A stretch of DNA of 64,000 bases. Source: Lachnospiraceae bacterium (lineage in GTDB: Bacteria; Bacillota; Clostridia; Lachnospirales; Lachnospiraceae). The first letter of the stretch is position 1; the number at the start of each line of letters is the position of its first letter. A program made the position numbers and the translations under genes. Where the stretch lies: the NCBI GenBank assembly GCA_029338675.1, contig JAQYAV010000137.1:1-64000 (forward strand), given 5' to 3'. Positions 1-64,000 of the stretch are shown here, in pieces. The notes under the pieces were generated by a model. The model had not been told where the DNA came from. It was given only the letters and a program-made list of their open reading frames with translations, and searched no databases.

Positions 1-768
1 GGTACAAACTGTGAATATGACTCATTAAGAGCATTTGAGAGTGCTGGAGCAGAGGTTGAAACAATTGTATTTAAGAATCAGAATGCACAGGATATTAGAG
101 AATCTGTTGATGCATTTACAAAGGCAATTAGTGATAGTCAGATTATTATGTTCCAAGGCGGATTCTCAGCTGGTGATGAACCAGATGGTTCTGGTAAATT
201 CATTGCTACTGCATTTAGAAATGCTAAGATTTCAGAAGAGGTTATGAAGCTTCTTAATGAAAGAGATGGTCTTGCACTTGGTATTTGTAATGGTTTCCAG
301 GCTCTTATTAAGCTTGGTCTTGTACCATATGGTGAGATTAGACCACAGACAGATGATTCTCCAACACTTGCAATGAATAGTATTGGACGTCATCAGTCTA
401 AGATGGTTTACACAAAGGTTGTAACTAATAAGAGTCCATGGCTTAAAAAGGCTACTCTTGGTGGAGTGTATACTGTACCAATTTCACATGGTGAAGGTAG
501 ATTTGTTGCAAGCAAGGAATGGATTGAAAAGTTATTTGCTAATGGGCAGGTTGCCACTCAGTATGTTGATATTGATGGCAATCCAACAATGGATGAATAC
601 TACAATGTAAATGGCTCATACTATGCTATTGAAGGTATCACTAGTCCTGATGGAAGAGTTCTTGGTAAGATGGCTCATTCAGAGAGAAAGGGTACTGCTG
701 TAGCAATTAATATTTATGGAGATCAGGATCAGAAGATATTTGAATCTGGTGTCGAGTATTTCTCATAA
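1..768 (+). CDS. purL: Phosphoribosylformylglycinamidine synthase, C-terminal glutaminase portion (5'-truncated by window)
   Basis: Frame 1 is open from base 1 (GTNCEYDSLRAFESAGAE...GGFSAGDEPDGSGKF...GICNGFQALIKLGLVP...HGEGRF), the class I glutaminase domain of PurL; stop at 766-768. Confidence 0.93.
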   Translation, partial: GTNCEYDSLRAFESAGAEVETIVFKNQNAQDIRESVDAFTKAISDSQIIMFQGGFSAGDEPDGSGKFIATAFRNAKISEEVMKLLNERDGLALGICNGFQALIKLGLVPYGEIRPQTDDSPTLAMNSIGRHQSKMVYTKVVTNKSPWLKKATLGGVYTVPISHGEGRFVASKEWIEKLFANGQVATQYVDIDGNPTMDEYYNVNGSYYAIEGITSPDGRVLGKMAHSERKGTAVAINIYGDQDQKIFESGVEYFS

Positions 769-783
769 GATAAATTCTTAGAT

Positions 784-818
784 AAAAAAGTGTCGTTGAT
801 ACGGCACTTTTTTATTTT
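784..818 (+). terminator. Rho-independent terminator after purL
   Basis: AAAAAAGTGTCG-ttgata-CGGCACTTTTTT hairpin followed by a T-rich tract. Confidence 0.8.
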
Positions 819-844
819 ACAAATAATTATATTTATATATCAAT

Positions 845-886
845 TATGATAAATGTGTTATGATAAATGTGTTATGATAAATGTGA
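845..886 (+). repeat. Three tandem copies of a 14-bp unit (TATGATAAATGTGT)
   Basis: Read directly: tatgataaatgtgt tatgataaatgtgt tatgataaatgtga. Confidence 0.85.
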
Positions 887-951
887 ATAAACTATTATAA
901 TATTAGAATGAGATACACTTAATAAATATGATTTTTGAATAAGGAAGAAGT

Positions 952-2271
952 ATGAATAACATAAGGAATATAGTTTTTGCAGTTATAATTATTTTTATTT
1001 TTGTATATAGTATTTTAGGAAGTAGTAACATAAAAACTAATGAAAGTGGTTACGAAGTAGAAAATAACGAGGCTAATATTAAACAAAATGAATCAATGTT
1101 AGGGGATAATCAAATAAATCAAGATAAGAAAGCATCAGATAATGACGGTAATGGTAATTTGAATGAAAATATAAATTCATCAAATAATGGTAAGGATATT
1201 TCTAACACAGTAATTGATGAAAATACAACAGAAGCTACTAATGAATTAACAGAAGAAATAAAACTTGAAAACAAAATAAATGATATATTATCCAAAATGA
1301 CAGTTGAGGAAAAGGTTGGCCAAATGTTTTTTGTAGTTGATGATGGCAGATTTGGCAGTGAAGTACTAAAGACTATTCCTGCAGGTGGGATAATTTTATT
1401 TGAGTCAGACTTTGTTAATAAGAATGCAGATGACTTAAATAAGTTTATTAATGAATTTCAGAATAATTCGAAGATACCTCTTTTGATAGGTGTTGATGAA
1501 GAAGGAGGAACTGTAGTTAGACTTAGCAATAATAGTAGCCTTGTTGAAAGTGAGTTTGAGAGTCCTAGAGCTTTGTACGAAAAAGGCGGATTTGAAGCAA
1601 TTGATAATGATACAAAGAACAAGTCTGACATTTTACTTAAATATGGCATAAATGTAAATTTTGCTCCTATTTGTGATTATTCTGATGTTCCTGGAAGCTT
1701 TATATATAGTAGAAGCTTTGGGACAGATATTAATCAGCTTTGTGAATATGTTGACAGAACCATAACCATAATGAAAGATAAAAAAATAGGAAGTGTTATG
1801 AAACACTTTCCGGGGTATGGAAATAATGGAGATAGTCATAATAGTGTAATCCATGATACAAGATACAAGCGAGAGTTTGTTAATCAAGATTGGAAGGTTT
1901 TTAGAAAGGGCATAGATGCAGGGGGTGATTGTATATTAGTTTGCCATAATATTATTGAATGTCTGGATGAAGAAAATCCAGCTTCTTTATCAGTAGAAGT
2001 AAATAAGGTATTGAGGGAAGAATTGAAATTTGATGGTGTAGTTATTACAGATGACTTAAAAATGGCAGGAGTTGCTACACTATATTCTGAAAAAGAAGTG
2101 GCGATTAAAGCAATTATGGCAGGAAATGATATGTTACTTTCTACATTTTATGAAGCACAATATAACGCAGTATTAGAAGCGGTGAAGGCTGGTACAATAA
2201 AAGAGGAACAGCTTGATGCTTCAGTAAGGAGAATACTGCGTTGGAAAAATAGTATTGGCATATTAAAATAA
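952..2271 (+). CDS. Glycoside hydrolase family 3 N-terminal domain protein (beta-N-acetylhexosaminidase/NagZ-like), membrane anchored
   Basis: N-terminal hydrophobic segment, Asn-rich linker, then MTVEEKVGQMFFV...LLIGVDEEGGTVVRL...KHFPGYG(N)...DSH...VITDDLKM typical of GH3/NagZ. Confidence 0.88.
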   Translation: MNNIRNIVFAVIIIFIFVYSILGSSNIKTNESGYEVENNEANIKQNESMLGDNQINQDKKASDNDGNGNLNENINSSNNGKDISNTVIDENTTEATNELTEEIKLENKINDILSKMTVEEKVGQMFFVVDDGRFGSEVLKTIPAGGIILFESDFVNKNADDLNKFINEFQNNSKIPLLIGVDEEGGTVVRLSNNSSLVESEFESPRALYEKGGFEAIDNDTKNKSDILLKYGINVNFAPICDYSDVPGSFIYSRSFGTDINQLCEYVDRTITIMKDKKIGSVMKHFPGYGNNGDSHNSVIHDTRYKREFVNQDWKVFRKGIDAGGDCILVCHNIIECLDEENPASLSVEVNKVLREELKFDGVVITDDLKMAGVATLYSEKEVAIKAIMAGNDMLLSTFYEAQYNAVLEAVKAGTIKEEQLDASVRRILRWKNSIGILK

Positions 2272-2274
2272 TTT

Positions 2275-3279
2275 CTATGAACAACAAAATGAAATGAATT
2301 TATTAAGAGCTGTTGATTTGCTTTTTATCTCAGGATAAACAAAACCAACAGTTCTTTTTTTGATTTTTTTGTCTAATTTAATTTCGACAATTTGTCCAGT
2401 TGAAATCGCCTCTTGAGCAAATTCTCTAACAACACTTGACACACCCATTCCGATAGAAGCAAAATCAATTAATAAATCCATATTATTTATCTCAAGAATT
2501 TGATTAGGAAATATTCCTTCTTCCTGTAAATAATTATCAATATGTGTTCTTGTGATATTATTTTTTTCTAGTAACATTAAATTTGATTTTTCAAGTATTT
2601 CCTTTGAAGATAATTGTATGTCTTCGGAATAATCTAAACAATTAAAGTTCTTATCAGATGCTGAATCAAGCATTTGAGTAATATTTCCAGCAATTAACCA
2701 TGGGCTGTTTTCTGGCATAGCATCCTCATTTTCTCTAAGAGAAAGATTTTTTAGATAAGATTTTGAAGCAACAAAGGTATCGTGTATATCTTTTAATTGA
2801 TGATACGTGTAACCCTTTGGAATAACTGTTTCACATATCAATCCAACATCAATTTTGTTTTCCATTAAAAGTTTCATGGTATTAACAGTAGAATGACAAT
2901 CAATAGTAACTTTAATATGAGGATATTTTTTTATGAAATCCTGTAAATAATCTAACAAAATATGTTTACATAGCGAAGTGCTTACACCGATTCTTAGTTG
3001 TCCCATTCCAAGCTCGTTAAATCGTTTTAGTTCGTCTTCGCCTTTTGTGAGTTTTTCAAAAGCAACCTTTACATGTGAATAAAGAAGTTCGCCTTCTTCG
3101 GTAAGAGAGACGCCTTTTGAGGTTCTAGAAAACAAAGATACACCTAACCCTTTTTCTAAATTTCGAATAGATTTGCTAATTGCAGGTTGGCTTATATAAA
3201 GTACATCAGCAGCATGGCTGATATTACCTAATGAAGCAACAACATAAAATACTTTGTAATTATTTAAATTGTCGTACAT
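2275..3279 (-). CDS. LysR family transcriptional regulator
   Basis: N-terminal winged HTH YKVFYVVASLGNISHAADVLYISQPAISKSIRNLEKGLGVSLFSRTSKGVSLTEEGELLY; divergent to leuC. Confidence 0.92.
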   Translation of the reverse strand: MYDNLNNYKVFYVVASLGNISHAADVLYISQPAISKSIRNLEKGLGVSLFSRTSKGVSLTEEGELLYSHVKVAFEKLTKGEDELKRFNELGMGQLRIGVSTSLCKHILLDYLQDFIKKYPHIKVTIDCHSTVNTMKLLMENKIDVGLICETVIPKGYTYHQLKDIHDTFVASKSYLKNLSLRENEDAMPENSPWLIAGNITQMLDSASDKNFNCLDYSEDIQLSSKEILEKSNLMLLEKNNITRTHIDNYLQEEGIFPNQILEINNMDLLIDFASIGMGVSSVVREFAQEAISTGQIVEIKLDKKIKKRTVGFVYPEIKSKSTALNKFISFCCS

Positions 3280-3364
3280 AATGTTTCTCCTTATGGATTT
3301 TTACAAATATAAAATAAAATTATAAATATGTAAATTGTATATATGATTATACAATTTAATAGAT

Positions 3365-3379
3365 ATAACTTCAAGTTAT
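3365..3379. promoter_or_regulatory. Candidate LysR-type operator (T-N11-A palindrome)
   Basis: Perfect inverted repeat ATAACT-TCA-AGTTAT in the divergent lysR/leuC intergenic region; contains T-N11-A. Confidence 0.5.
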
Positions 3380-3478
3380 GACAAATATTCATATTATATA
3401 TTGTATTTATAATATTGATTGTGATAGAATTTATCAATAGAAAAATATAATTAAGTATAAAATATGGAGGTAAATGAT

Positions 3479-4738
3479 ATGGGTATGACAATGACTCAGA
3501 AAATACTTGCAAAACATGCAGGGTTAGAATCAGTTAGTGCTGGACAGCTTATTGAGGCAGAATTAGATTTAGTTCTTGGTAATGATGTAACAACACCAGT
3601 TGCTATACATGAGATGGAAAAATTTAATAAAAAGGAAGTTTTTGATAAAGAAAAAATTGCACTTGTTATGGATCATTTTACTCCTAATAAAGATATAAAG
3701 AGTGCAGAGCATTGTAAGTGTGTAAGACAGTTTTCTTGTGAAAATGAAATTAAGAATTTCTTTGATGTAGGAGCAATGGGAATTGAACATGCTCTTCTTC
3801 CTGAAAAAGGTCTTATTGTTGCAGGTGAAACTTGTATAGGTGCAGATTCACATACTTGTACTTATGGTGCATTAGGTGCATTTTCTACTGGTGTAGGAAG
3901 TACAGATATGGCAGCTGGAATGGTTACTGGAAAAACATGGTTTAAGGTTCCTTCTGCAATTAAGTTTAATATTGTAGGTGAAAAAGCTCCATGGATTAGT
4001 GGTAAAGATGTTATTTTACATATTATTGGTATGATTGGTGTTGATGGAGCATTATATAAGTCAATGGAATTTGTTGGTGATGGAATTAAGAATCTTACAA
4101 TGGATGATAGATTTACAATTGCTAATATGGCTATTGAAGCAGGTGCTAAGAATGGTATCTTCCCAGTTGATGACTTAACTATTGAGTATATGAAGGAACA
4201 TTCAACAAAGGAATATACAAAATATGAAGCAGATGAAGATGCTTTATATGATGAGGAATATACAATTGATTTATCTAAATTAAAACCAACAGTTGCATTT
4301 CCACATTTGCCTGAGAATACAAAGACAATTGATGAGGTTGGAGATATTAAGATAGATCAGGTAGTTATTGGTTCATGTACTAATGGTAGAATTTCAGATA
4401 TGAGAATTGCAGCTGAGATAATGAAAGATAAGCATATTGCAAAAAATGTTAGGGCAATTGTAATACCTGGCACACAGGATATTTATTTACAGATGATTAA
4501 GGAAGGTCTTACTGAAATATTTATTAAGGCTGGTGCTGTAGTTTCTACTCCTACATGTGGACCATGTTTAGGCGGACACATGGGTGTTATGGCTGCAGGC
4601 GAGAAAACAGTTTCTACAACAAATAGAAATTTTGTAGGTAGAATGGGACATGTTGATTCAGAGGTATATCTTGCTAGCCCAGCGGTTGCTGCTGCTTCTG
4701 CAATAACTGGCAAGATTAGTAGTCCAAGTGAGATTTAG
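3479..4738 (+). CDS. leuC: 3-isopropylmalate dehydratase large subunit
   Basis: [15 protein letters not shown]...[23 protein letters not shown]...IGSCTNGR...[15 protein letters not shown] ggagg upstream. Confidence 0.95.
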
Positions 4739-4751
4739 GAGGTAATGGATA

Positions 4752-5243
4752 ATGAAGGCTTACGGAACAGTACATAAATATGGTGATAATGTAGATACAG
4801 ATGTAATAATCCCAGCAAGATATCTTAATTCTTCAGATCCAGCTGAACTTGCTAAAAGCTGTATGGAGGATATTGATAAAGATTTCGTTAATAGAGTAAA
4901 AGCTGGTGACATTATGGTTGCTAACAAGAATTTTGGCTGTGGATCTTCAAGAGAGCATGCACCAATAGCAATAAAGGCTTCTGGAATAAGCTGTGTTATT
5001 GCTGAAACATTTGCAAGAATATTCTATCGTAATGCAATCAATATTGGGCTTCCGATTATTGAATGTCCAGAAGCCGCTAAAGGAATTGAGGCAGGGGATA
5101 TGGTAGAAGTGGATTTTGACAGTGGAATGATATATAACAAAACAAAAGGTACAGAGTTTAAGGGCCAGGCATTTCCTCCATTTATGCAGGAGATAATTAA
5201 AAATGGTGGTCTTATTAACAACATAAATAAAAAGAACGCTTAG
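4752..5243 (+). CDS. leuD: 3-isopropylmalate dehydratase small subunit
   Basis: [25 protein letters not shown]...[19 protein letters not shown]. Confidence 0.95.
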
Positions 5244-5252
5244 GAGGCTATT

Positions 5253-6335
5253 ATGAAGTGTAATATAGCAGTAATAAAAGGTGACGGAATTGGTCCTGAG
5301 GTTGTAACTCAGGCAATGAAGGTTTTAGATGCCATCGGAAAGAAATTTGGTCATGAATTTGTTTATGAGCAATTATTGATGGGTGGATGTTCAATTGATG
5401 CATGTGGTGAGCCGCTTACAGATGAAGCAGTTGCAAGAGCTAAAGCTGCTGATGCAGTATTACTTGGTTCAATTGGTGGTAATACATCAACTTCTCCATG
5501 GTATAAGCTTCCACCAAATAAGCGTCCTGAAGCTGGCCTTCTTAAAATTCGTAAAGAGCTTGGTCTTTTTGCTAATTTAAGACCTGCAAATCTGTATGAA
5601 CAATTAAAAGGTGCTTGCCCGCTTAAGGAAGAAATAGCTGATCGTGGCTTTGATATGATGATTATGCGTGAACTTACTGGCGGTTTGTATTTCGGTGCAA
5701 GAGAGACAAAGGAAGTTGACGGTGTCATGACAGCAGTTGATACGCTTACATACAACGAAAATGAGATTCGTCGTATTGCAATTAAGGGCTTTGATATTGC
5801 AATGAAGCGTCGTAAGAAGGTTACAAGTGTTGATAAGGCAAATGTTCTTGATTCTTCTAGACTTTGGAGAAAGGTCGTAGAGGAGGTTGCTAAGGATTAT
5901 CCAGAAGTTACATATGAGCATATGTTAGTTGATAACTGTGCGATGCAGCTTGTAAAGGATCCAGCACAGTTTGATGTTGTATTAACAGAGAATATGTTTG
6001 GTGATATTTTATCAGATGAGGCATCTATGATTACTGGATCAATTGGTATGCTTGCATCTGCATCGTTAAATGAGACAAAGTTTGGTATGTATGAGCCTAG
6101 TGGCGGATCTGCTCCTGATATTGCAGGACAGGATAAGGCAAATCCAATTGCAACCATTTTATCAGCAGCAATGATGCTTCGTTATACTTTTGATTTAGAC
6201 AAAGAGGCTGATGCAATTGAAGCCGCTGTTAAACAGGTATTAGTAGATAATTACCGTACATGTGATATTATGTCAGATGGTATGACACTCGTTGGATGTA
6301 GCAAAATGGGTGATTTAATTATTGAAAGAATCTAA
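5253..6335 (+). CDS. leuB: 3-isopropylmalate dehydrogenase
   Basis: [14 protein letters not shown]...[10 protein letters not shown]...[16 protein letters not shown]...[27 protein letters not shown]...[14 protein letters not shown]. Confidence 0.96.
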
Positions 6336-6754
6336 AATCAATAAGAGATATATTGGTTTATTTCTTACCTGTGTGTTGCTTGCTATGACAGTATGTATGA
6401 CAGGCTATGGACGTAAAAAGCCAAAGGATAGTCTGCATAATATACTTGAAAGCGCGTTGTATGATGAAGGGCTCGAATTAATTTAACATTTGCAAAAACT
6501 TACACATGATGAAGGCCATGCGCACAATATCGGAATTTCATCCAATACAGAATTGAAAACTTTGAAAATATATATATTGCTACGAGGATTTGTATCCTGT
6601 TATGGTCAGCTTTACGCCAGGTAAGAAAGGCGCGGTAAAGGCAATTGCAGCCTACTTGCTATCAGATAGTATGGTTAATGTCTCTCCGGACGAATTAGGA
6701 GATGTTATTCGAAGATATTTTAATGCAGCATCATTGGAATGCATTACGAGATAA
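6322..6754 (+). pseudogene. Degenerate small (lipo)protein-like gene between leuB and ilvD
   Basis: [80 protein letters not shown], in-frame stop then frameshift into YEDLYPVMVSFTPGKKGAVKAIAAYLLSDSMVNVSPDELGDVIRRYFNAASLECITR*. Confidence 0.6.
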
Positions 6755-6778
6755 GAAATTGATGAGGAGGAAATAAAA

Positions 6779-8440
6779 ATGAAAAGTGATAATGTTAAAG
6801 TTGGTATGCAGCAGGCACCACACAGAAGCCTGTTTAATGCACTCGGTATGACAGAGGAAGAAATGCAAAAGCCAATGGTTGGTATTGTATGTTCTTATAA
6901 TGAGATTGTACCTGGTCATATGAATTTAGATAAGATTGCACAGGCTGTTAAGCTTGGTGTTGCAGCAGCGGGGGGGACTCCTGTTATGTTTCCTGCAATC
7001 GCTGTATGTGATGGTATTGCAATGGGTCATATTGGCATGAAATATTCTCTTGTAACAAGAGATTTGATTTGTGATTCTACAGAATGTATGGCACTTGCAC
7101 ATCAGTTTGATGCGCTTGTAATGATTCCTAATTGCGATAAGGTTGTTCCTGGTATGCTTATGGCAGCTGCAAGAATTAATGTTCCTACAGTATTTGTTTC
7201 TGGTGGACCTATGCTCGCAGGTCATGTGAAAGGACATAAGACAAGTCTTTCTTCTATGTTTGAGGCAGTTGGTTCTTATGCTGCTGGTACTATGACAGAA
7301 GAAGATGTAAATGAATTTGAGTGTAATGCATGTCCTACATGTGGATCATGTTCTGGTATGTATACAGCAAACTCAATGAACTGCTTAACAGAAGCACTTG
7401 GTATGGGACTTCCTGGCAATGGCACAATTCCTGCTGTTTATTCTGAGAGAATTAAACTTGCTAAGCATGCAGGTATGGCAGTTATGGATATGTACAATAA
7501 AAATATTTGTCCAAGAGATATTATTACAAAGGATTCCATTATGAATGCTCTTACAGTTGATATGGCACTTGGATGTTCTACAAATTCTATGCTTCATATT
7601 CCTGCGATTGCACATGAAATTGGCATTGAATTAGACATTGCTCTTGCAAATGAAGTTAGCGCAAAAACTCCAAACTTATGTCATCTTGCTCCTGCAGGTC
7701 CAACATATATGGAAGATTTAAATGAGGCTGGTGGCGTTTATGCAGTTATGAATCAGTTAAAGGAGCTTGGACTTATTAATGAGAATTGCATGACTGTTAC
7801 TGGAAAAACAATAGGTGAAGCAATCAGTGGTTGTGTAAATAAAAACAAAGAGGTTATTCGTCCTCTTGACAATCCATATTCAAAGACTGGTGGACTTGCA
7901 GTTCTTAAAGGTAATCTTGCTCCAGATGGATCAGTTGTTAAACGTTCAGCTGTTGTTCCAGAAATGTTACAGCATGAAGGTCCAGCAAGAGTGTTTGAAT
8001 GTGAAGAGGATGCTATTGCAGCAATAAAGGGAGGAAAGATTGTTCCTGGAGATGTTGTTGTAATAAGATATGAAGGTCCAAAGGGTGGACCTGGTATGAG
8101 AGAAATGCTTAATCCAACTTCAGCTATAGCTGGTATGGGCCTTGGCTCATCAGTTGCGCTTATTACAGATGGACGTTTCTCAGGTGCAAGTCGTGGTGCT
8201 TCAATTGGACATGTTTCACCAGAGGCTGCTGTTGGTGGTCCAATAGCTTTGGTTGAAGAAGGTGATATTATTAGCATTGATATTGATGCATGTACTTTAA
8301 ACTTAAAGGTTTCTGATGAAGAATTGGCTAAGAGAAAAGCTAATTGGAAACCAAGAGAAGCAAAAGTAACAACAGGATATTTAGCAAGATATGCAAAAAT
8401 GGTTACTTCAGGAAATAGAGGAGCAGTATTAGAAATCTAA
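6779..8440 (+). CDS. ilvD: Dihydroxy-acid dehydratase
   Basis: [27 protein letters not shown]...CDGIAMGH...[33 protein letters not shown]...[12 protein letters not shown]...TDGRFSGA. Confidence 0.97.
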
Positions 8441-8466
8441 TATTTTACAAGGGTTAATTTGATTTG

Positions 8467-8525
8467 ATGAAATTATCACAAAAAATATTTTGGCAATATT
8501 TGACAAATTCAATTGATAATTTCAT
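8467..8525 (+). promoter_or_regulatory. Long-range inverted repeat upstream of ilvB
   Basis: ATGAAATTATC (8467-8477) and GATAATTTCAT (8515-8525), perfect 11-bp arms. Confidence 0.5.
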
Positions 8526-8572
8526 TAAACTGTGTTATATTTTATAATTATTTCGCTTAAAAGGTATGATGT

Positions 8573-8602
8573 AAGTATTACTTTGGTAAATAAGTAATAC
8601 TT
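8573..8602 (+). promoter_or_regulatory. Perfect 11-bp hairpin in the ilvB upstream region
   Basis: AAGTATTACTT-tggtaaat-AAGTAATACTT. Confidence 0.6.
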
Positions 8603-8643
8603 ATAAAATACTTTATATATTATTATCGAAGAGGAGATATACT

Positions 8644-10326
8644 ATGAAACAGTTAACAGGCTCAGAAATCATTATTGAATGTTTAAAAGAGCAGGGTGTT
8701 GATACAGTATTTGGTTATCCAGGTGGAACAATACTTAATGTATATGATGCATTATATAAACATCAGGAAGAAATCCATCATATTTTAACATCTCATGAGC
8801 AAGGAGCTGCCCATGCTGCTGATGGATATGCAAGAGCAACAGGAAAGGTTGGAGTATGTATGGCTACTTCTGGTCCTGGTGCAACAAATTTAGTAACAGG
8901 TATTGCAACTGCTTATATGGATTCTATCCCATTAGTTGCTATAACAGCTAATGTTGGTGTTACATTACTTGGAAAGGATAGCTTTCAGGAGGTTGATATT
9001 GCTGGGGTTGTTATGCCAATAACAAAACATAGCTTTATAGTTAAGAATGTTCATGAACTTGCTGGTACAATTAGAAGAGCCTTTAAGATTGCTAAAACTG
9101 GAAGGCCAGGACCTGTTTTAGTTGATATTACTAAAGATGTAACTGCAAACTTAGCTGATTATGAGCCAAAGGTTCCAGAGGCAATTGAAAGAGTTACTTC
9201 TACAATTAAGGCTGATGATTTAGATGCAGCAATTAAATTGATTGAAAAGAGTGAAAAACCATTTGTTATGGTAGGTGGCGGTGTAATTACTGCTGATGCT
9301 ACTGATGAATTAAAGAAATTCGTTGAGAAGATTGATGCTCCAGTATGTGATACATTAATGGGTAAGGGCGCATTTGACGGAAATAGCGAAAGATATACTG
9401 GCATGATTGGTATGCATGGCACAAAGACATCAAACTTTGGTGTAAATAAGGCTGACTTACTTATTGTTGTTGGTGCAAGATTTTCAGATCGTGTTATTGG
9501 TAATGCAAGTAAATTTGCATCAGATGCGAAGATTTTACATATTGATGTTGATGCGGCAGAAATTAATAAAAATATTGAAGTTGATTGTAGTATTGTTGGG
9601 GACGCAAAAGAAGTATTAAAGATGTTAGCTTCAAGAATTAAATCTTCTAAGAAACCTGAGTGGATGGCAGAAATTGCACAGATTAAGAAAGACCATCCGG
9701 AAACTGTTGATATGAATAGTATGTGTGGACCTGCTATTATCAATAAGATATTCGAGATTACAGAAGGTAAAGCTACAATTACCACAGATGTTGGACAGCA
9801 TCAGATGTGGGCTGCTCAGTACTTTAAGTATTCAAGACCAAGACAGTTCCTTTCATCAGGTGGACTTGGTACAATGGGATTTGGTGTAGGCGCTTGTATA
9901 GGTGCTAAGGTAGGTAAGCCAGAAAATATTACAGTTAATATTGCAGGTGATGGTTGCTTTAGAATGAACATGAATGAAATTGCTACTGCAGCTAGATATA
10001 ATATTCCAATTATTCAAGTAGTAATTAATAACAAAGTGCTTGGAATGGTTAGACAGTGGCAGACATTGTTCTATGATCAGCGTTATTCAAATACAATACT
10101 TAATGATAATGTTGATTTCGTTAAAGTTGCAGATGCACTTGGCGCAACTGGAATGAGAGTTAATTCTATTGCAGAATTCGAAGAGGCATTTACAAAAGCT
10201 GTTTCAATGAATTCACCAGTAGTTATTGAGTGTATGATTGATAAAGATGATAAGGTATGGCCAATGGTTGCTCCAGGTGCAGCAATTGAAACATGCTTTG
10301 ATGATAAAGATTTAGAGAATAATTAG
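8644..10326 (+). CDS. ilvB: Acetolactate synthase large subunit
   Basis: MKQLTGSEIIIECLKEQGVDTVFGYPGGTILNVYDAL...SHEQGAAHAADGYARATGKVGV...GDGCFRMNMNEIATAARYNIP; TPP enzyme. Confidence 0.95.
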   Translation: MKQLTGSEIIIECLKEQGVDTVFGYPGGTILNVYDALYKHQEEIHHILTSHEQGAAHAADGYARATGKVGVCMATSGPGATNLVTGIATAYMDSIPLVAITANVGVTLLGKDSFQEVDIAGVVMPITKHSFIVKNVHELAGTIRRAFKIAKTGRPGPVLVDITKDVTANLADYEPKVPEAIERVTSTIKADDLDAAIKLIEKSEKPFVMVGGGVITADATDELKKFVEKIDAPVCDTLMGKGAFDGNSERYTGMIGMHGTKTSNFGVNKADLLIVVGARFSDRVIGNASKFASDAKILHIDVDAAEINKNIEVDCSIVGDAKEVLKMLASRIKSSKKPEWMAEIAQIKKDHPETVDMNSMCGPAIINKIFEITEGKATITTDVGQHQMWAAQYFKYSRPRQFLSSGGLGTMGFGVGACIGAKVGKPENITVNIAGDGCFRMNMNEIATAARYNIPIIQVVINNKVLGMVRQWQTLFYDQRYSNTILNDNVDFVKVADALGATGMRVNSIAEFEEAFTKAVSMNSPVVIECMIDKDDKVWPMVAPGAAIETCFDDKDLENN

Positions 10327-10338
10327 GAGGATAATAAA

Positions 10339-11421
10339 ATGGCAAGAGTTTATAATTTTTCAGCTGGACCTTCAGTATTACCTGAAGCAGTATTAAAACA
10401 AGCAGCAGATGAGATGTTGGATTACAAGGGATCTGGAATGAGCGTAATGGAAATGAGCCACAGATCAAAGGTATATGATAACATTATTAAGGAAGCAGAG
10501 AAGGATTTAAGAGATCTTCTTGCAATTCCTGACAACTATAAGGTGTTATTTCTTCAGGGTGGTGCATCACAGCAGTTTGCTGCTATTCCAATGAACCTTA
10601 TGAAAAATGGTGTTGCAGATTATATTATTACTGGACAGTGGGCAAAGAAAGCTTACGAAGAAGCTAAGAAATATGGTACTGCTAATGCTATAGCATCGTC
10701 AGCTGATAAAACATTCTCGTATATTCCAGATTGTTCAGATCTTCCAATTTCAGAGGATGCAGATTATGTTTATATTTGTCATAATAATACAATTTATGGT
10801 ACAGCATTCAAGGAGCTTCCTAATACAAAGGGTAAGATTCTTGTAGCTGATATGTCATCAGATATTTTATCACAGCCTGTAAATGTATCAGATTACGGTA
10901 TGATTTATTTTGGAGTTCAAAAGAATGTTGGACCAGCAGGTGTAGTTGTGGTTATTATTAGAGAAGATTTAATTAGAGATGATGTTATGCCATTTACTCC
11001 AACAATGCTTAAGTACAAGACTCAGGCAGATAATGATTCTCTTTACAATACTCCTCCATGTTATGGAATATATATTTGTGGATTAGTATTTAAGTGGGTT
11101 AAGGAAATGGGTGGCCTTGAGGCTATGAAGATTCATAATGAAAAGAAAGCAGCTATTTTGTATGATTTCCTTGATTCTTCAAAAATGTTCAAGGGTACAG
11201 TAGTTCCTAAGGATCGTTCTTTAATGAATGTTCCATTTGTAACAGGAAATGATGAGTTAGATGCAAAATTTGTTAAGGAAGCCACTGAAGCAGGTTTTGT
11301 TAACCTTAAGGGACATAGAAGTGTTGGCGGTATGAGAGCAAGTATTTATAATGCTATGCCAATCGAAGGTGTTCAGAAACTTGTTGAGTTTATGAAGGCT
11401 TTTGAAGAAGCTAATTCTTAA
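10339..11421 (+). CDS. serC: Phosphoserine aminotransferase
   Basis: MARVYNFSAGPSVLPEAVLKQAADEMLDYKGSGMSVMEMSHRSK...GVQKNVGPAGVVVVIIRED...KGHRSVGGMRASIYNAMP. Confidence 0.97.
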   Translation: MARVYNFSAGPSVLPEAVLKQAADEMLDYKGSGMSVMEMSHRSKVYDNIIKEAEKDLRDLLAIPDNYKVLFLQGGASQQFAAIPMNLMKNGVADYIITGQWAKKAYEEAKKYGTANAIASSADKTFSYIPDCSDLPISEDADYVYICHNNTIYGTAFKELPNTKGKILVADMSSDILSQPVNVSDYGMIYFGVQKNVGPAGVVVVIIREDLIRDDVMPFTPTMLKYKTQADNDSLYNTPPCYGIYICGLVFKWVKEMGGLEAMKIHNEKKAAILYDFLDSSKMFKGTVVPKDRSLMNVPFVTGNDELDAKFVKEATEAGFVNLKGHRSVGGMRASIYNAMPIEGVQKLVEFMKAFEEANS

Positions 11422-11441
11422 GGAGTATTATTGTATATATT

Positions 11442-11473
11442 GGTTACTGTGAGCAAGCTTGCTTGCAGTAATC
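11442..11473 (+). promoter_or_regulatory. Large near-perfect zero-loop palindrome between serC and serA
   Basis: GGTTACTGTGAGCAAG|CTTGCTTGCAGTAATC, flanked by further TATAT complementarity. Confidence 0.65.
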
Positions 11474-11518
11474 GTATATAATTTTAAATATCAATTGATT
11501 AAAAAAGGGAGAATGGAA

Positions 11519-12682
11519 ATGGTTAAGGTAAATTGCTTAAATCCAATTGCAAAATGCGGTATGGATTTACTTACAGATAATTATGAAAAAGTTGATAATT
11601 TTGCAGATGCAGAAGCGGTATTAGTTAGAAGTGCAGCAATGCATGATTTAGAGTTGCCAGATAGTCTTCTTGCTGTTGCAAGAGCTGGTGCTGGTGTTAA
11701 CAATATTCCACTTGATAAGTGTGCTGAAAAGGGTATTGTTGTATTTAATACTCCAGGTGCTAATGCTAATGGTGTTAAGGAAATTGTTATTGCTGGATTA
11801 TTATTAGCTTCTCGTGACTTAATGGGTGGATACAATTGGGTGAAAGAGAATGCGACAGACGAGAATATTGCTAAAGCTGTTGAAAAACAAAAGTCAAAGT
11901 ATGCTGGTAATGAAATAATGGGCAAAAAGCTTGGTGTTATTGGTCTTGGTGCAATTGGTGCAAAGGTTGCAAATATTGCATTTAGATTAGGAATGGAAGT
12001 ATATGGATATGATCCATATGTTTCAGTAGATGCTGCTTGGACTTTATCAAGACATGTAAAACATATTACTAATGTAGAAGATATTTTCAGAGAGTGTGAT
12101 TATATAACTCTTCATGTTCCTGCACTTGATTCAACAAAGAACATGATTAACAAAGATGCATTTGCAATTATGAAGGATAATGTTAAGATTCTTAATTTTT
12201 CAAGAGATATTCTTGTAAATGATGACGATATGATTGAGGCTCTTGCATCAGGTAAGGTTGCTAAGTATGTAACTGATTTCCCTAATGTTAAGATTGCTGG
12301 TGTAGATAATGTTATTACTCTTCCACACCTTGGTGCTTCAACAGAAGAATCTGAAGATAATTGTGCAATTATGGCTGTAAAGCAGATTATGGATTATATT
12401 GAGAATGGTAATATCAAGAATTCTGTTAATTATCCAGCTTGCGATGCAGGAGTATGTAATTCAGAGTCAAGAATTACAGTATGTCATAAGAATATTCCTA
12501 ATATGATTACTAGATTTACTGGTGTATTTGCTGATAAGGGTATTAATGTTACAGATATGGTAAGTAAATCAAGTGGTGATTGGGCTTATACAATTTTAGA
12601 TACAGCAGCAAAGTCAAACGATGAAATTGTTAAGTTGATTGAAGCAATTGATGGCGTTGTTAAGGTTAGAGTAGTTAAATAG
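11519..12682 (+). CDS. serA: D-3-phosphoglycerate dehydrogenase with C-terminal ACT domain
   Basis: AVLVRSAAMHD...AGAGVNNIPLDKCAEKGIVVFNTPGANANGVKE...GVIGLGAIGAKVANIAFRLGMEVYGYDPY...LPHLGASTEESEDNCA; C-terminal ACT-like region. Start codon taken as the ATG after the RBS. Confidence 0.93.
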   Translation: MVKVNCLNPIAKCGMDLLTDNYEKVDNFADAEAVLVRSAAMHDLELPDSLLAVARAGAGVNNIPLDKCAEKGIVVFNTPGANANGVKEIVIAGLLLASRDLMGGYNWVKENATDENIAKAVEKQKSKYAGNEIMGKKLGVIGLGAIGAKVANIAFRLGMEVYGYDPYVSVDAAWTLSRHVKHITNVEDIFRECDYITLHVPALDSTKNMINKDAFAIMKDNVKILNFSRDILVNDDDMIEALASGKVAKYVTDFPNVKIAGVDNVITLPHLGASTEESEDNCAIMAVKQIMDYIENGNIKNSVNYPACDAGVCNSESRITVCHKNIPNMITRFTGVFADKGINVTDMVSKSSGDWAYTILDTAAKSNDEIVKLIEAIDGVVKVRVVK

Positions 12683-12705
12683 CTAATTTGGAGGAATAAT
12701 TAATT

Positions 12706-13791
12706 ATGAGTGAGAAGTTAAAAGTTGGTATTCTTGGTGGTACTGGAATGGTAGGACAGAGATTTATTTCTTTGCTTGAGAATCATCCATGGTTTGAGGT
12801 AACAACAATTGCAGCAAGTCCAAGAAGTGCTGGAAAGACATATGAAGAAGCTGTTGGTGGAAGATGGAAGATGGATACTCCAATGCCAGAAGCTGTAAAA
12901 AATTTAGTTGTTTATAATGTAAATGAAGTAGAAAAGGTTGCTTCTACAGTTGATTTTGTATTTAGTGCAGTTGATATGTCTAAGGATGAAATTAAAGCAA
13001 TCGAAGAAGCATATGCAAAAACTGAAACACCAGTTGTGTCAAATAATAGTGCACATAGATGGACTCCAGATGTACCAATGGTAGTTCCTGAAATTAATCC
13101 AGAACATATGAAGGTTATTGATTTCCAGAAAAAGAGACTTGGTACTACAAGAGGATTTGTTGCAGTTAAGCCTAATTGTTCAATCCAGTCATATGCACCT
13201 GTACTTACTGCATGGAAAGAGTTTGAACCATATGAGGTTGTTGCAACAACATATCAGGCAATTTCTGGAGCAGGTAAGAATTTTCAGGATTGGCCAGAGA
13301 TGGTTGGAAATATAATTCCGTTTATTGGTGGTGAAGAAGAGAAATCTGAAAAAGAGCCACTTAGAATTTGGGGAGAAATTAAGGATGGTGTTATTGTGCC
13401 AGCTGAGTCTCCAAAGATTACATGTCAGTGTATTAGAGTACCTGTTTTAAATGGTCATACAGCTGCTGTATTTGTTAAATTTAAGAAGAAGCCTACAAAG
13501 GAACAGCTTATAGAAAAGCTTCTCGCATTTAAGGGTGTTCCACAGGAACTCGAGCTTCCAAGTGCTCCAAAGCAGTTTATTCAGTATATGGAAGAAGATA
13601 ATAGACCACAGGTTTCTCTTGATGTTGATTTCGAAAAGGGAATGGGAATTAGCGTAGGAAGAATTAGAGAAGATTCAATCTACGATTGGAAATTCGTTGG
13701 TTTATCACATAATACAGTAAGAGGTGCTGCAGGTGGAGCTGTTCTTTGTGCAGAACTCTTAAAGGCTCAGGGTTACATAACAAAGAAATAA
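12706..13791 (+). CDS. asd: Aspartate-semialdehyde dehydrogenase
   Basis: KLKVGILGGTGMVGQRFISLLENHPWF...VVSNNSAHRWTPDVPMVVPEINPEH...KPNCSIQSYAPVL...VPVLNGHTAAVFVKF. Confidence 0.95.
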   Translation: MSEKLKVGILGGTGMVGQRFISLLENHPWFEVTTIAASPRSAGKTYEEAVGGRWKMDTPMPEAVKNLVVYNVNEVEKVASTVDFVFSAVDMSKDEIKAIEEAYAKTETPVVSNNSAHRWTPDVPMVVPEINPEHMKVIDFQKKRLGTTRGFVAVKPNCSIQSYAPVLTAWKEFEPYEVVATTYQAISGAGKNFQDWPEMVGNIIPFIGGEEEKSEKEPLRIWGEIKDGVIVPAESPKITCQCIRVPVLNGHTAAVFVKFKKKPTKEQLIEKLLAFKGVPQELELPSAPKQFIQYMEEDNRPQVSLDVDFEKGMGISVGRIREDSIYDWKFVGLSHNTVRGAAGGAVLCAELLKAQGYITKK

Positions 13792-13868
13792 TTAAGCATA
13801 ATATAATATTGGGGTATTATTTTCTCCCATAAAATACAGTTACCATTAATCAGGAGGCAACACTATTT

Positions 13869-14435
13869 ATGAGAAAATTGATTTTAGTCACATCGCCACC
13901 GGCATGTGGCAAGACATTTATTTCTAAGAAATTAGCTAAGGCGCTTAACAATTGTGTATATTTGGATAAGGATACACTTATTGTACTATCAAAACAGATT
14001 TTTAAGGTTGCAAATGAAGAGTATAACAGATCTTCTGACTTCTTCAAAAAAGAAATTAGAGATTATGAATATTATGCAGTTTTGGATTTAGCATTTGAAG
14101 CATTAGAATACAATGATACAGTATTGATTAATGCTCCTTTTACAAGTGAAATTCGTGATAATGAATATCTTAATAATTTAAGGGCAAAGCTTAAAGAAAG
14201 AGATGCTGAATTATTTGTTGTTTGGGTGTACACAGATGTTGAAGTATGTCATCAGAGAATGATTAAGCGTGCTTCGGATAGAGATTCGTGGAAGTTGGCA
14301 CATTGGAATGAATATATTGCAACTCAAAACTTTACAATCCCTAAGAATATTCCTGAATTATTTGTCTTTAATAATTCTTCAGAGGAGGATTATAAAAAAT
14401 CAATTAATGATGCTGTTGAGGCAATTCGTAGCTAG
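13869..14435 (+). CDS. P-loop ATP-binding protein (kinase/AAA-type)
   Basis: Walker A-like LVTSPPACGKTFISKKLAKAL; VCHQRMIKRASDRDSWKL region typical of AAA_33/zeta-like kinases. Confidence 0.65.
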   Translation: MRKLILVTSPPACGKTFISKKLAKALNNCVYLDKDTLIVLSKQIFKVANEEYNRSSDFFKKEIRDYEYYAVLDLAFEALEYNDTVLINAPFTSEIRDNEYLNNLRAKLKERDAELFVVWVYTDVEVCHQRMIKRASDRDSWKLAHWNEYIATQNFTIPKNIPELFVFNNSSEEDYKKSINDAVEAIRS

Positions 14436-14473
14436 TGTGAATTATTATTTAGATATTCTAGGAGAATAAAAGT

Positions 14474-15700
14474 ATGGCATTAATTAAGCCTTTTTGTGCA
14501 TATCGACCTAGGAAAGATATAGTAAGTGCTGTAGCTGCTTTACCATATGATGTTTATAACAGAGAAGAGGCTAAAGAGGTTGTAGCAAAAAATCCGTTAT
14601 CTTTTCTTAGAATAGATAGAGCTGAAACTCAATTTGATGATTCGATTAGTACATATGATCCTTGTGTGTACAATAAAGCTAAAGAATTATTAAATGATAT
14701 GATATCTAAAGGTCAATATGTTTTAGAAAATAAAAAAGCATTTTATGTTTATGAGCTTACTATGGATGGAAGAACTCAGACTGGTATTGTTGGCTGTGCA
14801 TCAATAGATGATTATATGAATAATGTAATCAAAAAGCATGAGAATACTCGAGAAGAAAAAGAGATTGATAGAATTAATCATGTTGATATTTGTGATGCAC
14901 AAACTGGTCCAATATTTCTTGCGTATAGGGCACAAAAACAAATTGATGATTTAATAGAAGTTGTTAAGAAACAAGATCCAGAATATTCATTTTATTCAGA
15001 GGATGGAATAAAACATCAGGTGTATGTTATTACAGATGAAGATAAAATAAATATATTATCTGATGCTTTTTCTAAAATGAATGAAATTTATATTGCTGAT
15101 GGACATCACAGAGCCGCTTCAGCTGTTAAGGTTGGAATAAAACGTCGTAATGAAAAAAATGAAATTGGTTTAGAGTCTGATTTCTTTTTGTCAGTATTGT
15201 TTCCTGATAATCAGTTGAAGATTTTACCATATAATAGAGTGGTAAGTGATTTAAATGGTCATACTGAAGAAGAATTTTTTGAACTTGTGTCTGAGAAGTT
15301 TAATATAATAAAATGTGATGATAAGGTTAGTCCTAGTGAAAAGTTTACATATGGAATGTTTGTTAATGAACAATGGTATATGTTGACTGCTAAAAATGAT
15401 ATACGCGTTGATGATCCTGTAGAAGGGTTAGATGTATCTATATTACAGAATAATTTACTTAATCCTATTTTAGGAATCAAAGATCCTAGAACGGATAAGA
15501 GAATTGATTTTGTTGGAGGAATAAGAGGGCTAGCAGAACTAGAAAAGAGAACTAGAGAGGATATGAAGATTGCGTTTTCAATGTATCCGACATCAATAAA
15601 AGAACTTTTTGATGTTGCTGATGCAGGAATGCTTATGCCTCCTAAGTCTACTTGGTTTGAACCTAAACTAAGAAGTGGTATATTTATCCATAAATTGTAG
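14474..15700 (+). CDS. DUF1015 family protein
   Basis: IKPFCAYRPRKDIVSAVAALPYDVYNREEAKE...FLRIDRAE...YIADGHHRAASAVKVG; COG4198-like. Confidence 0.8.
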   Translation: MALIKPFCAYRPRKDIVSAVAALPYDVYNREEAKEVVAKNPLSFLRIDRAETQFDDSISTYDPCVYNKAKELLNDMISKGQYVLENKKAFYVYELTMDGRTQTGIVGCASIDDYMNNVIKKHENTREEKEIDRINHVDICDAQTGPIFLAYRAQKQIDDLIEVVKKQDPEYSFYSEDGIKHQVYVITDEDKINILSDAFSKMNEIYIADGHHRAASAVKVGIKRRNEKNEIGLESDFFLSVLFPDNQLKILPYNRVVSDLNGHTEEEFFELVSEKFNIIKCDDKVSPSEKFTYGMFVNEQWYMLTAKNDIRVDDPVEGLDVSILQNNLLNPILGIKDPRTDKRIDFVGGIRGLAELEKRTREDMKIAFSMYPTSIKELFDVADAGMLMPPKSTWFEPKLRSGIFIHKL

Positions 15701-15719
15701 GAGAGGAGAATCTTTTGAA

Positions 15720-17918
15720 ATGACCAAAAGAAAAGAAGTTTTTGCAATAAATTGGATGGAAGTTGAAGCTTTAGTTAAGGGTAAACATAATAATCCACAT
15801 CATATACTCGGTATGCATGAGTGTATGGATGATTTGTTTGTGAATGTGTTTTTTCCACAAGCTAAGGTAGTAACAATAACAGATATATCGACAAAGAAAA
15901 AGTACACTCTGGTATCTGAAAGGGTATCAGGGTTCTTTTCAGTTGTTATAAAAGATATGAAGCGCTTTGAATATAAGGTGTGTGTTAAGCTTGAGAATGG
16001 ACAAGAGCTTTCATATTTAGATCCTTATGTTTATGAGCCTGTTATTGATCCAATAGATATATGTTTGTTTAATGAGGGCAAGCATTATGACATCTATGAA
16101 AAATTAGGCGCTCATCCTATGGTTGTAGATGGAGTAGAAGGTGTTTTATTTGCAGTTTGGGCACCAAATGCAGATAGAGTGTCTGTAGTAGGTAATTTTA
16201 ATAATTGGAATGGTTTAGTACATCCAATGAGAAAACTTGATTATTCTGGAATATATGAATTATTTATTCCTGGAAAATTTATTGGTGAAATATATAAATT
16301 TGAAATTAGCGCAAAAGATGGTAGCGTATTTATGAAGAGTGATCCATATGCATTCAGCAGTGAGGTTAGACCTGCAAATGCATCTAGAATCGTGGATATG
16401 TCTTACAAATGGAAAGATTCAAAATGGATGCTTAAACGTGATGAAATTTCAAATGTTGACAAACCTATGTCTATATATGAGGTTCATCTTGGTGCCTGGA
16501 GAAAGCCTGATGATGGTCGAGAATTCTATAATTATAGAGATATTGCTGTTTCCTTAGCGGATTATATGAATAAAATGAATTATAATTATGTAGAATTGCT
16601 GCCTATTATGGAACATCCTTATGATCCATCGTGGGGATATCAGGTTACTGGATATTATGCTCCTACATCTAGATATGGCTCTCCAACAGATTTTATGTAT
16701 TTTGTTGACTATATGCATAGCAAAGGTATAGGTGTTATTCTTGATTGGGTGCCAGCTCATTTTCCTAAAGATAATCATGGATTAGGCAGATTTGATGGTA
16801 CATGTTTATATGAACACGAGGATCCAAGACAAGGGGAACATCCTCATTGGGGAACATATATATATAATTATGGGCGAAATGAAGTAAGAAATTTCTTGGT
16901 CGCTAATGCCTTATATTGGGTAAGAAAATATCATGTAGATGGAATTAGAATGGATGCAGTTGCTTCTATGCTTTATTTAGATTATGGCAGAGGATATGGT
17001 GAGTGGATTCCAAATAAATTTGGAGGAAATGAGAACCTTGAAGCAATTCAGTTCATTAAAGAAGTGAATGAAAAAATAAAAGAAGAATCTAAGTCAGTTA
17101 TGATGATTGCAGAAGAATCTACTGCATGGCCAATGATGACACATTCTATTGCAGAAGGTGGTATGGGCTTCGATTTTAAATGGAATATGGGATGGATGAA
17201 TGATTTCCTTTCATATATGAAATTAGATCCATTATATAGAAAATATCATCATAATGAATTGACATTTAGCATGATGTATGCATTTAGTGAGAATTTTATG
17301 CTTGTGTTATCTCATGATGAAGTAGTTCATGGAAAAGGCTCTATGATTGAAAAAATGCCAGGTGGATATGAAGATAAATTCTCAAATCTTAGAACAGCGT
17401 ATGGATATATGATGACTCACCCAGGTAAAAAATTATTGTTTATGGGACAAGAGTTTGCGCAATTTTCTGAGTTTAATGAGGCAGGAGAACTTGACTGGTC
17501 TTTATTTGAATTTGATGCACATGTTTGTATTCATGAGTATGTAAAAGAACTTAATAAGCTATATCTTGAAGAGCCTGCACTATATGAATTAGATTCATCA
17601 CCAGAAGGATTTCAATGGATAAATTGTAATAATGCCAGTGCTAGTATGTTATCATTTATTCGTAAAGGAAAAGAAGAAAAAGATACATTACTTGTTGTTT
17701 GTAATTTCACACCAAATTGCTATAAGGCATATAAATTAGCAACTCCTTATGCTGGCAAATGGAAAGAGATTTTTTCTAGTGATTGTGCTAGATTTGGTGG
17801 GGATGGACAGAATAATAAAGTGGCTAAACAGACTAAAAAAGGTGAATGTGACGGATTTGAACAGTATATTTCAATAAATGTCCCATCGCTATCTGTATCT
17901 ATTTTCAAAAAACAATGA
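15720..17918 (+). CDS. glgB: 1,4-alpha-glucan branching enzyme
   Basis: NPHHILGMHE...FAVWAPNADRVSVVGNFNNWNG...YNYVELLPIMEHPYDPSWGYQVTGYYAPTSRYGSPTDFMYFVDYMHSKGIGVILDWVPAHFPKD...SHDEVVHGKGSMIEKMPG. Confidence 0.97.
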   Translation: MTKRKEVFAINWMEVEALVKGKHNNPHHILGMHECMDDLFVNVFFPQAKVVTITDISTKKKYTLVSERVSGFFSVVIKDMKRFEYKVCVKLENGQELSYLDPYVYEPVIDPIDICLFNEGKHYDIYEKLGAHPMVVDGVEGVLFAVWAPNADRVSVVGNFNNWNGLVHPMRKLDYSGIYELFIPGKFIGEIYKFEISAKDGSVFMKSDPYAFSSEVRPANASRIVDMSYKWKDSKWMLKRDEISNVDKPMSIYEVHLGAWRKPDDGREFYNYRDIAVSLADYMNKMNYNYVELLPIMEHPYDPSWGYQVTGYYAPTSRYGSPTDFMYFVDYMHSKGIGVILDWVPAHFPKDNHGLGRFDGTCLYEHEDPRQGEHPHWGTYIYNYGRNEVRNFLVANALYWVRKYHVDGIRMDAVASMLYLDYGRGYGEWIPNKFGGNENLEAIQFIKEVNEKIKEESKSVMMIAEESTAWPMMTHSIAEGGMGFDFKWNMGWMNDFLSYMKLDPLYRKYHHNELTFSMMYAFSENFMLVLSHDEVVHGKGSMIEKMPGGYEDKFSNLRTAYGYMMTHPGKKLLFMGQEFAQFSEFNEAGELDWSLFEFDAHVCIHEYVKELNKLYLEEPALYELDSSPEGFQWINCNNASASMLSFIRKGKEEKDTLLVVCNFTPNCYKAYKLATPYAGKWKEIFSSDCARFGGDGQNNKVAKQTKKGECDGFEQYISINVPSLSVSIFKKQ

Positions 17919-17935
17919 TTATAGAATAAAACAGT

Positions 17936-17990
17936 AACCCTAGAAAGCATTATGAAATTCATAGGAGTTTTGTGGTGATTTCTAGGGTTT
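17936..17990 (+). terminator. Rho-independent terminator after glgB (long loop)
   Basis: AACCCTAGAAA ... TTTCTAGGGTTTTATT. Confidence 0.6.
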
Positions 17991-18029
17991 TATTAGTGAA
18001 TTTATATGTATCATATAGGAGGCAAATGT

Positions 18030-18881
18030 ATGAATTTTGTAATGAATACATTAGAAAAAAATAGAATAGAGCTATATGCTGATCAACTATTTGATTGGCT
18101 TATGGGTAAAATGTTTGATATTATTGTTGCAATTATTTTTATTATAGTTGGCTTGAAGGTTAGTAAATTCATTGTAAAAGCAATTAAACGTTCTTTTGAT
18201 AAAGGGGCTCTTGAAAGTAGTGTTTCAGGTTTTTTGCTTTCCTTGATTAAGGGCGTATTATATATAGTTGTATTTACTATGGGCGCTGCAATAATGGGTT
18301 TTCAGGTTACATCGTTAGTAACTATTCTTGGAACAGCAAGCTTGGCAATTGGCTTAGCATTACAAGGAAGTCTAGCTAATTTTGCTGGTGGAGTGCTTAT
18401 TTTAATAATGAAACCATTTAAGGTTGGAGATTATATTATACAAAATGAAAATGGATGTGAAGGTACAGTTTCTTCTATAGATATTTTTTATACAAAGCTT
18501 AAGACTGTTGATAATAAAATTATTGTTATTCCAAATGGAAATATTACTTCTGGAACAATAACTAATGTAACAATTGAAAATAAGAGAAGACTGGACTTAT
18601 TAATTAATATATCATATTCTTCAGATTTGTTAAAAGTAAAGGATATGCTTAAAGCTATAGCGATTGATAGCGAGTATAATATTGAAAAAAACAGTACAGT
18701 AGTATATGTAGATTCTCTAGGAGATCATTCTGTTGTGATAGGTCTTAGATTGTTTGTTAAAACTCAATTGTATTGGAATGCAAAATGGGAACTTTTAGAG
18801 AAGATAAAAATTGCTTTTGATGAAAATGGAATTGAAATACCGTATAATCATTTAGAAGTAATTGTAAGTGATAGAAACTAA
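18030..18881 (+). CDS. Small-conductance mechanosensitive channel (MscS family)
   Basis: Hydrophobic N-terminus; VTSLVTILGTASLAIGLALQGSLANFAGGVLILIMKPFKVGDYI...GTVSSIDIFYTKLKTVDNKIIVIPNGNI. Confidence 0.93.
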   Translation: MNFVMNTLEKNRIELYADQLFDWLMGKMFDIIVAIIFIIVGLKVSKFIVKAIKRSFDKGALESSVSGFLLSLIKGVLYIVVFTMGAAIMGFQVTSLVTILGTASLAIGLALQGSLANFAGGVLILIMKPFKVGDYIIQNENGCEGTVSSIDIFYTKLKTVDNKIIVIPNGNITSGTITNVTIENKRRLDLLINISYSSDLLKVKDMLKAIAIDSEYNIEKNSTVVYVDSLGDHSVVIGLRLFVKTQLYWNAKWELLEKIKIAFDENGIEIPYNHLEVIVSDRN

Positions 18882-19050
18882 TTTCTTGTTTATTTTTGAT
18901 AATTTTTATTATTTATTTTGGTATTGTATATTAAATATTTTTTGTACTGTTATAGAAAAAACTAAGAATTTATGTTATCATAATCATTTGAGATGAATAG
19001 ATGTAATTATACAAATTGAATTATTATTAGAAATATGAGGAGTGTTGGCT

Positions 19051-19956
19051 ATGTATTATAGTAATATTTTGGACCTGATTGGTAATACACCTCTTTTGAG
19101 CTTGAAGGATAGTACGGGATTAAATATTTTTGCAAAAGCTGAATTTCTTAATCCAGGAGGAAGTATAAAGGATAGAATTGCAAAAAACATGATAGAAGTT
19201 GCTGAGGCAACAGGAAAACTAAAAAAAGGTATGACAATTATTGAACCTACAAGTGGCAATACAGGAATTGGCTTAGCTTTTTGCGGAGTTAGAAAGGGTT
19301 ATAACGTTATTATAGTTATGCCAGAGAATATGAGTGAAGAGCGTAAGAAGATAATAAAAGCTTTAGGCGCTGAATTAGTTCTTACCCCACCAGAATTAAG
19401 TATTGGTGGAGCAGTTGATAAGGCTCAGGAAATATACGAAACTGACAAAGAAAAATATTTTATACCACAACAGTTTACTAATCCAGCGAATCCAGATATT
19501 CATTACAGAACTACGGCAGTTGAATTAGTTGAGCAGTTGGGACAAAAGATTGATATATATGTTTCTGGTATTGGAAGTGGTGGTACTTTGGCAGGAGTTG
19601 CTAAGTATTTACTTGAAAAAAATCCTAATACTAAAGTAGTAGCAGTTGAACCAAAGAATGTTTCTGCATTACTTGGCCATGAACCAGGACTTCACCAGAT
19701 TCAGGGAATTGGAGATGGATTTATACCAGAAATATTAGATACAAGCATAATAACTGATATTGTGGAAGTAACAGATGATGATGCAATAAATACTGCTAGA
19801 CAATTAGCTAGAATTCAAGGCTTGTTGGTAGGTACTTCTTCAGGTGCAAATGTGTGGACAGCTATTCAAATGGCTAAAAAATATGGAGAAGATAAGGTTA
19901 TTGCTACAATACTTCCAGATAGAGTTGAAAGATATTTTAGTACATCATTAATTTAA
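19051..19956 (+). CDS. cysK: Cysteine synthase / O-acetylserine sulfhydrylase
   Basis: NILDLIGNTPLLSL...FLNPGGSIKDRIAKNMI...IEPTSGNTGIGLAF...GIGSGGTLAGVAKYL...GTSSGANVWTA...ILPDRVERYFST. Confidence 0.93.
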   Translation: MYYSNILDLIGNTPLLSLKDSTGLNIFAKAEFLNPGGSIKDRIAKNMIEVAEATGKLKKGMTIIEPTSGNTGIGLAFCGVRKGYNVIIVMPENMSEERKKIIKALGAELVLTPPELSIGGAVDKAQEIYETDKEKYFIPQQFTNPANPDIHYRTTAVELVEQLGQKIDIYVSGIGSGGTLAGVAKYLLEKNPNTKVVAVEPKNVSALLGHEPGLHQIQGIGDGFIPEILDTSIITDIVEVTDDDAINTARQLARIQGLLVGTSSGANVWTAIQMAKKYGEDKVIATILPDRVERYFSTSLI

Positions 19957-19974
19957 TTTTAGGAGGATACACAT

Positions 19975-21222
19975 ATGACTAGAATAGATATATTATCAGG
20001 TTTTTTAGGTGCTGGAAAGACAACATTGATTAAGAAGCTTATTGCCGAGGCATTCAAAGGTGAAAAGCTTGTTCTTATCGAAAATGAATTTGGCGAGATT
20101 GGAATTGATGGTGGATTTCTTAAAAGTGCTGGTGTTGAAATAACTGAAATGAATTCAGGTTGTATTTGCTGTTCGTTAGTTGGAGATTTTGGAACTGCGC
20201 TTAAGCAAGTAATTGATGATTATTCACCAGATAGAGTAATTATTGAACCATCAGGTGTAGGAAAATTATCAGATGTTATAAAGGCTGTTGAAGCAGTTAA
20301 TGAAGTGGCTGAAGTAGTTATAAATAGTGCAACAACTGTTGTTGATGTTTCAAAATGTAAGATGTATATGAAGAATTTTGGAGAATTCTTTAATAATCAG
20401 GTTGAAAGTGCAAGAACAATAGTTCTTAGTAGAACTCAGAATGTGAATGATAAAAAGATTGCTGATACTGTTTCGCTCCTTAGAGAACACAATGAACATG
20501 CAACTATTATTACAACTCCATGGGATGACATTGATGGTAATACAATTTTAGAGGCAATGGAGCATGCAAATACATTAGAAGATATGTTAAATGAAGTAAA
20601 AAAAGCTGCACATGAGCATCATCACCATGATGAAGAGGACTGCTGCTGTGGCCATGATCATGAGCATCATCACCATGATGAAGAAGATTGCTGCTGTGGC
20701 CATGATCATGATGAGCATGAGCATCATCACCATGATGAAGAAGATTGCTGCTGTGGCCATGATCATGATGAGCATGAGCATCATCACCATGATGAAGAGG
20801 ACTGTTGCTGTGGCCATGATCATGATGAGCATGAGCATCATCACCATGATGAAGAAGATTGCTGCTGTGGTCATGATCATGACGAACATCACCACCATCA
20901 CGATGAAGACTGTACTTGTGGATGTCATGGACATCATCATGCAGATGAAGTATTTACAAGCTGGGGCAAGGAAACAGCAAATAAATTCGACAAAGCTAAA
21001 ATGGAAGATATACTTAAAAAGCTTTCAGCAGAAGACGATGAATATGGTGTTATTTTAAGAGCAAAGGGTATATTACCTAGCACAGATAGTACGTGGATTT
21101 ATTTTGATTTAGTTCCAGGTGAATATGAAATAAGAGAAGGAAAGCCAGATTATACAGGAAAGTTATGTGTTATTGGCAGCAATCTCAAGGAAGATTTATT
21201 AGAAGAATTGTTTGGTTTATAA
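19975..21222 (+). CDS. COG0523/CobW-family GTPase metallochaperone with His/Asp/Cys-rich repeat insert
   Basis: GFLGAGKTTLIKKL, IENEFGEIGIDGGFL, NSGCICCSLVGDF (CxCC motif), then repeated HEHHHHDEEDCCCGHDHDE array and CobW C-terminal domain. Confidence 0.93.
   Translation: MTRIDILSGFLGAGKTTLIKKLIAEAFKGEKLVLIENEFGEIGIDGGFLKSAGVEITEMNSGCICCSLVGDFGTALKQVIDDYSPDRVIIEPSGVGKLSDVIKAVEAVNEVAEVVINSATTVVDVSKCKMYMKNFGEFFNNQVESARTIVLSRTQNVNDKKIADTVSLLREHNEHATIITTPWDDIDGNTILEAMEHANTLEDMLNEVKKAAHEHHHHDEEDCCCGHDHEHHHHDEEDCCCGHDHDEHEHHHHDEEDCCCGHDHDEHEHHHHDEEDCCCGHDHDEHEHHHHDEEDCCCGHDHDEHHHHHDEDCTCGCHGHHHADEVFTSWGKETANKFDKAKMEDILKKLSAEDDEYGVILRAKGILPSTDSTWIYFDLVPGEYEIREGKPDYTGKLCVIGSNLKEDLLEELFGL
20611..20940 (+). 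repeat. Tandem ~57-bp coding repeats for a His/Asp/Glu/Cys metal-binding array
   Basis: Five CCCGHDH modules in near-identical DNA (catcatcaccatgatgaagaagattgctgctgtggccatgatcatgat...). Confidence 0.9.
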
Positions 21223-21232
21223 TTTTTAATTA

Positions 21233-21290
21233 AAAGGTCAAGGTGAAAAAGGCTTTTTATAGCTTTGTTTGACATTGACCTTTTTAGTTT
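21233..21290 (+). terminator. Rho-independent terminator after the first COG0523 gene
   Basis: AAAAGGTCAA...TTGACCTTTTT stem followed by T's. Confidence 0.65.
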
Positions 21291-21325
21291 AGATAAGCAT
21301 TGTCGTATATTTGAGGAGGCATATT

Positions 21326-22285
21326 ATGAAGAATAACAATATAGAAGAAATTCCAGTTTATATGTTTTTGGGTTTTCTTGAAAGTGGAAAAACTACTTTT
21401 GCTAGTGAAACTTTAATTGAAAGAGGTTTTACAGAAGGTGAGCCTACTTTACTTTTGGTATGTGAAGAAGGCATAGAGGAGTATGACGAGGAATATCTTG
21501 AAAGCAATAATATTCATACAGAATATATAAGCGAAGAAAATCTTAATACAGAATATTTATTGGATCTTCAAGATAAATACAAGCCTACTCGTGTAATGAT
21601 TGAATATAATGGAATGTGGAAGGTGGACAAGTTATTTAATATTAGAGTACCAAAGGGATGGACAGTGGTTCAGGTTATTACATTTGTCAATTCAGAGACA
21701 TTTGACGTATATTCGGCTAATATGAAGTCAATGATGATGGAACACCTTTCTACAGCTGATATGATTGTATTTAATAGATGTGATGAAACAACAAAAAAGG
21801 CAGAATATAGAAGAAGTATAAAAGCAGTTAACAGAAGAGCTCAGATTATTTTCGAAAATAAAGAGGGAATAGCTTCCCTTGACGATGAGGAGCTTGAGTT
21901 ACCATTTGATATTAATAAGCCTGTCATTTTGTTAGAGGATGAAGATTTTGGAATATGGTATATTGATGCCTGTGATAATCCTGACAAGTATGTGGGCAAA
22001 AAAATAGTATTTAAGGCTATGGTTCATAAGCCAAAGGAATATGGCGTTAATGAATTTGTACCAGGAAGATTTGCTATGACTTGTTGTGCAGATGATGTTG
22101 CATTCATAGGATTTAAATGTTATTTCCATGCAGCAAAGCATTTGAAGGATAGACAGTGGGTTAGAGTAACTGGTGAAATTGATAAAGAATTTTATCCAGA
22201 ATTTGAGGGAGAAGGACCTGTTATTAAAGCCACAAAGGTAGAATTGGATAAACCTGCTGAAGAAGAGTTGGTTTACTTTAATTAA
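21326..22285 (+). CDS. CobW-like P-loop GTPase protein with C-terminal TIGR03943/YcgQ-like domain
   Basis: IPVYMFLGFLESGKTTFASETL P-loop; no CxCC motif; C-terminal KKIVFKAMVHKPKEYGVNEFVPGRFAMTCCADDVAFIGFKC...WVRVTGEI resembling TIGR03943/DUF1980. Confidence 0.75.
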   Translation: MKNNNIEEIPVYMFLGFLESGKTTFASETLIERGFTEGEPTLLLVCEEGIEEYDEEYLESNNIHTEYISEENLNTEYLLDLQDKYKPTRVMIEYNGMWKVDKLFNIRVPKGWTVVQVITFVNSETFDVYSANMKSMMMEHLSTADMIVFNRCDETTKKAEYRRSIKAVNRRAQIIFENKEGIASLDDEELELPFDINKPVILLEDEDFGIWYIDACDNPDKYVGKKIVFKAMVHKPKEYGVNEFVPGRFAMTCCADDVAFIGFKCYFHAAKHLKDRQWVRVTGEIDKEFYPEFEGEGPVIKATKVELDKPAEEELVYFN

Positions 22286-22286
22286 T

Positions 22287-22967
22287 ATGGAATATAATAA
22301 TATATACATTGGAGAGTTTATTGAAAGACCAAATAGATTTATTGCAAAAGTAAGACTTAATGACGAAATATGCGTTGTCCATGTTAAAAATACAGGAAGA
22401 TGCAAGGAGTTATTAGTTCCAGGAACTAAGGTTTATTTGGAAAAATCAGATAATCCAAATAGAAAAACAAAATATGATTTAGTTTCAGTATGTAAAGGTG
22501 ATAGGATAATTAATATTGACTCTCAGCTTCCTAACGATTTAGTAGAAGAATTTCTTCGAGAAGAAAAATTGTTTGCTGATATATCATTAATAAAACGTGA
22601 AAAGGTATATGGTGCTTCAAGATTTGATTTTTACATTGAAACTAAAAATCGTAAAATATTTATGGAAGTTAAGGGATGTACACTTGAAGAAAATGGTGTT
22701 GTAAGCTTTCCTGATGCTCCTACACAAAGAGGCTTAAAACATATTAATGAATTAATGAATGCGATTTGCAATGGCTATGAAGCATATGTTATGTTTGTTG
22801 TACAGATGAAAGATGTTTTATATTTTACTCCTGCAAAAAATATTCATAAAGAATTTGCTGATACACTAAAAATTGCAAGTGAAAGAGGAGTAAAGGTTTT
22901 AGCGTATGATTGTTATGTTGATAGTAAGAGCGTAAAAATATGCAATCAGGTTGAAGTAAGACTGTGA
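22287..22967 (+). CDS. sfsA: Sugar fermentation stimulation protein homolog (SfsA)
   Basis: FIERPNRFIAKVRLNDEICVVHVKNTGRCKELLVPGTKVYLEKS...RFDFYIET...MEVKGCTLEENGVVSFPDAPTQRGLKHINEL. Confidence 0.93.
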   Translation: MEYNNIYIGEFIERPNRFIAKVRLNDEICVVHVKNTGRCKELLVPGTKVYLEKSDNPNRKTKYDLVSVCKGDRIINIDSQLPNDLVEEFLREEKLFADISLIKREKVYGASRFDFYIETKNRKIFMEVKGCTLEENGVVSFPDAPTQRGLKHINELMNAICNGYEAYVMFVVQMKDVLYFTPAKNIHKEFADTLKIASERGVKVLAYDCYVDSKSVKICNQVEVRL

Positions 22968-22985
22968 TATGGAAAGGATGATATT

Positions 22986-23684
22986 GTGGCATTAATAAGT
23001 TGCAAGGATGTATCACTTGGATATGAAGGTAAAACTGTAGTTGAAAATTTGAATTTTGAAATAAATGATGGAGATTACCTCTACATATTAGGTGAAAATG
23101 GTTCAGGTAAAAGTACTCTTATGAAAACACTGTTAGGCTTAAGAAATCCTATGTCGGGAACAATTTTATATGGATTAAATCATAATGAAATAGGATATTT
23201 GCCACAACAGACAATTGTGCAGCGAGATTTTCCTGCGTCTGTTAAAGAAATAGTAATGTCTGGATTCCTTAATCATTGTGGACTTAGGCCCTTCTATAGC
23301 AAAGATGAAAAAAGAATTGCTAGAGAAAATATGGAAAAGCTTGGGATATCTGATCTAAAAAAAAGATGCTATAGAGAATTGTCAGGTGGTCAGCAACAAC
23401 GAGTTTTGTTAGCTAGAGCATTATGTGCAACAACAAAGCTTATAGTATTAGATGAACCAGTTGCAGGTTTGGATCCTAAGGTAACAGCAGAGATGTATGA
23501 TTTGATTAATAATCTAAATAAAGAGGGAATTACTGTTGTAATGGTTTCACATGATATTCAAGCCGCAATGACCTATGCAACAAAAATTCTTTATGTAAGT
23601 GATAAACCACAATTTTTTGATTCTAAGAAAAAATACATTAACAGCGAAATTGGGAAAGTATTTTTGAATGATACTTCAGAGTAG
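22986..23684 (+). CDS. znuC: Zinc-type metal ABC transporter ATP-binding protein
   Basis: Walker A GENGSGKSTLMKTLLG, LSGGQQQRVLLARAL signature, adjacent to ABC-3 permease; GTG start. Confidence 0.85.
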   Translation: MALISCKDVSLGYEGKTVVENLNFEINDGDYLYILGENGSGKSTLMKTLLGLRNPMSGTILYGLNHNEIGYLPQQTIVQRDFPASVKEIVMSGFLNHCGLRPFYSKDEKRIARENMEKLGISDLKKRCYRELSGGQQQRVLLARALCATTKLIVLDEPVAGLDPKVTAEMYDLINNLNKEGITVVMVSHDIQAAMTYATKILYVSDKPQFFDSKKKYINSEIGKVFLNDTSE

Positions 23685-23697
23685 GGAGGAACATAGT

Positions 23698-24543
23698 ATG
23701 CAAGAAAAGCTTTGGACTTATATGGGCTATGATTTTGTAATAAATGCATTAATTGTTGGTGTTTTAATTGCGTTTTGTGCCTCTTTATTGGGTGTTACAT
23801 TAGTATTAAAAAGATTTTCTTATATAGGAGATGGCCTTTCACATGTTGCCTTTGCAGGTATGGCACTTGCAATGATTGCTGAACTTGGCAACAATAATAT
23901 GTTGATAATTTTACCAATAACAATAATATCAGCTGTGTTAATGCTTAAGACAAGCCAAAATACAAAAATAAATGGTGACGCCGCGATTGCAATGATATCT
24001 GTTGGTTCCTTAGCATTTGGATATTTACTGCTTAATATTTTTTCGCCATCAGCAAATGTTTCAGGTGATGTGTGTTCAACATTGTTTGGTGCAACATCAA
24101 TATTAACATTAAGTGAATTTGATGTTTATTTATGTATTGGTATGTCAATATTTGTGTTATTATTTTATTTATTTTTCTATAATAAGATTTTTGCAGTAAC
24201 ATTTGATGAGGATTTTGCAACTGCTACAGGAATCAAATCAGGTGTATATAATACATTGATGGCTGTAATTACTGCTGTGATAGTTGTATTGGCAATGAAT
24301 TTGGTTGGATCCTTGCTAATTTCAGCGCTAGTAATTTTTCCGGCTTTATCGTCTATGAGAGTATTTAAGAATTTTAAGGCTGTAGTAGTTAGTTCTGGGA
24401 TTATTAGTGTAATATGTTCTTCTATTGGACTTGTTTTAGCTTTGCTTAATTCTACTCCAGTGGGTGCAACAATTGTGGCAGTAGATATAGTATGTTTTAT
24501 TATGTTTTCAATTGCAGGATTTGCACTTGGAAAAAATAGATAA
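23698..24543 (+). CDS. znuB: Metal ABC transporter permease (ABC-3/ZnuB family)
   Basis: SLLGVTLVLKRFSYIGDGLSHVAFAGMALAMI...LLISALVIFPALSSMRVFKNF. Confidence 0.88.
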   Translation: MQEKLWTYMGYDFVINALIVGVLIAFCASLLGVTLVLKRFSYIGDGLSHVAFAGMALAMIAELGNNNMLIILPITIISAVLMLKTSQNTKINGDAAIAMISVGSLAFGYLLLNIFSPSANVSGDVCSTLFGATSILTLSEFDVYLCIGMSIFVLLFYLFFYNKIFAVTFDEDFATATGIKSGVYNTLMAVITAVIVVLAMNLVGSLLISALVIFPALSSMRVFKNFKAVVVSSGIISVICSSIGLVLALLNSTPVGATIVAVDIVCFIMFSIAGFALGKNR

Positions 24544-24565
24544 CAAAAAAGATATAGTTTATTAT

Positions 24566-24620
24566 AAAGGTTGATAAAAATGCAAAACATTTGCATTTTA
24601 TATTGACCTTTATTTTTTTT
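24566..24620 (+). terminator. Terminator-like extended hairpin after znuB, overlapping the zur promoter
   Basis: TAAAGGTtgATAAAAATGCAAA-aca-TTTGCATTTTATatTGACCTTTA followed by T8. Confidence 0.7.
24581..24595. promoter_or_regulatory. Candidate Zur/Fur-family box 1
   Basis: TGCAA-AACAT-TTGCA, inverted repeat in terminator stem upstream of the zur -35. Confidence 0.45.
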
Positions 24621-24631
24621 GATGATATAAT
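24603..24631 (+). promoter_or_regulatory. Sigma-A-type promoter for the zur-like gene
   Basis: TTGACC (24603-24608), 17-bp spacer, TATAAT (24626-24631). Confidence 0.6.
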
Positions 24632-24637
24632 CCAAAA

Positions 24638-24652
24638 TGCAAATTAGTTGCA
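24638..24652. promoter_or_regulatory. Candidate Zur/Fur-family box 2
   Basis: TGCAA-ATTAG-TTGCA, same half-sites and spacing as box 1, located about +1 of the zur promoter. Confidence 0.5.
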
Positions 24653-24681
24653 AATTGTTTTGCATATGTGAAAGGATTGTT

Positions 24682-25101
24682 ATGAATAGAAGTAATAGTT
24701 ATTCAACTAGTAAAAGAACGAAGATATTAGATTATATAATTAAGAACTCCCATAAGGATGTTAGCGTAAAAGAGATAAGCAATTATTTGGATATAGAGCA
24801 AAATATGACAGTAAATGTTACGACAATCTACAGATATTTAGATAAGCTTGAGAAGGATGGTAAAGTAATTAAACATATTAGCGACAATGGACATACAACG
24901 TTGTTTCAATATGTTAAGCCTGATAATAACTGCCATGATCATTTACATATGAAATGTAGTAAATGCGGAAAAATTATGCATCTAGATTGTGAATTCATGG
25001 AAGAATTTAAGCATCATATATATGAAGAACACAAATTTACAATAGAATTTACTTCTTCTATGATATATGGAATATGTGATTCGTGTAACGTAAAGAATTA
25101 A
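24682..25101 (+). CDS. zur: Fur family transcriptional regulator (Zur-like)
   Basis: TIYRYLDKLEKDGKVIKH, HDHLHMKCSKCGKIMHLDCEF, YGICDSCN zinc ligands; surrounded by zinc transport genes. Confidence 0.82.
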   Translation: MNRSNSYSTSKRTKILDYIIKNSHKDVSVKEISNYLDIEQNMTVNVTTIYRYLDKLEKDGKVIKHISDNGHTTLFQYVKPDNNCHDHLHMKCSKCGKIMHLDCEFMEEFKHHIYEEHKFTIEFTSSMIYGICDSCNVKN

Positions 25102-25140
25102 TTAGTGATAACATAATTTTTTTTAAAAAGGAGAATGATA

Positions 25141-26136
25141 ATGAATAAAAGGTTGATTATTGCAATAGTTGTCATGGCGTTGATGGTGATTTTTTCAGGT
25201 TGTGGCGTAAATACTAGAGATGATGATAAGATTAATATCGTATGTACTCAATTTTCACAATATGACTGGGTAAAGAATATTGTTGGAGATGTCAAAGGAG
25301 TCGAGATTACTTTATTAGTAAAAAATGGAGTGGATATGCATAGTTATCAACCTAGTGCAGATGATATGATAACAATAAAACAGGCAGATGTATTTATTTA
25401 TGTAGGTGGAGAATCAGATAGTTGGATTAAGGATGCTCTTAAGCAAGCTAATTCAGATATGGTTAAAATTAATATGATGGATATTTTGTTGAATAGTGAT
25501 AAATCAAAGGAGTTAATAGCACAAGAAAATATAGATGATGAAAATCATGAAGAACATATTGTTCAGGCTATAGATAATCACGAAGAACATGATCATGAAT
25601 TTGACAATGATGAACATATATGGCTATCATTAGAAAATGCTAAAATTTTATGCAATGAAATAAAAAATAAGTTGTGTACAATGGATTCAAAAAATGAACA
25701 GGTATACAATGATAATTGTGAGCAGTATATTAATAAAATTGATGATTTAATAAATAAATATAATAAAAATATTAAATCAAAAAATATAAAAATAGTACTA
25801 GCAGATAGATATCCATTTGCTTATTTGTTTAGAGACAATAATATAGAGTGTTTTGCGGCATTTAATGGATGTGCTGCTGAAACTGAGGCAAGTTTTGAAA
25901 CAGTAATAAAATTAGCAGATAATTTAGATAAATATAATATGAAATATATATATATATCTGATGAGACAAAACGTGATTTCGCTAAAACAATAATATCTAA
26001 TTCAAAAGATGATAATAGAGAGATATTATTTATTGAATCGCTTCAGTCTGTTACACAAAAGAAGCTTGATGAGGGATTAACATATATTGGTGCAATGGAA
26101 GATAACCTAAATAAATTAATGAAATCAGCTGAATAA
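25141..26136 (+). CDS. znuA: Metal-binding substrate-binding lipoprotein (ZnuA family)
   Basis: Lipobox VIFSGCG, VCTQFSQYDWVKNIVGDVKGVEITLLVKNGVDMHSYQPSADDMITIKQADVFIYVGGESDSWI, His-rich loop EHDHEFDNDEHIWLS. Confidence 0.88.
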   Translation: MNKRLIIAIVVMALMVIFSGCGVNTRDDDKINIVCTQFSQYDWVKNIVGDVKGVEITLLVKNGVDMHSYQPSADDMITIKQADVFIYVGGESDSWIKDALKQANSDMVKINMMDILLNSDKSKELIAQENIDDENHEEHIVQAIDNHEEHDHEFDNDEHIWLSLENAKILCNEIKNKLCTMDSKNEQVYNDNCEQYINKIDDLINKYNKNIKSKNIKIVLADRYPFAYLFRDNNIECFAAFNGCAAETEASFETVIKLADNLDKYNMKYIYISDETKRDFAKTIISNSKDDNREILFIESLQSVTQKKLDEGLTYIGAMEDNLNKLMKSAE

Positions 26137-26230
26137 AGTGTTCACAGTTTTTTGACAAAAATAACAATTTTTTATCAAATTTTGTATGTAATATATGTAT
26201 CATAAGATAAAAGATGAAAGGATGATATGT

Positions 26231-28075
26231 ATGGATAATTTTGAAGACAAGACAAATAATAAGAATTTACAACAGAATAATAGTATGTATAGTGGAAATT
26301 ATGATGGGACAAGTACTATGGATAATACAATTTGGAACCAAAGTATAAATAGCCAGCAATTTGTGAAAACTACATCACAAGATCCATATTATAATGCTAA
26401 TAGTAATGCAAATACTATAAATAGTAATGCTTATGCGAATGTTACTAATAGTAATGCAAATGCTACTAATACTAATAGTAATGCTAATATTACTAATAAT
26501 ACTTCTTTGTCTGGAAATTATTCAAATGTAGGGACAACTAATAATATGGCTTATATTGATTCAAATAATAAGAATATATCTAATATGAATAATATAAGTG
26601 TAAACAATCAGAAGGAGCCAATAAATGAAAATATTGGAAACATTGGCTTGAATAATGATTCAATTCCATCACAAACAGGAAATGTTAGAATATCGAATAT
26701 GCCAAAATCAGAGCAAACTAATAATATTGGGGGAGTTAAGGCGTTTTATACACCAAATATGAAATTCGATAGTGATAATAAATCAGGTAAGAAAAATATA
26801 AAGTCTGGTAACAATAAAAAGAATAATAACAATAAAAAAGATGGTAATTTTATTTCCTATGCAAAAAGAGGAGTTGCCATTGCTGCCGCAGCTGCTATAT
26901 TTGGAGGCGTAGCTGGTGGTACTTTCAATATTGTTACAAATGATAAAATAAACAAAACATTAAATAGTAGTGAGGTTGTAGCTAAAGTTGATTCAGCAAT
27001 TACTACTGAAAATTCCTTTAAGCTAGGTGATAATTCTAATGAAGATAAAGACAATATTGCAATTAATACAACAAATTCTACAGTAGGAAACAAGGGAACT
27101 ATGGATGTTTCAGAGGTAGCAGAAAGTTTTATGCCATCTGTTGTTGCAATTACTACTAAAGGAATTGCGGAGGCAAATCAAGGCTTTTTTGGTACATACC
27201 AATATGAAACAGAAGGCTCTGGTTCAGGTATAATTATTGGAAAAAATGATAAAGAACTTTTGATACTAACAAATAACCATGTAGTAGACGGCGCTAATAC
27301 AGTATCTGTTGCTTTTGTTGATGAAAAGGTTAATCAGGCAAAGGTAAAGGGTACAAATTCAAATAGTGATTTAGCAGTAATAGTCGTTGATTTGGATGAG
27401 ATTGATTCTTCAACATTGGAGAAGATTAAGGTTGCTAAGATTGGTGATTCAGATAAAGTACAGGTTGGAGAACAAGTAGTTGCTATAGGTAATGCACTTG
27501 GTTATGGTCAATCAGTTACAACTGGAATTGTAAGTGCAAAAGATAGAACTAATGATACTAATGATACTCCTTTAATTCAAACTGATGCTGCAATTAATCC
27601 TGGAAATAGTGGAGGAGCATTAGTTAATATGAATGGTGAATTAATTGGTATAAACTCATCAAAATATGCTTCTTATGATGTTGAGGGTATGGGATATGCA
27701 ATATCAATAACTGCTGCCCAGGATATTATAAATGAGCTTTCTAACAGAAAAACAAGAGATAAAGTTGAGGAAGATGAAAGAGGATATTTAGGAATTTCTT
27801 GTGAAACAGTTACAGAGGCTATTTCGCAAACACAAGGAATTCCAATGGGTGTATTTGTTTCGGAAGTTCAGAAAGGTTCTGCAGCAGAAAAAGCTGGAAT
27901 AAAGAAATATAATATTATAACTAAATTTGATGGTCAAGTAGTTTCGTCTGCTGATCAGTTAGTTAAATTATTAGAGGGGTATAAAGCAGGTGAAACAGTA
28001 AAAGTTAACTTATCATATTTAGAAGATGATGAATATGTAGAAAAAGAAATCACAGTTACATTAGGAAAAAAATAA
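26231..28075 (+). CDS. HtrA/DegP-type trypsin-like serine protease with PDZ domain and Asn-rich N-terminal region
   Basis: ITNNHVVDGANTVSV, NSDLAVI, TDAAINPGNSGGALVN (catalytic Ser), PDZ at C-terminus; single TM helix after Asn/Lys-rich segment. Confidence 0.92.
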   Translation: MDNFEDKTNNKNLQQNNSMYSGNYDGTSTMDNTIWNQSINSQQFVKTTSQDPYYNANSNANTINSNAYANVTNSNANATNTNSNANITNNTSLSGNYSNVGTTNNMAYIDSNNKNISNMNNISVNNQKEPINENIGNIGLNNDSIPSQTGNVRISNMPKSEQTNNIGGVKAFYTPNMKFDSDNKSGKKNIKSGNNKKNNNNKKDGNFISYAKRGVAIAAAAAIFGGVAGGTFNIVTNDKINKTLNSSEVVAKVDSAITTENSFKLGDNSNEDKDNIAINTTNSTVGNKGTMDVSEVAESFMPSVVAITTKGIAEANQGFFGTYQYETEGSGSGIIIGKNDKELLILTNNHVVDGANTVSVAFVDEKVNQAKVKGTNSNSDLAVIVVDLDEIDSSTLEKIKVAKIGDSDKVQVGEQVVAIGNALGYGQSVTTGIVSAKDRTNDTNDTPLIQTDAAINPGNSGGALVNMNGELIGINSSKYASYDVEGMGYAISITAAQDIINELSNRKTRDKVEEDERGYLGISCETVTEAISQTQGIPMGVFVSEVQKGSAAEKAGIKKYNIITKFDGQVVSSADQLVKLLEGYKAGETVKVNLSYLEDDEYVEKEITVTLGKK

Positions 28076-28096
28076 AAAAATTTAACAAGAATAAAA

Positions 28097-28127
28097 AAGC
28101 TCGGGATGAAATTCCCGAGTTTTTTTG
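28097..28127 (+). terminator. Rho-independent terminator after htrA
   Basis: GCTCGGGA-tgaaat-TCCCGAGTTTTTTT. Confidence 0.88.
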
Positions 28128-28217
28128 TATAGAAAAGAATTATTATCTTTCCTATTATTGCTTTTTTGCATTTATTTAATAAATATAATAAATACAATTT
28201 AATTTTTAGCATATATA

Positions 28218-31200
28218 TTATTTATCTAGATTCTTTTTTGCAGTGGCAAGCATAAGCTTGATTCTATTAACCTGATTAACTTCAGAAGCACCTGGATCAT
28301 AGTCTATTGCAACTATGTTAGCATCAGGATAAGTTCTTTTTAATTCTTTAATTACACCTTTACCTACTATGTGATTTGGTAAACATGCAAATGGTTGACA
28401 ACAAACTATGTTGCTTGCACCTGATTTTATTAACTCAATCATTTCACCAGTTAGGAACCAGCCTTCACCAGTTTGATTTCCAATAGAAACAATTGGTTTA
28501 GCATATTCGGCAAGGTGAGAAATATGTATAGGACTGCTGAAACGGTTGCTCTTATCAAGTGCTTTTTTCATTGGTTTACGAAGTTGTTCTAAAAGACCAA
28601 TTGCCATATTTGATATAGTAGCTGAACGTTTAGATTTGCCTAAAAATTCATAATTGTAGTTATTTCCATAGAAGCAGTACATGAAGAAGTCCAATAAATC
28701 GGGCATAACTGCTTCAGCACCTTCGGATTCTAGTAACTCAACAATATTATTATTGGCAGATGGTAGGAATTTAACTAAAATTTCACCTACAATACCAACA
28801 CGAGGCTTTTTGATTGTTTCATCAAGTGGTAAATTATCAAAGTCTTCAACAATACCTTTAACAACCTTTGAGAATCCACGTCCACCATGTTCCATACATT
28901 TAATACATATTTTTTTCCATTTTCTATGAAGTTTATTTGCAGAACCTTTAACTTTTTCATAAGGTCTTGTTCTGTATAGAACTCGCATAAATAAGTCACC
29001 CAAAATTAAAGCTTGCATTGCACATTTTATTGTTTTTAAATTAATCTTGAATCCTGGATTATTTTCAAAACCTTGTACACTAAGTGCAATAACTGGAATT
29101 TGTCCATATCCTGCTTTAGCAAGAGCACGACGAATGAAACCAACATAATTAGTTGCTCTACATCCACCACCTGTTTGAGTCATAACAACAGCTAATTTAT
29201 TAACATCATATTTTCCAGAGTTGATTGCATGCATCATCTGTCCTACAACAATAAGAGAAGGGTAGCATGCATCGTTATTAACATATTTTAATCCAGTGTC
29301 AATTACTTCTTTGTTAGCATCAGGAAGCATCACAATATTTAAGCCTAAATGCTTAAGAGCAGCTTCTAAAATGTCAAAGTGGATAGGAGACATCTGAGGT
29401 ACTAAAACTGTGTAATCACGCATATCCTCAGTGAAGGCAACACGTTGAATTGAACTTGGAACAGGGCATGGAGTAAAGTTTTGCTTTCTACGTACATTTA
29501 CAGCACTAATAAGAGATCTGATTCTAATTCGTGCGGCTCCAAGATTACTAACCTCGTCGATTTTAAGTACAGTATATATCTTGCCTGAATTTGTGAGAAT
29601 GTCATTTACACAATCTGTAGTTACAGCATCAAGACCACAGCCAAATGAGTTGAGTTGAATAAGTTCGAGATTTTTGCTAGCCTTAACGTAGTTTGCTGCT
29701 TTGTATAATCTTGAGTGATACATCCATTGGTCTGATACAATAAGTGGACGTTCAACAGAGCTTAAATGTGCAACAGAATCCTCTGTTAATACAGCTATAT
29801 CATAAGAATTAATAAGCTCTGGAAGCCCATGATTTATTTCTGGATCTAAGTGGTAAGGTCGTCCTGCTAAAACAATACCAAGTTTATTATTTTCTTCGAG
29901 ATATTTAATTGTTTCAGTACCTTTTTTCTTGACATCTTCAATTACAGCATCTGCTTCAGCGTAAGCCGCTTCAACAGCTTCAGATATTTCAGTTTCTGTT
30001 ACATTAGTATATTTTGAAAACTCACGCAATAATCTTTGCTTTAATGCTTCTTTATTGTCTAAAGCAAGGAATGGTCTTATAAATGTAATATCAGGTGAGT
30101 TTATTTCTTCCATGTTATTTTTGATGTTCTCTGCGTAAGAAGTAACAATTGGACAGTTGTAGTGATTGTTCGCATCAGGGGTTTCGTTTCTTTCGTATGG
30201 AATACAAGGATAGAAGATAGTCTTTATTCCTTGTTTAAGCAACCACATAACATGACCATGAGAAATCTTCGCAGGGTAACATTCAGATTCACTTGGAATT
30301 GATTCAATACCGAGTGAATAAATATCGCGAGAAGACTTTGGCGATAAAACAACCTTATATTTTAATTTTGTAAGGAATGTATGCCAAAATGGATAGTTTT
30401 CATACATATTAAGTACACGAGGTACACCTATCTCACCACGAATAGCTTCTTCGTCGCTAAGTGATTCATAGTTAAATAGTCTGTCAAATTTGTATTGGAA
30501 TAGGTTTGGTACATTATTCTTGTTTTTCTTTAGTCCAAGACCTTGTTCGCATCTGTTTCCTGATATAAATTGTCTTCCACCAGAGAATTTGTTTATAGTT
30601 AAAAGACAACTATTTGTACAGCCCTTGCATCTTGCCATACGTGTTTCGTATGTAAGAGATTCGATTTCATCTTTGCTTAACATTGTACTAGGTTTATCTT
30701 CTTCGTAACGATCTCGTGCAATTAATGCGGCACCGAAGGCACCCATAATTCCAGCAATATCAGGTCTTATTGCAGTTCTTCCAGATATAAGCTCAAAGCT
30801 TCTTAATACAGCATCATTATAGAAGGTACCACCTTGAACCACAATGTTTTTGCCAAGGGACTTAGGATCTGTAAGCTTGATTACTTTGAGTAATGCGTTC
30901 TTAATTACAGAATATGCAAGACCAGCAGATATATCAGCTACAGAAGCACCTTCCTTTTGAGCCTGCTTAACCTTTGAATTCATAAATACTGTACATCTTG
31001 AACCTAAATCAATAGGACTTTCTGCAAATAAAGCAATTTTGGCAAAATCTTTAATTTCGTAATTAAGTGATTTCGCAAATGTTTCAATAAATGAACCACA
31101 ACCAGATGAACAGGCTTCATTTAACATAACATTATCTACAACATTATTCTTGATTTTAATACATTTCATATCCTGACCACCAATGTCAAGAATGCAGTCT

Positions 31201-32432
31201 ACTTCAGGATTGAAAAATGCAGCAGCAGTGTAATGAGCAATTGTTTCTACTTCGCCGTGCTCAAGCATAAGAGCAGATTTTATTAAGGCTTCTCCGTATC
31301 CTGTAGAACAGCCAGATACAATAGAAACATCTTTTGGAAGTTTCTCGTATATATCTTTAAGGGCACGAAGAGTAGTTTTTAATGGACTTCCGTTATTGCT
31401 ACTATAGAAATCGTACAATAATGAACCATCTTCAGCAACTAATGCAACCTTCGTAGTTGTTGAACCAGCATCAACACCAAGGAAACATTTTCCTTTATAG
31501 CTAGATAGGTCTTTTCGCACAACTTTGTATTTGCTTTGTGTATCGATGAATTTCTCATATTCTTCTTGAGAAGCAAATAGAGGAGCAAGTCTATCAACAT
31601 CAACTGCAATTTTTAAATCATTAGTTAAAAGTGAACTAATTGAATCAAGTGAAAAAGTGATTTCTTCCTTTGCCTGAAGTGCAGCACCAACAGCTGCGAA
31701 TAAATGCGAATGTGATGGTGCAATAATATGTTCAGGAGTTAGCTTCAATGTTCTAACAAATGTATTCTTTAATTCGTCTAAGAAGTGAAGAGGTCCACCT
31801 AAAAATGCAACGTTACCTTTGATTGGTTTACCACAGGCAAGACCACTTATTGTTTGATTTACAACAGCCTGAAAAATAGACGCAGCAAGATTAGATTTTG
31901 TTGCACCTTCATTAATAAGAGGCTGAATATCTGTTTTTGCAAAAACACCACATCTTGCAGCAATTGGATAAATTGTATCATAATCCTTTGCATATTCATT
32001 AAGACCTGTTGCATCTGTTTGCAAAAGAGAAGCCATTTGATCAATAAATGAACCAGTACCACCGGCACAAACACCGTTCATTCTTTGCTCAATACCATTT
32101 GTGAAGTAAATTATCTTTGCATCCTCACCACCTAATTCAATTGCAACATCTGTTTGAGGAGCATAGTCTGTTAAAGCTTCAGATACACAAACAACTTCCT
32201 GTTCAAAAGGAATGTTAATAACTTCAGCAAGAGCTAAACCTCCTGAACCAGTGATTGTAGGTGCAACCTCAATGTTACCTAATGTTTTGCTTGCATTGTC
32301 AACAAGCTCTTTGAGCGTTTCTTTTATATTAGCGAAGTGTCGCTTATACTCTGAAAAAATAATATCGTGTTTCTCGTCGATTACTGCTACCTTAACAGTA
32401 GTAGATCCAATGTCAATTCCTAAACGTTTCAT
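28218..32432 (-). CDS. Large 2-hydroxyacyl-CoA dehydratase activase-like protein (BadF/BadG/HgdC ATPase domains plus CoA-dehydratase-like domains)
   Basis: [19 protein letters not shown]... and a second activase domain [43 protein letters not shown]; long C-terminal region with [21 protein letters not shown] and Cys motifs. Confidence 0.88.
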
Positions 32433-32762
32433 AGTATTATTGTGATGGTATTAAACCATCCCTCCTTAAGTTATATATATTTCAACATTAAAGTGCCCAA
32501 TTCGACATAGACATTATATAGGAAAGAAAAGTAAAAAACAACAGAAAATTTATTACATTATTATATACGTAATATAGTAAGCTTGATAAAAAATGGAGAC
32601 TTTATGTTGAAATTTGGAACTTTAATAAGGTTGTTTTTTATACATTAATCATATATAATATCATAGTATGATTACAAAAATATAATGGTCAAACAATGCC
32701 TGTATTGCTTGAATTATTAAGTGAATAGGGATTGTTAATAAAGTAGGTAAGGATGATGAGTT

Positions 32763-33674
32763 TTGAAGTTTTTGTATAAGTTAGAAAGAAAATTTGGAAA
32801 GTACGCAATTAAAAATTTATCTCTTATTATTGTTTTGTGCTTTGGAATGGGATATATTTTGAATATTTTTGCGCCAACAATATATGGTAAGCTTACGTTT
32901 TCACCATATGATATTTTTTGTAAATATGAGGTTTGGAGAATATTTACATGGATATTTACGATTCCTGGACAGTTTAATTTCTTTACATTAGTAATGCTTT
33001 TCTTTTATTATTCAATTGGTAGTTCGATGGAAAGGTCACTTGGAACATTTTTGTATAATATATACGTTCTTGGCGGAATGTTAATAACAACAATAAGTTG
33101 TTTGATTGTTGGAGTATATGCATATATTTCTGGTGGGGCAAATGAATTATATGTTATGACACTTTCTCTTACCATTGCTGATAATATGGGGATAGGAATA
33201 ACAAGTGCTATGTTGCAGAGTATTTTCTTTGGATTCGCTCTTATTTATGGTGAAGCAATGGTGATGGTATGGTTTATTATTCCTCTTAAAGTAAAGTATT
33301 TAGCATGGCTTAATTTATTATTATTGGCTTATGATTTTATTAATTGGCCATTTTTGATTGTTCGTGTTTCTATTGTTGCAAGTATAGCAAACTTTATTAT
33401 TTTCTATTTCGTTTATAAAAAATATAAAAGCAATAGACTAGGTGCATTTGCTCAGCTTAGAAGAAAAAAACAGATGAAGAATTTTAAGGTCTTGAGAAAT
33501 GATGATTTTATAAATAAAAAAGAAGAAATATCATCAGTTACAAGACATAAGTGTGCAATTTGTGGCAAGAGTGAAAAGGATGATCCTAATTTGGAATTTA
33601 GATTTTGCTCAAAATGTAATGGCAATTATGAGTATTGCAGCGAACATTTGTATACTCATACTCATGTTGAATAG
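32763..33674 (+). CDS. Rhomboid-like polytopic membrane protein with C-terminal zinc-ribbon-like segment
   Basis: Six or so hydrophobic helices; SPYDIFCKYEVWRIFTWIFTIPG; C-terminal CAICGK...FCSKCNGNYEYCSEHLYTHTH. TTG start. Confidence 0.6.
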   Translation: MKFLYKLERKFGKYAIKNLSLIIVLCFGMGYILNIFAPTIYGKLTFSPYDIFCKYEVWRIFTWIFTIPGQFNFFTLVMLFFYYSIGSSMERSLGTFLYNIYVLGGMLITTISCLIVGVYAYISGGANELYVMTLSLTIADNMGIGITSAMLQSIFFGFALIYGEAMVMVWFIIPLKVKYLAWLNLLLLAYDFINWPFLIVRVSIVASIANFIIFYFVYKKYKSNRLGAFAQLRRKKQMKNFKVLRNDDFINKKEEISSVTRHKCAICGKSEKDDPNLEFRFCSKCNGNYEYCSEHLYTHTHVE

Positions 33675-33733
33675 TTAACAAAGAGCAGATGATAAAGTAG
33701 TATATGATATATCTATATAGGAGTAAAACAGTA

Positions 33734-35143
33734 ATGAAAAATACATGCAAAAAATTAGTTACAGACATAAAAAGAAACTATGATTTAGAAAATAATATAG
33801 CACAATATGAGAAACTTTTAAGTGAACAATATTGTTTTTATGCAGTTGTAAAGATGTGTATGAATTATTACACAATGAAAGAAATGGTTGAAGCAAGAAA
33901 AGAAGATGGTAATTCTTCGGATTTTGAAGAATGTTTTTCAGAAGCAACAACAATAATAAAAAAATACCTTATTAAAGGTACAAAGCTTGATAAACGTGCT
34001 ATTGAAGCTGTGGCAAGCTTGAGAGATAAGGTAGAAAATAAAATGACCAATTTAACATCCTTTACTGATGCTTATGAGATATATGAATATATATTAAACA
34101 GAGTTGAGTGTGGTGTGAAAAATGATTTTGATGATGTTGATATTGACAAATTAGTTGAAGACGTATTTAGATATATTTTCTCTGAAAATGATACAGTGGT
34201 TATTAATAGTAAACTTCAGATTGTTATGGGGCAGTTACCTGTTAGAATGACAAAAAATAAATTCTTTGACATAATTACCAATACTCTTTCGATATATAAG
34301 GGTGGAGAACAAAATTCTCTTGATAATTTTCTTGATATGATTAGAACAACATCCTTAATAAAGAAACCAGAAGGCTTTTTGAATGAGTATCCTAACCTTT
34401 ATGAAACTTATACTATGCTAGCAAATGCAGATTATGATAACCTTTCGGAGGATGATTTTAATAGTCTTGATAAAGAATTTAATCTGGCCGCAAAGTTTAT
34501 AGAAAGAGAAGCTTCTTGCTATGTGCTTTTGCAAGAGATAATAAATGATACATACACTATTATTCTTACGCTTAATAAAAATGAGATTGAGGAATCAAAA
34601 GATGTGGCTGCATTTAACAATGCTATTGCAATAATAAATGATTGTATTTCAAGTAACGATTTTGATGAGTTAGATATTTTATTGATGGATAAATTTGTTT
34701 TGCTTGAAGGTGTGCAGGAAAGTTTATCTGAAAATATTATGATTTTAGAAACGATTTTAGATGATGTGTTGCTTACAAATTACGACATTATTAAGAAGAA
34801 AAAACTGACTGCTAAATTTGAAAATTTAAAAAAAGCAGAGAAACTTCTTTCGACAAGTTTGTTTATGTCGGTGGAGGATTCTAATGTTTCAACTGAAATA
34901 GCTGATAACGAATATATTATGAAACAACGAGACGCTATTGTTGAAGATTTTACTGTATTATTTAAGAAAAGCAGTAGAGCTGTAAAGCGTAGTATAATGA
35001 GTAAGGTATTATCTAGCATGCCTATTTTCCTCAACAATCAAATAGAAATAAAAAATTATCTTACATATGTTTTAGAAAATTGTAAGGATGATAGTGAGCT
35101 TACAGCATGCAGTAGATTACTTTATTCTATAATAGAAGAGTAA
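33734..35143 (+). CDS. Hypothetical protein, helical, no recognised domain
   Basis: Long ORF continuing the + strand gene run; no family recognised. Confidence 0.6.
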   Translation: MKNTCKKLVTDIKRNYDLENNIAQYEKLLSEQYCFYAVVKMCMNYYTMKEMVEARKEDGNSSDFEECFSEATTIIKKYLIKGTKLDKRAIEAVASLRDKVENKMTNLTSFTDAYEIYEYILNRVECGVKNDFDDVDIDKLVEDVFRYIFSENDTVVINSKLQIVMGQLPVRMTKNKFFDIITNTLSIYKGGEQNSLDNFLDMIRTTSLIKKPEGFLNEYPNLYETYTMLANADYDNLSEDDFNSLDKEFNLAAKFIEREASCYVLLQEIINDTYTIILTLNKNEIEESKDVAAFNNAIAIINDCISSNDFDELDILLMDKFVLLEGVQESLSENIMILETILDDVLLTNYDIIKKKKLTAKFENLKKAEKLLSTSLFMSVEDSNVSTEIADNEYIMKQRDAIVEDFTVLFKKSSRAVKRSIMSKVLSSMPIFLNNQIEIKNYLTYVLENCKDDSELTACSRLLYSIIEE

Positions 35144-35252
35144 ATAGTTCATTATAATGCTAAAATGTTACAGATTTCAGCATTTAGTAGATTACTTTAT
35201 TCTATAATAAAAGAGTAATAATTTATTATAATGCTAAAATGTTACAGATTTT
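35103..35252 (+). repeat. ~75-bp tandem duplication of the 3' end of the preceding ORF
   Basis: cagcatgcagtagattactttattctataatagaagag... (35103) repeated as cagcatttagtagattactttattctataataaaagag... (35178). Confidence 0.85.
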
Positions 35253-35350
35253 AGCAATGATAGTCTAGTTATTTTATTATCTATAGATTTTGATTTGGAA
35301 CAACAAAGTATTTTGTTTTTTAATTATGTATTAGTAGTTTGAGGATTGTA

Positions 35351-35671
35351 ATGAGAATTATTGATAATTTATATACCACAGGAATAAAAGAAAAAAAACT
35401 CAAAAAAATAAAAAATAAAATACATAGTAATAGCAAACTAGGCAAGTTAAAAAGAGCTTATGTTGTTACTTTGCCACTTTGTAAGGATGGTTTGTTAGAG
35501 GTATATGTATATGACCAGCTATTACAACCGTATTATATAAGTAATTTTGATGTTTGCGTCATTGGAATTGCGGATACAAAGGAGTCGGCAATGGGGCTTG
35601 TAACGGATATTATACAACAAAGTTATGATGCGGGATATGGATTAGATATTTGTGGATTTTTAGGTGTTTAA
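35351..35671 (+). CDS. Hypothetical small protein
   Basis: ATG-initiated ORF, Lys-rich N-terminus, KRAYVVTLPLCKDGLLEVYVYDQLLQPYY; no family recognised. Confidence 0.5.
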   Translation: MRIIDNLYTTGIKEKKLKKIKNKIHSNSKLGKLKRAYVVTLPLCKDGLLEVYVYDQLLQPYYISNFDVCVIGIADTKESAMGLVTDIIQQSYDAGYGLDICGFLGV

Positions 35672-35690
35672 GATTTGGAGGTAAAAATAA

Positions 35691-36782
35691 TTGCTCCATA
35701 TTATATTACTTATATTAAAAATAATATTGCTAATTATTTTAGGAATTCTTGGATTGGCTTTGTTACTTATTTTGTTAGTTCTTTTTGCACCCATAAAGTA
35801 CAAGGCTAATATAAAGTATAAAGATAAGCCTAAAATCTTTGCAAAGGTTTCTTTTTTGTTTTTATCTGTAAAGGTATTATTTGATAAAGAAACTAATGTA
35901 GTAAACAAAGATATATGTATCTTTGGAATTAAACTAGGAAAAAAGAATAATAAGAATAATAAGAATAATAAGAATAATAGTGATTCAAATAATAATGAAT
36001 TAGAAGTTGACAGTGGATATTCATTAGATGGCATTGAAGAATTTGAGGATTATTTTGATGATGAGGATATTAAGGCTTTAGATGTTTCTAAGAAGGATAC
36101 AATATCCCAAAAGGATGATTCTTTGGTGGATAAAGATAAAGATAAAGAAACAATAGTTCCAACAATAAATGAATCTGCTGAAAATATTACAAAGGATATA
36201 AAAGAAATTGCATATATAGTAAAATCAAGTTCTAATTCGGGTGTATTAGAGGACTTTGAGGCTTCTCCTTCGGATAAAGAAAATATTAATAGTATTCGTG
36301 AGAATAAAAAAGCTGATGGATTTATTATTAAAATTAAAAACATAATTAATATAATAAAGAATGCTTTTGACAAAACAAAAACAAACATAGAAAAAACTCT
36401 TGATGATATTCATTTGAAATTAGAGAAAATAAAGAAAAAAATAAATAGAGTTAAGAAGTTTTGGAATATGAAATGTACAGTAAAGACTAGAGCATATCTA
36501 AAAAAATACCTTAAAGGTGTGATTAAGCATATTATGCCAAGGAAGATTAAAGGATACATTCGATATGGTCTTGGTGATCCATGCAAAACAGGACAATTAA
36601 CAGGTTATATTAGTTTGATTCCTTTGTTTTACCAGAAAGGTTTTGATGTATATCCAGATTTTTATGATAAGGTGATAGATGTGGATGTAATGATTAAAGG
36701 TAAAATTTATTTAGGATACATTGTAAGAATAGTACTTAAGCCGTATATATGGAAGTGCATTAATATGGCTAAGAAGATATAG
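35691..36782 (+). CDS. DUF2953-like membrane protein
   Basis: N-terminal hydrophobic helix, acidic/Lys-rich middle, C-terminal YIRYGLGDPCKTGQLTGYISLIPLFYQKGFDVYPDFYDKVIDVDVMIKGKIYLGYIVRI; adjacent to ytfJ as in many Clostridia. Confidence 0.7.
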   Translation: MLHIILLILKIILLIILGILGLALLLILLVLFAPIKYKANIKYKDKPKIFAKVSFLFLSVKVLFDKETNVVNKDICIFGIKLGKKNNKNNKNNKNNSDSNNNELEVDSGYSLDGIEEFEDYFDDEDIKALDVSKKDTISQKDDSLVDKDKDKETIVPTINESAENITKDIKEIAYIVKSSSNSGVLEDFEASPSDKENINSIRENKKADGFIIKIKNIINIIKNAFDKTKTNIEKTLDDIHLKLEKIKKKINRVKKFWNMKCTVKTRAYLKKYLKGVIKHIMPRKIKGYIRYGLGDPCKTGQLTGYISLIPLFYQKGFDVYPDFYDKVIDVDVMIKGKIYLGYIVRIVLKPYIWKCINMAKKI

Positions 36783-36869
36783 TGATAATTTTAGAATAAA
36801 AGTAACTGTATTATGTAGATACTACCTATATAGTATATTGTTTTATTTATGATAGGAGGATATTTAGTT

Positions 36870-37277
36870 ATGGCGAATGAGTTTAATGAAACATTTAATT
36901 CTTTGTTTAAGGGAATGGATTCATTTTTAACAACAAAAACTGTTGTAGGTGAACCAACAAAAATAGGGGATACAATTATTTTACCTTTAGTAGATGTAAA
37001 TTTTGGTGTTGGAGCAGGAGCCTTTGGAAAAAACAATGGAGGTAAATCAGCAGGAGGAGGTATGGGAGGGAAAATGTCACCTTCAGCTGTTTTAGTTATT
37101 CAAAATGGGCAAGTAAGAATGGTAAGTGTAAAGGGCGAGGATACGGTCACAAAGGTAATGGATATGGTTCCAGGAATAATTGATAAAATTGCAACGTTAA
37201 CTGGAAAAAAAGACAAAAACGAAGAAGAGGAAATAAATAAAGCAATAGAAGACATTAATGTAGAAGAAAATATATAA
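36870..37277 (+). CDS. ytfJ: GerW family sporulation protein (YtfJ)
   Basis: VVGEPTKIGDTIILPLVDVNFGVGAGAFG...GGGMGGKMSPSAVLVIQNGQVRMVSVK. Confidence 0.9.
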   Translation: MANEFNETFNSLFKGMDSFLTTKTVVGEPTKIGDTIILPLVDVNFGVGAGAFGKNNGGKSAGGGMGGKMSPSAVLVIQNGQVRMVSVKGEDTVTKVMDMVPGIIDKIATLTGKKDKNEEEEINKAIEDINVEENI

Positions 37278-37366
37278 TAAATAATATAATAATATAAGTC
37301 TAGTAATACAATTATAGTAATAAGCATATCATAATATGATTATATGTTTTAGCTGGAGAATATTTT

Positions 37367-37507
37367 GTGAGGGCGTTAGTTGGGTATGCTATGCTTTTTA
37401 TTGTAGTAGGAATTATTATTTCTAATTTTATTAGTGGATTTTTTGAAATATTTTTAGGAGTTTTACTACTTCTTGGAGCCTATGTTCTTTTGTGCAGAGG
37501 TTGTTAA
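37367..37507 (+). CDS. Small hydrophobic membrane protein (46 aa), not in supplied ORF list
   Basis: GTG start: VRALVGYAMLFIVVGIIISNFISGFFEIFLGVLLLLGAYVLLCRGC*. Confidence 0.5.
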   Translation: MRALVGYAMLFIVVGIIISNFISGFFEIFLGVLLLLGAYVLLCRGC

Positions 37508-37570
37508 AATGTAAATTGTTTAGTACTAAGAGTATTTGTGATTTTTGATACTTTGTGGTGATTTATAATG

Positions 37571-38317
37571 ATGCATAATTATTTGATAAAAATACAATAC
37601 GATGGTTCAAATTATAGTGGTTGGCAACGCCAAGAAAATACTAACAATACTATTGAACAAAAAATATCAAGGTGTATTTGTGCTATGGCAGGCAAGGATG
37701 ATATTGAAATTCACGGTTCAGGTAGAACTGATGCAGGTGTTCATTCAAATGGGCAGTATGCAAATTTTTATTTGGACATAGATATGTCTCTAGATGAGAT
37801 TAAAGATTATTTGAATAAATATTTGCCAGACGATATCAACATTGTTGATATAAGAATAGTTTTGGACAGATTTCATGCAAGATTAAGTGCCATAGGAAAA
37901 ACATATGTATATTCTATAGATAATAACAAAAAAGCAAATGTTTTTCTTAGAAAGTATACATGGAATATCAAGGATAACCTTGATATAGATAAAATGAAGC
38001 AGGCAGCACAGTGCTTTGTAGGTAAAAAGGATTTTGCTACGTTTTCAGATGTGAAAAGCAAAAAGAAGTCTACAGTAAGGAAAATTGAAAGTATAAATAT
38101 AGATAATAATAATGGAATAATAAAGATATCTTATACTGGAAATGGATTTTTATACCATATGGTTAGAAAAATTACAGCTGCAATTGTTTCTGCAGGATAC
38201 GGTAATTTAGACGCAGAAACAATAGAAAAATTACTAGAGAGAAAAAATAGACAAGAATATAAAGAAATGGCACCTGCTAAGGGACTATGTCTTTATGATG
38301 TGTATTATGATATATAA
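37571..38317 (+). CDS. truA: tRNA pseudouridine(38-40) synthase
   Basis: YLIKIQYDGSNYSGWQRQENTNNTIEQ...GSGRTDAGVHSNGQYANF...NGFLYHMVRKITAAIVSAG. Confidence 0.95.
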   Translation: MHNYLIKIQYDGSNYSGWQRQENTNNTIEQKISRCICAMAGKDDIEIHGSGRTDAGVHSNGQYANFYLDIDMSLDEIKDYLNKYLPDDINIVDIRIVLDRFHARLSAIGKTYVYSIDNNKKANVFLRKYTWNIKDNLDIDKMKQAAQCFVGKKDFATFSDVKSKKKSTVRKIESINIDNNNGIIKISYTGNGFLYHMVRKITAAIVSAGYGNLDAETIEKLLERKNRQEYKEMAPAKGLCLYDVYYDI

Positions 38318-38375
38318 GAAGAATGTATAATTGACATTTTATTTTAACTTGAAGAAATATTGAGAGGTGATTGTT

Positions 38376-39038
38376 ATGAATACTTCAGCAGAAGTGGGCA
38401 TGGAAGTTATGGGACTTAACGATCCTGAAACAGCAATTAAGGATATGCAGCCATTTATGGAACTAATGATGTACTATGAATGTGCCCTTATGGAAATAGA
38501 AACAAAACTAAAGGTTCTTAACTCGGAGTTTAATATTCAACATAATAGAAATCCATTTGAATCTATTAAAAGTAGAGTGAAAAAACCTATGAGTATTATA
38601 GAAAAAATGCGCAAAAAGGGTTTAGAAATTACAACTGATAATATAATGGATAATCTTACTGATATAGCGGGTGTTAGAGTAATTTGTTCTTTCCCGGAAG
38701 ATATTTATACGGTATCAGAATTGCTTACAAAGCAGGATGATATTACAGTTGTTAATGTAAAAGACTACATAAGAAATCCAAAACCAAATGGGTATAGAAG
38801 TTTACACTTAATTGTGGAAATTCCTATTTTCCTATCTAACGGTAAAAAATACATGAAGGTTGAGGTTCAGTTTAGAACAATTGCAATGGATTTTTGGGCT
38901 AGCCTTGATCATAAACTAAAGTATAAAAAAGATAACCTAAAACATCCAGAGATTATTGCACAAGAACTTAAAAAATGTGCTGATATGAGTGTAGCTATGG
39001 ATTACAAAATGCAAGAAATACGCAATATGCTTGAGTAG
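38376..39038 (+). CDS. RelA/SpoT-domain small alarmone synthetase (GTP pyrophosphokinase family)
   Basis: NPFESIKSRVKKPMSIIEKMRKKG...DIAGVRVICSFPEDIYTVSELL...NPKPNGYRSLHLIVEIP...VEVQFRTIAMDFWASLDHKLKYK. Confidence 0.9.
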   Translation: MNTSAEVGMEVMGLNDPETAIKDMQPFMELMMYYECALMEIETKLKVLNSEFNIQHNRNPFESIKSRVKKPMSIIEKMRKKGLEITTDNIMDNLTDIAGVRVICSFPEDIYTVSELLTKQDDITVVNVKDYIRNPKPNGYRSLHLIVEIPIFLSNGKKYMKVEVQFRTIAMDFWASLDHKLKYKKDNLKHPEIIAQELKKCADMSVAMDYKMQEIRNMLE

Positions 39039-39047
39039 GAGAATGAA

Positions 39048-39614
39048 ATGGGAAAGGCAATATGGAAACCAGGTAATATGCTTTATCCAGTTCCAGCTGT
39101 AATGGTAACAGTTGGTAATGGAAAAGACAAAGACAATATAATTACAATTGCATGGGCAGGAACAATTAATTCTGATCCTCCAATGGTTTCAATTTCAGTT
39201 AGAAAATCGAGATATTCGCATGAACTTCTCTCAGAAAATGGAGAGTTTGTTGTAAACTTGACTACAAAGGATTTAACATATGCAATGGATTATTCTGGAG
39301 TAAAAAGTGGTAGAGATGTTGATAAGTTTACTAAAATGAAATTAACAAAAGGGAAGGCAACTAAGGTGTCGGTTCCTATTATTGAAGAAAGTCCTGTTAA
39401 TATCGAATGTAAAGTGACAAAGGTTATCGAATTAGGTTCTCATGATATGTTTATTGGTGAAGTAGTGGCAGTATTGGCTGATGAGAAATATATTGATGAA
39501 ACAGGCAAGTTTGATTTGAATAAAGCTAACCTGATTGCATATTCTCATGGACAGTATTTCACCCTAGGTGATTATGTAGGCAAATTTGGTTATAGTGTTC
39601 AAAAGAAAAAATAA
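39048..39614 (+). CDS. Flavin reductase-like domain protein
   Basis: PVPAVMVTVGNGKDKDNIITIAWAGTINSDPPMVSISVRKSRYSHELLSENGEFVVNL. Confidence 0.88.
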   Translation: MGKAIWKPGNMLYPVPAVMVTVGNGKDKDNIITIAWAGTINSDPPMVSISVRKSRYSHELLSENGEFVVNLTTKDLTYAMDYSGVKSGRDVDKFTKMKLTKGKATKVSVPIIEESPVNIECKVTKVIELGSHDMFIGEVVAVLADEKYIDETGKFDLNKANLIAYSHGQYFTLGDYVGKFGYSVQKKK

Positions 39615-39623
39615 TGTTATATA

Positions 39624-39683
39624 CAGACATGAATATTAGTAAATGTGATTTTTGTATGAACTAATTGACATGTCTGTTTTTTG
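39624..39683 (+). terminator. Rho-independent terminator
   Basis: CAGACATG ... CATGTCTGTTTTTTG. Confidence 0.65.
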
Positions 39684-39729
39684 TTAATATTATAATAACA
39701 TGGTTAGCTCCTGGAAGATAGGAGTGTAT

Positions 39730-41274
39730 ATGTTTAGTAAAGTAATAAGTAGTGCAGTTCTTGGAGTAGACGGAACCATAATTAATGTTGAGGCAGATGT
39801 TAATGATGGACTTCCAATGTTTACTATGGTCGGATATCTATCCTCATCTGTAAAGGAGGCCGGCGAAAGAGTAAGAACAGCACTTAAGAATTCTGGGTAC
39901 CATCTACCACCCAAAAGAGTAACAATCAATTTATCCCCTGCAGATATAAGAAAAGATGGCTCTGCTTTCGATTTGCCTATTGCCATTGCTGTATTGATTG
40001 CTATGGGAATTACCCCTGCAATTGATATGGAAAAAACAGTAATAATAGGTGAATTGGGTTTGAATGGAGAAATTAAACCGGTCACAGGGATACTTCCTAT
40101 GGTGCATCATTGTTATAGATATGGAATAACAAAATGTATTGTTCCTATAGCAAATGTTCAAGAGGCTTTACTTGTTAGACATATGGAGGTTGTTGGTGTA
40201 TCGGATTTACGCGAAGCTTCATATTATATACAAGGGATACTTCAAATTGAATCAAAGATAAATGAAAATGATGAATGTATTAACGAGAAGATAATACATT
40301 CAATAGATTTTAATGAAATATCAGGGCAAGGAATATTAAAGCGAGGTATGGAAATTGCTGTAGCAGGTTTTCATAACGTGCTTATGACTGGGGCAGCAGG
40401 AGCTGGAAAATCTATGTTGGCAAAAAGGCTTCCTACAATTATGCCTGAAATGTCTTTTGAAGAAAGTGTTGAGGTAACTAAAATATATAGTATTGCAGGT
40501 TTATTAGATAATAAAGATGTTTTGGTAAGAAAAAGGCCTTTTCGAGCTCCGCACCATACAATTTCTAATCATGCTCTTGTTGGAGGAGGAATGGTTCCTA
40601 AACCAGGAGAGGTTAGCTTAGCCCATAATGGTGTATTGTTTTTAGATGAATTATTAGAATTTGATAAGTCAGTATTAGAGGTAATGCGTCAACCTTTAGA
40701 GGATAGAAAAATAACTATTTCAAGAGTACATGCAGCATATTCATTTCCAGCAGATTTTATGCTTGTTGCTGCAATGAATCCTTGTCCTTGTGGATACTTC
40801 CCAGATATGAAGAAATGTTCGTGCTCAGTTAATCAGATTAAGAGGTATCAAAGTAAAATAAGTGGTCCATTGTTAGATAGAATTGATATTAACATGGAAG
40901 TAAAACCCGTCACATGTAAGGAAATATTTAATGATGAAAAAAGAGAATCGTCAGAAGACATTAGAGCAAGGGTCCAACAGGCGAGAATGCTTCAGATAAA
41001 ACGTTATGAAAATGAAAATATATTTTTTAATTCTCAATTAGAAGGGAAAATGCTAAAAAAATATATAAGATTAGGTGAAGAAGAAAATAAGATATTAGAG
41101 AAGGCTTTTACTGAAATGGATTTAAGTGCAAGAGGAGTTTATAGAATTTTGAAGCTTGCAAGAACAATTGCTGATTTAGCTCTTAGTACTGAGATAAAAT
41201 CAGAACATTTGCAAGAAGCATTATTTTATAGAAATTCGGGAAGCTTTTATTATAACAATTATGACAAAATATAA
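39730..41274 (+). CDS. comM: YifB/ComM family Mg chelatase-like AAA ATPase
   Basis: MFSKVISSAVLGVDGTIINVEADVNDGLPMFTMVG...GAAGAGKSMLAKRLPTIMP...FRAPHHTISNHALVGGG...NPCPCGYF. Confidence 0.95.
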   Translation: MFSKVISSAVLGVDGTIINVEADVNDGLPMFTMVGYLSSSVKEAGERVRTALKNSGYHLPPKRVTINLSPADIRKDGSAFDLPIAIAVLIAMGITPAIDMEKTVIIGELGLNGEIKPVTGILPMVHHCYRYGITKCIVPIANVQEALLVRHMEVVGVSDLREASYYIQGILQIESKINENDECINEKIIHSIDFNEISGQGILKRGMEIAVAGFHNVLMTGAAGAGKSMLAKRLPTIMPEMSFEESVEVTKIYSIAGLLDNKDVLVRKRPFRAPHHTISNHALVGGGMVPKPGEVSLAHNGVLFLDELLEFDKSVLEVMRQPLEDRKITISRVHAAYSFPADFMLVAAMNPCPCGYFPDMKKCSCSVNQIKRYQSKISGPLLDRIDINMEVKPVTCKEIFNDEKRESSEDIRARVQQARMLQIKRYENENIFFNSQLEGKMLKKYIRLGEEENKILEKAFTEMDLSARGVYRILKLARTIADLALSTEIKSEHLQEALFYRNSGSFYYNNYDKI

Positions 41275-41405
41275 ATATAGTAATAAATAGTGAATATTAT
41301 CCATATGTAAAGTGCATCCATTACAAGGTGTAAATAAGAAGAATGAAAATTACAGTAAATATATATTGATATAAAGTGATATCGAAATAAGAAGGAGAAT
41401 TAATA

Positions 41406-42617
41406 TTGAAACAACTTGAAAATGATGAATATATGCTTAATTTATGGTTTTGTAATATTGAAGGAGTAGGTAATGTGTCAAGAAGAAAGCTTTTAGAAGC
41501 TTTTCACACAATTGCAAACATATATGATGCAAGGGAAGAATTAATTAAAAATGTACTAGGTGACAAGATAATTAAAGCATTTTATGAATCTAAAAATGCA
41601 AATAAAGTAATAGAAATAAGTGAAAGATTAAATGAAAGAAAAATTAAATTCGTGTATCCTGGACATGAAGATTATCCTAAGAAGCTTCTTAATATATACG
41701 ATTATCCAATGGGGCTATATGTACGTGGTAACTTAGGAAATAAAATTAATGAATTTAATAGTAGTATTGCAATAGTAGGTTCTCGTGTTTCAAGTGCCTA
41801 TGGAAGAGAAATAGCTAATAATTTTGCTAGAAATCTTGCCATGAATGGTATATCTATAATAAGTGGTTTAGCTAGAGGAATTGATAGCGCAGCACATAAG
41901 GGAGCGCTTGTTGCTAATGGACATACAATTGCAGTATTAGGATGTGGTATAAATGTTACATATCCAAAAGAAAATATAGAGCTTTTTTTAGAGGTAGAAA
42001 GAAATGGAGCAATTATATCTGAATATGGATTAGATGTTAGTCCTAATGCAGGCTTCTTTCCATGTAGAAATAGAATAATAAGTGGATTGTCAGATGGAGT
42101 ATGCGTTGTCGAAGCAAAGAAAAAAAGTGGTTCTTTAATTACTGTGGATTGTGCGCTTGAACAAGGAAAACAAGTATATTCTGTTCCTGGAAGACTATTT
42201 GATCAAAATAGTGAGGGAACAAATAATTTGATAAAACAAGGCGCATATTGTGTTTGCAGTTATAAGGATATTTTGTCTGATTTGTTTGGGGAAGATTATA
42301 CTAAAAATAAAGATATATATATTGAAAATAAAGAAAAATATATTGAAAATAAAACTGAAATAAAAGACAATTGCGAAAATGATAAAAAGAAATACAAATC
42401 AAATATAATAAAAACAGAAGGAAATGTAAATAAAAATTGTCTTGCACCTATGGAAAAAATGGTGTATAGTTGTTTGAGTTTGGAACCTACATATATAGAT
42501 GATGTTATTAATATGGCAGGACTAGGAATAACTAGGACTATTAGTACATTATATATGTTAGAAGAAAAGAAAGTAGTTAAACAGCCATTGAAGGGGTATT
42601 ACATAGTGGCTATATAA
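41406..42617 (+). CDS. dprA: DNA processing protein DprA
   Basis: IAIVGSRVSSAYGREIANNFARNLAMNGISIISGLARGIDSAAHKGAL...TIAVLGCGINVTYPKEN...PGRLFDQNSEGTNNLIKQGA; TTG start. Confidence 0.93.
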   Translation: MKQLENDEYMLNLWFCNIEGVGNVSRRKLLEAFHTIANIYDAREELIKNVLGDKIIKAFYESKNANKVIEISERLNERKIKFVYPGHEDYPKKLLNIYDYPMGLYVRGNLGNKINEFNSSIAIVGSRVSSAYGREIANNFARNLAMNGISIISGLARGIDSAAHKGALVANGHTIAVLGCGINVTYPKENIELFLEVERNGAIISEYGLDVSPNAGFFPCRNRIISGLSDGVCVVEAKKKSGSLITVDCALEQGKQVYSVPGRLFDQNSEGTNNLIKQGAYCVCSYKDILSDLFGEDYTKNKDIYIENKEKYIENKTEIKDNCENDKKKYKSNIIKTEGNVNKNCLAPMEKMVYSCLSLEPTYIDDVINMAGLGITRTISTLYMLEEKKVVKQPLKGYYIVAI

Positions 42618-42643
42618 TATTAGTAAACTGAGAGGATATTGAA

Positions 42644-44692
42644 ATGGCAAATAATCTTGTGATAGTGGAGTCGCCAGCCAAAGCTAATACAATAAAGAAG
42701 TTTTTAGGTTCGTCTTATGAAGTTATTGCTTCGAATGGACATATTAGAGACTTACCAAAAAGCAAACTTGGAATAGATATTGAAAATGATTATGAACCAA
42801 AATACATCACAATTCGTGGAAAAGGTAGCTTAGTAGCAGAATTAAGAAAGGCTGTAAAGAAAGCGGATAAAATATATCTTGCAACCGACCCCGACCGTGA
42901 GGGAGAAGCAATTTCATATCATTTATATGAAGCACTAAATCTTGCAAATAAAAAAGTAAAGAGAATTACCTTTAATGAGATTACGAAGGATGCTGTTAAG
43001 GCATCAATTAAAAATGCAAGAGAAATAGATATGGATCTTGTTGATGCCCAGCAGGCTAGAAGATTGCTTGATAGAATGGTTGGATATACCATAAGTCCAG
43101 TTCTTTGGGAAAAAATCAAAAGAGGTTTAAGTGCAGGAAGGGTTCAATCTGTTGCACTTAAACTTATATGTGATAGGGAAGAAGAAATAAATTCTTTTGT
43201 GCCAACAGAATATTGGTCGATGGATGTTAATTTAGACAGAAATAACGGATTAAAGCCTGTTGTTTTTCACTATACAAAGGACAAAATATCTAAAGAAGAA
43301 CTAGAATTACTTAAGAAAAATATCAAAGGCAAAAAGGCTAATATAACAGATATTAAAACTACTGAAAAAACAAAGAATCCACCACTTCCTTTTACAACTA
43401 GTACGCTTCAACAGGAAGCTGGCAAAAAGCTTAATTTCTCTACTAGTAAGACAATGAGATTAGCTCAACAATTATATGAAGGTGTTGAAGTAAAAGGTCA
43501 TGGAAGTATTGGTTTAATAACATATTTAAGAACTGATTCAGTTAGAATTTCTGAAGAAGCAGATGCTAGTGCAAAGGAATTCATTAAAGATAAATATGGT
43601 GAGAAATATATTGGCACCGGTGATATTAAGAAGTCAGATAAGAAAATTCAGGATGCTCACGAAGCAATTAGACCAACATACATTAACATAACTCCTGTTG
43701 AATTAAAGGATCAATTACCTAGAGATTTATTTAGACTATATCAGTTAATCTATAATAGATTTTTGGCTAGTAGAATGAGTAAAGCTGTAAATGAGGTGCT
43801 TTCAATTACAGCAGATATAGGCAGTGAAAAGTTTAGAACCTCTACTTCAAAGGTATTATTCGAAGGATTTATGTCTGTATATGATGCTGATGAGGAAAAA
43901 GAAAAAAGAGTGCACTTGAATGGAATAGAGGTTGGAGATGTATTAGACGTTGCTTCAGTTGAAGAAAAGCAACATTTTACACAACCCCCAGCTCATTATT
44001 CAGAGGCACTTTTGGTAAAAACTATGGAGGAGCTTGGCATAGGAAGACCTTCCACATATGCTCCTACTATAGCAATTATCATTAATAGAAGATATGTGGT
44101 AAAGGAAAATAAGAATTTGTATGTTACAGAAATTGGCGAGGCTGTTAATCAATTTATGACAAAAGCATTTCCTGCGATCGTCGATACTAGTTTTACAGCT
44201 AATATAGAGTCTTTGCTTGATAAGATTGAAGAAGGAGAGATTAATTGGAAAGTTGTTATTAGAAACTTTTATCCAGACCTAAAACTATCAGTTGAGGAAG
44301 CAAAGAAACAGTTAGAAAGTGTATCAATTAAAGAAGAAGTTTCTGATGAAAAATGTGAATTATGTGGTCGAATGATGGTTGTAAAATATGGTCCACATGG
44401 AAAGTTTTTAGCTTGTCCAGGATTCCCAGAATGCAGAAATACAAAGCCTCATTATGAAAAAATTGGAATAGCTTGTCCTGTTTGTAATGGAGAGGTAGTC
44501 CTTAGAAAGACTAAAAAAGGTCGAAAATATTTTGGATGTATTAATAATCCAGAATGTGAATTTATGTCATGGTCTAAGCCTGTTGAACAAAAATGTCCAA
44601 CCTGTGGCAGTTATATGGTTGAAAAAGGAAATAAGATTCTTTGCTCTGCTGAGGGCTGTGGCTATAGCTGTGATAAAGCAAAGGAAAAGTAA
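42644..44692 (+). CDS. topA: DNA topoisomerase I
   Basis: NLVIVESPAKANTIKKFLGSSYEVIASNGHIRDLPKSKLGID...TDPDREGEAISYHL...LITYLRTDSVRIS; three C-terminal Zn-ribbon motifs. Confidence 0.97.
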   Translation: MANNLVIVESPAKANTIKKFLGSSYEVIASNGHIRDLPKSKLGIDIENDYEPKYITIRGKGSLVAELRKAVKKADKIYLATDPDREGEAISYHLYEALNLANKKVKRITFNEITKDAVKASIKNAREIDMDLVDAQQARRLLDRMVGYTISPVLWEKIKRGLSAGRVQSVALKLICDREEEINSFVPTEYWSMDVNLDRNNGLKPVVFHYTKDKISKEELELLKKNIKGKKANITDIKTTEKTKNPPLPFTTSTLQQEAGKKLNFSTSKTMRLAQQLYEGVEVKGHGSIGLITYLRTDSVRISEEADASAKEFIKDKYGEKYIGTGDIKKSDKKIQDAHEAIRPTYINITPVELKDQLPRDLFRLYQLIYNRFLASRMSKAVNEVLSITADIGSEKFRTSTSKVLFEGFMSVYDADEEKEKRVHLNGIEVGDVLDVASVEEKQHFTQPPAHYSEALLVKTMEELGIGRPSTYAPTIAIIINRRYVVKENKNLYVTEIGEAVNQFMTKAFPAIVDTSFTANIESLLDKIEEGEINWKVVIRNFYPDLKLSVEEAKKQLESVSIKEEVSDEKCELCGRMMVVKYGPHGKFLACPGFPECRNTKPHYEKIGIACPVCNGEVVLRKTKKGRKYFGCINNPECEFMSWSKPVEQKCPTCGSYMVEKGNKILCSAEGCGYSCDKAKEK

Positions 44693-44750
44693 ATATTTTG
44701 TGGTTAGATTATATTTTTGTTGATGATACACACAAAATATGGTAGTATTA

Positions 44751-44800
44751 TTATCGTGTAGGTTTATGTTTATATTAACTTACACGATAATTTTTTGTTT
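44751..44800 (+). terminator. Rho-independent terminator after topA
   Basis: TTATCGTGTAGGTTT...AACTTACACGATAATTTTTTGTTTT. Confidence 0.75.
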
Positions 44801-44823
44801 TATTTATATACGTGTAATGAATT

Positions 44824-45025
44824 AGCAATTTTATGCCGATATATCCTTCGTAAGATATATAGCATAATTTGCTGATTGATATAATGGAATAGTATATCGG
44901 CAAGTTATTATAATGGTTTTTAAAGGATTATTTCTAATAAACTGTTATTCTCTAAAAAAGGATTTTTAGAGTATTTCAAAAGGATTTGTGAGGTATACTC
45001 ATAAGTCCTTTTATGCGTTTATTTG
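44824..45025 (+). promoter_or_regulatory. Structured intergenic/leader region upstream of flgB (multiple hairpins)
   Basis: AGCAA...TTGCT hairpin (44824-44873), CTCTAAAAA-agga-TTTTTAGAG, and AAAAGGATTTGTGAG-gtata-CTCATAAGTCCTTTT. Confidence 0.5.
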
Positions 45026-45070
45026 GAGAACACTATTGTACATAGAGATTAGCTTTTTTAGGAGGTTAAT

Positions 45071-45460
45071 ATGATTAATACAAATATATATAATTATGTT
45101 AATATTCTTGACAAGGCAGCAGATGCTGCGAATTTACGAAATGAATTGATTAACAATAATATTGCTAATGTTAGTACACCTAACTATAAGAGAAAGGATA
45201 TTGATTTTGAATCTGTATTGCAAGCTGAATTAGCAGGAGAAAAAAATTTATCAAATGCAGTTGCAAGAGCAAACAAAGATTTATCTATTTTAGATCCTCA
45301 GGTTTACACAGACAATGCTTCTTTATCTTACAGACTAGATGGTAATAATGTAGATATTGCAACAGAAGAAGCGTATTTAGCGCAAAATCAAATTAGATAT
45401 CAGATGCTTGTTGATTTGATGGGACAAGAATTTTCTAGATATAAATCAGTATTGAGTTAG
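45071..45460 (+). CDS. flgB: Flagellar basal-body rod protein FlgB
   Basis: ILDKAADAANLRNELINNNIANVSTPNYKRKDIDFES...GNNVDIATEEAYLAQNQIRYQ. Confidence 0.93.
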   Translation: MINTNIYNYVNILDKAADAANLRNELINNNIANVSTPNYKRKDIDFESVLQAELAGEKNLSNAVARANKDLSILDPQVYTDNASLSYRLDGNNVDIATEEAYLAQNQIRYQMLVDLMGQEFSRYKSVLS

Positions 45461-45490
45461 GATTAAATTTATTATATAGGAGGTAGTGAT

Positions 45491-45931
45491 ATGGGAGTTT
45501 TTTCTGCAATGAATGTGTCTGCCACAGGTATGACGGCTCAACAAATAAGAATGGATATAATTTCTGAAAATATTGCTAATGCAAATACTACAAGAACAGA
45601 AAATGGTGAAGCATATAGAAGAAAAACCGTTGTTTTTGCTGAAAAGGATACAACATCCTTTGATCATATTTTGAATGGTTATTTGAGTCACTATCAGCCT
45701 AATGGAGTAAAAGCACCTAAGATTGTTGAGGATCAATCTGAACTAAGATTAGTTTATGAACCAGACAATCCGGATGCTAACGAGGATGGATATGTTGAAT
45801 ACCCTAATGTTGATACGGTTACTGAGATGACAAATTTAATTGATTCTAGCAGAGCGTATGAAGCATCTGTTACTGCGTTTAATGCATCTAAGAGTATTGC
45901 AGTTAAAGGAATGGAATTGTTTAAAAGTTAG
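45491..45931 (+). CDS. flgC: Flagellar basal-body rod protein FlgC
   Basis: MNVSATGMTAQQIRMDIISENIANANTTRTENGEAYRRK...TEMTNLIDSSRAYEASVTAFNASKSIAVKGMEL. Confidence 0.94.
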   Translation: MGVFSAMNVSATGMTAQQIRMDIISENIANANTTRTENGEAYRRKTVVFAEKDTTSFDHILNGYLSHYQPNGVKAPKIVEDQSELRLVYEPDNPDANEDGYVEYPNVDTVTEMTNLIDSSRAYEASVTAFNASKSIAVKGMELFKS

Positions 45932-45980
45932 TTTTATGCATTAACATTATTTGCGATTGAGATACCAAGGAGGAATAATT

Positions 45981-46298
45981 ATGTCAGTTACACCAGTATC
46001 ACTGTTTAGTGATAATTTTACAACATTGAATAGTGTAAACAAAAGTACATTAAATGATAATAGAAAAGTTAATTCATTTGATTCAATTTTTAATGCAGCA
46101 ATAGATATGTATCGAGAAACTGATTCTTTACAAAAGGCTGCAGAGTCAGCTGAAATAAGTTTTGCATTGGGATATACAAATAGTATTCATGATGTTGCTT
46201 TAGCACAACAAAAGGCTAATATTTCATTACAATATACAACTAAAATTACGAATTCGGTTGTTTCTGCTTACAAAGAAATTATGGGAATGCAATTATAA
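45981..46298 (+). CDS. fliE: Flagellar hook-basal body complex protein FliE
   Basis: SFDSIFNAAIDMYRETDSLQKAAE...IHDVALAQQKANISLQYTTKITNSVVSAYKEIMGMQL. Confidence 0.9.
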   Translation: MSVTPVSLFSDNFTTLNSVNKSTLNDNRKVNSFDSIFNAAIDMYRETDSLQKAAESAEISFALGYTNSIHDVALAQQKANISLQYTTKITNSVVSAYKEIMGMQL

Positions 46299-46331
46299 TT
46301 GTGGGATTAAATAAATCCTACGGAGGCGAAT

Positions 46332-47933
46332 ATGGGAGAATGGTTCAAACAATTACCAGCTAAAATGCTGGAATTTTGGAATAAATATACGGCAAAACAA
46401 AAGACATTGTTCTTTTCAGTTATTGCAGCTGTTGTAATATCATTAGTTGCATTGTTTTTGATTTTAAATAGAACTACGTTTGTTAAATTAGCTACATTTG
46501 AGGATGCTTCAGCAACTGCAAAGGCAGCTAACTTACTTGAAGAGCAAGGTCTTACTATTAAGATACCTAATGATGCATTAAGCATAGAAGTTGATGAAAA
46601 ACAGGTTTCAAAGGCAAGACTTATACTTGGTGAAAATGGCGTTTCTCCAAGTATTAATGGAACTGATTATGAATGGTTGTTTAATAATAGCTTTAATACA
46701 ACTGATTCAGAGAAAAAGTTAAAGGCTAAAATAAATTTACAATCTACAATGGAAGCTGATATAAGCAATATTGATGGTATTGCTAAGGCATCTGTAACTA
46801 TTAATTTACCTGATAATACTAATACGATATATACTAAGGATTTGACTACTTCAGTTAGTATTATGATTACTATAAATAGTAATTTTAATAAAGAAAGTAT
46901 ACAGGGTATTGCAGAATATGCAAAAACTTGCGTTGGAGATTCGAATACTGAGGCGATTACTATTATTGATAATCAGGGCAATTTATTGTTTTCTGGTACA
47001 AATAGTGCTGCAACGGTTAATAATACTTTGTTAGTTGAGCAACAGGTAGAAGAATATTATAACAGTAAGCTGTGGAATCTTATGGTTAATTCCGGAGTTT
47101 ACGATGAGGTTTCTGTTTCTTCTAATCTTGCAATTAATTTATCTGAAACAGAAAAAAGAAAAATTGAATATTATTCAAATGATACTGATGATACAGGCCC
47201 TAAAGAAAACTATTATTATTATGTTGCTGAAAATACAGACGGTACTGGTGGCGTGGTTGGTACAGATGCAAATGGCGAAGAAATAACAGATTATAACTTA
47301 CTTGATAATGCAAATGGCGAATCTAAGCTTACACTTATTAAAGAGTCATATGCTACAAGTAGTATAGAAGAGAATACGAAAACACCAGTAGGTGAAGTAG
47401 ATATGGCTAATTCAAGCATGGCGATGTATCTTACAAAGTATCTAGTTTATGATGAGACCCAGATGAAAGCTGATGGCCTTTTGGATGATACGACCTTTGC
47501 GGAGTTTAAAAATGCAAATTCTGAAATAACAGAAAATGCAAATTCTGAGGAATTAGTTGCTCTTTTAGCTAAGGCGACTGGTATTAGTGAAAAGAGTATT
47601 TATGTTGTTGAAAGAACAGTACCTGTATTTTATCCTGCTGAGGCTAAAAAGATTCCGATTCAAAGTATTTTATCTATAGCACTTGCTGTTGTTATTGGTG
47701 TGTTATTATTGATGGTTGTTCTTAGAAGTATGAAACCAGAAGAAATCATTGAGGTTGAGCCGGAACTTTCTGTAGAGGCTTTGCTTGCAACTACTAAAGA
47801 AAATCAGACTCTTGATGATATTGAGTTTAGTGATAAATCAGCTACTAAGATGCATATTGAGAAATTTGTTGATGAAAATCCAGAAGCGGTTGCTTCGTTA
47901 CTTAGAAACTGGTTGAATGATGATTGGGAGTGA
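46332..47933 (+). CDS. fliF: Flagellar M-ring protein FliF
   Basis: N- and C-terminal TM helices; ATAKAANLLEEQGLTIKIPNDALSIEVDEKQVSKARLILGENGVSP; position between fliE and fliG. Confidence 0.92.
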   Translation: MGEWFKQLPAKMLEFWNKYTAKQKTLFFSVIAAVVISLVALFLILNRTTFVKLATFEDASATAKAANLLEEQGLTIKIPNDALSIEVDEKQVSKARLILGENGVSPSINGTDYEWLFNNSFNTTDSEKKLKAKINLQSTMEADISNIDGIAKASVTINLPDNTNTIYTKDLTTSVSIMITINSNFNKESIQGIAEYAKTCVGDSNTEAITIIDNQGNLLFSGTNSAATVNNTLLVEQQVEEYYNSKLWNLMVNSGVYDEVSVSSNLAINLSETEKRKIEYYSNDTDDTGPKENYYYYVAENTDGTGGVVGTDANGEEITDYNLLDNANGESKLTLIKESYATSSIEENTKTPVGEVDMANSSMAMYLTKYLVYDETQMKADGLLDDTTFAEFKNANSEITENANSEELVALLAKATGISEKSIYVVERTVPVFYPAEAKKIPIQSILSIALAVVIGVLLLMVVLRSMKPEEIIEVEPELSVEALLATTKENQTLDDIEFSDKSATKMHIEKFVDENPEAVASLLRNWLNDDWE

Positions 47934-47939
47934 TAGGAT

Positions 47940-48953
47940 ATGGCTGTTAAATCAAATGAAATAACTGGTATTCAAAAGGCAGCAATATTATTGATTGCTC
48001 TTGGACCAGAAAGATCTTCACAGGTATTTAAGCATTTAAAGGATGATGAAATAGAACAGTTGACTTTGGAAATTGCAAATACAAAGAGTGTTCCATCAGA
48101 TGTTAAAGATGCAGTTTTGGATGAATTTTATGAGGTTTGTTTGGCACAGCAATATATTGCAGAAGGTGGTATTGCATATGCTAAGGAGCTTCTTGATAAG
48201 GCTCTTGGAGAGGATAGAGCAAGGGATGTTATTGGTAGACTTACAGCTTCTCTTCAGGTTAGACCATTTGAATTTGTCAGAAAAGCTGATGCAAGCCAGT
48301 TACTTAACTTTATTCAAGATGAACATCCACAGACAATTGCACTTATTTTAGCATATTTGCCGGCATCTCAGGCGGCAGCAGTAGTAAGTGCCTTAACGCC
48401 TGAAAAGCAGGCTGATGTTGCAAGAAGAATAGCTATGATGGATAGAACTAGTCCGGATGTAATTAAAGAAGTTGAGAAAGTTCTTGAGAAGAAGCTTGCT
48501 TCTCTTGTTAATCAGGATTACACAATTGTTGGTGGCGTTGATTCTATTGTTAACATTCTTAATACTGTTGATAGAAGTACTGAAAAACATATCATGGAGA
48601 ATTTGGAAGTGGAAGAACCAGAACTTGCAGACGAAATCAGAAGAAAGATGTTTGTGTTCGAGGATATCTTGTTGCTTGATAATAGATCAATTCAGACAGT
48701 GCTTCGTGAGATTGACAATAATGAGTTGGCAGTTGCGTTAAAGAATGCAAACGAGGATGTTCAGAAGTTAATTTTTGATAATCTTTCATCTAGACTTGCT
48801 GCTATGATAAAAGAAGACATGGAATTTATGGGACCTGTTAAGCTTAAGGATGTTGAAGAAGCTCAGCAGAAGATTGTTAATATTATTAGAAAACTCGAAG
48901 ACTCAGGTGAAATTGTTGTTTCACGTGGTGGAGGTGACGAGATAGTTGTCTAG
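47940..48953 (+). CDS. fliG: Flagellar motor switch protein FliG
   Basis: ITGIQKAAILLIALGPERSSQVFKHL...EHPQTIALILAYLPASQAAAVVSALTPEKQADVARRIA...DMEFMGPVKLKDVEEAQQKIVNIIRKLEDSGEI. Confidence 0.96.
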   Translation: MAVKSNEITGIQKAAILLIALGPERSSQVFKHLKDDEIEQLTLEIANTKSVPSDVKDAVLDEFYEVCLAQQYIAEGGIAYAKELLDKALGEDRARDVIGRLTASLQVRPFEFVRKADASQLLNFIQDEHPQTIALILAYLPASQAAAVVSALTPEKQADVARRIAMMDRTSPDVIKEVEKVLEKKLASLVNQDYTIVGGVDSIVNILNTVDRSTEKHIMENLEVEEPELADEIRRKMFVFEDILLLDNRSIQTVLREIDNNELAVALKNANEDVQKLIFDNLSSRLAAMIKEDMEFMGPVKLKDVEEAQQKIVNIIRKLEDSGEIVVSRGGGDEIVV

Positions 48954-49749
48954 TTTATTTAAATCAGGCATTGTGGGAAATATTAATTCTGAGGTCAAGC
49001 CTTTTGTTTTTGATGGAAATAGCATAATTCTTGATTTGCAAAATAAAGGTAAAATTATAAGACCTTTAGAAGAAACTATGCAGGCAGATGAAGATGTTGA
49101 AGAAATGCTTAAGCATAGCAGCGCACCACTTAATCAAGAGATTCTTGATGATGCCATGGATAAGGCAAAGGAAGTATATGAGGATGCAAGGAACCGTGCT
49201 ACTAAAATAGTTGATGATGCATATGTAGAGGCAGATGTAATTCGTGAGAACGCACGTCAAGAAGGCTATGATAAGGGACTTGAAGAAGGCAATATGGAAG
49301 CTATGCGTCGTGCAGATGAGTATTTAGCTAAACTACAAAGAGAACAAGATGAGGTCCTTTCACAAAATGAAAAGCGTATTGCAGAGGCAATTAAAGAGTC
49401 TGAAGATAAAGTGTTGGATATGGCATGCTTTATTATTGAGAAGATGACTGGCATTTTGGTAGAAAACTACAAATCGGTCATGTTACATATGATTAACAAT
49501 GCAATAAATGATGCTGTTACAGGAAGTGAATATGTAATTAAGGTTTCTGATGAAAATTATGCTTATATAATGGATAACTACGATAGAATAGTTGGATCTG
49601 CTAATCCAAGCATTAGTATTGAAATATTTGCAGATTCCAAATTAGATAAGCAAAATTGTATTATTGAATCGGAGACAGGAATAGTTGATTTGTCAATGGA
49701 TGTACAAGTTCGAAATCTTATAACAGCAATAAAAATGCTTACAGATTAA
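48946..49749 (+). CDS. fliH: Flagellar assembly protein FliH
   Basis: Position between fliG and fliI; GYDKGLEEGNMEAMRRADEYLAKLQREQDEVLSQNEKRIAEAIKESEDKVLDMACFIIEKMTG. TTG start overlapping fliG. Confidence 0.85.
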   Translation: MSSLFKSGIVGNINSEVKPFVFDGNSIILDLQNKGKIIRPLEETMQADEDVEEMLKHSSAPLNQEILDDAMDKAKEVYEDARNRATKIVDDAYVEADVIRENARQEGYDKGLEEGNMEAMRRADEYLAKLQREQDEVLSQNEKRIAEAIKESEDKVLDMACFIIEKMTGILVENYKSVMLHMINNAINDAVTGSEYVIKVSDENYAYIMDNYDRIVGSANPSISIEIFADSKLDKQNCIIESETGIVDLSMDVQVRNLITAIKMLTD

Positions 49750-49752
49750 CTA

Positions 49753-49783
49753 TAATTCCTCGATTTTTATCGAGGAATTATTT
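49753..49783 (+). promoter_or_regulatory. Perfect hairpin between fliH and fliI
   Basis: TAATTCCTCGAT-tttt-ATCGAGGAATTA followed by only TTT. Confidence 0.7.
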
Positions 49784-49814
49784 CTAGTAAAGAAAAGTTT
49801 AAGGTGGTGATGGT

Positions 49815-51113
49815 ATGGTTGATATTGAAAAGTGCAAAGCTTTAGTATATAGAGATTTTACTGTCCATTATGGAAAGGTTAGTAAAATTGTTGGGTTAAC
49901 AATTGAATCTGTCGGACCACCTTGTAGACTTAATGATTTATGTGAAATTATTTCTAGAGATGGAAATACAAAAGTTTTTGCTGAGGTTGTTGGTTTCAAA
50001 GATAATAAAGTATTATTAATGCCCTATGATGCCGTTGATGGAATAGGCCTTGGAGCCACAGTAAGAAACACAGGTGAGATATTGAAAGTAAAAGTAGGTG
50101 AGGATTTACTTGGACATGTATTGGATGGAATTGGAAGACCTATGGATGGAAAATCTATAAAGTATTCTGCTAAGTATCCTATAGATGGAGCACCACCAGA
50201 TCCATTATCTAGAAAGCTTATTACAGAGGTTATGCCCCTAGGTGTTAAGGCTGTTGATGGACTTCTTACTATGGGCAAAGGACAACGTATAGGTATTTTT
50301 GCAGGAAGTGGTGTCGGAAAAAGTACATTGCTTGGAATGTTTGCGAGAAATACAAGGGCTGATATAAATGTAATTGCACTTATTGGAGAACGAGGTAGAG
50401 AAGTAGGCGAATTTATTCAACGAGATTTAGGTGAGGAAGGCTTGCAAAGATCGGTTCTTGTTGTTGCAACATCTGATAAACCAGCACTAGAAAGAAACAA
50501 AGCTGCAAAAACAGCTACTGCGATTGCTGAGTATTTTAGGGATCAGGGAAAAGATGTACTGCTTATGATGGACTCACTTACAAGATTTTCTATGGCACAA
50601 CGTGAAATCGGGCTTGCTTCTGGAGAACCACCAGTTACAAGGGGATATCCTCCTTCTGTATATTCTGAAATGCCTAAAGTGTTAGAGCGAGCAGGTAATA
50701 CAGAAAAAGGTTCTATTACTGGTCTTTATACGGTACTTGTTGATGGTGATGATTTTAATGAACCTATTACAGATACAGCAAGAGGTATATTAGATGGACA
50801 TATAGTTTTATCTCGAAAATTAGGACATAAAAATCATTATCCTGCAATAGATGTTATGCAAAGTATATCAAGATGTATGAGTGCTGTTGCTACACCAGAA
50901 CATAAAAAAGCTGCAGGAAGATTAAAGAATGTTCTTGCTACATATAATGATGCTGAAGATTTGATAAATATTGGTGCTTATAGAGCAGGCTCTAATAAAG
51001 AAATAGATTATGCAATCAATAAAATTAATTCAGTTAATAATTTTCTTAGACAGGATGTTAACGAGAAGTTTATGTTTGAGGATGAGATTAATATGTTAAA
51101 AGATATATTTTAA
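49815..51113 (+). CDS. fliI: Flagellum-specific ATP synthase FliI
   Basis: GQRIGIFAGSGVGKSTLLGMFARNTRADINVIALIGERGREVGEFI...DSLTRFSMAQREIGLASGEPPVTRGYPPSVYSEMPKVLERAGN. Confidence 0.97.
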   Translation: MVDIEKCKALVYRDFTVHYGKVSKIVGLTIESVGPPCRLNDLCEIISRDGNTKVFAEVVGFKDNKVLLMPYDAVDGIGLGATVRNTGEILKVKVGEDLLGHVLDGIGRPMDGKSIKYSAKYPIDGAPPDPLSRKLITEVMPLGVKAVDGLLTMGKGQRIGIFAGSGVGKSTLLGMFARNTRADINVIALIGERGREVGEFIQRDLGEEGLQRSVLVVATSDKPALERNKAAKTATAIAEYFRDQGKDVLLMMDSLTRFSMAQREIGLASGEPPVTRGYPPSVYSEMPKVLERAGNTEKGSITGLYTVLVDGDDFNEPITDTARGILDGHIVLSRKLGHKNHYPAIDVMQSISRCMSAVATPEHKKAAGRLKNVLATYNDAEDLINIGAYRAGSNKEIDYAINKINSVNNFLRQDVNEKFMFEDEINMLKDIF

Positions 51114-51144
51114 TGCATTATGCTTTGGTTTTTGAGGAGTATGT

Positions 51145-51591
51145 ATGGCGAAATTCATATATAGAATGCAAAATATTCTGGATATAAAATACAAATTAGA
51201 AGAAACGGCAAAACAAGAATATACTGTTGCTAGACTCGCGCTTACTGAGGAAGAGGAAAAACTTGAGGGTTTATTAGCAAGAAAAAATAGCTATTATGAA
51301 AAATATCAAGAAGCTCTAATAGGTAATTTGGATTTTTTGACAATTAATGAATTGTCAAATGCAAATTCTATATTAGATAATATGATTGAAAATCAAAATG
51401 AGGTAATTAAGAAAAAAAGTAAAGAACTTGAGATTGTAAAAGCAAAGCTTAATACGGTAATTCAAGAGAGAAAAATGCATGAAAAACTAAAAGAAAAGAA
51501 ATTTGAAGAATTTCTGAAAGAATTAAATTATGAAGAAAACAAAGTGACAGATGAAGTTGTAAGTTATAAATTTAGAAAAGAAGAGGAATAA
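51145..51591 (+). CDS. fliJ: Flagellar export protein FliJ
   Basis: KFIYRMQNILDIKYKLEETAKQEYTVARLALTEEEEKLEGLLARK coiled coil; downstream of fliI. Confidence 0.85.
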   Translation: MAKFIYRMQNILDIKYKLEETAKQEYTVARLALTEEEEKLEGLLARKNSYYEKYQEALIGNLDFLTINELSNANSILDNMIENQNEVIKKKSKELEIVKAKLNTVIQERKMHEKLKEKKFEEFLKELNYEENKVTDEVVSYKFRKEEE

Positions 51592-51594
51592 ACT

Positions 51595-52320
51595 ATGGCA
51601 AAAGAAGAAAAAGAAGGGAAAAATGGAAAAGGAATGCTTATGTTTGTTGTTATTTTAATGATAACAAATTGGCTGACAATAATGGCACTTTTGATTAAGT
51701 GTGATGTTGGTGGTTTTGGAAGCACGGTTCTTAGACCAATATTTAAAAATGTACCAATAATTAATTATATTTTGCCACCTCCATCTGATGCAGAGATTGC
51801 AAAGGAAAATGATTATCCATATAACACATTTCCTGATGCACTTGATCAAGTTGAAAAATTAGATAATGAAAACAAAGAGTTAGAAGCAAAAGCTAAGCTT
51901 TCTGATGATAAAATAAAAGAATTAGAAGCTGAAGTAGCCAGACTTTCTTATTTAGATGACGAGAAAAAAACATTAGAGGAAGAAAAAAATAAATTTTATT
52001 CCGAAATAGTCTATGGAGAATCGGCCCCAGATACCGATACATATATTGAGTGGTATAATAAGCTAGATCCTGAATATGCAGAGAATGTTTATAGAGATAT
52101 TGTTTCTGCCAAGGAAGCTGATAATAAAATTAAAGAATTGGCTAATGCATATGAAGGAATGGATAGAAAAAAAGCAGCTTCGATTTTAGAAAATATGAGT
52201 AATGATTTAGATGCTGTAGCGCTAATTCTTAATAATATGGGTTCTAAAGCAAGAGGCGAAATTCTTGCAGAAATGGATGCTGATTATGCTGCTAATGTTA
52301 CAAAAAAATTAATGCCATAA
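51595..52320 (+). CDS. MotE/FlbB-like flagellar membrane protein
   Basis: One TM helix, coiled coil, C-terminal YEGMDRKKAASILENMSNDLDAVALILNNMGSKARGEILAEMDADYAANVTKKLM (MgtE-N-like). Confidence 0.75.
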   Translation: MAKEEKEGKNGKGMLMFVVILMITNWLTIMALLIKCDVGGFGSTVLRPIFKNVPIINYILPPPSDAEIAKENDYPYNTFPDALDQVEKLDNENKELEAKAKLSDDKIKELEAEVARLSYLDDEKKTLEEEKNKFYSEIVYGESAPDTDTYIEWYNKLDPEYAENVYRDIVSAKEADNKIKELANAYEGMDRKKAASILENMSNDLDAVALILNNMGSKARGEILAEMDADYAANVTKKLMP

Positions 52321-52355
52321 AATATGTGGTAAATTCGAAGAAAGGAGGATTAAAG

Positions 52356-53768
52356 ATGACAGTAAACACAAGAAATGTTGAAGGAATATCTACAGGAGCT
52401 TCTTTTAATTCAAAATTAGCAAAACAAAATGGCAATGCTAATGATACATTTTCTTCTATTATGGATTTGAGTGTTTCAAAAAGTGATAGTAAATTACAAG
52501 TATCATATGAACAGAATATAGAAGGTAAAAAAAATGAAAAGAATAGTAATAATGCTTCTTTGAATGTTGATGATAAAAAGTATGAAAAAAAAGATTGTTC
52601 TAATATAGAAGATAGTTCAAATAGTGTTGATAACAGTACTAAGATTGATGAAACACTATCATCTTGTGATTCGGTTAAAGGAGAAGAAATAACTGAGGAG
52701 ATTGATGAAAAAATTAATACTGACGAAGTAGTTTTGTCAGATGAAATGTCTCTTGCCATGGTATTTCAAATGATAATACAAAACAAGTATGACCTAACTG
52801 ATGATGAGCTTGCAGCAATACTTGAAAAAACAGGAATAAATCTAGAAGAACTTGCTGATGAAAATGTTTTGAGAGATTTATTATGTGAAATTAATGATAT
52901 CTCTAAGGTTGACTTACTTGTTGATCAGGATAAAGCTGATTTTATTGATATGGCATTGGATGAAGTAATCACATTAGGGAAAGAAGCGGTTGTTGATTCT
53001 AAGGATAATGAAGCTTTGACACCAGATGTTGTTTTGGAATTTAAAGAATATGTAAAGCTTGAAACCGAAAATAACAAAGAGTTAAAGAATGCATCATTGG
53101 AGGCTTTTGAATCTAAAAATAGTGAAATTGATCTAGAAAATACTACATTTACGGAAGAAAAGATTCCTGTTTTTGATTCGAATAATACTAACAATCATCA
53201 GTCAGGAAAAAAGAATAGCAGCGAAAATAATGAAAACAATATAGTTACCAATTTGCAAAATGCTGTTACAGATGCAATTAATACATCAAAGGCACAGGAA
53301 ACAACCTTTGATACTAAAGTTGAAGGTGCAGATGTTGTTCGTCAGATAGTAGAGGAAATAAAGTTGAATAACATAAAAGAAGTATCTTCTATGGAAATTA
53401 AACTTAACCCTGAAAACTTAGGCAAGGTTCATATTGCGGTAGAAAGTAAGAATGGAGTAATGCAGGCAAAAATAATTGCAGAAACAGAAGCTGCACAAAA
53501 AGCAATTGTTGCTGGAATTGAAGTATTAAAAGAAAATTTCAATAATAATGAATTGAAGGTTGATAGTATTGAAGTATTAATTGCGCCACATTCATTTTTT
53601 GAGGATGGACAGGATAGTACATTTGAACAAAATGATAATAGAAATAGTAACTCGGCTGATAAAACTAGGTCATTAGGTGTAGATGGTATGTTAGAAGACG
53701 TTCCAGCTGATAGTGCAGAAGAAATGCTTAAGGAAACAATTAAGAATACAGTAAGTTATTCAATTTAG
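52356..53768 (+). CDS. fliK: Flagellar hook-length control protein FliK
   Basis: Low-complexity N-terminus; C-terminal EVSSMEIKLNPENLGKVHIAVESKNGVMQAKIIAETEAAQKAIVAGIEVLKENF. Confidence 0.88.
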   Translation: MTVNTRNVEGISTGASFNSKLAKQNGNANDTFSSIMDLSVSKSDSKLQVSYEQNIEGKKNEKNSNNASLNVDDKKYEKKDCSNIEDSSNSVDNSTKIDETLSSCDSVKGEEITEEIDEKINTDEVVLSDEMSLAMVFQMIIQNKYDLTDDELAAILEKTGINLEELADENVLRDLLCEINDISKVDLLVDQDKADFIDMALDEVITLGKEAVVDSKDNEALTPDVVLEFKEYVKLETENNKELKNASLEAFESKNSEIDLENTTFTEEKIPVFDSNNTNNHQSGKKNSSENNENNIVTNLQNAVTDAINTSKAQETTFDTKVEGADVVRQIVEEIKLNNIKEVSSMEIKLNPENLGKVHIAVESKNGVMQAKIIAETEAAQKAIVAGIEVLKENFNNNELKVDSIEVLIAPHSFFEDGQDSTFEQNDNRNSNSADKTRSLGVDGMLEDVPADSAEEMLKETIKNTVSYSI

Positions 53769-53782
53769 AAAGGAGGAATTTT

Positions 53783-54325
53783 ATGCCAACATCAGAAGGA
53801 GTATCAGGTATTGATACATCAAAAGCACAAGCTTATACAGGTACAAAAAAAGATACAAAAAAATCTGATTTAGATAAGGACGCTTTTTTACAACTTTTAG
53901 TTGCGCAGATGCAATATCAGGATCCACTTAATCCGGGAGATAGTACAGAATATATGTCTCAGCTTGCACAATATTCATCACTTGAAGCTACAATGAATAT
54001 AAGTGATAATGTAAAGATGGGCAATTCTCTTAACTTGGTTGGTCAGTATGTTATTATGAATACAACTGATTCAGCGGGAAAAAGCCAGATGGTTAGTGGA
54101 TTGGTTCAATACGCAACTGTAAAAAACGGAGAAGTATTATTGTCAATTGATGATAATTATTATCCAGCAGCCGATTTGGATTCAGTAGTTGATTATGATT
54201 ATTATTTATATCTAAACAAAAAGGAAGAAAGTACCGATAATAAAAATGAGGGCACTAATACTGATAAAAATAATACAGGAAACACTTCAGTAAATGATGC
54301 CACAGATAATAACAAAAAGGCTTGA
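53783..54325 (+). CDS. flgD: Flagellar hook assembly protein FlgD
   Basis: KSDLDKDAFLQLLVAQMQYQDPLNPGDSTEYMSQLAQYSSLEATMNIS. Confidence 0.93.
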   Translation: MPTSEGVSGIDTSKAQAYTGTKKDTKKSDLDKDAFLQLLVAQMQYQDPLNPGDSTEYMSQLAQYSSLEATMNISDNVKMGNSLNLVGQYVIMNTTDSAGKSQMVSGLVQYATVKNGEVLLSIDDNYYPAADLDSVVDYDYYLYLNKKEESTDNKNEGTNTDKNNTGNTSVNDATDNNKKA

Positions 54326-54346
54326 TTTTATCTTGGAGGTGATATT

Positions 54347-54739
54347 TTGAAGGGTATAGAAAATAGCTATATTTCGATTGAACAAGCGGCTGGACTATAT
54401 CTTCACAATACTAATAATAAGATAAATTATGAAACAAACAAAAGCGTTAGTTTTGAGGATATATTAAGAAATGCTGCTTTTTCTCAAGAGAAAATTAAGT
54501 TTTCAAAACATGCTAATGAAAGGCTGCAAAGTAGAAATATTAGTTTGGATGATTCACAAATGAATAGGCTTACACAAGGCGTCGATCAAGCAAGAGAAAA
54601 GAATATTAAGGAATCACTTGTTATGATGGATGATTTAGCATTTATTGTGAATATAAAAAATAACACAGTAGTTACGGCTCTTTTAAAAAATCAAGAGGGT
54701 AATGTGTTTACTAATATTGATGGTGCAGTAATTGTTTAA
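54347..54739 (+). CDS. TIGR02530 family flagellar operon protein
   Basis: SFEDILRNAAFSQEKIKFSKHANERLQSRNISLDDSQMNRLTQGVDQAREKNIKESLVMMDDLAFIVNIKNNTVVTAL. Confidence 0.88.
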   Translation: MKGIENSYISIEQAAGLYLHNTNNKINYETNKSVSFEDILRNAAFSQEKIKFSKHANERLQSRNISLDDSQMNRLTQGVDQAREKNIKESLVMMDDLAFIVNIKNNTVVTALLKNQEGNVFTNIDGAVIV

Positions 54740-54809
54740 CAGCTGGACCTATTTAGGAAGCTGTAATCCCGGAATGCCAGAAGGGATTGATTATATGAAA
54801 GCGGAGGTC
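54740..54809 (+). promoter_or_regulatory. Structured flgE leader with possible RBS sequestration
   Basis: CAGCT...AGCTG, AATCCC...GGGATT and GGACCT...AGGTC (the last pairing with the ggaggtc RBS). Confidence 0.4.
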
Positions 54810-54816
54810 GAAAATT

Positions 54817-56220
54817 ATGATGAGATCACTTTATTCTGGAGTGGCTGGTCTTAAGACACACCAGACAAAAATGGACGTAATAGGTAACAATATTGCAAAT
54901 GTTAACACAATAGGCTTTAAGTCTTCATCGGTTTTATTTAGAGATGTTTTATATCAAACAACTTCTAATGCAACAGGTGCGACAACAAATACAGGTGGTA
55001 CAAATGCAACTCAGATTGGTTTAGGTACAAAGTTATCTTCTATATCTTCATCTATAACAGATACAGGTGCTTCACAAAGTACAAATAATCCATATGACTT
55101 AATGCTTAATGGTTCAAGCTTCTTTATTGTTAATAGAGGTGGAACAAATTATTTTACAAAAGTAGGTTCTTTCCAGGTTGATGGTTCTGGTTGCCTTGTT
55201 ACAAGTAATGGATATCAGGTTATGGGTTGGCAAGTTGATCCAGAAAATCCTTCACAGATTAAAAAGGATATTGTATCAGCAATATATCCTGAATCAGTTG
55301 ATAAGAAGGTTTCTAACCCAGAGCAGACAACAAAAGCATATATGACAGGTAATGTAGATTTAACTGATAAGGATTTATCATCAGCAGATGGTAAAAGTAT
55401 TTCAGTTTCAATATACGATTCTTTAGGTTATACATATACTGTAAAATTCAAAATGACTCAAAACACTAATCAGGCTGATAAGTCCTTGTATAATCTTGAA
55501 ATCACATCTCTAAAAGATGCAAATAATATTGAGTTACTTGGTGCTGATGACCCAACAACTGCTGCAAAAGAGGGCGGTTATAGAGCATCGTTAGGTGGTA
55601 AAAATTCTATTGCAATAAAATTTGACCCAGATTCAGGTGCTTTTGTATATGCAGGGGCACAAAACCAAAAAGATGCTTTGCTTGAAATTACACCAGTTGA
55701 TGCTTCAAAGGGTGATGTTTTTAATTCAGTAGTTAATGGTGAACAGGTTAATGGAATTACAATAGATTTTTCTAACCTTACAATGTTTGAATCAGATGGA
55801 AATTCAACAGCTAAAATGGTAAGAGGTGCAACGGATTCAACAGGCGGCGGACGTGCAATGGGTAAACTTAAGGATGTAAGTGTTGATAATTCAGGTTTAT
55901 TGTATGGAATATACAGTAATGGTGAGACAAAATTGCTTGGCCAAATTGCTGTGGCAAACTTTAGTAATCCAATGGCACTTGAAGCAGTTGGAGATAGCTT
56001 GTATATCACAACACAGAACTCAGGTGATTTTGATGGAGTTGGTTCTGCAGTAAACGAAGATGGCGGAAAAATGTCACAGGGTGTACTTGAAATGTCTAAT
56101 GTTGACTTATCTGCTGAATTTACAGAGATGATTACAACTCAAAGAGGTTTCCAGGCAAATTCAAGAATAATCACTACTTCAGATTCGTTATTAGAAGAAT
56201 TAGTAAATCTTAAGAGATAA
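54817..56220 (+). CDS. flgE: Flagellar hook protein FlgE
   Basis: MMRSLYSGVAGLKTHQTKMDVIGNNIANVNTIGFKSSSVLFRDVLYQTTSNATGAT...VDLSAEFTEMITTQRGFQANSRIITTSDSLLEELVNLKR. Confidence 0.96.
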   Translation: MMRSLYSGVAGLKTHQTKMDVIGNNIANVNTIGFKSSSVLFRDVLYQTTSNATGATTNTGGTNATQIGLGTKLSSISSSITDTGASQSTNNPYDLMLNGSSFFIVNRGGTNYFTKVGSFQVDGSGCLVTSNGYQVMGWQVDPENPSQIKKDIVSAIYPESVDKKVSNPEQTTKAYMTGNVDLTDKDLSSADGKSISVSIYDSLGYTYTVKFKMTQNTNQADKSLYNLEITSLKDANNIELLGADDPTTAAKEGGYRASLGGKNSIAIKFDPDSGAFVYAGAQNQKDALLEITPVDASKGDVFNSVVNGEQVNGITIDFSNLTMFESDGNSTAKMVRGATDSTGGGRAMGKLKDVSVDNSGLLYGIYSNGETKLLGQIAVANFSNPMALEAVGDSLYITTQNSGDFDGVGSAVNEDGGKMSQGVLEMSNVDLSAEFTEMITTQRGFQANSRIITTSDSLLEELVNLKR

Positions 56221-56346
56221 AAGAGGAAATAAAGCGTCTTTGATTGGATAAAAAAGGAAACATAATATTTTTATATTTGATGTAAAAAATGCAAAATAAC
56301 AATACAATAAGTGTAATATGTCTTAGTTAAAAATGAGGTGTTAATT

Positions 56347-56630
56347 TTGCGAAAAACAAAGATTATTTGTACTTTAGGGTCAGCTGTTGATACTGATTGT
56401 ATGGTAAGAGAACTTATAGCCTATTCTTTTGGATACCAAGGGGCCGGAGATAAGATTAAAAGATTTTAAAGATGGCTCAGTAATGGTAGAAAAGGGAAAT
56501 CCGATATACTGTTTGGAATAGAACAGGATGTAATAGTAATAACAGGAAGTGCAGATGTAGGTGATCCCGGAACTGATGTGATGAAACTTCATCGTATGGA
56601 GTATTTGATGTATTTCACGAATGGAGGGGT
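56347..56630 (+). pseudogene. pyk: Multiply deleted pyruvate kinase remnant
   Basis: Fragments in three frames: LRKTKIICTLGSAVDTDCMVRELIA (N-terminus), LLDTKGPEIRLKDFKDGSVMVEKGNP (B-domain start), QDVIVITGSADVGDPGTDVMKLHRME (C-terminus). Confidence 0.82.
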
Positions 56631-56635
56631 AAAAC

Positions 56636-58573
56636 ATGGAGAGAAGAATAGCGGTATTTGCAAATGCATGGGGTGAAAAAAGAATAAGTGACTCATTAGA
56701 GAGTATAAAAAAATGTGCAATTGAGTTTGATTATGATGTATTTGTTTTTATTAGCCATGCGGCACCCGGAATGAGCAAAAATGAACAAATAGAAGAGAAA
56801 CGAATTTACAATCTGCCGGAACTGGAAGATTTTGATGGGGCAATTATTTTCTCGGATAGTATGAATTTTATTGAGCTGGTATGTGATATACGTGATCGTG
56901 CAAATAAGGCAGGCATTCCGATAGTTAATATTGGAAGTCAGGTAGATGGAATGCCATATGTAGGCACTAGTGATTTGGAGAGTATGACGGATCTTGCAGA
57001 GCATTTGGTTGGTGAACATCAGGTGAAGGATATTGAGTTTATCGCGGCGCCCAAAGATGCAGAATGTTCGAATTTAAGAATAGAAGCTGTTAGAAGCGTA
57101 TTTGCCAGGTACTCGATTCCTTTTGATGAAAAATGCATTCATTATGGTGATTGGAGCGTTAGAGATGCTATGGAAATCACCAAAAGGATTATAAGAGACA
57201 GAAGAGATAATTTACCGGATGCGATAGTGTGTGCCAATGATCTGCTTGCCATGTCTGCTTGTGTTGAATTACAAAAAGCGGGTATAAAAGTTCCTGAGGA
57301 AATAATTGTCACCGGATATGACAACCTTGAGGATGGTCAGGTTTTTATTCCTTCATTATGTACAGTTGGTCAGGATTATCCATTGTTAGGTGAGATTGCA
57401 TTTGAGAAGTTAATGAAACTTATAAATGGAGAAAAAGTCAGTGATACAGTACTAAATGGGGAGTTGATTAAAAATGGCAGTTGTGGATGCTTCAATAGTA
57501 ACGCTGCCTTGCTTAGAGAAAGAGTCTGCAAGAGTGCGTTTTATGATAAAGTAATTAGCCGTGAGTTTTCATGGAGCAATAACTGGTTTTCAAATGCTAT
57601 ATTGGATGGTGAATCAAATGGTAAACTAAAAGAAAATACCACAGCATATTTAAAAAGAACTACAATGTTCGAAAATGGCACTACATATATTTTGTTAGAT
57701 CAAAATGCAAAGTTATATTTTGCAGGTGAGGAATATACAACTTGTACAGAAGGATATTCAGATACGTTAGATGTTTTTGCGGCAGTAGAACAACGGCAAA
57801 TAATTAATTGTGATACAATTAATCGACGAGAATATATTCCCGGATATAAAAAACAAGATGGCGTTACTAAAATGTATATATTTTTCCCTGCTCATTTTGT
57901 TGATTGGGTATTTGGATATATAGTTGTAGAGGACTGGTTAGTTGGAATAGAAACAGGTAAGCTTAATATATTTGTAAATAATTTTAATCAAACGGTTGAA
58001 AAGCTTAAGCAGAATATTTCACTTGAACATTTAAATGAAAAATTGACAGATCTTTACACAAAGGATTCCTTAACCGGAATATATAATCGCTTTGGATTTA
58101 ATAATGAAGGAAAGAGAATATTTGATGAAAGTAAGCATAAAAAGAAACATATGGTGCTAATGTTCATTGATGTTAACCGAATGAAATTAATAAACGACTA
58201 TTATGGACATCTGCAAGGGGATATTGCCATAAAAGTGGTAGCCGAAGTAATTAAAAAATGCATCAGTGAAAACTGGCTTCCTATCCGATTTGGTGGAGAT
58301 GAATTCCTTGTTGTAGGACAATGCGATAAAGAAGAGGATATTATTGAATCAAAGGAAAGGATAGTATCAGGTGTTAAGATAGCAGGTAAAAAAATGAATT
58401 TGCCATTTTATTTAAGTATAAGCTGCGGATATTTGTATTTTTGCCCGGAAGACGAAGGAACTTTGGATAGCTATATAAAGCAGGTAGATGAGTCGATGTA
58501 TGAAATTAAAGCATATATGCATGCCTCGGATACAGAGTTAAGAGAATTCGAGGAAAGATGTAAGAAGCTTTAA
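56636..58573 (+). CDS. LacI/periplasmic-binding-like sensor domain fused to GGDEF diguanylate cyclase
   Basis: RRIAVFANAWGEKRISDSLESIKKCAIEFDYDVFVF...VCANDLLAMSACVELQKAGIKVPEEIIVTGYDN...; C-terminal TKDSLTGIYNRFGF...FIDVNRMKLINDYYGHLQGD...IRFGGDEFLVVG. Confidence 0.92.
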   Translation: MERRIAVFANAWGEKRISDSLESIKKCAIEFDYDVFVFISHAAPGMSKNEQIEEKRIYNLPELEDFDGAIIFSDSMNFIELVCDIRDRANKAGIPIVNIGSQVDGMPYVGTSDLESMTDLAEHLVGEHQVKDIEFIAAPKDAECSNLRIEAVRSVFARYSIPFDEKCIHYGDWSVRDAMEITKRIIRDRRDNLPDAIVCANDLLAMSACVELQKAGIKVPEEIIVTGYDNLEDGQVFIPSLCTVGQDYPLLGEIAFEKLMKLINGEKVSDTVLNGELIKNGSCGCFNSNAALLRERVCKSAFYDKVISREFSWSNNWFSNAILDGESNGKLKENTTAYLKRTTMFENGTTYILLDQNAKLYFAGEEYTTCTEGYSDTLDVFAAVEQRQIINCDTINRREYIPGYKKQDGVTKMYIFFPAHFVDWVFGYIVVEDWLVGIETGKLNIFVNNFNQTVEKLKQNISLEHLNEKLTDLYTKDSLTGIYNRFGFNNEGKRIFDESKHKKKHMVLMFIDVNRMKLINDYYGHLQGDIAIKVVAEVIKKCISENWLPIRFGGDEFLVVGQCDKEEDIIESKERIVSGVKIAGKKMNLPFYLSISCGYLYFCPEDEGTLDSYIKQVDESMYEIKAYMHASDTELREFEERCKKL

Positions 58574-58674
58574 TGTTATTTATATTTGCAAGGGTAAACT
58601 ATATATATTTGTAGTATCAATTAACGAGTTTCGTAAAAACATATTTGAATTGTATGTGAGGCGGGGGAAGTTTA

Positions 58675-59137
58675 ATTAATAACAAGATTATAATACGTCC
58701 GGAAGAACATAGAGATTATCATAGTATAATAGCTCTTATTTTACGTTCGTTTCAAGAAGGAACGGATTATTCTGATGGTACGGATATTATTGCGTTGGTA
58801 GAAGAAATCAGAGATTCAAAATATTATATCCCTGAATTATCATTTGTTGCCACCGGTATCTGTTCATGCTGATTATTTTCACCAGGGAGTTGGCTCTGCC
58901 ATGTTGAAACTGGGAATAGAAAAGGTTAAAGAATTGGGTTATAAAGGAATAACCGTTGAAGGAAATTATAAATTTTATAATAAAGTAGGTTTTCAAACAT
59001 CATCAGAATATAACATTTTCCCAACAAGTGGAATTCCAATGAAAGAACCTAGGTGTATGATGTGCCAGGAAACCTATAAAGGTTCCCTGGATGGCATACA
59101 TGGTTATATCGTTTATGATATGTATTATAATGCGTAG
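58675..59137 (+). pseudogene. GNAT family N-acetyltransferase with out-of-frame internal deletion and no obvious start codon
   Basis: NKIIIRPEEHRDYHSIIALILRSFQEGTDYSDGTDIIALVEEIRDSKYYIPELSFVA in one frame, then LPPVSVHADYFHQGVGSAMLKLGIEKVKELGYKGITVEGNYKFYNKVGF in another. Confidence 0.8.
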
Positions 59138-59436
59138 CAAAACAGACATGTTTGCAAAATTATTGAGCTATTATAATGAAAGTAGAGCTTTATTCTTTCG
59201 TAATAGAATAAAGCTGTCAAGAAGTTCGGTGTAATTTATAATAGGGTTACATTTGTCTCGTGTAAGAAATCATCTGCACAAATAATTAGGATTTTCATGG
59301 ATATAGTCTGGAATTTATTCATGAAATTAAATGTATCCACAGAAGAAGAAATAAAGAGATTAAAAAAGTATTTACATATAGTGATAATTAGCCTATAATC
59401 TGAATAAAATATTAAGAGGATATATTAATAGCCCCA

Positions 59437-59590
59437 ATATTAGGGAGTAGTTGGCACCTGATTAAAAGGTGCGATATTGTTCGTCATCACGTCAGAATAA
59501 TCTGACCGGGCAGTATCCATACATAAAAGTATGTAACGAGACTTTTATTGCACTTATTTTTGTGCAGTAAGAGTCTCGTTTTCTCTTTCT
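59437..59590 (+). ncRNA. yybP-ykoY (Mn2+) riboswitch with intrinsic terminator expression platform
   Basis: TTAGGGAGTAG..., CGTCATCA, CTGACCGGGCA, and 3' consensus AACGAGACTTT; the last is the 5' arm of terminator AACGAGACTTTTATTGCAC-ttatttttt..-GTGCAGTAAGAGTCTCGTT+T-rich. Confidence 0.88.
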
Positions 59591-59625
59591 GCACAGAAAA
59601 AATTTTTTATGAGGAGGAGTTTATT

Positions 59626-60543
59626 ATGATGTATGTGTTACTTGTTGTTGGGTTTGTTTTGTTGATTAAGGGGGCAGATTATTTTGTAGATGGCTCGTCG
59701 TCAATAGCCCGTATTCTTAAGGTGCCATCTGTTGTAATCGGACTTACCATCGTTGCTGCGGGAACCAGTGCTCCTGAGGCGGCAGTTAGTATTACTGCAG
59801 GACTAGCCGGAAATAGTGATATTTCCTTGGGTAATATTGTTGGTTCGAATTTGTTTAACCTTTTGATGGTAATAGGTATAAGTGCTATCACATGTCCGGT
59901 TGTGTCACAAAAGGAGATATTAAAACGTGATATGTGGTGGAATATTGGCGTTTCGGCGGCACTGCTTATGCTAATCTGGGACCATAAAATCAGCAGGATA
60001 GAAGGGGTTATCCTGTTAGCCTTGATGGCTGTATATTTGTTTGTTGTAATACGTAGTGCCATGAAAAATCGTGTTCAGGATGATTCATTAAAATGTATGT
60101 CCGTTCCGAAGAGTATACTTGCGATTGCGCTTGGACTGGGAGCTATTATATTTGGCGGAAATCTTGTTGTAGACAATGCCAGCCTGATTGCAAAGGCGTG
60201 GGGCATGAGTGATACATTGGTTGGACTGACAATTGTAGCTGTTGGAACTTCACTTCCGGAGCTGGTAACTTCAATTGTAGCAGCTAAAAAAGGGGATTCC
60301 GGTATTGCACTGGGAAATGCTGTCGGGTCATGTATATTTAATATTTTATTTATTCTTGGTATGTCTTCTGTTCTTTCTCCTATACATGCTGTGACTGAGC
60401 TGGTTATTGATACAGGAATTCTAATAGCTGTAAATGCTTTGATGTTTATTTTTGCACAGACAAAGAAGGAAACCAGTAGGTTGGAAGGTATTTTTTGTAT
60501 AGCCTGTTATCTGGCGTACAGTATGTATATAATAATGCGGTAA
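59626..60543 (+). CDS. CaCA family Ca2+/Na+-type (possibly Mn2+) cation exchanger
   Basis: Two alpha repeats: VAAGTSAPEAAVSITAGLAGNSDISLGNIVGSNLFNLLMVIG and VAVGTSLPELVTSIVAAKKGDSGIALGNAVGSCIFNILFILG. Confidence 0.93.
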   Translation: MMYVLLVVGFVLLIKGADYFVDGSSSIARILKVPSVVIGLTIVAAGTSAPEAAVSITAGLAGNSDISLGNIVGSNLFNLLMVIGISAITCPVVSQKEILKRDMWWNIGVSAALLMLIWDHKISRIEGVILLALMAVYLFVVIRSAMKNRVQDDSLKCMSVPKSILAIALGLGAIIFGGNLVVDNASLIAKAWGMSDTLVGLTIVAVGTSLPELVTSIVAAKKGDSGIALGNAVGSCIFNILFILGMSSVLSPIHAVTELVIDTGILIAVNALMFIFAQTKKETSRLEGIFCIACYLAYSMYIIMR

Positions 60544-60587
60544 TATCTCACAAAACAAAATAAACAGGGTGTGTTTTCAAGGAAAAT

Positions 60588-60634
60588 ATGATAGAATATT
60601 AACCAAATAATTGGTAATATTCTATCATTTTTTT
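60588..60634 (+). terminator. Terminator-like long palindrome directly abutting the next gene's RBS
   Basis: ATGATAGAATATTaACCAA-ataa-TTGGTaATATTCTATCAT + T-tract, then aggagg. Confidence 0.75.
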
Positions 60635-60651
60635 AGGAGGTTATACAGCAG

Positions 60652-61824
60652 ATGGATATTAGTATTTCTAATTCAATTAAGTACATAGGAGTTGATGATG
60701 AAGATATTGACCTTTTTGAGAGTCAATATGTGGTTCCCGAGGGAGTAAGCTATAATTCATACTTGATTATGGATGAAAAAATTGCTCTTATGGATACAGT
60801 AGATGAGAGAAAAGAAGATGAATGGGCAAAAAAACTTATTGATTGTCTTGATGGAAAAAAGGTAGATTATCTAGTTGTGTCACATATGGAACCTGACCAT
60901 TCAGGTAGCATAGAAAGAGTTCTTAGCCTCTTCCCTGATGTTACATTGGTTGGAAATGCCAAGACATTCCAGTTTATGGCTCAGTTTATTGATGCTGATG
61001 TTGAGTCACTTAACAAAATTGTTGTTAAGGAAGGTGATGAATTATCTTTAGGCGAGCATGTTTTATCATTTTATATGGCACCTATGGTTCACTGGCCGGA
61101 AGTTATGGTTACATATGAGAAGACTGAAAAAGTATTGTTCTCTGCAGATGGGTTTGGTAAGTTTGGTGCGTTAGAGCTAACTGCAGGGGATGACTGGGCA
61201 TGCGAAGCCAGAAGATATTATTTTAATATCGTGGGTAAATATGGTGCTCCGGTACAGATGCTTCTTAAGAAGGTATCAACTCTTGACATTGAGAAAATCT
61301 GTCCTTTACATGGTCCGATTTTGACAGAGAATCTTTCGTATTACATAGGTCTTTATGATACCTGGAGCAAATATGAGGCTGAAAATAAAGGCGTTCTTGT
61401 TGCGTATGCTTCAATTCATGGAAATACAGGTAAGGCTGCCGAAAAGATTGGTGAGCTTTTAAGAGAGGCTGGAGTTGAAAAGGTGGTTGTAAGTGATCTT
61501 GCAAGAGAAGATATGGCTGAGGTAATAGAAGATGCATTTAGATATGATAAAATGGTGCTTTGCGGGGCAAGCTATGATGCAGGGGTATTCCCATGTATGC
61601 AGGATTTCTTGAACCATCTTCAGGCAAAGGCTTACCAGAACAGAAAGGTTGCATTATTGGAAAATGGTTCATGGGCACCATCAGCTGCAAAGACTATGAG
61701 AAGCATATTGGAAACTATGAAGGATATTACTATTTTGGACCCGGTAGTAACAATTAAGTCAACTATGAAGGATTCTGATATGGATGCTATTAAAGCTCTT
61801 GTAGTGGCTGTAGCTAACAGCTAA
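60652..61824 (+). CDS. Flavodiiron protein (FprA family A-type flavoprotein)
   Basis: Metallo-beta-lactamase core HMEPDHSGSIERVLSLFPDVTLVGNAKTFQFM...GDELSLG..MVHWPEVMVTYE...VLFSADGFGKFGAL; C-terminal flavodoxin ASIHGNTGKAAEKI. Confidence 0.93.
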   Translation: MDISISNSIKYIGVDDEDIDLFESQYVVPEGVSYNSYLIMDEKIALMDTVDERKEDEWAKKLIDCLDGKKVDYLVVSHMEPDHSGSIERVLSLFPDVTLVGNAKTFQFMAQFIDADVESLNKIVVKEGDELSLGEHVLSFYMAPMVHWPEVMVTYEKTEKVLFSADGFGKFGALELTAGDDWACEARRYYFNIVGKYGAPVQMLLKKVSTLDIEKICPLHGPILTENLSYYIGLYDTWSKYEAENKGVLVAYASIHGNTGKAAEKIGELLREAGVEKVVVSDLAREDMAEVIEDAFRYDKMVLCGASYDAGVFPCMQDFLNHLQAKAYQNRKVALLENGSWAPSAAKTMRSILETMKDITILDPVVTIKSTMKDSDMDAIKALVVAVANS

Positions 61825-61868
61825 AAAACTTGATGTTAATGGGTTTATGCCAAGGGGGTATTGGTATT

Positions 61869-63209
61869 TTGATTAAAGATTTTAAAACGGAGTATAATAA
61901 TAAATTAAGAACTCCTGAAGAAGCGGTTGCTGTAGTAAAAAGCGGTGACTGGGTAGATTATACAAGTTCTTTGGGAAAACCTGTATTGCTTGACAGGGCG
62001 CTTGCAAAGAGAAGAGATGAGTTACATGATGTTAAAATACGAGGAAACCTTATTACAGGTCCTATTGAAGTAGCGGAATGTGATGAGAGTCAGGAACATT
62101 TCATTTATCATAGCTGGCATTGTTCTTCCTATGAGAGAAAGTTATGTGACAGAGGACTTTGCTATTATATTCCTATGGTTTTCCATAACAATGCAGCGTA
62201 TTACGAATACTTTTTAAATGTAAATGTTGTTATGGTAAGCGTTTCACCTATGGATAAGCATGGTTTCTTTAATTTCTCCGTAAATACAGGTGTAGCTGCA
62301 CCTATAACAAGAATTGCAGACATTGTAATTGTAGAAGTAAATGAAAATATGCCAAAGGTTCATGGTGGATATGATGAGTGTATTCATATATCTGACGTGG
62401 ATTTTATAGTTGAGGGCGAGCATGAACCATTCGTTGATAATCCGGTTACTCCACCTAAGGAAACTGACAAAAAAATTGCAGAGCTTATTTTGCCTTACAT
62501 TGTCGATGGAGCGACTTTGCAGCTTGGTATAGGAAGTATGCCAAATGCGGTGGGAGAAATAATTGCAAAATCAGACGTAAAGGATTTGGGAATGCATACG
62601 GAGCTTTGTTCAGATGCATATTTGTCCTTGTATCTGGCAGGCAAACTAACGAATAAAAGAAAAACAATAAATAGAGGAAAAGGCGTATTTGGATGCGCTA
62701 TTGGTTCAAATGCACTTTACGAGTGGCTGGATGATAATCACGGCGTTGCGGCATTTCCTTTGGAATACGTTAATAGTCCGGGGATAATTGCACAGATTGA
62801 TAATATGGTTTCTATAAATAGTTGTGTGGCGGTTGATTTGTATGGTCAGGTTGCATCTGAAAGTTCGGGCTCCAGACAGATTAGTGGGACCGGAGGACAA
62901 TTGGATTTTCTGACAGGTGCCTTTGCATCAAGTGGTGGAAAGGCGTTTATTTGTATGAGCTCAGTGTATATTGACCGTTATGGAAATCCACATTCAAGAA
63001 TCAAACCGCAGTTTAACGGAGACATTATTACATCGCCAAGAAGTCAGGTTTATTTCCTGGCAACGGAATATGGTGTAATTAATATTGAAGGGCGTTCAAC
63101 CTGGGAGCGTGCTGAACTTATTATTTCCATTGCTCATCCTGATTTTAGAGATGAACTTATAAAAGAGGCTGAAGAAAGAAAAATATGGAGACGTTCCAAT
63201 AAACGTTAA
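61869..63209 (+). CDS. Acyl-CoA:carboxylate CoA-transferase (butyryl/4-hydroxybutyrate CoA-transferase family)
   Basis: TPEEAVAVVKSGDWVDYTSSLGKPVLLDRALAKRRDELHDVKIRGN...LQLGIGSMPNAVGE...MHTELCSDAYLSLYLAGKLTNKRKT...SGTGGQLDFLTGAFASSGGKAFICMSS; TTG start suggested. Confidence 0.88.
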   Translation: MIKDFKTEYNNKLRTPEEAVAVVKSGDWVDYTSSLGKPVLLDRALAKRRDELHDVKIRGNLITGPIEVAECDESQEHFIYHSWHCSSYERKLCDRGLCYYIPMVFHNNAAYYEYFLNVNVVMVSVSPMDKHGFFNFSVNTGVAAPITRIADIVIVEVNENMPKVHGGYDECIHISDVDFIVEGEHEPFVDNPVTPPKETDKKIAELILPYIVDGATLQLGIGSMPNAVGEIIAKSDVKDLGMHTELCSDAYLSLYLAGKLTNKRKTINRGKGVFGCAIGSNALYEWLDDNHGVAAFPLEYVNSPGIIAQIDNMVSINSCVAVDLYGQVASESSGSRQISGTGGQLDFLTGAFASSGGKAFICMSSVYIDRYGNPHSRIKPQFNGDIITSPRSQVYFLATEYGVINIEGRSTWERAELIISIAHPDFRDELIKEAEERKIWRRSNKR

Positions 63210-63230
63210 TTTTGTTGAAGGTGAAAATAT

Positions 63231-64000
63231 ATGATAGAAAGTAAAATTTCAATTCCTACCCTTCTTAAAGTGGGGAATGGTGTTTTGGATAATTTAGGTG
63301 AATATATAACAATGGGTGGCATGAAAAATGCTGTCATTTACTTTGGAAACGGTCTTATTGACATGTTTGGATATAAGGTTATGGAATCACTAAAAGAACA
63401 GGGGATTACCGTGTTAGAATACAGAGAGATTGACTCCACAAAGATAGAAGATATAATAGAGCTTGCGTTTTCTATTGACACGAAGGCACAGCTTATCGTT
63501 GGTATAGGTGGCGGAAAAGTAATTGACGTATCAAAATATGCAGCATATTTGCGCAAATTACCTTTTATTAGTGTTCCAACGTCATCCTCCAGTGATGGAT
63601 TCTCAAGTGCCAGTGCATCACTTATTGTTAACGGAAGACGTAAATCGGTACCTGCCGGTATGGCTTATGGAATTATCGCGGATACAGGAATTATTAAAAG
63701 TGCACCTGAAAAGTTTTTGTTTTCAGGAATTGGTGATATCGTTTCAAAGATTACAGCCATTTATGACTGGGTTTATGAGGCGGAGCATGGTTATTCAAAA
63801 ATCAATGACTGCGCGGTTATGATTGCAAAAAAGGCTGTAAATAGTTTCGTAAGAACACCTTTTACCAGTATAAAAGATGACCTGTTTTTAAGGGAACTCC
63901 TGGATTCACTTGCTATGAGTGGAATTGCAAATGAAATTGCAGGCAGCAGTGCACCTACCAGCGGAAGTGAACATTTGATTTCCCATGCACTTGATTCAAT
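63231..64000 (+). CDS. Glycerol-1-phosphate dehydrogenase-like protein (EgsA/AraM family), 3'-truncated by window
   Basis: MIESKISIPTLLKVGNGVLDNLGEYI...LIVGIGGGKVIDVSKYAAYLRKLPFISVPTSSSSDGFSSASASLIVNGRRKSVPAGMAYGIIADTGIIKSAPEKFLFSGIGDIVSKITAIYDW...HLISHALDS; not in the supplied ORF list because it is open at the window edge. Confidence 0.85.
   Translation, partial: MIESKISIPTLLKVGNGVLDNLGEYITMGGMKNAVIYFGNGLIDMFGYKVMESLKEQGITVLEYREIDSTKIEDIIELAFSIDTKAQLIVGIGGGKVIDVSKYAAYLRKLPFISVPTSSSSDGFSSASASLIVNGRRKSVPAGMAYGIIADTGIIKSAPEKFLFSGIGDIVSKITAIYDWVYEAEHGYSKINDCAVMIAKKAVNSFVRTPFTSIKDDLFLRELLDSLAMSGIANEIAGSSAPTSGSEHLISHALDS

Follow-up and report, generated by a model that had tools for sequence, protein, structure and literature searches.

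The closest described relatives of the gene treated here are the COG0523 GTPases, among them YjiA, YciC/ZagA, ZigA and ZNG1, with which it has in common a G domain, a CxCC motif, a CobW_C domain, a frequent His stretch and a zinc context. His stretches are found in approximately 40% of 887 COG0523 proteins and reach up to 29 His, and a COG0523 subset is linked to Zur (Haas et al., 2009; PMC2770081); many clusters of the group were called uncharacterised by a 2022 review (PMC9164220). HypB is another G3E GTPase carrying a poly-His segment as a metal store or chaperone, with 18 Ni per dimer in B. japonicum (cited in PMC2770081), but its His stretch is N-terminal, it lacks the CxCC/CobW_C architecture and its clients are Ni enzymes. 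A third point of comparison is the TIGR03943/DUF1980 protein YcgQ together with the ArsP_1 permease YcgR: the DUF1980_C domain and its Cys-Cys motif recur as the C-terminal half of the partner protein described below, whereas the membrane parts are missing in the array clade. Compared with known COG0523 proteins, the array GTPase has a long repeated inter-domain array, with Cys repeats in many species and 43 His in the sequence described here (up to 70 in relatives) against the maximum given by Haas et al., and it is accompanied by a conserved second GTPase and has SRTQ in place of NKxD. A literature search returned no description of the array, of its pairing with the second GTPase or of the DUF1980 fusion, the main 2021 COG0523 review lying outside its scope.

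The window, the whole stretch of 64,000 nucleotides analysed (contig JAQYAV010000137.1 of the Lachnospiraceae bacterium assembly GCA_029338675.1), encodes a protein with Pfam cobW at aa 6-179 (PF02492, E 2.6e-36) and CobW_C at aa 328-413 (PF07683). Its P-loop (G9..K15 T16 T17) and the CxCC residues C63, C65 and C66 are invariant (A1 alignment). The AF2 model is confident for the G domain and the C-terminal domain, drops in confidence near the CxCC switch region (approximately aa 39-69), and predicts the array to be disordered (pLDDT approximately 40 at aa 230-317), and its best fold matches are E. coli YjiA structures (Foldseek 4ixm, E 5.5e-14). The protein is thus a COG0523 G3E member by its P-loop cobW domain, CxCC, CobW_C and YjiA-like fold, in agreement with the first-pass annotation, and it scores under the NCBIfam cut-offs for the ZigA, CobW and YjiA equivalogs (72 bits against 600 for ZigA, NF038288). 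At aa 152-155, where the guanine-specificity motif NKxD is expected, it has SRTQ, aligned with TKTD of YjiA and near-invariant at S152, R153 and T154, so that a specificity for GTP is putative.

The same annotation had described five modules repeating at approximately 57 bp. Five in-frame HHHHDEEDCCCGHDH modules do occupy 20611-20886 of the 415-aa ORF, and a sixth, degenerate unit, HHHHHDEDCTCGCHGHHH, runs to 20940 (Table 1). The CCC triads are spaced by 16, 19, 19 and 19 aa (48, 57, 57 and 57 bp), so the period fits three intervals, as well as the 57-bp array called independently by TRF (score 429), but not the first interval. The full units have 91-100% DNA identity, with nearly all differences synonymous; the unit was matched five times in the window genome, every time inside the array, and the DNA periodicity exceeds that of 200 of 200 codon shuffles. 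With 43 His and 18 Cys in 110 aa, the description as a thiol/imidazole array is apt, and so is the comparison with COG0523 metal arrays, except that this one sits between domains and not at the tail. The opposite strand (20587-20940, -) holds a Met/Ile/Ala-rich open frame of 117 aa, most likely a by-product of codon repeats.

Table 1. Features of the array locus, in coordinates of the window.
Feature	Position	Strand	Details
cysK (cysteine synthase A), directly upstream of array GTPase	19051..19956	+	TIGR01139 above cut-off
COG0523 GTPase with inter-domain His/Cys array	19975..21222	+	415 aa; Pfam, AF2 model
GCICC (CxCC) metal motif, aa 62-66	20158..20172	+	sequence
His/Cys array, aa 213-322	20611..20940	+	110 aa; 43 His, 18 Cys; 99% H/C/D/E/G; predicted disordered
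Repeat unit 1 (48 bp)	20611..20658	+	sequence
Repeat units 2-5, 57 bp each; starts 20659, 20716, 20773, 20830	20659..20886	+	
Degenerate terminal unit (CTCGC), ends in conserved HHH ahead of ADEVF	20887..20940	+	
CobW_C domain of array GTPase	20956..21213	+	Pfam
Inverted repeat AAAAGGTCAA/TTGACCTTTT between both GTPase genes	21232..21284	+	read from sequence; long loop; scan did not call
Partner: CxCC-less G3E GTPase fused to DUF1980_C OB-fold	21326..22285	+	319 aa; Pfam cobW + DUF1980_C
znuC-type ABC ATPase	22986..23684	+	Pfam ABC_tran; closest NCBIfam AztA, below cut-off
znuB-type permease	23668..24543	+	Pfam ABC-3
Perfect palindrome AAATGCAAA-ACA-TTTGCATTT, candidate Zur operator 1	24578..24598	.	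sole zero-mismatch match in genome
Candidate Zur operator 2, 57 bp downstream of operator 1	24635..24655	.	
Fur/Zur-family regulator	24682..25101	+	Pfam FUR; likely start 24682, ORF opens 24637
znuA with His-rich loop	25135..26136	+	Pfam ZnuA

The most conserved neighbour of the array GTPase is the gene of its partner, which is the next gene downstream in 79 of 80 loci, at a median gap of approximately 14 bp. In L096 the partner match is upstream, and in L018, L023 and L113 it is not within reach. In the window, 103 bp separate the array GTPase stop from the partner start, and the inverted repeat within them is a possible terminator. When the class was searched with the partner profile, all fused partners whose flank was informative had an array GTPase next to them (L200, L202-L205, L230-L240, L242 and L243); the flank of L241 is too short to judge, and L227 is a second copy with no array GTPase nearby. 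The invariant residues of the partner include the P-loop, N150 and C253-C254-x-x-D257, and its AF2 model (pLDDT 91.8) matches HypB/YjiA and then OB folds. In L258 (G207:C16:161000-171000), a second fused CxCC-less GTPase-DUF1980_C gene without an array GTPase adjoins the gene of a 304-aa protein, and one ORF of this locus has GGCGHC-type His/Cys repeats.

Past the pair, the genes of the window cluster are sfsA, znuC, znuB, one of the Fur/Zur family and znuA. Of 16 loci from the genus of the window, 12 have zur and/or znu genes next to the pair, arranged in differing ways: cysK, the array GTPase, the partner and zur are contiguous in five loci, and znu genes accompany the pair in seven. Outside the genus, znu genes were found near the pair in two (L049 and L108) of approximately 75 other loci. 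The gene cysK is upstream of the array GTPase in 10 of the 16 genus loci and in L018; as it is confined to part of the genus plus that locus, it was rejected as an obligate partner. A link between cysteine supply through cysK and the Cys-rich array is possible. The gene also precedes Cys-poor arrays.

A double palindrome of the type TGCAAAT-n-ATTTGCA, its copies approximately 57 bp apart, stands before the znu genes in five genus loci and before zur in the window, and is rare elsewhere (11 matches with at most one mismatch in 1.16 Mb), making the TGCAAATnATTTGCA-type pair at 24578-24655 a candidate Zur operator. The Zur box of B. subtilis is unlike this palindrome. No Zur-like operator was found before cysK, the array GTPase or the partner, the TGCAAA palindromes preceding zur/znu only, and the upstream regions of the COG0523 gene in 109 loci had no palindrome in common. 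Zur control of the array gene through the TGCAAA palindrome is therefore not supported, and an operator of another sequence is possible. An Rfam scan of 14000-28500 gave no match. Further downstream, at 26392-26498, the N-terminal part of an HtrA-like protease has imperfect repeats rich in Asn and Thr.

Read from these genes and domains, the array GTPase is probably a cytosolic zinc-handling G3E (COG0523) NTPase whose array serves as a zinc-collecting or buffering loop feeding a two-GTPase zinc-transfer system. The disordered inter-domain loop would act as a multi-site metal antenna or buffer, in which weak-to-moderate His/Asp/Glu sites and, in the window species, tighter Cys-triplet sites would bind Zn(II) as it arrives, concentrate it locally and feed it to the CxCC site in the G domain. 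A switch driven by the nucleotide would then deliver the zinc to clients jointly with the partner, which would contribute its CxCC-less G3E GTPase and an OB-fold DUF1980_C with the invariant Cys-Cys-x-x-Asp. We infer the identity of the metal, its binding and stoichiometry, the hand-off and the contact of both GTPases from these features, and metal storage by the array is plausible.

The array could instead serve mainly to store or detoxify surplus Zn (or Cu, Cd), as a metallothionein/Hpn-like appendage that does not need the NTPase cycle. Chains with up to 70 His and up to 18 Cys would suit such a sink, large changes in array length are tolerated, and, with no Zur-type operator found before the array gene, induction by starvation is not required. 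However, the array is always carried on a conserved CxCC NTPase paired with a second GTPase, and the adjoining genes encode uptake functions and Zur rather than efflux, which makes this explanation unlikely. Delivery of nickel or cobalt in the manner of HypB or CobW is very improbable: His stretches are typical of the Ni-binding HypB and both the partner and the array protein have HypB-like folds, but the neighbours are zinc genes, the NCBIfam scores stay far below cut-off (85 against 332 bits for CobW, 21 against 121 for HypB), and of 60 family genomes only 9 match the NiFe-hydrogenase large subunit and 11 match urease alpha, against the GTPase in 227 of 250. The window genome (G000) has no match to the NiFe hydrogenase large subunit (PF00374) or urease alpha (PF00449).

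Orthologues are thus present in 227 of 250 same-family genomes; for the genus the count is 36 of 37. An array stands at the same inter-domain place in nearly all members read. The 138 arrays read are 96% H/D/E/C/G, range from 38 to 141 aa in length and contain 17-70 His and 0-18 Cys, the 18 Cys of the window array being the joint maximum. The repeat unit is private to the species, being built on CCC, CGCG, CC, CTCGC or a single Cys, or Cys-free (HHHHDHDEDEHEH). Of 107 arrays, 70 had a DNA periodicity above that of 200 of 200 codon shuffles, the best periods being 30-186 bp, and 45% of array 8-mers recur within their own array, compared with 14% common to the nearest species. On a tree of the core domains, the 138 arrays require at least 68 changes among seven chemistry classes (81-97 under label shuffles), the presence of Cys repeats changes at least 17 times and CCC at least 14 times, counts that are approximate because many branches of the tree are weak. 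As CCC changes state so often, and as close relatives have repeats without Cys, the Cys triads represent one chemistry among several that can replace each other; the array is the family trait and the CCC unit is not, so that the weight first placed on the triads was too narrow.

The copy-number variation anticipated for the array is seen in the sister species L164 and L177, whose 195-aa cores are identical (95% DNA identity) and whose arrays have 88 and 140 aa; similarly, L023 and L070 differ in their units though their cores are 97% identical. Recent expansion, suggested earlier from the near-identity of the repeats, fits the window, but across arrays the repeat copies differ with a pS of 0.41 and a pN of 0.025. 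Synonymous divergence with the protein kept indicates that selection, beside recency, keeps the units alike. The resulting pN/pS is 0.06, to be read knowing that a His, Asp, Glu or Cys codon can change synonymously by a transition only; it lies far under the approximately 0.3-0.45 that we estimate for neutrality when allowing for a high transition bias, and thus unit identity drifts and ligand composition is selected. A coding minisatellite that evolves almost neutrally, is tolerated within a disordered linker and has little function itself would account for the many changes of chemistry class and the wide range of lengths, but it is scarcely credible given the constant composition, this low ratio and the presence of an array in every member read with a fused partner adjoining. 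In the zinc-collecting loop preferred here, array length and unit chemistry would drift by slippage or recombination, with selection holding the ligand composition and not a fixed fold.

Loci L035-L114 were found partly by His-rich patterns, which biases sampling towards arrays; the class-wide search with the partner profile sampled independently of them. An assembly artefact was ruled out, since a complete genome (L085) has an array as well, and so does a contig whose name ('quiver') indicates PacBio polishing (L043). Array copy number is uncertain in short-read assemblies, and in G557 and G580 the array meets contig ends.

Five relatives without a long array (L252-L256) have the same parts separate or fused otherwise. 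The order in L252 is Fur, COG0523, a cobW-ArsP permease fusion and DUF1980, with similar sets in L253 and L254, and in L255 without DUF1980; L256 has ZnuA, ArsP permease, DUF1980, COG0523 and cobW. In three of them a CxCC-less cobW GTPase is fused directly to the ArsP_1 permease with DUF1980 adjoining (L252:3719-5326, L253:4573-6147 and L254:3943-5730), which would represent a GTPase-coupled metal permease architecture. In 96 array loci searched, no permease and no DUF1980_N match was found, and DUF1980_N occurs in only 3 of 60 family genomes. The simplest reading would be that the membrane parts were lost, the GTPase was fused to DUF1980 and the array was gained, in a direction that is inferred and unrooted.

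We tentatively propose, as a possible account, that two GTPases form an undescribed, soluble and very common system for zinc allocation in Clostridia, and that this system may have arisen from a permease-linked module (COG0523, CxCC-less GTPase, ArsP permease and DUF1980) that lost its membrane parts, joined the GTPase to the OB domain of DUF1980 and acquired a homogenising His/Cys array, the direction again being unrooted. The array would be a protein minisatellite in which metal affinity and capacity are tuned through copy number and ligand swaps, under selection on composition and not on sequence. The system is a variant of COG0523 biology, common and testable, and not a new category. About nine of ten sampled genomes of one gut-type, Lachnospiraceae-like family have the gene, nearly always accompanied by the same partner gene, and its relatives form a natural series of metal-binding loops, from Cys-rich to Cys-free and from 17 to 70 His, on conserved and sometimes identical cores. 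This series lets the effects of ligand chemistry and number on intracellular zinc buffering be tested directly, and bears on the role of the His stretches of COG0523 proteins.
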